Program-made: the position numbers and the translations under genes | The notes under the pieces: model-generated | The model's database searches: none | The model's input: the letters and a program-made list of their open reading frames with translations, nothing else | What the model was told of the DNA's origin: nothing | Shown here: piece after piece, positions 1 to 36,588 of the stretch | How the letters are laid out: each line of letters opens with the position of its first letter | Position numbering within the stretch: position 1 is the stretch's first letter | Origin: Bdellovibrionales bacterium | GTDB lineage: Bacteria > Bdellovibrionota > Bdellovibrionia > Bdellovibrionales > UBA1609 | NCBI GenBank assembly: GCA_022842925.1 | Contig: JALHOQ010000001.1 | Span: forward strand, 1-36,588 | Length of the DNA: 36,588 nt | Direction: 5' to 3'

Positions 1-159
1 TTACCGCTTCTGCTACAACCGAAACCTTAAAACTCATTCGGGTCTCGTAAGCAAAGCGGCCGCCCGCTATCAACCGCATTACAATTCAATCGGCTTGAAA
101 TTCCTACGACGTCCCGGGACTCAGCGCTCAAGGTCCGCGCACCCCGAAAAATCATCGAG

Positions 160-726
160 GTGCTAGATCCAGAGGAGATTCGCAAATTTGTATCTGAGTT
201 CTCACGATATCGCGACCTCGCCATCGTCACCTTAATGCTCATGTGCGGCCTGCGTGGTTGCGAAATTCTGGCGATTCGATTGGATGATGTGGATTTTTAT
301 CAACGCTCCGTTCGAGTCCGAGGAAAAGGTGGAAAACAGCGCGTCCTTCCGCTTGTGGATTTCGTCGCGGATCTTTTGCGTCGGTACATGCGCATTGAGC
401 GCCCACGAGACACAGACCTCGAGGAGTTTTTCTTAGTTCTTCAAGGCCGAAACCGAGGCCGCCCCATGACACCAGCGGGACTTAGAAACCTCTTTCGTCA
501 TAGACGAGTCAAAACTAGCCTTACCAAAGCGAATCCACACCGTTTTCGCCACTGTTTCGGAACCGAAATGGCTCGACAAGCGGTGCCCCTTCCGGTCCTC
601 CAAAAGATGCTCGGCCACTCCGACTCTCGGATGACCTTACGCTACATCCAGCTTTCGATGGTAGATGTGGCTCGCGAGTACGAGCGGGCGATCAAAGAAA
701 TCGAGTCCCGCTATGCGAATTTCTAG
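160..726 (+). CDS. Tyrosine recombinase, catalytic domain (N-terminus missing or frame-broken)
   Basis: This encodes a tyrosine recombinase/integrase catalytic domain. Counting from the GTG at 160, the visible catalytic residues are R32 (in CGLRGCE), K56/K59 in a GKGGK turn, H127 and R130 (HRFR), H153 (GHSDSRMTLRY) and the nucleophile Y162. The true start is unclear. The frame stays open upstream to 31 and reads naturally as a linker (KVRAPRKIIEVLDPEEI), but a TAA at 28-30 interrupts it, while another frame at 2-30 reads like the end of a core-binding domain (YRFCYNRNL). The gene is therefore either frameshifted near the window edge or begins internally. Its 3' end overlaps the next recombinase by 14 bp, so the two are probably translated together. 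The catalytic domain call is firm; an intact product is doubtful. Confidence 0.75.
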   Translation: MLDPEEIRKFVSEFSRYRDLAIVTLMLMCGLRGCEILAIRLDDVDFYQRSVRVRGKGGKQRVLPLVDFVADLLRRYMRIERPRDTDLEEFFLVLQGRNRGRPMTPAGLRNLFRHRRVKTSLTKANPHRFRHCFGTEMARQAVPLPVLQKMLGHSDSRMTLRYIQLSMVDVAREYERAIKEIESRYANF

Positions 727-2488
727 GCGTGTTCCGAAGCGGCGGAAAGCTTACGTCGAAAGGTTCATCGAGAGTCAGAGCGCTATCTGGCGCTCTGAAG
801 TGACACGCCAAAGCCAGCGCTACATCCTTTACCATCTTTTCGAATGGCTTGATGGCCTGCCCCTCCGAGAGAGCGAATTAACGCCGGAGTTACTCGACGA
901 ATTCATTCGATTTCACGGATCAAAGAACGAGCGCGGCCGTCTTCAGCAAAAAAGTTACCGCGTCGGTCTTCGTCGGTACCTTTCCTGGTGCCAACAGAAT
1001 GGCAAAATCAAAGTCGATCCGACTGACCTCATTCCTCTTCGGCGTTCTTCGTATCGCTATTATGTAGCCATACCTCTTCCTGCCGTGGGCAAGGAGTTTC
1101 TCAGTGATCCGGCAATCTCAAAACGCCGAAAGAGATTCCGAACTTACCGATCGACGGTTGCGCGCTTCCACGCGTGGCTTGATTTACAAAACACTGCCAT
1201 CGAATCTGTGGACGAATCTTTTCTATTCAAATTTGACAAGTACCTTCGGACAAAGGGTGCGACCGACTTCGTTCGGCAAACGGCCGATCAGCGCTTGCGA
1301 ATGTACCTTTTCTGGCTACACCAGCGGAATACTATCAAGGTCGCCAATCCCGAAACGCTCTTGCCAGGACAAGCTATCGCAGCTCGCATGAATGTCTCGC
1401 TTCCGGCCGACGCACTAGCCTTCATTGAGTTCGTCTCAATCAATAGAAAACCAAGCACGGTGAAGAATTACAAAACCGCGCTCGATCATCTCTTCACCTA
1501 CTTGAGGAAAATAAATGTTCAGTTCCGAAATCTTAAGCGCAAGGATTTTGAGGGCTGGCTCCGCCATTTGAGCAATTTGGGCCTGGGGCCGAGCACCAGG
1601 CGAGCTACGATCCTCTGCGTTCGTTATTATTTGTTCTGGTTGGAAGATCACAGGAAACTTAAGAAAGATGTTGATTCCTTGCTGCGCATTTCCGATTGCC
1701 CAAAGATCCCCGAGTATTTGCCCAAGCCGCTTCCACCAGCCGACGACACGAGACTCCAGGCGCATCTCGCGAGCTCGGAGGACGTTTTAAAAAGAACACT
1801 CCTTCTAATTCGCCTTGCGGGCTTGAGAATCGGTGAAGCGGTCGGGCTGCCCGGTGATGCTCTTTGGCGGGATCATGCCGGACATCACTACCTCAAAGTT
1901 CCGCTCGGAAAGCTCGACAAGGAACGAATGGTGCCAGTGGATGACAAGATCCTGAAGCTTGTCGAATGGCATCTGGCACGAACACAAAATATCGTGGGCA
2001 GTTCCTTCGCCCGAAATCTAATCGTAGGCAACGGCGGTCTACCACTTCGCGTTCGCGATCTCCGGTATGCGCTCCACAGCGCCTGCCGCGACGTCGGAAT
2101 CTTGGAGCGGGTAAACGTCCATAGGCTCAGACACACTTACGCGACAGCGCTGCTCAATGGTGGCATGAGTCTTTTGGGCGTGATGAAGCTTCTCGGCCAC
2201 CACAGCACGCGTATGACATTACGCTATGCCGCTGTTTCACCAGAAAGCGTGCGCCACGAGTACCTTGCGGCCATCGGCAAGATCGAGCAGCAGCACGATC
2301 TCCAGGCGGTGTTGGAACAGATCAAAAAGGGCGACGACGACCCCGACATCGGCAGATCCTTCACGGATTTGAAGTCTCTCATTCGTCGCATTGCGGTTGA
2401 GCAAGATGCCACAGGGCCGCGCCTACAGCTTCTCCTCAAACGGGTACAGCGACTCCAGGGGGAAATTGAGCAGTTACTCGTCCCATAG
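713..2488 (+). CDS. Large tyrosine recombinase with three N-terminal core-binding repeats
   Basis: This 591-residue tyrosine recombinase starts at the ATG at 713, inside the end of the upstream recombinase; a longer in-frame start at 665 would sit deep in that gene. The catalytic domain is C-terminal: R372 (LAGLRIGEA), K400/K403, H470 and R473 (HRLRHTYAT), H496 (GHHSTRMTLRY) and Y505. A charged tail of about 80 residues follows and is probably partly coiled coil. The N-terminal half looks like three successive SAM-like core-binding domains at about 30-105, 140-217 and 245-322. Each ends in a similar helix (RRYLSWCQQNGKIKVDP, RMYLFWLHQRNTIKVANP, RYYLFWLEDHRKLKKDV). Most family members have one such domain. 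Adjacent overlapping recombinases of unequal size occur in Tn554-like (TnpA/TnpB) and recombinase-in-trio elements; which of these applies is inference. Confidence 0.85.
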   Translation: MRISRRVPKRRKAYVERFIESQSAIWRSEVTRQSQRYILYHLFEWLDGLPLRESELTPELLDEFIRFHGSKNERGRLQQKSYRVGLRRYLSWCQQNGKIKVDPTDLIPLRRSSYRYYVAIPLPAVGKEFLSDPAISKRRKRFRTYRSTVARFHAWLDLQNTAIESVDESFLFKFDKYLRTKGATDFVRQTADQRLRMYLFWLHQRNTIKVANPETLLPGQAIAARMNVSLPADALAFIEFVSINRKPSTVKNYKTALDHLFTYLRKINVQFRNLKRKDFEGWLRHLSNLGLGPSTRRATILCVRYYLFWLEDHRKLKKDVDSLLRISDCPKIPEYLPKPLPPADDTRLQAHLASSEDVLKRTLLLIRLAGLRIGEAVGLPGDALWRDHAGHHYLKVPLGKLDKERMVPVDDKILKLVEWHLARTQNIVGSSFARNLIVGNGGLPLRVRDLRYALHSACRDVGILERVNVHRLRHTYATALLNGGMSLLGVMKLLGHHSTRMTLRYAAVSPESVRHEYLAAIGKIEQQHDLQAVLEQIKKGDDDPDIGRSFTDLKSLIRRIAVEQDATGPRLQLLLKRVQRLQGEIEQLLVP

Positions 2489-2694
2489 CCTGCAATGAAT
2501 CTTTCCGCTCGTTTGCAGATCCGCGTCCGGTGGCTTTTGGCCGGATAATGCCAAAAAGCGGGGAGGTGAAAAGATCACGAAGCTCTTTTTGAAAGCTTAC
2601 GAGTTCATAAACTAGAGTGGGCCCGGAGCAAGAGAAAAGGGGAGTGACGCCCTCGAGAGTTCGGCAGGCGAAATGCCGCCATTATGGTGCGGGA
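2489..2694. other. Intergenic region after the recombinase pair
   Basis: About 200 bases lie between the recombinase stop and the convergent toxin-like gene. No coding frame or RNA gene is evident. ATAATG occurs in opposite orientations, within GGATAATGCC near 2544 and CCATTATGG near 2680. This could be a remnant of element ends, but the match is too short to call. A weak GGGA/TCCC hairpin overlaps the stop codon of the minus-strand gene. Confidence 0.35.
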
Positions 2695-3399
2695 TTATTT
2701 TTCCCAAAGTTCAACATCGTCATCTTGAAGTGACTGAAATCCACATTTTTTAAAAACAGTGCGCAACATTTCTACTTTCACAGGATCGGCCCGTAGATCC
2801 AGTTCATGGTAAAGGTGAACGCCCTCGTTTTGCGCAAGGCCTGTGACCCACTTCAATAAACCCAACTCAAGACCAACACCCTCGACCGTCGCGTTGATAT
2901 CTAAAATCCTATAGGAATCTTTCTTTTCCTGCTGCATTACCAGGGTGGAATTGGCGACACCATTTCGATCAGGATAAGAACAATAAATCTGCGCAGTTTT
3001 TTTCCAAAACCCATTAATAGTCGGCTTTCCGGGTGGAGGCCTTTTTTCGTATTTGGGAATTTTGTTTGTCTGTGCGAGAGTCTTGAATCTCTCGTAACAT
3101 GGATCTGATTTCTTGCTGCTGTCATGAATGAAGTCATCGTCATTCATCCATACAAAATGGACGACTTTTTCATCATCTATGATTTCATAAAAAAGGCGGT
3201 ACTGGGCCAACACCGGTGCCGCCCGATATTTACCCAAGTTGTACTTCAGATCACCGTAGTCTTTGCCGGGATTTAATAGGACGGCCGAAATGGCTTCCTC
3301 AGCATTTTGATAACGCTGTTGTTCCTTCTTGTTGCCGTCTTTAAGACGGCGAAGCTCATCCTTTAAAATTTCGCTCAGATGCTTGGTCCAGGTGCTCAT
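2695..3399 (-). CDS. YhaV/RelE-type toxin domain fused to a GNAT-like acetyltransferase domain
   Basis: The protein has 234 residues and two parts. Residues about 28-115 resemble the YhaV/RelE ribonuclease toxin fold, with LGKYRAAPVLAQYRLFYEI followed by KVVHFVWMNDDDFIHD and a KSDPCYERFKTL ending, matching the RyRLfF...vWvND...Dpy.vF pattern of YhaV. Residues about 130-234 resemble the second half of a GNAT acetyltransferase: a VEGVGLELGLLKWV stretch like the acetyl-CoA-binding helix start, LDLRADPVKVEMLRTVFKKCGF, and a final ELW strand. Known toxins of both classes act on translation, but their fusion is unusual. No AbrB/PrlF antitoxin is adjacent; the divergent gene at 3,645 is the only nearby candidate partner. 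The toxin half is more certain than the acetyltransferase half, and activity is untested. Confidence 0.6.
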   Translation of the reverse strand: MSTWTKHLSEILKDELRRLKDGNKKEQQRYQNAEEAISAVLLNPGKDYGDLKYNLGKYRAAPVLAQYRLFYEIIDDEKVVHFVWMNDDDFIHDSSKKSDPCYERFKTLAQTNKIPKYEKRPPPGKPTINGFWKKTAQIYCSYPDRNGVANSTLVMQQEKKDSYRILDINATVEGVGLELGLLKWVTGLAQNEGVHLYHELDLRADPVKVEMLRTVFKKCGFQSLQDDDVELWEK

Positions 3400-3470
3400 G
3401 GATTCTCACTGTACGGGGTAGAATGTGTTTGAGATAGGGACTTTTTGCTCAAAAAAAGGCAACTTATACA

Positions 3471-3545
3471 CAAAATATACCTCAAATGGTCTAGAATTAC
3501 AATATAAACGGCATAAAATATGCAGATTTATGCTTAAAATATACG
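3471..3545. promoter_or_regulatory. Repeated AAAATAT motif between divergent genes
   Basis: The AT-rich 245-bp divergent spacer contains three related sites: CAAAATATAC (3471-3480), the near-palindrome GCATAAAATATGC (3511-3523) and CTTAAAATATACG (3533-3545). Their spacing and position between two divergent starts suggest operators or overlapping promoters. The binding protein is not identified; the small putative HTH protein encoded at 3,645 is the obvious candidate. Confidence 0.4.
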
Positions 3546-3644
3546 AATTGGGCAGTTTAAGCTCAATTAGATGTGGAAAATGCCGATAAATAGTGTAATA
3601 ACAAAGCCGGCTCTTATTATCTCAAAATGAGAAAGGACAAGCCG

Positions 3645-4067
3645 ATGAGCAATACCTCCGTTAAATCCATCTTGGAATTTCTCACCACAACCTTGGAGTG
3701 CAATCAGAAAATCGTGGCCAACTATGCAGGCTTAAATGAGTCGACATTGTCGGCCAACTTGGACAAACAATTTGAAGAAGTCCTTTCCAAAAAAACGGGG
3801 AAAAGACTTTGGGCGCTTTTTACGGTCGTCAGGCATTTTGTTGTTCAAGGGATTGCCCCAATGATCATCAAAGAGGCCTTAAACGAGTTTGTCTTTGAAG
3901 ATTTGGATGGCAATCAGGACTCGGTAATCTCCGCAATCCATGGCGACAAGTACACTCCAGCGGTTCTCGTGAATATTGGTGAGATGGGACTTAAGCGATA
4001 TCAGACTAAGCTTGAGACCAGAGAAAAGCTCTATCCCTTGCTTAAAGAGATGACGGCCGCAGGATAA
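3645..4067 (+). CDS. Hypothetical protein with possible N-terminal helix-turn-helix
   Basis: I do not recognise this 140-residue protein. The ATG at 3645 is preferred because AAAGGA lies about 8 bases upstream; an ATG at 3627 has no such site. Residues about 20-43 (NQKIVANYAGLNESTLSANL) have the spacing of a helix-turn-helix. The rest is predicted helical (GKRLWALFTVVRHFVVQG, then EALNEFVFEDLDGNQDSV). Distant relation to MbcA/ParS/Xre-type antitoxins is possible but not demonstrated. It diverges from the toxin-GNAT fusion gene across a spacer with repeated operator-like motifs, so a regulatory or antitoxin role is a reasonable guess. It ends about 145 bases before the lipoprotein gene. Confidence 0.6.
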   Translation: MSNTSVKSILEFLTTTLECNQKIVANYAGLNESTLSANLDKQFEEVLSKKTGKRLWALFTVVRHFVVQGIAPMIIKEALNEFVFEDLDGNQDSVISAIHGDKYTPAVLVNIGEMGLKRYQTKLETREKLYPLLKEMTAAG

Positions 4068-4111
4068 CTCAAAAACCTCCGCCACCCACCTTGGAAGTCA
4101 CATTTTCGAGC

Positions 4112-4143
4112 AGGGGTTAGCCCCTAAAATGCCGAAAATCGGC
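4112..4143 (+). terminator. Two short adjacent hairpins, weak terminator candidate
   Basis: AGGGG-TTAG-CCCCT (4112-4125) and GCCGA-AAA-TCGGC (4131-4143) follow the stop of the small hypothetical gene. The stems are only 5 bp and no long T tract follows, so termination is only possible. Confidence 0.25.
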
Positions 4144-4212
4144 CAATCTATATTATCTAAACAACCTTAAGTGGGTTTGGCGGCGGCCCAGGTATTGAAC
4201 CAGGCCCTGCCT

Positions 4213-5391
4213 ATGAGAGTGGGTCGTCTCTTACCTTTCATTCTAATTTTAACCCTGATCGGCGTGGTCGCCTGCCCTAAGAAGCGATCAAGCCAGCAGC
4301 AGAACGGGACAGGTCTCAACGATCCCGGCACTTCCAGAAATCAAAATGAAGGCACTCAGCACGGCGGAGGCGGCGACGCCGGCCAAAGTACTCCTGAACA
4401 AGTTAATCAAGCCATCGACAAAGCGATTGCCATGGCCCTTGAGCCTGACTGGAGCAAGAACATCTTTGTTCAGTTCATTCAAGACGGCACTTATCCCGCG
4501 GAGAACTCAGGTGACGATGATCGAATCGACGTCATCTTGACGCCGAAATTTGTTTTCCCAAACCACGGGCCGCGTGCCCAAACTGAAAAAGCCTATGAAA
4601 GCCCGATGCTGAAAGCCTTTGGTAAAAACAAAATTGACCGAATTCCAAAAGGGGATTGTCCCCACCCTCCAGAAGAAGAAACTGCGGATGCCTCTGTTTC
4701 TGAATTGTCCACCAACGCCACGATCTGTTTCAGCGTTGGCAACCTCACAAAATTGCCGCCGTCGATTCTCCTTAGGGAAGTGCTCGGCCTAGTTTTTCAT
4801 GAAGCCGCACACATGGGTAAAGCGAAAGAAGTAGACGCAAAAAAATATCAAAAGGTTTTTACACAATACTTTGCCGCAAGGTTTGGTGACATCACGGTGA
4901 ATGATTTCTCTCACCGGGCAGAGACATCGCTCGCTTTTGCTAATCTCCGCATTCAACGGGCACTAGAGCTGGCTAAACAGAACTCACAATCGTTAACTCT
5001 CTATGCGATGATGGGTGCAATCCTCGGCGAGATCAAATCAGTCCCCTACATGGACGATGCGGAACTGATCGAGTTTAAGGCGAAGCCCAAGCACCCGGAG
5101 CATGTCGAAAATTTCTGGTACACCATTAATCTTGTCTCTCAGCAAATCTCCTCAGCATTTGAGCCGCCATGGGAACTGCAATTGAACCCGCTAGTGCCCT
5201 ATATGGGAAGAATAGCTAGCCCCGATGAAGTTGTTGGCAAAATCACCGAGCAGGCAAAAGGTGTTAAATGTCTTGTCGAGAATTTAAAGGCATTTGAAAC
5301 CGGAGAGCTTCGCAAAGACTGCATTGCAAAAAAACTTACTCCTGTTGAAAAATTCTTCTGGATGAAACGCCGAATCTCTGAGCGGTACTAA
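4213..5391 (+). CDS. Lipoprotein with HEAAH metalloprotease-like motif
   Basis: This 392-residue predicted lipoprotein starts at the ATG at 4213. That start gives a clean signal peptide (MRVGRLLPFILILTLIGVVA) followed by the lipidated C21; a GTG at 4171 would add 14 residues of non-signal sequence. A low-complexity Ser/Gln/Gly linker follows (to about residue 65). H196-E-A-A-H200 within LVFHEAAHMGK has the HExxH zinc-peptidase form, and E or D residues further on could supply a third ligand. I recognise no family beyond that. The product probably sits on the periplasmic face of a membrane. Its stop overlaps the stop region of the convergent regulator gene. A peptidase role is inference from the motif; a role in envelope remodelling for the element is conceivable. 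Confidence 0.65.
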   Translation: MRVGRLLPFILILTLIGVVACPKKRSSQQQNGTGLNDPGTSRNQNEGTQHGGGGDAGQSTPEQVNQAIDKAIAMALEPDWSKNIFVQFIQDGTYPAENSGDDDRIDVILTPKFVFPNHGPRAQTEKAYESPMLKAFGKNKIDRIPKGDCPHPPEEETADASVSELSTNATICFSVGNLTKLPPSILLREVLGLVFHEAAHMGKAKEVDAKKYQKVFTQYFAARFGDITVNDFSHRAETSLAFANLRIQRALELAKQNSQSLTLYAMMGAILGEIKSVPYMDDAELIEFKAKPKHPEHVENFWYTINLVSQQISSAFEPPWELQLNPLVPYMGRIASPDEVVGKITEQAKGVKCLVENLKAFETGELRKDCIAKKLTPVEKFFWMKRRISERY

Positions 5392-6194
5392 AATTCAAAC
5401 CAATCAATATTAAGGCACATGAGCTTTTCCTCAGGCGATGGCACGATTCGCTTTGAAAAGCTTTTTACGAATTCGACCAATTCCTTGCGAAATATTTCCG
5501 AGTCCTTTGCCGAGAGAGATACTGGGAACGAGATATGAATGCTTTCCGAATTGTGCTTAGAGAAAGCTTCAATCGCCTTTAGCCGCCAATTCCTGCGATG
5601 GTTGTTCACATACGGATTTGGTTCTGCAACATAGGTGGAAGTCAGACCGGGAAGAATGTGGCCACCTTCTTGTTTGCAAACTCCGCTTGCAACAAGGAAT
5701 GAGACGACCTCAGCTATCTTTGATTTTGGAATTTCACTAAAGTATTCGGCAATGGCATCAATGGTCTGAAAACCTTTGATTGAGATTAGGCAACTCACGG
5801 CCGTGTAATACCAGTTAGAATAAAATACGCCGAATTCCATCTCGGATAAATATTCTTTGCCGACGACGTTCGCCTTGATCTTGCGGGCCTCCCCACGGAT
5901 CTTTTCTAGTTTTATCTCAAGGTAGGCCTTTAGTTCCTTCGATTCAGCGCGCGCAAGCGCAACCATGTTCAAAAAGTAATCGGCTTCAAGTTCGCTGAGC
6001 CCGAAGAACTCCGCAGTCTTTATCGCTTGATCGAGCGTAAGCTGCCGCTCTTGGTTTAAAATTTCGCTAACTACAATCGGACTCGTGTTCAAATGTCGGG
6101 CGAGGGCAGAGGCCTTGCCGCGGCCGTGCTTCGGGAGCGATTTAATTAGCTCCCGCAGAAATTCCTTATAATTTGTAAATTCTACCACCCACAT
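5388..6194 (-). CDS. TIGR02147 family transcriptional regulator-like protein
   Basis: The 268-residue protein matches the TIGR02147 family pattern, which is expanded in Bdellovibrio and Fibrobacter. It opens with YKEFLRELIKSLPKHGRGKASALARHLNTSPIVVSEILNQ, an Xre-like HTH followed by LTLDQAIKTAEFFGLSELEADYFLNMVALARAES. The middle has the family's NWYYTAVSCLI segment and a winged-helix-like region (IAEYFSEIPKSKIAEVVSFLVASGVC). The C-terminus has the HNSESIHISFPVSLSAKDSEIFRKELVEF segment. The ATG at 6194 is adjacent to a 7-bp-armed inverted repeat and diverges from the conjugation operon, so it could control that operon or itself. This is inferred from position only. The family's DNA-binding role is presumed from the HTH. 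Confidence 0.8.
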   Translation of the reverse strand: MWVVEFTNYKEFLRELIKSLPKHGRGKASALARHLNTSPIVVSEILNQERQLTLDQAIKTAEFFGLSELEADYFLNMVALARAESKELKAYLEIKLEKIRGEARKIKANVVGKEYLSEMEFGVFYSNWYYTAVSCLISIKGFQTIDAIAEYFSEIPKSKIAEVVSFLVASGVCKQEGGHILPGLTSTYVAEPNPYVNNHRRNWRLKAIEAFSKHNSESIHISFPVSLSAKDSEIFRKELVEFVKSFSKRIVPSPEEKLMCLNIDWFEF

Positions 6195-6199
6195 AATGA

Positions 6200-6220
6200 C
6201 TAAATATTATCGGTATTTAG
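6200..6220. promoter_or_regulatory. Inverted repeat at the regulator start (operator candidate)
   Basis: CTAAATA (6200-6206) and TATTTAG (6214-6220) form a perfect 7-bp inverted repeat with a 7-base centre. It begins 6 bases upstream of the minus-strand regulator's start codon. The geometry fits a dimeric repressor operator, probably autoregulatory. Confidence 0.45.
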
Positions 6221-6239
6221 ACGCCAATTTATTACAGTC

Positions 6240-6266
6240 AGTGAAGTTTCGAGGATCAACTTCACT
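6240..6266. promoter_or_regulatory. Second inverted repeat upstream of the conjugation operon
   Basis: AGTGAAGTT (6240-6248) and AACTTCACT (6258-6266) are perfect 9-bp arms around a 9-base centre. The site lies between the divergent regulator and the first gene of the T4SS operon. It could be an operator or an mRNA leader hairpin. No T tract follows, so termination is unlikely. Confidence 0.45.
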
Positions 6267-6332
6267 AACATAACAATATCGCAGTGCGTCAAGTCCATGT
6301 ATTCTCCGTTTGAATTCATCACGGAGGATGAA

Positions 6333-6878
6333 ATGAAACGCCGAACTAAAAAACCGAGACCCTTCAAGAAAGACCCTGAATTAAGCGATCTCCAAGGCTG
6401 GAAGCCCTGGATCGACAAACAGGGAAAACGTCTTCCCATCGACATCCTAAAGATCATCGCCAGGCGCTGGAACGAGGAAACATGGAATGCCTACCTCGAC
6501 TCATTTGAGGAGCCAGCTCACGAAAAATACGTGTCCGAGCAAATGTGGATCGACATCACCGAGCGCCTCACTGAAAGCGTGTTCGTAAATGTCGCCGAGC
6601 CTGCGCCTTTTGAAATCGATCAAGAGGTGGATTCGAATGTCCAAATTCTTCCGAACTTTCACCGCCAGGTGATCCGCATGACCTACTGGCAAAACATGAG
6701 CGTAAGAAGGATCGCAGCCGCCTTAGGGCTCACTAAATCCGTTGTTCAAAGGATGGTGAAAGACGCCGAGCAAACTTTGCGAGCTCTAATTAAACAGCCC
6801 CTGGGACACTTTGCCCTTAGTGAAGGCACTAAACAACCAAACAGGGAGAGGAAAAATGACCAAGACATTTCTGCGTGA
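6333..6878 (+). CDS. Sigma-region-4-like HTH protein, first gene of the T4SS operon
   Basis: This 181-residue protein starts at the ATG at 6333, chosen because GGAGG sits 5 bases upstream; an upstream ATG at 6297 lacks a good site. The C-terminal part (LPNFHRQVIRMTYWQNMSVRRIAAALGLTKSVVQRMV) reads as a sigma-70 region-4-type HTH: LP...R.V...Y....S...IA..LG.....V......A...LR. The N-terminal half has no recognisable sigma region 2, so it is probably an HTH regulator rather than a full sigma factor. It opens the conjugation operon and overlaps the following 44-codon gene by 23 bases. A role in controlling the transfer operon is inference from position. Confidence 0.7.
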   Translation: MKRRTKKPRPFKKDPELSDLQGWKPWIDKQGKRLPIDILKIIARRWNEETWNAYLDSFEEPAHEKYVSEQMWIDITERLTESVFVNVAEPAPFEIDQEVDSNVQILPNFHRQVIRMTYWQNMSVRRIAAALGLTKSVVQRMVKDAEQTLRALIKQPLGHFALSEGTKQPNRERKNDQDISA

Positions 6879-6990
6879 TCTTAAGTTTTGGCTAAAGACG
6901 TTCATCTGTCCTGAAGATGCCCAGGATTGGGCGCGGTTGGAATTTGGACGTTCCCTTCAGAAGCATGATCTCGATGGAAGGCTCTCGTGA
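6856..6990 (+). CDS. 44-residue small protein in the operon
   Basis: This is a short gene with a good ribosome site (GGGAGAGGA, 5 bases before the ATG). It encodes 44 residues, beginning MTKTFLRDLKFWLKTFICPE. It overlaps the upstream gene by 23 bases and its TGA overlaps the next gene's GTG (GTGA), so it looks translationally coupled on both sides. That arrangement is the main reason to call it real. No family is recognised. It may mainly couple translation of the two HTH genes. Confidence 0.5.
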   Translation: MTKTFLRDLKFWLKTFICPEDAQDWARLEFGRSLQKHDLDGRLS

Positions 6991-7253
6991 AAGCGTCCTC
7001 AGAGCTTGTCGATTCCCTCTGGGAATCACTGGAGCCAGGATCAGCCCTGCTCCAGGCACTCCAAGGACTATCTCCTCAGAGCCAGCGGGCCATTTACCTA
7101 AGGTTCTGGGAGAATTCGACGATTGAGGAAATTGCCGACGAGCTTCGCCTCACTTGGGATGAAGCCGACTTTTTAATCGAGGAATCAATTTTTAACCTTA
7201 GAGAGCACCTCTCTCTAGTTTTGGATCTCTTAGAGATCTCGCACGCTGGCTAA
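6987..7253 (+). CDS. Second small sigma-region-4-like HTH protein
   Basis: This 88-residue protein uses a GTG start at 6987, overlapping the preceding stop. Residues about 28-75 (LSPQSQRAIYLRFWENSTIEEIADELRLTWDEADFLIEESIFNLREHL) match the sigma-70 region-4 pattern of Ls...r.ai.LrF.e..tieEIA..L.....e....e.a...LR. It has no other domain. It lies 10 bases before a strong ribosome site for the next gene. Two adjacent region-4-only proteins at the head of a T4SS operon suggest a dedicated regulatory pair. They could bind promoter DNA or the RNA polymerase flap, but this is inference. Confidence 0.65.
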   Translation: MKASSELVDSLWESLEPGSALLQALQGLSPQSQRAIYLRFWENSTIEEIADELRLTWDEADFLIEESIFNLREHLSLVLDLLEISHAG

Positions 7254-7263
7254 GGAGGCCGTT

Positions 7264-7641
7264 ATGAAGGAAGCTCAACCCGCAAACTACAATCGATTTG
7301 AGGTTTTTCAGAACTTAGAGGCCGAGCGCATCGTCGGCCAAGCTTACATGCGTGAGGGCGATCCGCTCATCACGCTTAAGCTCTACACGGTGGTGAATGA
7401 AAAGTTCTTCGTTCTAATGTGCAAGGGTGACTCATCCAGATACCTAATTATGACCCGTGAAGAAAATCGAGGGCCGAAGAAGAGCAAGTACATTTGGCAC
7501 ATTGTCGGAAACGGAAAAGTCGATACCGCAAAAGGCGTCGTTCAGCTCGATTTCGATTTGTTCAATAGACCAATTTTCATGAGCCTTTATCCGAACAGGA
7601 GACCGAATCTCAAAATTGCCAATGAACAGGAGGCATCATAA
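7264..7641 (+). CDS. Hypothetical protein in the T4SS operon
   Basis: I do not recognise this 125-residue protein. It follows a strong TAAGGAGG ribosome site and its stop overlaps the start of the pilin gene by one base, so it is certainly part of the operon. It has no signal peptide or membrane segment. The sequence alternates short beta-like stretches (ITLKLYTVVNEKFFVLMCKG, RYLIMTREENRGPKKSKYIW, GVVQLDFDLFNRPIFMSLYP), which suggests a small beta-rich cytosolic fold such as a nucleic-acid-binding barrel; that is only a guess. Position immediately before virB2 suggests an accessory or regulatory role in pilus biogenesis. Confidence 0.6.
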   Translation: MKEAQPANYNRFEVFQNLEAERIVGQAYMREGDPLITLKLYTVVNEKFFVLMCKGDSSRYLIMTREENRGPKKSKYIWHIVGNGKVDTAKGVVQLDFDLFNRPIFMSLYPNRRPNLKIANEQEAS

Positions 7642-7922
7642 TGAAAAAAATTAATCCGCACGTTCTGCTGGTACTTTTTTGCCTTTTGCTTTGCCCGCTG
7701 CTTGCTCACGCAGGCCTTGAATCAAGCCTCATGGGAATCAAAAACAAACTGACCGGCGTGATCCTGCCAGTTCTCTCCGTGATCGGAATTGCGATTGCCG
7801 CAATTTCCTTCTTTACGGGGAACCCCAATGCAAAACAGCACATCGCCTACGCGATCATCGGTTGTATTTTTGGGTTCGGAGCGCAAGCCATCGTCGATTT
7901 CATTTCGCAAACGGTGCGCTAA
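7641..7922 (+). CDS. TrbC/VirB2-type conjugative pilin
   Basis: This 93-residue pilin precursor begins with a signal peptide (MKKINPHVLLVLFCLLLCPLLAHA, likely cut before GLESS). Two hydrophobic helices follow, LTGVILPVLSVIGIAIAAISFF and IAYAIIGCIFGFGAQAIVDFI, separated by a short polar GNPNAKQH loop. This is the VirB2/TrbC architecture, and the length is in the usual range. After export, the mature peptide would assemble the conjugative pilus. Neighbours confirm it: the virB3-like gene starts at the very next base and virB4 follows. TrbC-type cyclisation cannot be judged from sequence. Confidence 0.85.
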   Translation: MKKINPHVLLVLFCLLLCPLLAHAGLESSLMGIKNKLTGVILPVLSVIGIAIAAISFFTGNPNAKQHIAYAIIGCIFGFGAQAIVDFISQTVR

Positions 7923-8228
7923 ATGGATGACGAATTGATGGTTACGAAAGTTCCGCGCGCGCTTGAGATGAAAAGCAAGCTCTTCGGATTTGAACTTCCA
8001 GACTTGCTTCTCATCTTCATGAATCTCGCGGTTACAAACCTGATTTTCGGATCGACTGAATATCGTTACTCGCTCGTGTGGGGAACCTCGCTTCTGCTAG
8101 CTGGGTTCCTGTTCTTTGCAAAACGCGGCCGGCCGGATGGCTACCTCCAGGACCTTGTCCAGTTTTGGACGAGACCCAGCTACCGGTCGGCCGCCGGAAT
8201 GGACCGAAAGTTTAAACGCTTTTCTTGA
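7923..8228 (+). CDS. TrbD/VirB3-like inner-membrane protein
   Basis: This 101-residue protein has the VirB3/TrbD layout. A short cytosolic N-terminus (VTKVPRALEMKSKLFGF) is followed by two hydrophobic segments (LPDLLLIFMNLAVTNLIF and YSLVWGTSLLLAGFLFFA) and a basic tail (FWTRPSYRSAAGMDRKFKRFS). VirB3 works with VirB4 at the inner-membrane T4SS complex. The gene sits between pilin and ATPase, as in virB and trb operons, with no spacer before it. Its end is 14 bases before the preferred GTG of the ATPase gene. Confidence 0.8.
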   Translation: MDDELMVTKVPRALEMKSKLFGFELPDLLLIFMNLAVTNLIFGSTEYRYSLVWGTSLLLAGFLFFAKRGRPDGYLQDLVQFWTRPSYRSAAGMDRKFKRFS

Positions 8229-8242
8229 AAAAGGAGTTTTGC

Positions 8243-10729
8243 GTGAAGTTAGAACACGCCTTGTCTGAAGAACTGCCTTATTGGCAGTTCTTCAAAAACC
8301 CCGTACCACATGGCGTTCTTACGAACGGCCATCTGGTCCGTGGAGCACAAGTTTCGCTCAAAGATATCGAGTGCCTCGACGACTCAGAAGTCAATTCGTT
8401 CACAATGAATTTGCGGGGCGCTCTGAACTCGCTCGCTGAAGGCGTGCGCGTTCAATTCCGGCTAAACGTAGACTCGGACTTTTCGGAGGCAATTGAGCGG
8501 CATCATTCCCTTAAATCTTCAAAACTCTCACGCATTGTCGAAGCTATTGCAGAGGAGCGCATCAACGTTTTGAGAGGTGCCCAAGAAACTGGAGAACTCT
8601 ATCGTCCAAAGCTCACACTCTTTCTCCAAATGCCAATGCTCGTGAAAAGGAAGAGCGGCTTTTTAAAGCGGGCTGAGGAATTCGAAAAAGTCACTGAGAG
8701 CACTTATCAGGAATCTCTAGATGCCTTGAATGAGAATTTTGAAAGCCTGCTCTCGGCAATGCGAAACATTGGACTTGAATGCACTGATCTTGCCGACGAA
8801 GCCTTCAAAAGCCAAATCTATGAATTCATGAACCCGAAAAGATGCCTCGAGCACGAAGCTCCCGTTGTGACCAATCCCACTGATGGCGATTTGCCCAAAG
8901 AGATCGTCGAGGAAAGCCCGTGGCTTTCTCCGCAATCTCCGCGGGGCCAGCTCGTCTTTGGCGATCTGTTGATCTGTTCGCATTCCTTCGTCCTTGATGG
9001 CTTCAGCCATCGCGTAATTTCGCTCAAAACCTTGCCCGAGGTAACATCAGCCGGTCAGCTTTCAAGTTTCTTAAGGCTTCCATTTCACTATTCACTCACC
9101 CTCTCGTTCGAGGTTCCTCCACAGAATGCGGAGATGGCGAAACTCAATCAGCGCAGGAAAATGGCGCATTCGCTTGCGACAACTCACGGTGCGAGTGCAT
9201 CGGACCTTGAAAGCGAAACAAAACTCTCCGCGACTGAAGAGCTGATCCGCGAACTGTTAAACACGAACCAGAAAATCTTTGCTTCACAGCTCGTCATCAC
9301 GCTTAAAGCCCCCATTGGCGATGAAGGCACAAAGACTTTAAATCGCCAGGTCCGAGAAGTCCTGTCTCGCTTTCGTATGCTCCAAGGCGCTGAAGGTCTT
9401 GAAGAGAGTGTAGGCGCATGGAAGGTGCAAAGAAATACTCTGCCCGGCGCAGTTTTATCGCTCGACCGCGCACGCAAAATGAAAACCAACAACTTGGCGG
9501 ACTTCCTGCCGGTGTATGGTCCGCGTGAAGGCGATCTGATCCCAGCAGTCCTTTTTAGAAATCGCATGGGTGGCCTCGTAAAGTTTAATCCATTTGACCC
9601 AAACCTTCCCAACTACAATGCGCTAGTCACCGGGTCATCTGGGGCCGGGAAAAGTTTTTTAAACAACTGCATTCTTCTTCAAGAGCTGCAACAAAACCTC
9701 CGCGTCTTTATTATCGACATAGGAGGCTCCTACAAGAAGCTAACCGAAACCCTTGGTGGTCAATATCTCGAAATGAATCTTTCAAACGGATACAAGATCA
9801 ACCCGTTTGATGTTCCAAATCCGAAAGCCGAACCTAGCACGCAGAAACTAAAGTCACTGCTCGCATCCATTGAGTGCATGGTGTCTGATGACGACGGTGT
9901 CAAGCTCCCAAAAATCGAGCGCGTCCTTCTTGAAAAGGCGTTGCTCGATCTTTATGAAAAGTTTCGTCAAAAGGCCAAAGTGCCGACTTTGTCCGCTCTT
10001 CGGGATTTTTTAGCAGCGTCAAATGAGCCGTCACTAAAGCGGATTTCAACCATGCTTTATTCCTGGACCGGGGATCGCCCCTACGGAAAACTGCTCGACG
10101 GCGAAGGTAGCCTTCGCACCGACGCACGCATCTGCACTTTCGATCTTAAGGGCCTATCCAGTTACCCGGATCTTCAGAGCGTTATGACGCTCATGCTGAC
10201 CGAGTTTATTCTCACCCAAGTTGAACTCGATAGAACATCGAACAAGCGAATCATCCTTGATGAAGCCTGGGAGTTGCTCAAGTCGCCGGCCGCGGCCTCG
10301 TTCATGGAGTATTGCGCCCGCACACTAAGAAAGACAGGCTCAGGGATTACGTTCATCACCCAAGGTCTTGAAGAGATTGTCGCAAGTCCCATCGGCTCTG
10401 CCATTTTGAACAACACGGCTACCAAATTCGTGATGCTCCAACGGGGCGATGCCAAGGTTCTCGCAAACACCCTGAAGCTCAATCCCCAGGAGCTGGCCCT
10501 TATTCATTCGCTTGAGCAAAGGAAGGGAAAGTTCTCGGAAGGGTTCATGATCGAGGGCAACCACCGGCAAGTCATCCGCATCTTTCCAACGCCGCTCGAG
10601 TATTGGATGGCGACTTCAGACTCCAAAGACAACGCGGAACTTATTCGCCTGCAAATGGACGGGCTCTCGATTGAGGACAGTATTTTTGAAGCTGCACGAA
10701 CGTACCCGAAGGGACGTTTCAGTGCCTAA
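8243..10729 (+). CDS. TrbE/VirB4-type conjugation ATPase
   Basis: This 828-residue T4SS ATPase energises pilus assembly and substrate export at the inner membrane. The GTG at 8243 is preferred because AAGGAG lies 6 bases upstream; a TTG at 8225 overlaps the virB3 stop but places that AAGGAG inside the gene. The N-terminal ~400 residues form the CagE/TrbE/VirB domain. Walker A is GSSGAGKS at 464-471 and Walker B is RIILDEAW with D673-E674. A downstream TGSGITFITQGLEEI motif matches the family. Length is normal for VirB4/TrbE. It follows virB2-virB3 in the usual order and is the only assembly ATPase visible in the cluster. Confidence 0.92.
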   Translation: MKLEHALSEELPYWQFFKNPVPHGVLTNGHLVRGAQVSLKDIECLDDSEVNSFTMNLRGALNSLAEGVRVQFRLNVDSDFSEAIERHHSLKSSKLSRIVEAIAEERINVLRGAQETGELYRPKLTLFLQMPMLVKRKSGFLKRAEEFEKVTESTYQESLDALNENFESLLSAMRNIGLECTDLADEAFKSQIYEFMNPKRCLEHEAPVVTNPTDGDLPKEIVEESPWLSPQSPRGQLVFGDLLICSHSFVLDGFSHRVISLKTLPEVTSAGQLSSFLRLPFHYSLTLSFEVPPQNAEMAKLNQRRKMAHSLATTHGASASDLESETKLSATEELIRELLNTNQKIFASQLVITLKAPIGDEGTKTLNRQVREVLSRFRMLQGAEGLEESVGAWKVQRNTLPGAVLSLDRARKMKTNNLADFLPVYGPREGDLIPAVLFRNRMGGLVKFNPFDPNLPNYNALVTGSSGAGKSFLNNCILLQELQQNLRVFIIDIGGSYKKLTETLGGQYLEMNLSNGYKINPFDVPNPKAEPSTQKLKSLLASIECMVSDDDGVKLPKIERVLLEKALLDLYEKFRQKAKVPTLSALRDFLAASNEPSLKRISTMLYSWTGDRPYGKLLDGEGSLRTDARICTFDLKGLSSYPDLQSVMTLMLTEFILTQVELDRTSNKRIILDEAWELLKSPAAASFMEYCARTLRKTGSGITFITQGLEEIVASPIGSAILNNTATKFVMLQRGDAKVLANTLKLNPQELALIHSLEQRKGKFSEGFMIEGNHRQVIRIFPTPLEYWMATSDSKDNAELIRLQMDGLSIEDSIFEAARTYPKGRFSA

Positions 10730-10742
10730 GAGGGGGTGTATT

Positions 10743-11450
10743 TTGAAAAGTTTGAAAAAAGCGTTTGCTGCCGTAATTGCGGCAAGCTTGATTCTAGTCT
10801 CTCCGCAAGGCAAGGCCGACATGTTCGGTGGAGACGTCGTAGTTCTAACCCAAATTCTTGCAAACGCCATTCAGCAGCTCATCCAACTTCGCGAAATTCT
10901 CCAGACTGGCGGCGATACACTTGATCTAATGAAAGAGATCAATCGCGGAATTAAAGACGGGCTTAATGCTATCCGAATGATTAATCCGAAGTTCAATCCC
11001 GGCCTTTACGGAAATCTCAATACGGCAGAGCAAGTCTTAAGCGCAATCGAGGATCTTTACGGCAGAATTCCACAAACTCGCGAAGCAAGGCTTCTTGAGG
11101 CGCAGGACCGGAGCGTTGCCGAAAGCATCGCCATGAATTCAACGCTCTACGAATTTGCAAATCAGGCCGACAAAGAAAGTCAGCGGATTATGGATCACGC
11201 AGCCGTCGTCAACCCGCAAGGAGCGGGTAAGCTCACCGCTCAATCCATTGCCGTTTTAATCGGTGTCACTACTCAAGTTCTTCGAACCAACTCGATGATG
11301 CTTAAGATGATGGGACAGGACATGGCTCTCTCAAATCGCAAAGGAAAACTGCAAGCCGAGCAGTTCAAAAATCAATACGAAGGAATTTCTGAAAGCGCCG
11401 GGCAATTGCCAAAGAAGATGTCCCTTCAAACCGTGAATGGCGGTCTATAA
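10743..11450 (+). CDS. TrbJ/VirB5-like periplasmic protein
   Basis: The TTG at 10743, with AGAGGGGGTG just upstream, gives a 235-residue protein with a proper signal peptide (LKSLKKAFAAVIAASLILVSPQGKA, then DMFGGD). A longer frame from 10671 overlaps virB4 and hides the signal. The mature part is helical, with VVVLTQILANAIQQLIQLREIL near the start, which resembles TrbJ proteins of P-type transfer systems; these are thought to act at the pilus base or tip, like VirB5. The last base of its stop overlaps the next ATG (TAATG), indicating translational coupling to trbL. Confidence 0.75.
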   Translation: MKSLKKAFAAVIAASLILVSPQGKADMFGGDVVVLTQILANAIQQLIQLREILQTGGDTLDLMKEINRGIKDGLNAIRMINPKFNPGLYGNLNTAEQVLSAIEDLYGRIPQTREARLLEAQDRSVAESIAMNSTLYEFANQADKESQRIMDHAAVVNPQGAGKLTAQSIAVLIGVTTQVLRTNSMMLKMMGQDMALSNRKGKLQAEQFKNQYEGISESAGQLPKKMSLQTVNGGL

Positions 11451-12331
11451 TGCTTCAGTTTGAAAATTTAAGTCCATTGATGCAGGCCCTCCATGCGGAC
11501 TTCACAAAACTGTACTTTCTGATGCTCCCGGTATTCTTCGCGTTGGCGGTTTGCCTTCAATGGTTCAAATCACCAAGCGGTGCAATTGACTTTGTGGATA
11601 TCTTGAAACGCGCAGTTGTTTCAACGCTACTGCTCGTGGCCTTTCCAGAAATCTCAAAGGCCATCATTGCCGTGAGCGATGGAATTGCCGATCGAATCGA
11701 CAAGATTGATAGCACACAAGCCATCATCGACATGGCAGCGCAAAAAGCGGAGAGCTACACCTTCACAAAGGAAAGCATCCTACTTGCCTTTGATGACTTG
11801 ATTATTTCCGCGATCACATTTGTAAGTTACTGGATTTTACTGTTCGCAAGGCATCTGACGGTCGCCATGTACAATTTCTTCTGGGTATTTTTGAGCGTCG
11901 TCTCGCCATTAATGCTTTTGTTCAATCTTTTTCCGGGAACTAGTCACATCACGGCGAATCTTTTTAAGTCCATGATTGAGGTCGCGAGTTGGAAAATTGT
12001 TTGGGCGATCCTAGGAGCCATGCTCACATCACTCGTGTTTGTGGACGTCTATAAGCTCGAAGGCGCCTATGCAACATTGACCATTATGAACACGCTGTTT
12101 GCGGTGTCCATGCTCGCCACACCCTTGATCGTCAGAAACCTCGTGGGACCTGGAATTCAGCACGCGAGTACTGCCGTAGGACCCGCAGCCGTCCTTGCAA
12201 TGGGGTGGGTTGCGAGGACTGGGCTCGTTACCGCCGGAAAGGCACACAATCAATTGAGGCAATGGTCAAGACCACGCCCAAAGGTTGAAGTTCCGCAAGA
12301 ATTTGGAACAGAGAAAAGGAGTAAGAGATGA
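11450..12331 (+). CDS. TrbL/VirB6-like polytopic inner-membrane protein
   Basis: This 293-residue multi-pass membrane protein has about five to six hydrophobic segments, including LYFLMLPVFFALAVCLQWF, LLVAFPEISKAIIAV, FVSYWILLFARHLTVAMYNFFWVFLSVVSPLMLLF, IVWAILGAMLTSLVFV and TLFAVSMLATPLIV. It has a basic C-terminal tail. Size and topology fit TrbL/VirB6, which forms part of the inner-membrane channel. It is coupled to trbJ by TAATG and to the virB8-like gene by ATGA. Divergence of this family makes the call depend partly on position. Confidence 0.8.
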   Translation: MLQFENLSPLMQALHADFTKLYFLMLPVFFALAVCLQWFKSPSGAIDFVDILKRAVVSTLLLVAFPEISKAIIAVSDGIADRIDKIDSTQAIIDMAAQKAESYTFTKESILLAFDDLIISAITFVSYWILLFARHLTVAMYNFFWVFLSVVSPLMLLFNLFPGTSHITANLFKSMIEVASWKIVWAILGAMLTSLVFVDVYKLEGAYATLTIMNTLFAVSMLATPLIVRNLVGPGIQHASTAVGPAAVLAMGWVARTGLVTAGKAHNQLRQWSRPRPKVEVPQEFGTEKRSKR

Positions 12332-12915
12332 ATCCGTTAAAGGTTAGTTTTAAACCCCAAGTATTTCCAAAAATGCTGGCGGATTTGAGTCATTCAAATC
12401 AGTTCCTAAAAGTATTTGCTACGGCAAGTATGCTCATTTCACTTGGACTTTTGATTCTGGTCTCTGCACTCGCGTCTCGCGGGCCAGTAGTTATCGCATT
12501 GTCACCTCAGGCAGGACGTTTGCAAAAGGTAGAGATGCCAAAGCCCGAGCTTGAAGTTCAAGAGGCGGTGCGAGCCTATGTTGAGCTTAGGTACAACTGG
12601 GACCACACATCTGTTGACGCGAAACTTGAGTCGGCCAAAGCCTTTGTGTCTTCGCAGTTTGTCCAAAATTTCGTACAGGGCGTCTCAAATGTTAGGAAAT
12701 TCTCCAAAGAGAAGAACGTCGCCCAGCGCGCTTATGCCGCAAATATCACCGTCGATCTTAAGCGAAGTGTCGCCACCGTCACCGGCGACCGTATATCGGA
12801 AATTCAGGGCATTCGGGCTGTGGGCGCGCTCAACATTGAGCTAACCTTTCAAAGTGGACCGCGTACCGATTTGAATCCTTGGGGAATCTACATCGTGAGG
12901 GAAACCGAAAAATAA
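12328..12915 (+). CDS. VirB8/TrbF/TraE-like inner-membrane protein
   Basis: This 195-residue protein has one N-terminal transmembrane helix (VFATASMLISLGLLILVSALAS) and a periplasmic domain containing VQEAVRAYVELRYNWDHTSVDAKLESAKAFVSS and alternating strands (AANITVDLKRSVATVTGDR). This is the layout of VirB8/TraE scaffold proteins, which link the inner-membrane complex to the core channel. The ATG overlaps the stop of virB6 (ATGA). The gene precedes the virB9-virB10 pair, again as expected. An 85-base spacer with no evident signal follows. Confidence 0.78.
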   Translation: MNPLKVSFKPQVFPKMLADLSHSNQFLKVFATASMLISLGLLILVSALASRGPVVIALSPQAGRLQKVEMPKPELEVQEAVRAYVELRYNWDHTSVDAKLESAKAFVSSQFVQNFVQGVSNVRKFSKEKNVAQRAYAANITVDLKRSVATVTGDRISEIQGIRAVGALNIELTFQSGPRTDLNPWGIYIVRETEK

Positions 12916-13000
12916 AAAATCGCCTTTAAATCGACACCGCGGGGCCAATAGGGCGTCCGCACACTCGCGAATCATCAACCTTAGCCCCGAGGAGACTAAC

Positions 13001-13699
13001 GTGATATTCGCCTTTTTATTGTTTTCCTCCTTCGCACACGCAGATTTGGCTCGTGTGCGAAAGGTCGAAGTTAAAACCGATCAGATCGTGACCGTTAAAA
13101 CCGCAATCGGTGTTGCCACCATCGTTCAAGTCCCAGATCGTCCAACAAGCCTCGTGGTCGGCGATAGTGAATCCTTCAAAATCGAATATCTCGATCAAGC
13201 GATCACCATAAAACCCTTAAGAAGTGGCGCAAAGAGCAACCTCTACATTTATACCGATTGGAAAAGATTTAACGTTCAGCTAGTCACCGGCCCTGAGGCC
13301 GCTGCCGATTACGTCGTTTATCTCTCAACACCGATGAAAGCCCCTCCGCCTCAAGATCCAATTCAATGGACAGACGTTGCCCTTGAAGCGAAAGCCGAGG
13401 ATCTGTCTCTTACAATCAAGCGGATTGGTCGCCTAAAAAGTGAGTATATCTTTTTCGAGTTCAAGCTCGCTGGCAAGAAGATGGACGTTGATCCGTCGTG
13501 GTTCTGGCTCACTCAAGGTGCAAAGTCGCGTCCCGTGCATCGATTGCTCTTGTCCAAGTTGAGCCTGAATCAAGATGCCCCAGTCGAGGGGCTGCTACAG
13601 GTTCGGCTCAAAGATATCGCTCGAGATAGTTTGAACGTCGAAGTTAGACGCAAGAAGACCATCGTCCTCAAAATTCCAAAGGAGATTTTATGGCGGTGA
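13001..13699 (+). CDS. VirB9/TrbG-like outer-membrane-complex protein
   Basis: This 232-residue protein starts at a GTG after GAGGAG. It has a short signal peptide (MIFAFLLFSSFAHA). The VirB9/TrbG N-terminal motif is clear: VATIVQVPDRPTSLVVGD, then ITIKPLRSGAKSNLYIYTDW and KRFNVQLVTG. The remainder is beta-rich (YIFFEFKLAGKKMDVDPSWFWLTQG), consistent with the C-terminal VirB9 domain, although it is diverged. VirB9 with VirB10 forms the outer-membrane core complex. The end overlaps the start of the VirB10-like gene by 10 bases. Confidence 0.85.
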   Translation: MIFAFLLFSSFAHADLARVRKVEVKTDQIVTVKTAIGVATIVQVPDRPTSLVVGDSESFKIEYLDQAITIKPLRSGAKSNLYIYTDWKRFNVQLVTGPEAAADYVVYLSTPMKAPPPQDPIQWTDVALEAKAEDLSLTIKRIGRLKSEYIFFEFKLAGKKMDVDPSWFWLTQGAKSRPVHRLLLSKLSLNQDAPVEGLLQVRLKDIARDSLNVEVRRKKTIVLKIPKEILWR

Positions 13700-14598
13700 A
13701 TGAAGGTTTTTTTCGAAGGCTGTTTTTCGCAGAACGTGTGCCGTTCTCCGAAAAACGCGATGTGAATTGGAAAGCTGTTAAGTGGGTGCTTCTAGGTGTG
13801 GTCGCCCTGTTTGTTCTGGTCGTGCTTGCAATGCCGAGCACACCCGAACAAGTTCCGCCCGAAGAAGTAGAGGCCGTGACCTTGCAACGCAGGGAAATGG
13901 AGCCACATCAAGCTGAAGTGATTCCAAGTTCGCAAAGATTATCAAATTACTATTCCTCAAATCGAGGATCGGGCTCGGCGCCAAATCGACAGGGTCCCAT
14001 GGTCGTTACTCGCGGAGGACTCGACTACAAGACTCAGCTTCCGCCAGGCTCCAGAATCCGCGTTCGATTGCTCCAAGGGGCCATTGTTTCATCTGAAAGT
14101 ATGCCGATCATAGGACTTGTGATTGAAGATGTCTCTACTGAGAGCGGTGTTGCAGTCGAGAAGGGCTCCCGGATCTTTGGCGAAGCCTCTTTTGATGACT
14201 CAGGAGATGTGGCAACCGTCGTTTGGACCTCACTCCAAACGCCAGATGGCCGCGAGAGGCAGATGGCTGCAATCGGGGTCTCCCTTTCTGGTCACGTGGG
14301 AGTTCAAGGCGAGGTTCATTCAAAACGAGGTCAAAACATCGCTGGCAGCACCATTTCAAGATTCGTCGGCGCCTATGCCGAAGGCTCAGTTGAGCGCGGC
14401 GTGCTTGGCTTCTCCAAGGGAGGTGCCAAGAACGGCCTTAAGACTGCGGTTGCTGAAACGGCAAAGGATCAAGCCGACTCTTACGCAAGCGATCTAAAGC
14501 GTGAAAAACGATGGATTGAGCTCGAAGCCGGAAATGAATCGCTCGCGGTTTTAAAACAGCCCTTCGCTTTCAGAGATCCAGGTAGTTATGGAAGATAG
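13690..14598 (+). CDS. VirB10/TrbI-like core channel protein
   Basis: This 302-residue protein has a cytosolic start, one transmembrane helix (WVLLGVVALFVLVVLAM), a Pro- and Glu-containing periplasmic linker (PSTPEQVPPEEVEA), and a C-terminal TrbI-like region. That region has GSRIRVRLLQGAIVSSESMPIIGLVIEDV and GSRIFGEASFDDSGDVATVVWTSL, the beta-barrel-type motifs of VirB10/TrbI. It is shorter than many VirB10 proteins. VirB10 spans the envelope and senses ATP energy from VirD4 and VirB4. It overlaps virB9 upstream and virD4 downstream by 10 and 11 bases. Confidence 0.85.
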   Translation: MAVNEGFFRRLFFAERVPFSEKRDVNWKAVKWVLLGVVALFVLVVLAMPSTPEQVPPEEVEAVTLQRREMEPHQAEVIPSSQRLSNYYSSNRGSGSAPNRQGPMVVTRGGLDYKTQLPPGSRIRVRLLQGAIVSSESMPIIGLVIEDVSTESGVAVEKGSRIFGEASFDDSGDVATVVWTSLQTPDGRERQMAAIGVSLSGHVGVQGEVHSKRGQNIAGSTISRFVGAYAEGSVERGVLGFSKGGAKNGLKTAVAETAKDQADSYASDLKREKRWIELEAGNESLAVLKQPFAFRDPGSYGR

Positions 14599-16186
14599 GC
14601 GGTTTCAAAACTCCGACCACCTTCTGACATTTGCACTGCTTTTTGTCGGATGTGCGGTCGTGAATAAATACTGGCCGATCTTTCAGGCTTGGATGACTCC
14701 TGTTGAAAACCGGATGGCCCTGCTCATTCTTGTGCTCATTCCGGTAGGGCTCCTGCTTTACCGGGCAATCGACGCAGTTATACGTCGGCTTGAGAAGGCT
14801 TCCTTCGAGCGAAGTATTCTTGGGGCCGAAAATGGCGCGGTTTTCTGCGGACACACCGTGTCCGGCGAAGGCGTGTTCATAAAGACCCGCCAGCGCGGAA
14901 TGCATACGCAAGTCATTGGAACAACGAACGCCGGCAAGACCGAGTCCGTAATTCTTCCCTGGGCTATTCAAGATATTCAACAAGGAAGAGGACTCATCCT
15001 TATTGACGGTAAGGCGGATCGCTCACTGCTAGAGAAAATCCATTCGTATGTAGTGAAGGCTGACCGTGCAAAAGACTTCAAACTCTTCTCAATAAGTAAT
15101 ATCAACGAATCATCGCAATTTAATCCGCTAATTGGGGGCACTACCGAACAGATTGCCGAAAGAGTCTTCAATGCTTTTGAGTTCGATAATCCCTACTATC
15201 GAAGCGTTCAGTTCGAGATTTTTGCACAGGTCCTTAGAATTTTTGAAGCGGGAAGAGTCGTTCCGACCTTCGAGCGTCTGCATCAGGCCATTTGCCAGCC
15301 AAAACGCCTGCGCTTGATCTTAGATGCTCACAGTCCAGCCCTAACTACGTGGCTCAATGAATTTTTGAACCTAGATGCCAATGAACGCGACAAGCGCACC
15401 AGCGGTTTAACTGCGGCCTTAAGCCATTTTGCATTTGGCGAGCCTTCGCTTCTTTTTAATTCGGAACGGCCATCAATCGATTTGAAGAAAGCTCTGGCTA
15501 ATAACCAGATCATTTATTTCCAACTCCCGGTGCTGCTCGCACCATTTCTCGGAAAGGCGTCAGGAAAGTTGGTTCTTCAAGCCCTTCAAAGTGCCGTCGC
15601 TGAAAGGCACAAGAGCGGAAAAGGGACATTCTTTTCTGTGTTTTTGGATGATTTCACCGAGTATCTTTACCCAGGTTTTGTTTCAATACTCAACAAAACA
15701 CGGAGTGCAGACATTGGTGTGGTCTTCGCCCATCAGGCCTTGGGCGACATCAAGACCTTAGGGGACGCTATCGCCAATTCGATCCTCACTAACTCGAATC
15801 TAAAAATCTTCATGCGTGGCAGTGATCCCGAGTCGGCGGAATATTTCGCGCGCGTCATTGGCACCAAAGAAGCCATGAAGTTTACTGAGCGGACCAAAAG
15901 AGGAGTGGCTGGTCAGAGTTACACCGGCGATGCTTCCGCACGAGCTGTTGAGGAGTTCGTGATTCATCCCAATCGATTTAAATCGAGCCTTGGCGTCGGT
16001 GAGGCCATCATGGTCGTTCCCCACGAAAAGGGAAGTAAAACTGTGCACATGAAATTTAGGAAGTTTGATGATCTTCCGGCAGCTCCAATTCCAAGTATCG
16101 AAAAATCAAAAGCGGGTCCGCTTCCGGACAATGAACCCATAATCCTAAAAAAGGAGGACGTAGTATGCGAATTGGTATTCGACTAG
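14588..16186 (+). CDS. VirD4/TraG/TraD-type coupling protein
   Basis: This 532-residue coupling ATPase would bring the DNA-protein substrate to the channel. Two N-terminal transmembrane helices (LLTFALLFVGCAVVNKYW and MALLILVLIPVGLLLYRAID) precede the motor domain. Walker A is GTTNAGKT at 111-118, and a Walker B-like FFSVFLDDFTEYL carries D354-D355. The segment from LNKTRSADIGVVFAHQALGDI matches the TraM-recognition region of TraD/TraG. Presence of a coupling protein argues for DNA transfer rather than a pure effector system. It overlaps virB10 at the start and the lipoprotein gene at the end. Confidence 0.92.
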   Translation: MEDRRFQNSDHLLTFALLFVGCAVVNKYWPIFQAWMTPVENRMALLILVLIPVGLLLYRAIDAVIRRLEKASFERSILGAENGAVFCGHTVSGEGVFIKTRQRGMHTQVIGTTNAGKTESVILPWAIQDIQQGRGLILIDGKADRSLLEKIHSYVVKADRAKDFKLFSISNINESSQFNPLIGGTTEQIAERVFNAFEFDNPYYRSVQFEIFAQVLRIFEAGRVVPTFERLHQAICQPKRLRLILDAHSPALTTWLNEFLNLDANERDKRTSGLTAALSHFAFGEPSLLFNSERPSIDLKKALANNQIIYFQLPVLLAPFLGKASGKLVLQALQSAVAERHKSGKGTFFSVFLDDFTEYLYPGFVSILNKTRSADIGVVFAHQALGDIKTLGDAIANSILTNSNLKIFMRGSDPESAEYFARVIGTKEAMKFTERTKRGVAGQSYTGDASARAVEEFVIHPNRFKSSLGVGEAIMVVPHEKGSKTVHMKFRKFDDLPAAPIPSIEKSKAGPLPDNEPIILKKEDVVCELVFD

Positions 16187-16587
16187 TCTTGAGCTTTTTT
16201 GTTGTTGGCTGCTCCACCGCCAACAAAAGTGTCGGTCTTGGCGGAGCGGTAGGCGCAGGAACCGGCGCGCTGATTGGTGGCATTGCCGACCCTGGAAAAA
16301 ATGGTGAGCTTAGAACTCGCAACGTTCTAATCGGCGCGACCCTTGGGGGCATGACAGGAATGGTAGCGGGCTCCCTGATCCACAAAGAATCTGAGAAAGC
16401 GAAGAAAGAGGCGTTCTTAGCGGGCCAAAAGACAGCTGTGCCGGCAACCCCTGGGGCGATGCCAGCCATCAGCCAGCCCCGAGTCGAAACGCATTGGATC
16501 GAAGGCAGAGTTCAAGGCAATCGCTACATTGAGGGCCATTTTGAGTACGTGATTGTCGAGCCTGCGCGCTGGGATGTGAAGCAATGA
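16165..16587 (+). CDS. Glycine-zipper lipoprotein of the T4SS operon
   Basis: This 140-residue predicted outer-membrane lipoprotein starts at 16165 after AAGGAGG. The signal peptide ends at the lipobox VVGCS. A glycine-zipper helix (GLGGAVGAGTGALIGGIA) and a second one (GATLGGMTGMVAGSLI) follow, then a Lys-rich helix and a WIEGRVQGNRYIEGHFEYVI strand region. Small lipoproteins near T4SS genes often serve VirB7- or TrbH-like roles, but this is not a clear VirB7 homologue. It overlaps virD4 by 22 bases, and its stop overlaps the next ATG (ATGA), placing it firmly in the operon. Confidence 0.75.
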   Translation: MRIGIRLVLSFFVVGCSTANKSVGLGGAVGAGTGALIGGIADPGKNGELRTRNVLIGATLGGMTGMVAGSLIHKESEKAKKEAFLAGQKTAVPATPGAMPAISQPRVETHWIEGRVQGNRYIEGHFEYVIVEPARWDVKQ

Positions 16588-17279
16588 GACCAAGAATTGA
16601 GCCCATCGAAGAGATCAAATTTGCAGCTCGCCATGGCTTTTTAACTAAAGCCTTGTGGATCGAGTTTTTCGGAACCGGCACCGGCAACTGGCGAAATCGG
16701 CGCTGGAAACATTTTCGAGATTCGGGAATGTTCCGCGGTTCCAGGGACCATCTGGACCTGCTTATACCTAACTCGAAACACCCCTTGGTAAGAGAACATG
16801 CACCTCTTGTCTCGCGGCCGCCACGGATTGAGCAGCTCGCGCACGATACGGCCATAGCTCGCGGGGACCTAGTCCTTAAGCGGTCCATTCCCCGGATACG
16901 GATAGTTGTTGAAGCCGAGGCCAAGCGAAAGGAAAGCTTTTTTAATCGAGGTTTTTCAAATTTAGAACTCGATAAGTTTCCCGACCTTGCCGTGTGGCAG
17001 GATGGCTTTGGGGTAGCAGTTGAAATCGAAACGTCGACAAAATCAAAAGAACGATACAGAGAAATATTTGAGCGATACAAATCCGCAAGCTTTAGTCACG
17101 TGGTCTATGTGGTCGCAGACCTTGAAATGAAAATCCTAATCGACAGCATAGCTGAGGGGTACAAAAACCATTACCTCATTGGCTTTGCCTCCCTGAAGAG
17201 TTGGCTTGAAGATCCGGCAAAGGCAAAAGTAGTGACCGACTCAGAGCCAGAAAAATTCAAGGATCTGTTTCGGATTTAA
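16584..17279 (+). CDS. Replic_Relax-like protein with PD-(D/E)XK-type motif
   Basis: This 231-residue protein is coupled (ATGA) to the lipoprotein gene. The N-terminus (AARHGFLTKALWIEFF, then NRRWKHFRDSGMF) resembles a winged helix, followed by LVREHAPLVSRPPRIEQLAHDTAIARGDLVL. The C-terminal part has P133-D134 in FPDLAVWQDGFGVAVEIETSTKS, with E147, E149 and K153. Together this resembles the replication-relaxation (Replic_Relax, PF13814) layout with a restriction-endonuclease-like fold. A role in nicking, replication or relaxosome formation is inference. It is the last gene before a large inverted repeat, and no classical relaxase is seen in the window, so it is a natural candidate for the element's initiator protein. 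The domain assignment is from memory of the motif pattern. Confidence 0.6.
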   Translation: MRPRIEPIEEIKFAARHGFLTKALWIEFFGTGTGNWRNRRWKHFRDSGMFRGSRDHLDLLIPNSKHPLVREHAPLVSRPPRIEQLAHDTAIARGDLVLKRSIPRIRIVVEAEAKRKESFFNRGFSNLELDKFPDLAVWQDGFGVAVEIETSTKSKERYREIFERYKSASFSHVVYVVADLEMKILIDSIAEGYKNHYLIGFASLKSWLEDPAKAKVVTDSEPEKFKDLFRI

Positions 17280-17285
17280 GAACAA

Positions 17286-17353
17286 TTCGCGAACAGTTTC
17301 AGTACGAACGTACGAAAACGGTTCCGAAACTCGAAAATCTTCAATCGCGAAAA
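17286..17353. repeat. Cluster of small palindromes and CGAAA repeats
   Basis: The stretch contains the palindrome TTCGCGAA (17286-17293), GTACG-AA-CGTAC (17302-17313) and four CGAAA repeats at 17313, 17325, 17332 and 17348. They lie immediately left of the large inverted repeat and right after the Replic_Relax-like gene. Iterated sites beside a hairpin are typical of origins of transfer or replication. The function is inferred. Confidence 0.4.
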
Positions 17354-17371
17354 GGCAGAAAAACTAAATGC

Positions 17372-17487
17372 TTACCCCGCCACCGCCCAGATATCGGCCT
17401 CTGGGTCGCTGCTGACCCCTCCCCCTCCACGATGTTACGGGAAAGGGGTCAGCAGCTGAGTCCAATATCTGGGCGGTGGCGGGGTAA
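17372..17487. repeat. 116-nt nested inverted repeat, oriT/origin candidate
   Basis: The outer arms are perfect 23-bp complements (17372-17394 and 17465-17487; both contain the GCCACCGCCC core or its complement). The inner arms are perfect 13-bp complements, GCTGCTGACCCCT (17408-17420) and AGGGGTCAGCAGC (17444-17456). A 23-base loop lies between, and unequal internal loops (13 and 8 bases) separate the arms. Neither arm is followed by a T tract, so a simple terminator is unlikely. Its place between the transfer operon and RHH/xis/int genes makes oriT or a hairpin origin the leading reading, but a recombination site or a mobile repeat is possible. Confidence 0.6.
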
Positions 17488-17503
17488 TGGAAGGTAGGAA
17501 GAG

Positions 17504-17818
17504 ATGAAAATGATTTTTAAGAATAGGGAAGGAAGAGAGGAGAGGGTGTTGACATTGATTGCAGTATCCTTACTAGCAATGTTCTGGATTGGGATGTGTT
17601 CGGCGAACGCTCAACAACATGTGCGCACCGAGGAGATCAAAGCCAAGCTTTGTAGCAAGGACCTCTGCCTCACTAGGTGGAACAGTGTCGCCATTCTAAA
17701 CTGTCAGCCCCGGCCTGAGTATCCGTCAGCTCCAGACACTGACATGGTATTTGGCGCCTTTATCCAAGGACCAAGCAGCTGCTGGTGCCCATGCAACTTC
17801 CCCAAGTTCTACCCCTAA
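17504..17818 (+). CDS. Small Cys-rich secreted protein, hypothetical
   Basis: I do not recognise this 104-residue protein. An N-terminal hydrophobic stretch (LIAVSLLAMFWIGMCSANA, probable cleavage before QQH) follows a basic, charged start, so it is likely exported. The mature part has six Cys (KLCSKDLC, NCQPRP and CWCPCNF), suggesting disulfide bonds or metal binding. The C-terminus is Pro-rich. It starts 17 bases after the large inverted repeat and is read away from it. A gene in this place would be among the first or last to enter a recipient if the repeat is oriT. The function is unknown. Confidence 0.55.
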   Translation: MKMIFKNREGREERVLTLIAVSLLAMFWIGMCSANAQQHVRTEEIKAKLCSKDLCLTRWNSVAILNCQPRPEYPSAPDTDMVFGAFIQGPSSCWCPCNFPKFYP

Positions 17819-17846
17819 ACATCGTTTCCTCTAGAAAGGAGATTTT

Positions 17847-18221
17847 ATGAATCAAGAAAATTCGGACGGTCAGCCTAAAGGACAATTCAGAGTGGTGATT
17901 GACCGTGAAGCCAATGATGCCTTGGAAAGCTATGTTGCGAAGTTAAACAGGGACAATGACACCTCAAAAGTGTCGAAATCCGACCTCGCTAATTTCATCT
18001 TCCAAAGAATTGACGATCTCCTAGGCGACGCAGATATCGCGGACATCCGGGCCAAGTATTTTGATGCGAAGAAAGCCATCGAAGTCATCCTAAAGGGTGG
18101 GGCAACCCTCCCTGGCGAAATCCATGAAGCCCTCCTAAAGCATTGTGGAATTAAGCCTGCGACCAAGGAGAAGCGAGCCAAGAAGTTATCCACACCAAAG
18201 CTTGTGGATAACGTCAGCTGA
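17847..18221 (+). CDS. Ribbon-helix-helix-like DNA-binding protein (relaxosome accessory candidate)
   Basis: This 124-residue protein starts after AAAGGAG. FRVVIDREANDALESYVAKLNRD gives a beta strand and helix, and KVSKSDLANFIFQRIDDLL a second helix, which together fit a ribbon-helix-helix fold as in plasmid mobilisation accessory proteins (MobC, TraY-like). The C-terminal tail is Lys-rich (KEKRAKKLSTPK). Placed beside the oriT candidate and before xis and int, it is a plausible relaxosome accessory or regulator. The last codons overlap two inverted DnaA boxes, so the DNA here may do two jobs. The specific family is not certain. Confidence 0.6.
   Translation: MNQENSDGQPKGQFRVVIDREANDALESYVAKLNRDNDTSKVSKSDLANFIFQRIDDLLGDADIADIRAKYFDAKKAIEVILKGGATLPGEIHEALLKHCGIKPATKEKRAKKLSTPKLVDNVS
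18185..18212. promoter_or_regulatory. Inverted pair of perfect DnaA boxes
   Basis: GTTATCCACA (18185-18194) and TGTGGATAAC (18203-18212) are perfect 10-bp inverted arms around an 8-base centre. Each contains TTATCCACA, an exact match to the DnaA box consensus TTATNCACA. They lie inside the last codons of the RHH gene, 64 bases before xis. Possible roles are DnaA-dependent replication, cell-cycle control of excision or DnaA titration; this is inference. Confidence 0.6.
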
Positions 18222-18277
18222 CACTATTGGCATTGCGACATCTCGACATTCGCTAGAAGTGGAAAGGAGGTTTTGCT

Positions 18278-18538
18278 ATGATCACTTCCGCAGAACGAGA
18301 GGGAAATCTCGTTAATTTTCTGCTCTTTGAAAATCAAAAAGGCTGTATGAGTCTTAAGGAGTTCTCCTCGAGATTCGGTTATCCAATCAAAACACTTTAT
18401 GATTGGAAACATCGACCCTCGAAATACAAAGCTCCTAAAGACTTATTCATCAAGTTTAATAGAGATGTTTTTGTCCGTCTTGATGTCCTGCACTCATGGT
18501 TGATCGCCCAAAACCCGGTTCTCCGGGAAGGAGATTGA
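18278..18538 (+). CDS. Excisionase-like (AlpA/Xis-type) HTH protein
   Basis: This 86-residue protein starts after a strong AAAGGAGG site. SLKEFSSRFGYPIKTLYDWKHRPSKYKAPKDLFIKFNRDVFVRLDVLHSWL has the winged-helix MerR-like arrangement of AlpA/Xis excisionases: HTH, a loop with K/R-rich residues, and a final R.D.L..WL strand-helix. It ends two bases before the integrase ATG. Xis proteins bend att DNA and steer integrase towards excision. Adjacency to int and tRNA supports that role. Confidence 0.75.
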   Translation: MITSAEREGNLVNFLLFENQKGCMSLKEFSSRFGYPIKTLYDWKHRPSKYKAPKDLFIKFNRDVFVRLDVLHSWLIAQNPVLREGD

Positions 18539-18540
18539 TT

Positions 18541-19788
18541 ATGAGTATAGAGGTCAGAAAGACGAAAAATGGAGTGGCTTATCACGTTCGCTATCGACCG
18601 GCGGGTAAGCACTCTAATCATGTTGCCAAGTCCTTCAAAAAAATGTCTGAAGCTCGCGAGTTTCAGGCCATTGTGACGAAGGAGATCGCCAATTCGCGCC
18701 TAGGATATTCGACAACTCTTAGTTTCGAAAAAACTACGATTGCCGAAGAAGCAAACTTTTGGCTCGAACAAATGAAAATTGAATTGTCTGCGGGGTGGCA
18801 TAAGCGGGCCTCGAATCTGATTAGCCAGATTCTAATCCCTAAATATGGTCACCTTTCGCCAGACAAATTCAATGTCGCATTTATTCGGCGAATCCAAGCT
18901 GAACTCAAGAACACGAAGCTTCGAAACAGAGCTTCGAGAGTTCTTAGCAACAGTTCAGTAAATCGCTTCACTGAGGTCTTGTGCGCAATTTTGAACTATT
19001 CGGCAAAGACTCAACGAATTCCAGTAAACCCCGCTAAGGGGTACAGCAAGCTTCCTGACGAACGAATCGAAATTTCTTACTGGCAGCCCGAGGAAGTTAA
19101 AGACTTCCTCGGCTACACCTCTAAGAAATATCCGAAAGGCCACGAAGAGCGATGGGTGTATGCTGCCTTATTGGTGGCCCTTAATTGTGGGATGCGAGCG
19201 GGAGAACTGTGGGCCCTAATGCCTGAAGATATAAAAGAGGAGACTCTATATATTAAAAGGCAGTGGCGCGAGATTGAAAAGCGGTTCGACCTTCCAAAAG
19301 GGAAGAGGAACCGCAAAGCCAAAGACAGGCTTCCTTATCGTCACACCGTTCTTCACCCATTCGTCAGAAATGAGTTGCTTGAGATCATTCGGCAGCGAGA
19401 AGTCAGACCTAGCCAGACCATCTTCTACGGTGAAGAAGGTCAGCCCCGCGGACATAGGAGCTTTGCTCATAGATTCGAGCGGCTCATAAAGGCGTGGGGA
19501 GGTCGGCGGATTCGCTTTCATGATCTCCGCCACACGGCAATCACGCTGTGGGTGCATGCTGGGATTAATCTCAAAGTCATACAAGATATGGCTGGTCACG
19601 AGAGCATTTCCACCACCATGGGATACATCCATATGGTTGGCGGCAGTGTTAACAAAATCAGTCGGTTTCATCTTGTAGCCGAAGATCGCGATCTAAAAAT
19701 GATCGAGGGAAACTCCGATTTCAAAGAGCGGAGTGATTCGGATTCTGACGGAGAAATTCTGAGTAGTTCTGAACGAGGTGTACGTTAG
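18541..19788 (+). CDS. int: Phage-type tyrosine integrase of the element
   Basis: This 415-residue integrase starts at the ATG at 18541 after GGAAGGAG; a longer frame from 18496 would overlap xis. The N-terminus (MSIEVRKTKNGVAYHVRYRP) is an arm-binding domain, a core-binding domain follows at about 65-165, and the catalytic domain has R219 (NCGMRAGE), H327 and R330 (HDLRH), H353 (GHESISTTMGY) and Y362. It ends 78 bases before the 3' end of tRNA-fMet, the usual arrangement for tRNA-targeted islands. The stop overlaps the first of two 11-bp direct repeats that resemble arm-type sites. Confidence 0.93.
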   Translation: MSIEVRKTKNGVAYHVRYRPAGKHSNHVAKSFKKMSEAREFQAIVTKEIANSRLGYSTTLSFEKTTIAEEANFWLEQMKIELSAGWHKRASNLISQILIPKYGHLSPDKFNVAFIRRIQAELKNTKLRNRASRVLSNSSVNRFTEVLCAILNYSAKTQRIPVNPAKGYSKLPDERIEISYWQPEEVKDFLGYTSKKYPKGHEERWVYAALLVALNCGMRAGELWALMPEDIKEETLYIKRQWREIEKRFDLPKGKRNRKAKDRLPYRHTVLHPFVRNELLEIIRQREVRPSQTIFYGEEGQPRGHRSFAHRFERLIKAWGGRRIRFHDLRHTAITLWVHAGINLKVIQDMAGHESISTTMGYIHMVGGSVNKISRFHLVAEDRDLKMIEGNSDFKERSDSDSDGEILSSSERGVR

Positions 19789-19797
19789 GTGTACGTT
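19776..19797. repeat. Tandem AGGTGTACGTT repeats, integrase arm-site candidate
   Basis: AGGTGTACGTT occurs twice without a gap (19776-19786 and 19787-19797). The copies are identical, begin inside the last codons of int and lie about 70 bases from the tRNA 3' end. This matches where arm-type sites for the N-terminal integrase domain are expected. Confidence 0.6.
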
Positions 19798-19822
19798 CGA
19801 CTGCTCATTCCACGAGCAGTCG
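19798..19822 (+). terminator. Hairpin after the integrase gene
   Basis: CGACTGCTC (19798-19806) and GAGCAGTCG (19814-19822) form a perfect 9-bp stem with a 7-base loop. The sequence GAATTTTCTCAATTTTTAAG follows, which has T runs but no uninterrupted U tract. It is a probable terminator for int; the minus-strand tRNA reads towards it from the other side. Confidence 0.55.
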
Positions 19823-19866
19823 GAATTTTCTCAATTTTTAAGTGATTGAAATTTCTAGTAAAAAAT

Positions 19867-19943
<77 letters not shown>

Positions 19944-19971
19944 ACAAAAGATAGATAGAACAGGAGCAGGG

Positions 19972-20000
19972 AAACTACGTGCCGCTCGCAATTGAGTCAA
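19972..20000 (-). promoter_or_regulatory. Probable sigma-70 promoter of tRNA-fMet
   Basis: On the minus strand TTGACT (19995-20000) and TAGTTT (19972-19977) are separated by 17 bases. They lie 30-60 bases upstream of the tRNA 5' end, with a pyrimidine-rich region after the -10. The -35 is near consensus and the -10 is weaker. Confidence 0.45.
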
Positions 20001-20119
20001 GGATTCATTGGCTTGAATGGATTAAAGCCATGCGTCATCGCGGCCGTCACGCAAACCTGTCTTAAGGAACCAGAGTTCAGATGATAGCGTGCCTTGGATT
20101 TTGCCGGGGGGTGAAACTC

Positions 20120-20986
20120 ATGTTTTCAAAAATCATTCTGGTTCTGAGTCTGTTTTCGAGCGGTGCTCTTGCACACGAAAAGCTAGTCATTCAAGAGATG
20201 CACGAAATTCACGGGCTGCGCTCCCGTCTTCCGGTCGAAAAATCGGACACGCTCTTTGTATTCGACATCGACAACACTCTGCTTCGCACTCGGCAGGACT
20301 TGGGCGGCGATGCGTGGTTCACGTGGCAGGAGACGCTCCTCAAGCAGAGCCCGCAAAGTCCGGACCTCGTCGCGCTCGACTTCAACGGACTGCTTGTGGT
20401 TCAGGGGTGGCTGTTCGCGCTGAGCTCTATGATTCCGCCGGAAGCGGGCACGCCGGCCCTGTTTCGGGAACTGCAGGAGGCGGGGCACCCCGTGATTTTG
20501 CTCACCTCGCGTGGGACTGAATTTGAAAATTACACTGAGCGCGAACTGGCGCGAAATCAGTATGATTCCAAGCGGACCGCGCTTGCGCCACGAGCAGGCT
20601 TTGCGGCTCGCTTCTTACCCTATGACTTGAACGATCTCGAACGCAGCTGCCTCACCCAGGCCGACGCTCAACGTTTAAACCTGCCTCCGGCCAGGCCAAT
20701 TGTTTACCGCCGTGGTGTGGTGCTGACCAGTGGGCAACATAAGGGCGCCATGCTGAGATCCCTGCTTTGCAAAGTGAACCGCTCCTTCAGCCATATCGTC
20801 TTTGTCGACGACCATCAAAAGCACGTCGACCGGGTGTATGCGGCCTACGAGAATCAACCAGGCGAGGTCTTGTCCGTGAAGTATGCCTATATGGATGCAG
20901 AGGTGAGCGCCTTTCAGGCCAGCGATAAGTCGCTTGTGCGTGAGCAGTGGCAAAAGCTGAAAGATGTTTTGGGCGACATTTTTTAG
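20120..20986 (+). CDS. DUF2608-type HAD-like protein, exported
   Basis: This 288-residue protein starts at the ATG at 20120 after GGGGGGTG, which gives a signal peptide (MFSKIILVLSLFSSGALA). A longer frame from 20081 is less likely. VFDIDNTLL (D49 and D51) is the first HAD catalytic motif, VILLTSRG the second, and FVDDHQKHV the last acidic motif. Pattern and length fit DUF2608, found in Bdellovibrio and Legionella. A periplasmic phosphatase role is inferred from the HAD motifs; the substrate is unknown. It is the first gene on the chromosomal side of the tRNA. Confidence 0.75.
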   Translation: MFSKIILVLSLFSSGALAHEKLVIQEMHEIHGLRSRLPVEKSDTLFVFDIDNTLLRTRQDLGGDAWFTWQETLLKQSPQSPDLVALDFNGLLVVQGWLFALSSMIPPEAGTPALFRELQEAGHPVILLTSRGTEFENYTERELARNQYDSKRTALAPRAGFAARFLPYDLNDLERSCLTQADAQRLNLPPARPIVYRRGVVLTSGQHKGAMLRSLLCKVNRSFSHIVFVDDHQKHVDRVYAAYENQPGEVLSVKYAYMDAEVSAFQASDKSLVREQWQKLKDVLGDIF

Positions 20987-21028
20987 CCTGATACTCGTCT
21001 AAGTTATTGATATTCCATGATTAAAAAG

Positions 21029-21070
21029 TAGTACTAGTTTTAAGAGAATTCTCCGATAAGATAGTACTAT
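21029..21070. promoter_or_regulatory. Two TAGTACTA palindromes, operator candidate of the RHH-MNT gene
   Basis: TAGTACTA (21029-21036) and ATAGTACTAT (21061-21070) are perfect palindromes sharing TAGTACTA. Their centres are 33 bases apart, about three helical turns. The first coincides with a plausible -10 region 16 bases after TTGATA (21007-21012); the second overlaps the ATG at 21069. Paired short palindromes fit ribbon-helix-helix repressors. Confidence 0.5.
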
Positions 21071-21614
21071 GAAGCCTGTTTCAGGAAAATTTGTTTTGCG
21101 CCTAGAGCCCGACCTTCATCGGCGTTTGAAGGTGGAGGCCGAGGCGCACCAATCATCGTTGAATCGGTGGATTGTTCGTCGCCTTACAGGCGCGCCCGCC
21201 GTAGCCGATGATGTGACCCATCAGGTGATCGCGCGAGTGTTTGCAGACGATCTCGAAGGGGTCGTGGCCTTTGGCTCCTATGTTCGGGGCCAAATGACGT
21301 CCGCATCCGACATCGATTTGTTGATTGTGCTTCGGGCGGAACGCCGAATTGGCCGCGAGCTTTATTCGGAGTGGGATAAGCGCATCGCCGCTCATTTGGA
21401 TTCCCGGTACTCACCGCAGTTCAGTCATCTCCCTTCGGCCAATCCGTCCAGCCTGTGGCTGGAGGTGGCCCTTGAAGGCGAAGTTCTGCTCGATCAGTCG
21501 GCTCGAGTGCGATCCTCCCTTCACGATATAAGGCGCCAAATTGCCGAAGGAAAATTTATCCGCCGAATCAGTCACGGGCATCCGTATTGGGTTTCCCAAC
21601 AGGAGAAAAAATGA
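21069..21614 (+). CDS. RHH domain fused to MNT-type nucleotidyltransferase (antitoxin-like)
   Basis: The 181-residue protein has an N-terminal ribbon-helix-helix domain (FVLRLEPDLHRRLKVEAEAHQSSLNRWIVRRL, residues 8-39). A minimal nucleotidyltransferase follows with the motif G69-S70-x10-D81-I-D83 (FGSYVRGQMTSASDIDLLIV). The MNT partner of HEPN toxins adds AMP to the toxin or forms a neutralising complex; that chemistry is known for the family and not shown here. The extra RHH domain would let this antitoxin repress its own operon, consistent with the two palindromes at its start. It is coupled to the HEPN gene by an ATGA overlap. Confidence 0.75.
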   Translation: MKPVSGKFVLRLEPDLHRRLKVEAEAHQSSLNRWIVRRLTGAPAVADDVTHQVIARVFADDLEGVVAFGSYVRGQMTSASDIDLLIVLRAERRIGRELYSEWDKRIAAHLDSRYSPQFSHLPSANPSSLWLEVALEGEVLLDQSARVRSSLHDIRRQIAEGKFIRRISHGHPYWVSQQEKK

Positions 21615-22018
21615 GAAACGCCACATTGGCCTTCGACTACATCGACCGGGCCCGCAAGCGCCTCGCGGCGCTCGACGCTCTTTTTAAACAGGATGCCTGG
21701 GCCGATGTGGTGCGGGAGTCCCAGGAAGTCGTGGAGCTGGCGCTGAAATCACTTCTCAGACATCACAACATTGAAGTGCCACGCATTCATGATGTCTCCG
21801 GAGTTATGGAAGCGGAAAAGACCCGTTTTCCCTCAGGGGTGCAAAAAAATTTGAAAAAATACATGGATATATCTCGCGCGCTACGCCGAGATCGGGAGCT
21901 GGCCTTTTACGGCAGTGAGGATCTTACGCCACAAGAATTCTATCGTAGAGAAGATGCCGTCATCGCCAAAGAGTCAGCTGAATGGGTGGTCCATACGCTT
22001 TTACCTGTCATCCGCTGA
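21611..22018 (+). CDS. HEPN-domain protein (toxin-like partner)
   Basis: This 135-residue HEPN-domain protein starts at 21611 after AGGAG; a frame from 21587 overlaps the upstream gene. It reads as YIDRARKRLAALDALFKQDAWADVVRESQEVVELALKSLLRHHNI, the HEPN four-helix pattern, ending with AEWVVHTLLPVI. The canonical R-x4-6-H ribonuclease motif is not obvious (the relevant region is ALRRDRELAFYGSED), so nuclease activity is uncertain. It overlaps the RHH-MNT gene, forming a HEPN/MNT module of the toxin-antitoxin type. Confidence 0.75.
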   Translation: MRNATLAFDYIDRARKRLAALDALFKQDAWADVVRESQEVVELALKSLLRHHNIEVPRIHDVSGVMEAEKTRFPSGVQKNLKKYMDISRALRRDRELAFYGSEDLTPQEFYRREDAVIAKESAEWVVHTLLPVIR

Positions 22019-22032
22019 GGCGCTGTTCGAGG

Positions 22033-23100
22033 CTAGGCGGCCGCTTTGCGGTCAGCTTCGAGGATGCGCTTTAAGGCGCGAAAGGCTTCGCGGTTGTAGG
22101 GGATGCCAAGCGTGTGCTCGATGTACATCAAAGCCTCGCGCGGATTCTTGGGCACCGGGCAGTTCACGTTGGGAATGATCAAGTTGGCGTAAGCATCAGC
22201 GAGCGCCACGACTTTGGCGAGCGGGTGCATCTTCACGTCGCGTAGCCGCTGCGGAAAGCCTTGTCCGATGGAGTTCTCGTGATGTTCGTAAACGATCGAG
22301 ACGATGTCGTCAGGCACAATGCCCAAAGACTGCAGCATCTGCATGCCCTTAAATGAGTGCGTTTCGTAAAGCTGAATTTCTTCAGGCACCATCATCGCCA
22401 GCGGCTTTTTTAGAAGCTCGGGCGGCAGGGCCTTCATTCCCACGTCGTGTAAAAGGCCGCCGAGGGAGAGTTTTTCCAAGGTCGCTTTTTTCTCATATCC
22501 CAGCGCCTGACCAATCATGACCGAGAGCGCACTGACTGCCACCGAGTGCGACATGAGCTGATCCGAGTACGCCTTAAGCGAGCCGAGCAGATCGGTGAGT
22601 GATCGATGGGTTTCGACCATTCCTAAAACAGCGTCGCAGATCAGTTTGGAGTTGTTGTAGGTTTCCAGATCAAGACCGACGGTCTCGATCTGACGAAACA
22701 TCGCGCGGGCCGAGTGCGTGATGAGCGTGGCTTTCTTTGAGCCTTCCAAATCTTTTTTCGTGATCGCGATACCGGCGATGGTGATGCTTTGGTGGGTGAT
22801 CTTGTAGTATTCCTTTTTCTTTACCCAGAGGTAGGCGACTTCTTTGTTCTGGTAATTTTTAAATTGATCAACATTGGAGTGGGCGCCGGCCTTGCCGACC
22901 ATCACGAATTTCTCGTCGCCGAGGCGAATGTAAAGATCCACGGGAATCGTTACACCTTGCACGAATTCGGAGATTGGGATTGGCATAAATTCCGAGGATA
23001 CGGTCGTCTCTTCCATCAAGTCCTTATCGGGAGGATCCAGCGCTTTTATTAGGTGAGAGCGCTTGTTCCTGGACCTTGGATCGGTGTAGGTTCGAGTCAT
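22033..23100 (-). CDS. HD-GYP-like signalling protein, diverged
   Basis: This 355-residue protein is read from the ATG at 23100 (a GTG at 23124 would add 8 residues). The N-terminal region (ISEFVQGVTIPVDLYIRL through KKKEYYK) is a DUF3391-like domain. The HD-GYP domain has H218-D219 (LLHDVGMKALPPELL), H273-H274-E275 and GQGFP at 279-283 where the usual motif is GxGYP. Y-to-F and other changes mean cyclic-di-GMP hydrolysis is uncertain. HD-GYP proteins are usually c-di-GMP phosphodiesterases. Its start shares four bases with the divergent ABC gene. Confidence 0.8.
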   Translation of the reverse strand: MTRTYTDPRSRNKRSHLIKALDPPDKDLMEETTVSSEFMPIPISEFVQGVTIPVDLYIRLGDEKFVMVGKAGAHSNVDQFKNYQNKEVAYLWVKKKEYYKITHQSITIAGIAITKKDLEGSKKATLITHSARAMFRQIETVGLDLETYNNSKLICDAVLGMVETHRSLTDLLGSLKAYSDQLMSHSVAVSALSVMIGQALGYEKKATLEKLSLGGLLHDVGMKALPPELLKKPLAMMVPEEIQLYETHSFKGMQMLQSLGIVPDDIVSIVYEHHENSIGQGFPQRLRDVKMHPLAKVVALADAYANLIIPNVNCPVPKNPREALMYIEHTLGIPYNREAFRALKRILEADRKAAA

Positions 23101-24001
23101 GTCGCTTTCACCGCTCCAAGTCACAAATCTCGTGAAGCATTATGGCCCAGTACGAGCCCTAAACGGCGTCTCATTTTCTGTCCAACCCGGGGAAGTCTTT
23201 GGACTTTTGGGTCCAAATGGGGCCGGCAAGACCTCCTTGATCTCCATTGTCACCACGCTCGAAAAAGCCACCGGAGGACAGGTCCACGTCTTCGGCGAGC
23301 CGCTAGGCAAAGAGTCGGCGGTTGCAAAATGCAAAATTGGCTGGGTCCCTCAGGAAATCATCAACCACGGCTACTTTTCGACTAAAGAGATTTTGGAATT
23401 CCACGCCGGCTACTATGGCGTGGCCCAAGCTGATGTCGCAATTGAAGAGCTTTTGCGTCGGTTAGATCTGTGGGAACACAAAGATAAGAAAGTGCGCCAG
23501 CTCAGCGGCGGCATGAAGCGCCGACTGATGATCGCGAAGGCGCTCGTGCATCGGCCCCAGCTTCTTCTTCTCGACGAGCCAACAGCCGGGGTGGATGTAG
23601 AGTTGCGGCTCAAGCTTTGGCAGTTTGTAAAGGATTTGCGCCAGCAGGGGCTTTCGATTCTCCTCACGACTCATTACCTAGAAGAGGCCGAACATCTCTG
23701 CGACCGTGTCGCCATCATCCACAAAGGCGAACTGCGCGCCATCGATCGCACGGAAGATCTGATTCAAAAGTGGAGCCGAAAGCGCGTGCAACTCCATCTG
23801 AATCGCGACGTCGTTCTGAAGCACGCCGATCTGATGAGCGGCGAGGGCCGCTGCTGGACCTTTATGACCAGCCAAAACAAACCTCTTGGGGCACTGCTTA
23901 GTGAGCTTCAAATTGAGGTGAATGACATCGTCGATGTGCAGATGACGGATGGTTCACTCGAAGATGTGTTTGTGCACTTTACTCAGAAGGGCGCCCTATG
24001 A
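23099..24001 (+). CDS. ABC-2-type exporter ATP-binding subunit
   Basis: This 300-residue ABC ATPase has Walker A GPNGAGKT (38-45), signature LSGGM (135-139), Walker B LLLLDE (155-160) and the switch H192 (LLTTHYLEEAEHL). The Q-loop is WVPQE. The C-terminal 60 residues (from SGEGRCWTFMTSQNK) are the usual DUF4162-like extension of drug and polysaccharide exporters. Start and stop are coupled: the ATG overlaps the divergent HD-GYP start in CATG, and the stop overlaps the permease ATG (ATGA). The exported substrate is unknown. Confidence 0.92.
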   Translation: MSLSPLQVTNLVKHYGPVRALNGVSFSVQPGEVFGLLGPNGAGKTSLISIVTTLEKATGGQVHVFGEPLGKESAVAKCKIGWVPQEIINHGYFSTKEILEFHAGYYGVAQADVAIEELLRRLDLWEHKDKKVRQLSGGMKRRLMIAKALVHRPQLLLLDEPTAGVDVELRLKLWQFVKDLRQQGLSILLTTHYLEEAEHLCDRVAIIHKGELRAIDRTEDLIQKWSRKRVQLHLNRDVVLKHADLMSGEGRCWTFMTSQNKPLGALLSELQIEVNDIVDVQMTDGSLEDVFVHFTQKGAL

Positions 24002-24789
24002 CGGTCGATTTGGTTTGGACTCCATTCAAAACCCTCCTGCGTCGTGAGATCGCGCGCTTTATGAAGGTGGCCGCGCAGACGGTGGTCACGCCCTTCATCA
24101 ACGCCAGTCTTTATTTGCTGATTTTCGGTGTCAGTCTGGGGCAGAAGATTGAAATTGGGAACGGGCTGCCATATCTCGCTTTCCTGATTCCCGGTTTGGT
24201 CATGATGGGGTGCCTGAACAACGCCTTTCAAAACACTTCGAGCAGTATTATCGCGAGCAAATTCGGTGGCGATTTGGAGGATTTAAAGGCCGCGCCGATT
24301 CGCAGCTGGCAGATACTGGCGGCTTTGGGCATTGGCGCTCTGGTGCGCGGGCTGATGGTCGCCGCCGTGACATGGAGTGCCGGTGCTGTGGCCTATTACG
24401 CCCAGTTCGGACAATGGCTTGGATTTCATAACCTTGGAATCGTTCTACTCTTTTTGGTTCTCGGGGGACTAATATTTGCCAATATCGGAATTTCGGTTGG
24501 GTTTTGGGCCCGTAACTTCGATCAACTCAGCGCCGTGGGTGGATTTATTTTGCTGCCGTTGATTTATTTAGGCGGAGTATTCTTCTCCACCGATCAGTTG
24601 CCCGAGTTTTGGCGAAACGTTGCCATGGGAAACCCGCTCCTGTACATGATCAATGGACTGCGCTTCGGGGCCATCGGCGTAAGTGACGTCGATTGGCTTA
24701 CGGCCCTGGCCGTCTCAATTCTGGCTCTGGCTGCGACCTTTGGCTTGGCCATGTTGTCCCTGAAAAAAGGCAGCTTCCACAGGTGGTAA
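23998..24789 (+). CDS. ABC-2-type exporter permease
   Basis: This 263-residue membrane protein has six hydrophobic helices, including VVTPFINASLYLLIFGVSLG, YLAFLIPGLVMMGCLNNAF, ILAALGIGALVRGLMVAAV and GIVLLFLVLGGLIFANIGISVGF. The LNNAFQNTSSSIIASKFGGDLEDLKAAPI segment matches the ABC-2 transporter family (NodJ/DrrB-like). It pairs with the upstream ATPase. Its stop is two bases before ffh. Confidence 0.9.
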   Translation: MTVDLVWTPFKTLLRREIARFMKVAAQTVVTPFINASLYLLIFGVSLGQKIEIGNGLPYLAFLIPGLVMMGCLNNAFQNTSSSIIASKFGGDLEDLKAAPIRSWQILAALGIGALVRGLMVAAVTWSAGAVAYYAQFGQWLGFHNLGIVLLFLVLGGLIFANIGISVGFWARNFDQLSAVGGFILLPLIYLGGVFFSTDQLPEFWRNVAMGNPLLYMINGLRFGAIGVSDVDWLTALAVSILALAATFGLAMLSLKKGSFHRW

Positions 24790-24790
24790 A

Positions 24791-26119
24791 ATGTTTGAAG
24801 CCCTATCTGACAAGCTGACAGGCACTCTCAAAAAAATCCGCGGTCAGGCCCGGATCACCGAGAGCAATATCGACGAGGCGATTAAAGAGATCCGCATGAG
24901 CTTGCTCGAAGCGGATGTGAACTTTAAAGTCGTCAAAAATTTTTTGGAGCAGGTGAAGACAAAGGCCCTCGGCCAAGAAGTCCTCGGCTCGCTCACAGCC
25001 GGGCAACAATTCGTTAAAATCGTTCATGATGAAATGGTGGATATGCTCGGCCGCGATGCGGTCGAACTGAATATCCGCGCCGAACCGGCGGTCATTCTAC
25101 TCGTCGGGCTTCAGGGCGTGGGAAAAACGACCACGGCGGCTAAGCTCTGCTTACATGTGCGCCAGAAACTCAAAAAGAAACCGGGACTTGTTCCGGCCGA
25201 CGTTTATCGTCCGGCCGCGATTGAGCAACTCTCGATTTTGGCCAAGCAGAACAACGTCCCGGTCTATCCCACTCCGACCACGGGTGCGAAACCGCGTGAA
25301 CTGGTGGCAGCGGCCAAAGCCTGGGCCAAGCAAGAGTTGGTCGAAGTCGTAATTGTCGACACTGCCGGGCGCTTGCAAATTGATGAAGCTTTAATGACAG
25401 AGCTTCGTGACATTAAAGCCGAATGGCCGCCCACCGAAATTCTGTTAGTCGCCGACGCTATGCTAGGTCAGCAGAGCGTGCAGGTCGCGGAAGGTTTCCA
25501 TCAGCAGCTCGGGCTAACCGGTCTTGTTTTAACAAAGATCGACGGGGATGCCCGTGGCGGGGCCGCCCTCAGTATTCGCGCGGCAACTGGCGTTCCTATT
25601 AAGTTTTTAGGCGTGGGCGAGAAGGTCGCCAACCTTGAAGTTTTTCATCCCGACCGCCTGGCCGGCCGAATTCTTGGGATGGGCGACGTGCTTTCTCTGG
25701 TTGAGAAAGTCCAGGATGTCATCGATGAAAAAGACGCTAAGGAATCGGCCAAAAAGATTTCTAAGGGCGCGTTTACTCTCGAAGACTTCCTCAAACAGAT
25801 TCAAATGATGAAAAAAATGGGCGGCCTCGAGTCCATAATGAAAATGATCCCCGGGATGGGGAATATGTCGAAGCAGCTGAAGAGCATGGCTCCTCCGGAT
25901 CAAGAAATGAAACGGATCGAGGCGATTATCCGCTCCATGACCCCGGCTGAGCGCCAAAATCCAAAAATTTTAAACGGTTCCCGCCGGTTAAGGATTGCCA
26001 CCGGGTCTGGTACCGAGGTCAAAGACATCAATCGCCTGGTCGATCAGTTTAGCCAGGCGCAAAAAATGATGTCGCAATTTATGAAGATGGGCGGGGGTCG
26101 CGGCGGGCGACTTTTTTAA
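24791..26119 (+). CDS. ffh: Signal recognition particle protein Ffh
   Basis: This 442-residue SRP GTPase targets nascent membrane proteins. The N domain (1-95) precedes the G domain with GLQGVGKTT (106-114), DTAGR (190-194) and TKID (248-251). The M domain follows from about 325, with methionine-rich helices and the 4.5S RNA-binding motif RRLRIATGSGT. Length is normal. It begins two bases after the ABC permease and is followed by rpsP. Confidence 0.97.
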   Translation: MFEALSDKLTGTLKKIRGQARITESNIDEAIKEIRMSLLEADVNFKVVKNFLEQVKTKALGQEVLGSLTAGQQFVKIVHDEMVDMLGRDAVELNIRAEPAVILLVGLQGVGKTTTAAKLCLHVRQKLKKKPGLVPADVYRPAAIEQLSILAKQNNVPVYPTPTTGAKPRELVAAAKAWAKQELVEVVIVDTAGRLQIDEALMTELRDIKAEWPPTEILLVADAMLGQQSVQVAEGFHQQLGLTGLVLTKIDGDARGGAALSIRAATGVPIKFLGVGEKVANLEVFHPDRLAGRILGMGDVLSLVEKVQDVIDEKDAKESAKKISKGAFTLEDFLKQIQMMKKMGGLESIMKMIPGMGNMSKQLKSMAPPDQEMKRIEAIIRSMTPAERQNPKILNGSRRLRIATGSGTEVKDINRLVDQFSQAQKMMSQFMKMGGGRGGRLF

Positions 26120-26252
26120 GCATATCAGGTACGTAGCTAGTGCCAGGCGTTATTCTGTTGCTCTCTGGAAAAAACCCATGTAATCCATACGCTCTTTTGC
26201 ATTTTCAGAAATGTTCAAAGGTTTGTAAACTGCGTTTTAAGGAGTGCGAACA

Positions 26253-26501
26253 ATGGTCGTTATTCGACTCGCTCGGTTCGGAAAGAAGCATAGCCCCAAG
26301 TACAGAGTGACTGTGGCTGATCATCGCCGCTGGTTGGGTGGCAAAAATATCGAAGTGGTTGGATTCTATAATCCGACCCCTGCCGCCAATGAAAAAGGCT
26401 TCGATGTTGATTTGGACAAGATCAACGCCTGGATCGCCAAAGGTGCCCAACCTTCGGACCGGGTGAAAAGCCTAATTCGAAAAGCTGCGGCAAAAGCGTA
26501 G
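26253..26501 (+). CDS. rpsP: 30S ribosomal protein S16
   Basis: This 82-residue protein starts at the ATG at 26253, 8 bases after AAGGAG (a GTG at 26244 is less likely). MVVIRLARFGKKHSPKYRVTVADHRRWLGGKNIEVVGFYNPTP is the S16 signature, and DLDKINAWIAKGAQPSDRVKSLIRK is the C-terminal part. It sits in the conserved ffh-rpsP-khpA-rimM-trmD order. Confidence 0.97.
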   Translation: MVVIRLARFGKKHSPKYRVTVADHRRWLGGKNIEVVGFYNPTPAANEKGFDVDLDKINAWIAKGAQPSDRVKSLIRKAAAKA

Positions 26502-26549
26502 TTCTTTTACGCCCGGAATTGGTTAGAATATTTTAAACGCACGCAGGTG

Positions 26550-26570
26550 GATGTCAGTTAGACTGACATC
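26550..26570 (+). promoter_or_regulatory. Hairpin in the rpsP-khpA spacer
   Basis: GATGTCAGT (26550-26558) and ACTGACATC (26562-26570) form a perfect 9-bp stem with a 3-base loop, followed by AAAATTTG. It lacks a U tract, so it is more likely an mRNA stability or partial-attenuation element than a strong terminator. Confidence 0.4.
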
Positions 26571-26605
26571 AAAATTTGTAGAGTGTTCAGCATAGAGGTG
26601 AGCAA

Positions 26606-26851
26606 ATGGATCCGCAGTCGTTAAAAGATCTTGTTGAGTTTATGGCTAAGTCGCTCGTTGATAAGCCAGATGAAGTCGAAGTAAATGAAATTGTTGGAGA
26701 GCAAACGACTGTGGTGGAACTCAAAGTCGCAAAAGAGGACTTAGGCAAAGTGATCGGCAAGCAAGGCCGCACAGCCCGCTCGATGCGCACCATTTTGAAC
26801 GCGGCCTCAACTAAGCTGCACAAACGCAGTGTCCTTGAGATCGTCGAATAA
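26606..26851 (+). CDS. khpA: KH-domain RNA-binding protein KhpA
   Basis: This 81-residue protein is a single KH domain with [18 protein letters not shown], whose GxxG loop is GKQG, and a short N-terminal helix ([18 protein letters not shown]). KhpA (YlqC) proteins bind RNA and in many bacteria sit between rpsP and rimM, as here. It starts after AGAGGTGAGCAA. Its end overlaps the proposed rimM start by 23 bases. Confidence 0.92.
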
Positions 26852-27383
26852 CCAAAAATTATTAAAGGTCGGCTGGGTCAAAGACGCCCACTCCCTAAAG
26901 GGAGAGGTCTATGTCCAGCTGCACGCCCGTACGGCCGACTGGCTCGATTCGACTAACGAACTCCATTTGCAGTTGAACGAAGGCGACGCGATTCAAGCCT
27001 ACGTGATCGAACGGGCCAAGCCTTTTAAAGAAGGCCTGATCGTAAAATTCGAAGGCGTGACCGATCGCACAGCCGCCGAAGGCTTAAGAAAAGCGAAGGT
27101 TTTTGTCGACGAAGAGTTGTTGGTCGCAGCTCCGGGCGATGCTGTGTATCTAAATCAACTTCTCGATTTTTCGGTCGACGATAAAGGCCACGCCGTCGGG
27201 CAAATAGTGGGATTTATGTCGAATGGCCCGCAAGATCTGCTCCGGATCGCTCGGCCGGGGGCCTCGGAGGCTCTTGTTCCTTTGGTCGATGCCTATATTT
27301 TAAGCATTGATTTTGACAAAAAGCAGATCTCCATGGATCTTCCGCCTGGGTTGTTGAATATCGACGGCCCAGAGGAAGAATGA
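26829..27383 (+). CDS. rimM: 16S rRNA processing protein RimM
   Basis: This 184-residue ribosome maturation factor aids 30S assembly near S19. [21 protein letters not shown] is the RimM N-terminal beta barrel motif. The C-terminal PRC-barrel has [24 protein letters not shown] and [21 protein letters not shown]. The GTG at 26829 is the longest plausible start and lies inside khpA; a slightly later start is possible. The stop overlaps the trmD ATG (ATGA). Confidence 0.92.
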
Positions 27384-28099
27384 AGTTTACCGTAATCACT
27401 CTTTTCCCCGATTTGATTGAAGGCTTTCTTAAAGAAGGCCTGCTATCGTCCGCGCGCGCGAAAGGTCTGCTGTCCGTTGAGACCTTGAATCCGCGTCGGT
27501 TTACAAGTGACGTGCACGGCACCGTTGATGACCGCGCCTTCGGTGGCGGCGACGGCATGGTTATGAAACCTGAACCCTTGGCCGCAGCGGTGGAGCATTT
27601 GCGCGAAGGCGCGGATCGGCCGCACGTGGTGGTTTTATCGCCGCAGGGGCGCCGCTGGAATCAAGCGCTCGCCGAAGAGTACGTGGGGAGGGGTGGCCAC
27701 GTGGCGCTCGTCTCGGGTCGTTATGCCGGCATCGATCAGCGGTTCGTGGCCGAATATGCCGACGATGAAATTTCCCTTGGTGATTTTATTTTAAATGGTG
27801 GAGAGGTCGCGGCGCTAGCCGTAATCGAAACTGTGGCGCGCCTAATGCCGGGAGTGCTCGGCAACCGCGAATCGGCCGCGAAAGATTCGTTCACCAACAA
27901 CGGGCTTCTCGAGGCTCCTCAGTACACGCGCCCGCGTGAATGGAAGGGGCATACGGTTCCCGCGCCCTTGCTGAGCGGGAATCACGCCGAGATTGAGGCT
28001 TTCAAAAATACACTGTCCGTCTTGCGGACCCTGAAGCTGCGGCCGGATTTGCTGGCGGGACTGTCGGAGCAAGAGCTGCGAGATCTGGGGCTGAACTAA
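27380..28099 (+). CDS. trmD: tRNA (guanine-N1)-methyltransferase TrmD
   Basis: This 239-residue SPOUT methyltransferase makes m1G37 in tRNA from [20 protein letters not shown] opens it; DDRAFGGGDGMVMKPEPL, VVVLSPQGRRWNQALAEEYV, SGRYAGIDQRF and DDEISLGDFILNGGEVAAL form the knot and SAM site. The C-terminal part has LEAPQYTRPREWKG. ATGA coupling to rimM and normal length support it. Confidence 0.96.
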   Translation: MKFTVITLFPDLIEGFLKEGLLSSARAKGLLSVETLNPRRFTSDVHGTVDDRAFGGGDGMVMKPEPLAAAVEHLREGADRPHVVVLSPQGRRWNQALAEEYVGRGGHVALVSGRYAGIDQRFVAEYADDEISLGDFILNGGEVAALAVIETVARLMPGVLGNRESAAKDSFTNNGLLEAPQYTRPREWKGHTVPAPLLSGNHAEIEAFKNTLSVLRTLKLRPDLLAGLSEQELRDLGLN

Positions 28100-28137
28100 A
28101 GTTTGTGCTCCCGGCCTACCCAATGTAAATAGCCCCA

Positions 28138-28719
28138 ATGGAAAAACAGCGGGCCTCCGTCAATGTCGCGCTTATACACTGGCCGATCTACGATCGAGCC
28201 AAGAATATCGTCTGCACGAATGTAACGAATTTCGATATCCATGATATCGCCCGCGCCTCCCGCACCTACGGGGTTGATAAGTACTACATCGTCAATAAAA
28301 TGGAAGAGCAGCTCAGTTTCGTGTCCCGCGTGCTCGAGCATTGGCGGCTGGGCGTCGGGTCCGAGTATAATCCGAAGCGTAAGACGGCGCTGGGCATGGT
28401 CGAACTCGCACCCAATCTCGAGGCGGTTTTAAAGCGCTTTGATAAAAAACCTGTGATTATCGGCACCACCGCCCGGGATTTGGCTATCCCTCGGGTCAGC
28501 TTTGGCGCCCTTCGCGAGAAGATCTGGAACGACAAGGATCGGGCGGAAACCTCGTACCTATTGGTTTTTGGGACTGGTTTTGGCCTTCACGAGGACGTGA
28601 TTAACCAATCGGACCTGCTATTAGAGCCCCTAAAAGGGGCCTCCCACGACGACTACCGCCACCTGTCGGTTCGGTCGGCGGTGAGCATCGTTCTTGACCG
28701 ACTTCTAGGTAGCTGGTAG
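28138..28719 (+). CDS. SPOUT-family RNA methyltransferase (COG4752-like)
   Basis: This 193-residue protein opens with [45 protein letters not shown] and ends with [29 protein letters not shown]. This pattern matches the PF09936 SPOUT methyltransferases, found next to trmD in some bacteria. Neither target RNA nor activity is established here. It lies 38 bases after trmD without a strong ribosome site and is followed by rplS after 31 bases. Confidence 0.8.
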
Positions 28720-28750
28720 ATCGAGGGTTTTCGGAAATAGGAGCGCGTCA

Positions 28751-29263
28751 ATGGCCACCACGGATTTAGTTCGTCGAGTCACCTGGGATCGTAGCAAAAA
28801 GAACAAAAAGACCATGCCGGAATTCCGGGCTGGCGACAGCATTGGCGTATACGTCAAAGTGAAAGAAGGCGAGAAAGAGCGCGTGCAGCTCTTCGCTGGC
28901 GTCGTGATCAAAATGCAAGGCCGCGGGAGCGACAAGTCGTTTACCGTGCGCAAGATTGCGAGCGGCGTGGGGGTCGAGAGAACTTTCCCGGTTCTATCAC
29001 CTTCGATCGATCGCATTGAAGTTCTCTCGCGCGGTAAAATCCGCCGTTCGCGTTTATTTTATCTGCGCGGTTTAAAAGGCCGTTCGGCTCGTCTCGATAG
29101 CGAACTTTATTACGGTAAGAAAGAATCCGTTGGCGCTGCCGATGAAATCGCCGCGCCGGTAGCTGAGGGATCTGCTGAAGCCGCCGCTTCAGAAGAAAAG
29201 CCGACTGCCGCACCTGACAAAAAAGCTGAAAAAGCTTCGCCTAAGGCCGATAAAGCTGAATAA
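28751..29263 (+). CDS. rplS: 50S ribosomal protein L19, with long C-terminal extension
   Basis: This 170-residue L19 has its core at residues 1-115: [87 protein letters not shown]19 is usually about 115 residues; here roughly 50 extra Ala/Glu/Lys-rich residues follow, from [14 protein letters not shown] at 28751 has GGAG 8 bases upstream. The tail is probably disordered, with unknown effect. Confidence 0.93.
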
Positions 29264-29273
29264 TCTTTGAATC

Positions 29274-29894
29274 GTGAGATTCAAACGTATTGATTGGACC
29301 GCGTTTCATCCGGCGCCTGTAATCGGCGTCGATGAAGCAGGCCGTGGCTGTTTAGCCGGGCCCGTGGTCGCCGCAGCTGTGATTATGTCCGAACCGAACA
29401 AGCGCCGCTTGTTCTACGATTCCAAACTCCTGTCCGAAGATCGGCGGGAAAAACTCTATAACCTCATTATATCGAAGCACAGATGGTGCGTGGGAATTGC
29501 ATCGGTTGAAGAAATCGACCGCATCAACATCCTGCAGGCATCTTTGCTCGCGATGCGCAGGGCGGTTGAGGGCTTGGGGCTCGAGGCTGGACATGTGCTC
29601 GTGGACGGAAAGTTCACGGTTCCCGGACTGATCAAAAGCTTCAAGCAAACGCCGTTTGTGAAGGGCGATGCGCGGCTCGAGAATATCTCGGCGGCGTCGC
29701 TGGTGGCCAAAGTCACGCGCGACCGGATGATGCGCGAGCTGGATCGGGAGTTTCCGGCTTATGGATTTCAAACTCACAAAGGTTACGGCACCTCCGAACA
29801 TCGCCGAGCGCTGGCGCAAGTGGGTGCGTGCCTGCACCACAGAAAAACCTTCAGCGGAGTTCTCCCTGCGCAAGCAGAAGAGCTCAGCGGCTGA
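29274..29894 (+). CDS. rnhB: Ribonuclease HII
   Basis: This 206-residue enzyme removes RNA from RNA-DNA hybrids. The hallmark D20-E21-A-G-R-G (VIGVDEAGRGCLAGPVVAAAVI) is present, as are HVLVDGKFTVPG, NISAASLVAKVTRDRMM and GYGTSEHRRAL. The GTG at 29274 is 10 bases after the rplS stop. The 3' end overlaps the YraN frame by up to 134 bases. Confidence 0.94.
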   Translation: MRFKRIDWTAFHPAPVIGVDEAGRGCLAGPVVAAAVIMSEPNKRRLFYDSKLLSEDRREKLYNLIISKHRWCVGIASVEEIDRINILQASLLAMRRAVEGLGLEAGHVLVDGKFTVPGLIKSFKQTPFVKGDARLENISAASLVAKVTRDRMMRELDREFPAYGFQTHKGYGTSEHRRALAQVGACLHHRKTFSGVLPAQAEELSG

Positions 29895-30189
29895 ACTCTT
29901 TGTCGCGGACTTTTTAAAAAGATCCGGTTGGCAGGTTCTCGAGCACGACGTGGAGGTCCACCATATTCAAGTCGATCTTCTCGTGCGGTCACCGGATGGC
30001 GTTTTGACTATCGTGGAGGTGAAAATGCAGAACGCATTTGGCGTGGCCCATGTCACCCCCGCGCAGGGCCGGCGCTTGGCCCGCGTGGCCCAGTTCTTGG
30101 CCGAGTTCGAGCCAGTCCAAATGCGAGTCGCGTTTGTCGAGAAGCAGCGGGTTTCGCTTCTACCGGTGGATGGATTGACAGGATTCTGA
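29761..30189 (+). CDS. YraN/UPF0102 nuclease-like protein
   Basis: This protein is up to 142 residues long, with the YraN fold: AAELFVADFLKRSGWQVLEHDVEVHHIQVDLLVRSPDGVLTIVEVKMQN. In relatives the segment reads GEIDL...FVEVK; here Q replaces the first E, while VD and EVK are kept. The start is uncertain: an ATG at 29761 lies inside rnhB, and a GTG at 29824 is a shorter option. YraN follows rnhB in many bacteria, which supports the call. A nuclease role is unproven. Confidence 0.75.
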   Translation: MDFKLTKVTAPPNIAERWRKWVRACTTEKPSAEFSLRKQKSSAAELFVADFLKRSGWQVLEHDVEVHHIQVDLLVRSPDGVLTIVEVKMQNAFGVAHVTPAQGRRLARVAQFLAEFEPVQMRVAFVEKQRVSLLPVDGLTGF

Positions 30190-30211
30190 GATGTGTCAGA
30201 CTTGATAGAGT

Positions 30212-30628
30212 ATGAAGGTCTGGGTCTCCATTTTACTCTTTCTATCGATTGTTTCCGGATCTTTCGCGGCCGCTCAGGGAGCGAATGCCCTTCCGCCTGA
30301 GGGCCAAGGTAATCCGACGCGTGAATTTGCCATGAGCTGCACGTATGGCGTGCTGGCTGGGACATTGGTGGGCGCGGCCACTTTGGCCTTCACCGACAAG
30401 CCGTCGGACAATCTGAACAAGGTCGCGCGTGGCGCCTCGCTGGGATTGTATACCGGAATTCTTCTCGGCCTTTACGTTGTTTATGTCGTACCGGGGATGA
30501 ACGACAATTCAGACGAGGAAGAAGATCCTCTGGCAAAAATAGATAAAATTCCTTTAATGATCCAGCCTCGCTTTGAGTTTGGTGAACTGGCTGGGGCCGA
30601 ATTTAGTTGGAAAGTGCTGCGCTTCTAA
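30212..30628 (+). CDS. Hypothetical small exported membrane protein
   Basis: I do not recognise this 138-residue protein. It has a signal peptide (VWVSILLFLSIVSGSFA) and two adjacent hydrophobic helices (YGVLAGTLVGAATLAF and ASLGLYTGILLGLYVVYVV). An acidic loop (DNSDEEEDPL) and a short beta-like C-terminus follow. It lies 22 bases after the YraN gene. It ends 13 bases before the histidine-kinase start, so it may be in one transcript with it. Confidence 0.6.
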   Translation: MKVWVSILLFLSIVSGSFAAAQGANALPPEGQGNPTREFAMSCTYGVLAGTLVGAATLAFTDKPSDNLNKVARGASLGLYTGILLGLYVVYVVPGMNDNSDEEEDPLAKIDKIPLMIQPRFEFGELAGAEFSWKVLRF

Positions 30629-30641
30629 GTTAGCTTGCCGC

Positions 30642-31679
30642 ATGCGTCGGAGACTGTTTCTTGTCATACTCTTCTTTACGCTGCTCCTAAATCTCTACGT
30701 CGATTTCACGTTATCCACTGATGATTACCCTGACGCCACCGAGTTTTTAATTGTTACAACAAGTCTGATCGACATCGGGCTACTGATTGGATTGTTTGCC
30801 TTCTTTGTTCATGAGCAACGTGTAAATAGGCGAACTCAGGCGGCTCTGAGGTTGTCGCTCAAACATTTATCCGACATGAATGAGTCCCTAAAAACAGCGG
30901 AGGCCGAGCGCTCGGTATTCTTTAAAAAGACCGTTCATGACCTCAAAAATCCGCTCGGTTCAATTCGGGGATTTGCTGAACTTTTAGAGTGTGATGACAA
31001 TGCTCCGAAAACGATCGTGCAAATGTCGCAAACAATCCAGAGAATTTCCGACGGAACATTGGCGATGGTGAATTCTCTCATGGCGGAGGGACGGTCGACA
31101 CGAAAGGCTGGGAGCGGATTTAAAAAACTAGATTTGAATCAGTGTCTTGCTGAAACCTGTCGCTATCTGGAACCGATGGCGTCCGAAAAGGATCAAAAAA
31201 TCGAATTGAGTTCCCCTTCTGAGCCCGTTTGGATTTTAGGGGACGGCCTAAGGATTCGCGACGTATTTTTTAATTTAATCGGGAACGCGATCAAGTTTTC
31301 GCCAGGTGGAACGACTACGAGAGTTTTTTTTAAAGCGAATAAAGACATGGTTTCGGTGGTCGTAAAAGACGAGGGGCCCGGCTTGAGTTCGAATGACCTA
31401 TCGAACCTTTTCTTGCCGGGTCAAAAGCTCAGCGCAAAAGCGACGGGCGGAGAAACCTCAAGTGGATTCGGCCTGTATTCAGTAAAAGAGACTGTAGAGG
31501 CCCATGAGGGGCGAATTGAGGCGCAGAATAATCCCGACACTCAAGGCGCCTCATTTATCGTGAGTTTTCACATTCTTCGTGAGACCGATCAGTTCGTAAA
31601 ACCCGTGGCCGTATTCTGCCCGCCGAAATCAAAGGCAGCGGAGACCTTCACCTGCGGGTCATCTGAACCTACGATTTGA
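30642..31679 (+). CDS. Membrane histidine kinase
   Basis: This 345-residue sensor kinase is read from the ATG at 30642. Two transmembrane helices (RLFLVILFFTLLLNLYV and EFLIVTTSLIDIGLLIGLFAFF) leave only a short periplasmic loop. The HisKA box has H99 (TVHDLKNPLGSIRGFAELL), and the ATPase domain has the N box NLIGNAIKF (N211-N215), DEGPG (G1, D243) and a SGFGLYSV G2 box. A small periplasmic loop suggests sensing within or near the membrane. No response regulator is adjacent. The last 91 bases overlap the end of the convergent lptD. Confidence 0.85.
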   Translation: MRRRLFLVILFFTLLLNLYVDFTLSTDDYPDATEFLIVTTSLIDIGLLIGLFAFFVHEQRVNRRTQAALRLSLKHLSDMNESLKTAEAERSVFFKKTVHDLKNPLGSIRGFAELLECDDNAPKTIVQMSQTIQRISDGTLAMVNSLMAEGRSTRKAGSGFKKLDLNQCLAETCRYLEPMASEKDQKIELSSPSEPVWILGDGLRIRDVFFNLIGNAIKFSPGGTTTRVFFKANKDMVSVVVKDEGPGLSSNDLSNLFLPGQKLSAKATGGETSSGFGLYSVKETVEAHEGRIEAQNNPDTQGASFIVSFHILRETDQFVKPVAVFCPPKSKAAETFTCGSSEPTI

Positions 31680-33892
31680 CGGTGCTCGAAGCGGATGAAC
31701 CAGCACTTCCCCGGCGGTCTTAAACCCACCCTATAGGTCCATGAGGTCACTTCAAAGGTGCGCGCGAGCATATCGACCTGGCCCGCGGCCTCGAGATACT
31801 TGGAGGAAATACCGCCGCCGAAGCTCACGTTGCGCGATTCGTCCGTGACCTTGTAATCGTTGTTCACGATAAAGTTTCGGGTATAAATGACTTGTAAATA
31901 ATTGGTCGGGGTCACGAGAAATTTGAGGCGACTCGAGAGGTTCGTGACCTTGGCGTAGGTGTTGTAAGAAGCGGTGGTGTAGGTTTCGAAGTGTTCGAAG
32001 CGCATGTCGAGAAGCGAATCCACGTTCGACCACGGATGCGGCGTCGTCGACTCGGCCTCTTTGAAGTCATAGCTCTGGCCCACTTTGAACAGCACCGCCG
32101 TCCGGTACTCCGGATTGCCGTTCAACCAATATTTCCGGGTAAAACGCTGACTGAGGCCGAAGCCAATGACCCGCTTTTCGTAAGTGCGGTCTTCGTAGTC
32201 GAACTGAATGCCAGTGTTGCGATTGGCGATGTCCGCGTCGGAAACGGTTTCGAACTGACGTGAATACTGAAGGCCCTCGAATTCGCCGAAAAACGGGTGG
32301 TCGGGTTTACGTGACCACGGAATCTGCGAGTAACCGATTTCGGGTTCGATCGAGTGCTTCCAGCGGTTGCCTTGCGGATTTTCGAGATCTCCCCAAATAT
32401 GATTGAGTTCGGTCTTAAAGGCGATATCCGTTTGCACGTAGGAGCGCGCCGCAGTGTCTGAAAATCCAACCGCCTCCGCGCCGTCGGTCGGGTAAAACCG
32501 ATACTGGGTGTTGCGGAACAGAACCGAGGGCAGAACATCGAAGCGGCGCGCGATTTGGAAGGGATACGATAAGGCCGGTTTCAGATCGAGCCGCTGACCG
32601 GTGCGAAAAATATCGGTGTCGCGATCATACTGACCGTCGCGCCTCAATTCTCCTTGCGGCCCAAGCACCCGTTGGCCTTTCGTAGCGTCTAAATCATCGT
32701 AATTGTGGCGTTCGCGGGCAAAGCTCACGAAGTTCGTGTCGAGACGGAACAACGGGCCCGATTCCCACAGCTGTTTTTCTTTGATCGAGTAGCGCAGCTC
32801 GGGAACGCGGTGAACGGCGTCTTCGTTGCTCGCCAAAGGGTAGGTCTTAAGCAGATTCTGATAGATATTGGCCTCGGCGCTGGCGTAAAAGTCATCGCCC
32901 GATTTGGTGATGGACATTTTGTTTTCTAAGGCCGGATCTCCATGGCCGCGCATCTCCTCGGGAAAGTCACGAGGGTAGCGCAGATCGCTGACCAGATTCA
33001 GATCGAGGCGGTGCACATAGTTGTTCGGCATATCGTGGTAGTGACTATAAAGACCCGTCCACCGATAGAACTTTCCGGTATAACCGCGCGTCTGCAAGTC
33101 CCGCTGAAATGAGCGATCTTCGAACCATCCGGTTTTGAGCTGTCCGCGGCCGTTCTCGGAGACGACGTAGCGGTAATCCGTATCGATCTTCCAACCCCTC
33201 AGGTCGTACCATTTGACCGAAGTGGTGAGATCCTGGGATCGAGAAATGGCCCAAAAGTAACTCATGCCGAGGGCCACGCCCCCTTTTTTAGATATGTCAC
33301 CAAAGGGAACAAGAAAGCCAGATTGCCGGGCGCTCTTGAGCGGCACGATAATGCTGGGCAGGATAAAAATTGGGATCCCGCCCACGCGGAACACCGGTCG
33401 ACGAATGCGGGCGTAACCGCCCATTTCGGCGTCGATCTTACGGCCCGAAAAACTCCAAGCGGCGGGACAGGTTTCACAGGCCGTGAATTCACCGTTGGTC
33501 GCGATATAACGGTCTTTGTCGATCTTTTCAATCACATCACCGACAAAGACGACCTGACCGCTTTGCACAAAGCCGTTGTAGATTACGCCGGTGTTTTTTT
33601 GATAATGGAATTCGACTTTGTCGCCTTCGACATGGGTTCGGTCGCTGTACATAATCACACCGCCCTCGGCGGTGATCTTTTGCGTTTTCAGGTCGAGAAC
33701 CGCGCGTTGGCAACTCAGATGCTGCCCTTGAAACACGATCTGGACATCGCCTTCGAGTTTAACCGTTTTCTTTTCAATATCTCGATCCATAAACTTGGCG
33801 TTGATCAGAACGCCGTCGGTGACGGATTGAGCCAGAGCCGGCGCCGCGCAAACGAAAAGCAGAATAAAAAGCAACCGGCGGTAAAAAATCAT
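31589..33892 (-). CDS. lptD: LPS-assembly outer-membrane protein LptD
   Basis: This 767-residue protein places lipopolysaccharide in the outer leaflet, working with LptE and LptA. The ATG at 33892 gives a good signal peptide (MIFYRRLLFILLFVCAAPALA, then QSV). The N-terminal OstA/LptA-like domain spans about 45-150 (VKLEGDVQIVFQGQHLSCQRAVLDL, KITAEGGVIMYSDRTHVEG). The C-terminal barrel has many alternating aromatic strands, for example FFGEFEGLQYSRQF. The start overlaps the cyclase stop (ATGA), so the two are coupled. Length is normal. The 3' end overlaps the histidine-kinase gene. Confidence 0.92.
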   Translation of the reverse strand: MIFYRRLLFILLFVCAAPALAQSVTDGVLINAKFMDRDIEKKTVKLEGDVQIVFQGQHLSCQRAVLDLKTQKITAEGGVIMYSDRTHVEGDKVEFHYQKNTGVIYNGFVQSGQVVFVGDVIEKIDKDRYIATNGEFTACETCPAAWSFSGRKIDAEMGGYARIRRPVFRVGGIPIFILPSIIVPLKSARQSGFLVPFGDISKKGGVALGMSYFWAISRSQDLTTSVKWYDLRGWKIDTDYRYVVSENGRGQLKTGWFEDRSFQRDLQTRGYTGKFYRWTGLYSHYHDMPNNYVHRLDLNLVSDLRYPRDFPEEMRGHGDPALENKMSITKSGDDFYASAEANIYQNLLKTYPLASNEDAVHRVPELRYSIKEKQLWESGPLFRLDTNFVSFARERHNYDDLDATKGQRVLGPQGELRRDGQYDRDTDIFRTGQRLDLKPALSYPFQIARRFDVLPSVLFRNTQYRFYPTDGAEAVGFSDTAARSYVQTDIAFKTELNHIWGDLENPQGNRWKHSIEPEIGYSQIPWSRKPDHPFFGEFEGLQYSRQFETVSDADIANRNTGIQFDYEDRTYEKRVIGFGLSQRFTRKYWLNGNPEYRTAVLFKVGQSYDFKEAESTTPHPWSNVDSLLDMRFEHFETYTTASYNTYAKVTNLSSRLKFLVTPTNYLQVIYTRNFIVNNDYKVTDESRNVSFGGGISSKYLEAAGQVDMLARTFEVTSWTYRVGLRPPGKCWFIRFEHRQIVGSDDPQVKVSAAFDFGGQNTATGFTN

Positions 33893-36582
33893 TTCGTCTT
33901 CATAACAAAAACGCCATCCCAATCGGGGGCGGGCGGTTCTTGCAAGTAGTCCTGACAGCGTTGCACATAAAGTTTCGAAACTTCGTCGGTGGGGATCTTA
34001 TCGAGCACCTTCGAAAAGCAGACGAGGCCCTTATCCCAGGCCTTCATGTGGTAGTGCTCATAGCCCTCTTGAAACCACTTGAGCATCTCCGCCATGCTGG
34101 CGACTGGCACCTTTTCTTCGGCCAGAAGTTCGTAGATCTTCACTGGCAAAGCTTTCCCCTTCACACGCACCCAATCCACTTCGCGACAAACAAAGTTATC
34201 TTTGACGTGGTTGTAAGTCATTTCGCTAAGAATAATTCGGGTGCCATAGGTTTTATTAATGCCCTCGAGACGGGAGGCCAGGTTCACCGCGTCACCCATG
34301 ACGGTGTAACTGCGAACCGTTTCCGAGCCCATGTTTCCCACGCTCACTTCGCCCGTGTTGAGTCCGATGCCAAGGTCAATCGTTGGCAGGCCCTTAGCTG
34401 CCCAATCTTTTTGCAATTCGAATAGTTTCTTAACGCTCAAGAGCGCGCAACGGCAGGCGTGCTTCGCATGGTCAGGATACGCCACCGGCGCTCCGAAAAA
34501 GGCCATGATGGCGTCGCCCATGTACTTGTCGAGCGTTCCGCGATTCTTAAAGACGATGTCCGTCATCGGCGTGAGATAGCTGTTGAGCAGATCGGATAAA
34601 GCCCGCGGATCGAGTTTTTCTGAAATGGTCGTAAAGCCCCGGACATCGGAGAAGAACACCGTTAGATTCACCTTCTTACCACCGAGTTCGATGTTCTGCG
34701 GATGGGCGAGAATCTCCTCGACGATAGCGGGGGACACGTACTTCTGAAAAGTCTGGCGCAACTCTTTCTTACCGCGCTCCTCGGTGAGGTAGCGGTAGAA
34801 AGTCAGTGCCACATAAAGGAACGAAATCAGAAACACCGGCCACACCACGGTCACAACCATGCCGCGGTTAAAGAGATAGTATTGATCGAAGAGGGCCACG
34901 CCGATCAGAAACGAAAGAGTGAGCAAAAGTCCGGCCAAGGCGCCCAAATAAGAAAGAGCGATGCTCAAAACCAGACCCACCACACCCAGGACGATCGGCA
35001 TGTACACTTGCTCGTCGGGGAGCGTGCGGAAAAAATTCCGGCTCAATATGTTATCAATGGCGTTCAGATGGGTTTCGGCCCCGGGATAGTTTTCTTCAAA
35101 CGGCGTCACCCGTAGGTCGTAGATCCCCATGGCCGTAGCGCCGACTACGAAAATCTTGTCTTTAAAAAACTCGGTTTTTTTGACTTTGATATCGCCGCGG
35201 ACTTTCCATTTTTTATCGGCGGGGTCATAGACCCTTTGCTCAATGATCGCTTCGGGAGAATCCGAAAGCAGATCGGCGAAGCTCACATAGGGATACATCT
35301 TCTGTGGGCCCGCGTAGTTGAGGAGGAGCTTGCTTTTGCCGTCGGTCGGAATATTGAATACCGGCTCGCCGGTTTCGTTACTGGTGACCTCCATCTTGGT
35401 GAGTTCTTTGCGACCCGAGGCCGGGTTGAATTCCAAGGTGGGGGCCACGTTCATGTCTTGAGCTACGAGAAAGGCTTTGAGCGAGAGAGAGGGAAAGTAG
35501 GAGTTTCCAGTGCGGAGAAGCATGACTTTCCCCCGAATTGTGCCGTCTGGATCCTGTTCCGTATTAAAAAATGCCGTGTGTTTGGTTCCTTGCGCGACCA
35601 CCGGTGTATTCAAGTTCCAGCTAAAGGCGTAGGGGATGCCGTTGCGTGCGGTCCGGGACCGATAGTCCGCCAGCCATTCATCGTACGAAGCGTACTTGAA
35701 CTCGGGATTATTTTCGCCTTGCACGATCTCAGCCCATTGCTGGTTCAGCTCCGCGCGGAAATCTTCGAGGATCGTACCGCAGGTTTCTCTCAGATCCTTG
35801 TTGATCTGTTGATTGGCGAGAACTTCATCGTTGCGCGACTTCGGCGCCCCGATTTTCTCTCGCATGTCTTTTTCTCTTTGCGTGAGAATTTGGCGGAACA
35901 AATCTTGAAGCGCGGTGGGGAGAGTCGCCTGGAAGGGATCGTTCGGAGTAACTAGAACATCTTCCTTGTCCCATTGTTTCGCGGTTGGTGTCATTTTGAA
36001 GATCATATCGAGACAAAAGTCGACGTCGCCGTTCCAAGTCGCATCCACCATGATTTCTGTGGAGAAGGTACCGGCCACGATTCGATTGGCATGTTTGGCG
36101 AGGGTTTTGCCAAGGATGTCGTCGTTGTCGAGCTGGGGCGAAAGGTCGGCCACCGTTTTTTCGATCTCTCCGGAGAGGCCGGCGGCTTTGGCCGCTTCCA
36201 GAACTTGCTCCGCGGGATTGGCGCTGGCCTCGGCAAAACTGACGTCGAAGGCGAGGACCTTGGCGCCGTACTTCATGGCATTCTCTACCCCTTGCGCGAT
36301 AACGGCGCGGGGCCACGGCCACCGTCCGATGGTTTCAACCGCGCGTTCGTCGACCGCAATAAGCGCGACATTTGGCGAGACTTTTCTTGGACCTCTGACT
36401 TTAAGCCGGTAGTCGATCGACTTTTGGTGGGCCGTGAGCAGAAGGCCGGCCACGCCGTGGTTCTCGTGCTCACTGGACGTAAAGCCAATTCCATAAAACT
36501 GAAAAGTGAACGCGACCGTGACCATGGTGATGTAAAACCCGATGGCCATTGGGCTTATTAGATACGAAAGGTACTTCTTCAT
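33889..36582 (-). CDS. CHASE2 class III adenylate/guanylate cyclase
   Basis: This 897-residue membrane cyclase has an N-terminal transmembrane helix (about 10-30). A large extracytoplasmic CHASE2 sensor follows (about 45-510, with SIDYRLKVRGPRKVSPNVALIAVDE and RWPWPRAV near the start), then three transmembrane helices (about 530-610) and a class III catalytic domain. D646 (FFSDVRGFTTIS) and D690 (KYMGDAIMAFFGAP) are metal-binding; VMGDAVNLASRLE has the D, N and R of the substrate site. K and D at the purine-site positions fit ATP use. The gene is complete at both ends. It is coupled to lptD by an ATGA overlap. Confidence 0.9.
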   Translation of the reverse strand: MKKYLSYLISPMAIGFYITMVTVAFTFQFYGIGFTSSEHENHGVAGLLLTAHQKSIDYRLKVRGPRKVSPNVALIAVDERAVETIGRWPWPRAVIAQGVENAMKYGAKVLAFDVSFAEASANPAEQVLEAAKAAGLSGEIEKTVADLSPQLDNDDILGKTLAKHANRIVAGTFSTEIMVDATWNGDVDFCLDMIFKMTPTAKQWDKEDVLVTPNDPFQATLPTALQDLFRQILTQREKDMREKIGAPKSRNDEVLANQQINKDLRETCGTILEDFRAELNQQWAEIVQGENNPEFKYASYDEWLADYRSRTARNGIPYAFSWNLNTPVVAQGTKHTAFFNTEQDPDGTIRGKVMLLRTGNSYFPSLSLKAFLVAQDMNVAPTLEFNPASGRKELTKMEVTSNETGEPVFNIPTDGKSKLLLNYAGPQKMYPYVSFADLLSDSPEAIIEQRVYDPADKKWKVRGDIKVKKTEFFKDKIFVVGATAMGIYDLRVTPFEENYPGAETHLNAIDNILSRNFFRTLPDEQVYMPIVLGVVGLVLSIALSYLGALAGLLLTLSFLIGVALFDQYYLFNRGMVVTVVWPVFLISFLYVALTFYRYLTEERGKKELRQTFQKYVSPAIVEEILAHPQNIELGGKKVNLTVFFSDVRGFTTISEKLDPRALSDLLNSYLTPMTDIVFKNRGTLDKYMGDAIMAFFGAPVAYPDHAKHACRCALLSVKKLFELQKDWAAKGLPTIDLGIGLNTGEVSVGNMGSETVRSYTVMGDAVNLASRLEGINKTYGTRIILSEMTYNHVKDNFVCREVDWVRVKGKALPVKIYELLAEEKVPVASMAEMLKWFQEGYEHYHMKAWDKGLVCFSKVLDKIPTDEVSKLYVQRCQDYLQEPPAPDWDGVFVMKTK

Positions 36583-36588
36583 TCTGAC

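Follow-up and report, generated by a model that had tools for sequence, protein, structure and literature searches.

The 36.6-kb window, meaning the whole stretch of 36,588 nucleotides analysed here, opens contig C1 in a draft Bdellovibrionales genome, window base 1 being the first base of the contig. A large nested hairpin lies in a gap between genes, from 17279 to 17504, and raises the question of what such a structure does beside a conjugation operon. On the sequence comparisons presented below, it is very likely the nic-bearing part of the origin of transfer (oriT) of an integrative conjugative element (ICE) that uses a MOB_C (PD-(D/E)XK-type) relaxase. This reading is based on the adjoining MOB_C relaxase gene, the fixed synteny, the compensated stem and the match between a model of the hairpin and the inverted repeat of enterococcal plasmids.

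The hairpin and its neighbouring genes

The initial annotation had described a nested hairpin of 116 nt with perfect arms and unequal internal loops, and the coordinates confirm every part of this. The hairpin occupies 17372-17487 on the forward strand. Its outer stem pairs 17372-17394 with 17465-17487 (23 bp, perfect) and its inner stem pairs 17408-17420 with 17444-17456 (13 bp, perfect), separated by internal loops of 13 nt (17395-17407) and 8 nt (17457-17464) and closed by an apical loop of 23 nt. These arms are the longest perfect inverted repeats of the window at spacers of up to about 120 nt, the next being 12 bp. Folded as single-stranded DNA, the hairpin has a minimum free energy of -49.5 kcal/mol (z -11.2) that was equalled by none of 200 shuffles; folded as RNA, z is -8.6. 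In agreement with the initial annotation, the T tract of an intrinsic terminator is absent, and GGAAGGTAGG directly follows the stem on the 3' side. A search of the window against Rfam returned tRNA as the sole RNA family and left the hairpin unmatched.

Upstream, all on the forward strand, a type IV secretion system (T4SS) block extends over 7641-16186 and includes VirB4/TraC, CagX/VirB9, TrbI/VirB10 and the VirD4/TraD coupling protein; the VirB2-like to VirB10-like genes occupy 7641-14598 and the coupling protein 14588-16186. They are followed by a gly-zipper lipoprotein-like gene that is a conserved neighbour (16165-16587) and by the relaxase gene (16584-17279, 231 aa), whose stop is 93 bp from the hairpin start. 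Downstream on the same strand are a small ORF immediately 3' of the hairpin (17504-17818), also found in the second element of this genome, a conserved accessory gene (17847-18221), a gene called HTH/excisionase-like on a weak basis (18278-18538) and a tyrosine integrase (18541-19788). The placement given initially, between the transfer operon and RHH/xis/int genes, thus holds for the T4SS operon on one side and a cassette of small genes and integrase on the other, and the RHH label of 17847-18221 stays at the level of a motif: the protein has no Pfam match and its structure model, of low confidence (pLDDT 63), does not confirm an RHH fold.

The integrase ends 78 bp from a tRNA-Met gene on the reverse strand (19867-19943), which is probably the integration target of the element. 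No att direct repeat of the tRNA-Met end that would fix the left end of the element was found in the window, whose base 1 opens the contig, nor a convincing one elsewhere in the genome. Mobile-type genes extend from the left edge of the window through the integrase, and the SRP/rimM/trmD/rplS region at 24.8-29.9 kb consists of chromosomal genes, judging from the translations. Two adjoining tyrosine recombinase genes, distinct from the element integrase, lie at the very start of the contig (160-2488), and a gene on the reverse strand (2695-3399) has a YhaV-toxin domain match barely over the Pfam cut-off. Two small sigma-70 region-4-like genes (6297-7253, the first one Pfam-tested) are found immediately 5' of the T4SS operon and are possible dedicated regulators.

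The gene directly upstream of the hairpin region had been left unnamed in the initial annotation. According to the alignment and the structure model, it is the gene of a predicted MOB_C relaxase with a PD-(D/E)XK fold. MOB_C relaxases are PD-(D/E)XK enzymes (PMC12857230, PMC5714925), and a scan of element proteins for a canonical HUH relaxase found none. The product gives a partial match to the NCBIfam MobC replication-relaxation model NF041423 (E 3e-7) and misses its cut-off, with 29.9 bits against 200; the MOBC-typed relaxase of pAM373 is also under the cut-off (23.7 bits), so NF041423 represents one MobC subfamily to which the product does not belong. The pattern PD..ExExxxKxxxRY is common to ten homologues, and P133, D134, A145, E147, E149, K153, R157 and Y158 are invariant in their alignment (A4). 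A family HMM recognises the pAM373 relaxase with E 9e-8, and the same residues align, with AD replacing PD. These positions are presumably the residues mutated in TraX.

The AlphaFold2 model of the product (pLDDT 89) has its best PDB matches in EcoT38I, Hjc and other PD-(D/E)XK nucleases, that is restriction endonucleases and Holliday-junction resolvases, of which the first one alone has E < 0.001. Alignment and model agree on a PD-(D/E)XK fold with the conserved D, E-x-E, K and R-Y. The N-terminal part of the model begins with three helices followed by short strands, an arrangement compatible with a winged helix. A tblastn search with the window MobC against plasmids gave no match.

The spacer between the relaxase gene and the hairpin holds a candidate binding site at 17280-17324 on the forward strand, with GAACAATT and GAACAGTT at 11-bp spacing and an inverted copy ending in GGTTC. 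The CGAAA iterations and small palindromes noted initially 5' of the hairpin are present, and the dyad GAACAGTTTC...GAAAACGGTTC has a p value of 0.02; as iterons they are not borne out by plain autocorrelation of the window spacer (p 0.84). The repeat signal within the window alone is weak, and the 11-bp repeat fits a pattern seen throughout the family. A significant dyad is present in 20 of 37 mobC-hairpin spacers, most of them ending 52-61 nt before the hairpin region, and direct-repeat lags of 11 and 12 are enriched (z 5.5 and 5.8), with lags 6 and 7 also raised. Many spacers have two direct copies and one inverted copy. The repeat sequences vary between elements, as would be expected for a specificity site, and the repeats are probably a relaxosome-binding site. 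In staphylococci, the specificity of oriT is set by an accessory protein (PMC8136818).

Conservation and linkage within the phylum

By BLAST, 20 of 197 relatives have sequence related to the hairpin. The aligned relatives have in common the end of the inner stem, TGACC(C/A)CT, and the loop CCC.C(T/C)C(C/A)ACGATGT, and mean identity is 0.32 in the outer arms compared with 0.76 in the core. The phylum-wide conserved motif GACCMCTCCCNCYCMACGATGT (17414-17435, forward strand) is a candidate for the nic region. Compensatory changes across related elements, the check proposed initially, were found in the inner stem: 97.1% of its cells are paired, 8 of the 13 pairs have double changes, and the covariation score was reached by none of 500 shuffles and nowhere near reached by slid controls. 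The aligned inner stem has 2 wobble cells, and G-T pairs make up only 2.8% of the axis pairs in 80 hairpins, which favours, short of proof, a hairpin that works as DNA. Swapping outer arms between hairpins separated native from chimeric combinations weakly (26.0 against 19.5 pairs), probably due to CCGCC-rich sequence common to many outer arms, and the covariation claim is therefore limited to the inner stem. The initial annotation took the long arms as a sign of selection on the folded strand; the strongest conservation is in the inner stem and loop and not in the outer arms.

A 61-nt covariance model of the hairpin core, R1, was trained solely on this phylum and matches 166 of 369 phylum genomes at E 0.01 or better, with up to 11 matches per genome, a count in which weak matches may be chance and both strands of one hairpin may each score. 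The exact loop pattern occurs at 37 loci in 84,980 species genomes, nearly all of them labelled Bdellovibrionota-type or placed in the phylum here. An exact-motif match in a Lachnospiraceae MAG (L061) was rejected as chance, there being no hairpin at that locus. Scanning IMG/VR with the loop pattern gave 0 matches, and plasmid and phage sequences gave no meaningful BLAST match to the hairpin. Six variant hairpins (L121, L126, L129, L135, L125 and L119) have a small side hairpin within the 5' internal loop and a predicted three-way junction. Hairpins and flanks are nearly identical across several genera at L122, L130, L137, L158 and L166 (G130, G102, G003, G113 and G110), which suggests recent intergeneric spread of one element.

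When 82 hairpin copies were inspected, picked from the stronger matches and not randomly, mobC was found within 700 bp in 62 and an integrase alone, within about 2.5 kb, in 17; the remaining three lacked both, and two of these lie at a contig end or close to one. Most often VirD4, lipoprotein and mobC come first, followed about 60-130 nt on by the hairpin and then by the accessory gene and a serine or tyrosine integrase. The side is reversed in a minority (e.g. L044, L134, L162, L170, L175), with mobC and VirD4 3' of the hairpin. The reciprocal search, starting from the protein, gave a hairpin match at 24 of the 30 best mobC loci, and most of the six others reach a contig end close to the gene. 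The genome studied here has further copies on contig C6, with identical gene order and the contig broken within the loop, and on C31, with a serine integrase. Draft contigs tend to stop in or near the hairpin (G000:C6:44192-44244 and other mobC contigs), and the hairpin may for this reason break assemblies and be under-counted.

Enterococcal counterparts and relaxase-less satellites

A large inverted repeat near the relaxase gene is also characteristic of the oriT of the pAD1/pAM373 kind. The transfer origins of pAD1 and pAM373 were found experimentally (Francia and Clewell 2002, as cited in PMC5587640). Beside the MOBC relaxase gene, pAM373 has a hairpin whose outer arms measure 18 bp and whose inner arms, of 25 bp, include CCTGACCA; its loop contains CAACG, and five repeats with a 12-bp period lie alongside. 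R1, which was built without pAM373, matches the hairpins of enterococcal plasmids (L181-L186) with E values from 2.5e-6 to 0.055 in 77 kb. The match to pAM373 itself is marginal (0.055) and those to its relatives are stronger (L186 2.5e-6, L185 1.1e-5, L183 and L184 0.0012, L182 0.0037). The five direct repeats to which the pAD1 relaxase TraX is reported to bind are 70-120 bp away from nic (PMC12857230), and this distance together with the geometry of pAM373 would place nic inside the hairpin and plausibly in its conserved motif.

The likeness to the pheromone plasmids pAM373 and pAD1 (oriT2) includes the nested perfect stems, the unequal internal loops, the inner stem TGACC(A/C), the loop CAACG, the adjoining PD-(D/E)XK relaxase and, probably, the short direct repeats alongside, which have a 12-bp period in the plasmids. 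The elements described here differ from the enterococcal plasmids in that they are ICEs in the chromosomes of a Gram-negative phylum, their T4SS is F-like, their outer stem is GC-rich and an accessory gene and integrase lie downstream. The five direct repeats of the plasmids are often replaced in their upstream site by two direct copies and an inverted one. CloDF13 and Vibrio MOBC plasmids, which have a relaxase of the same superfamily (NF041423), had no R1 match in the records searched; their oriT either belongs to a different type or has diverged too far for the hairpin model, and the oriT type described here is thus not that of all MOB_C systems.

Satellites without mobC and with a serine integrase (L143, L046-L050) have two or three different repeat clusters within the 450 nt upstream of the hairpin, one of them nearly identical to that of a conjugative element. 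L143 holds AGGTCTGCACTCGGACTGCACAGTGTGCAGACC, which also occurs in L150, a conjugative element from a different genus (local score 35, shuffles reaching no more than 15), and a second, different cluster. Up to three clusters are found in L046-L050, one L141-like (31-36 against at most 18 when shuffled) and one resembling L049/L039/L041 (about 21). The second clusters of L143 and L047 have no partner in the 369 genomes beyond the satellites themselves, and most of the remaining satellites show no clear match. Relaxase-less mobilisable plasmids of the staphylococcal pWBG749 type and iOriT hitchers copy the oriT of a helper, and some have 2-3 different mimics (PMC8136818, PMC11389934). As in that mimicry, elements without a relaxase here appear to have helper-type transfer sites; unlike the staphylococcal mimics, which are several complete oriTs, the variable sites appear to be stacked before one common hairpin. 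Tentatively, and with a little less than even confidence, we suggest that conjugative elements and integrase-only satellites have one nic hairpin in common and that the stacked clusters may let several helpers mobilise the satellites.

Alternative functions and the proposed role in transfer

The very stable fold of the single-stranded DNA, the conserved apical loop and the small, possibly early genes immediately downstream in many elements would also suit a single-strand origin (sso) or Frpo-like site, where the entering strand folds into the hairpin and primase or RNA polymerase is recruited to it for second-strand synthesis or early transcripts, with nic elsewhere nearby. That this is its function instead of nicking is improbable, because the homologous structure in enterococcal plasmids forms the inverted repeat in their MOBC oriT region (PMC5587640, PMC12857230) and because relaxase-less satellites keep both the hairpin and relaxase-site-like repeats, for which a need to be nicked is the best explanation; the same site could have such an activity in addition. 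An RNA element is less probable again, be it a regulatory 5' UTR belonging to the accessory gene or a terminator or attenuator that separates mobC from the downstream cassette. The hairpin does fold as RNA, same-strand transcription units lie on both sides and in many cases only about 40 nt separate it from the start of the accessory gene; however, there is no U tract and no Rfam match, and so few G-T pairs and wobble cells are unusual for an RNA helix. What the hairpin precedes may also be a serine integrase, an unrelated tyrosine integrase or, in some elements, mobC itself, and the gene order differs in the enterococcal plasmids that carry it.

A repeat family scattered over many genomic places had been named initially as the finding to look for against a transfer origin. 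The number of matches per genome, the integrases that are nearly always close and the contig of this genome broken inside the hairpin could point to a recombination site or dispersed repeat (att, attC-like, REP/MITE), yet 79 of the 82 copies adjoin mobC, an integrase or both, and mostly occupy a fixed position within the element. The hairpin moreover occurs with both serine and tyrosine integrases, which have no att sites in common, and the weak BLAST matches in the rest of this genome are short stretches of the arms. This is the least probable of the explanations and is hardly to be expected. The initial suggestion of an oriT has gained support from the neighbouring MOB_C relaxase, the synteny, the compensatory stem changes and the covariance-model match to enterococcal plasmids.

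The computational results establish the structure, its covariation, the gene linkage, the identity of the relaxase and the homology to enterococcal MOBC-linked hairpins, and a transfer cycle from the proposed oriT may be outlined on them. The N-terminal DNA-binding part of MobC, or the small accessory protein, would dock at the element-specific repeats (17280-17324), about 50-75 bp upstream. The hairpin, extruded as a putative cruciform or single-stranded, would present the conserved inner stem and loop (GACCMCTCCC..CYCMACGATGT), and MobC would nick one strand in or near this motif. The VirD4 coupling protein and the T4SS would then export the nicked strand. The refolded hairpin may aid the end of transfer and the rejoining of the circle in the recipient, where the integrase would insert it, probably at tRNA-Met.

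No earlier account of the phylum-wide hairpin or the satellites was found in the literature searched, in which subscription journals are thinly covered. The phylum-wide extent, the structural motif across phyla, the binding site of three repeats and the satellites with stacked sites are possibly new. MOB_C oriTs are known in detail from few enterococcal plasmids, and a hairpin that can be searched for with a model ties these plasmids to ICEs of a mostly uncultured, partly predatory phylum. The hairpin is a marker for finding conjugative and mobilisable elements in the phylum, and its conserved inner stem and loop indicate where nic is to be expected. Mobilisation of relaxase-less satellites by several helpers becomes directly testable, and the hairpin could provide native transfer origins for genetics in relatives of Bdellovibrio.
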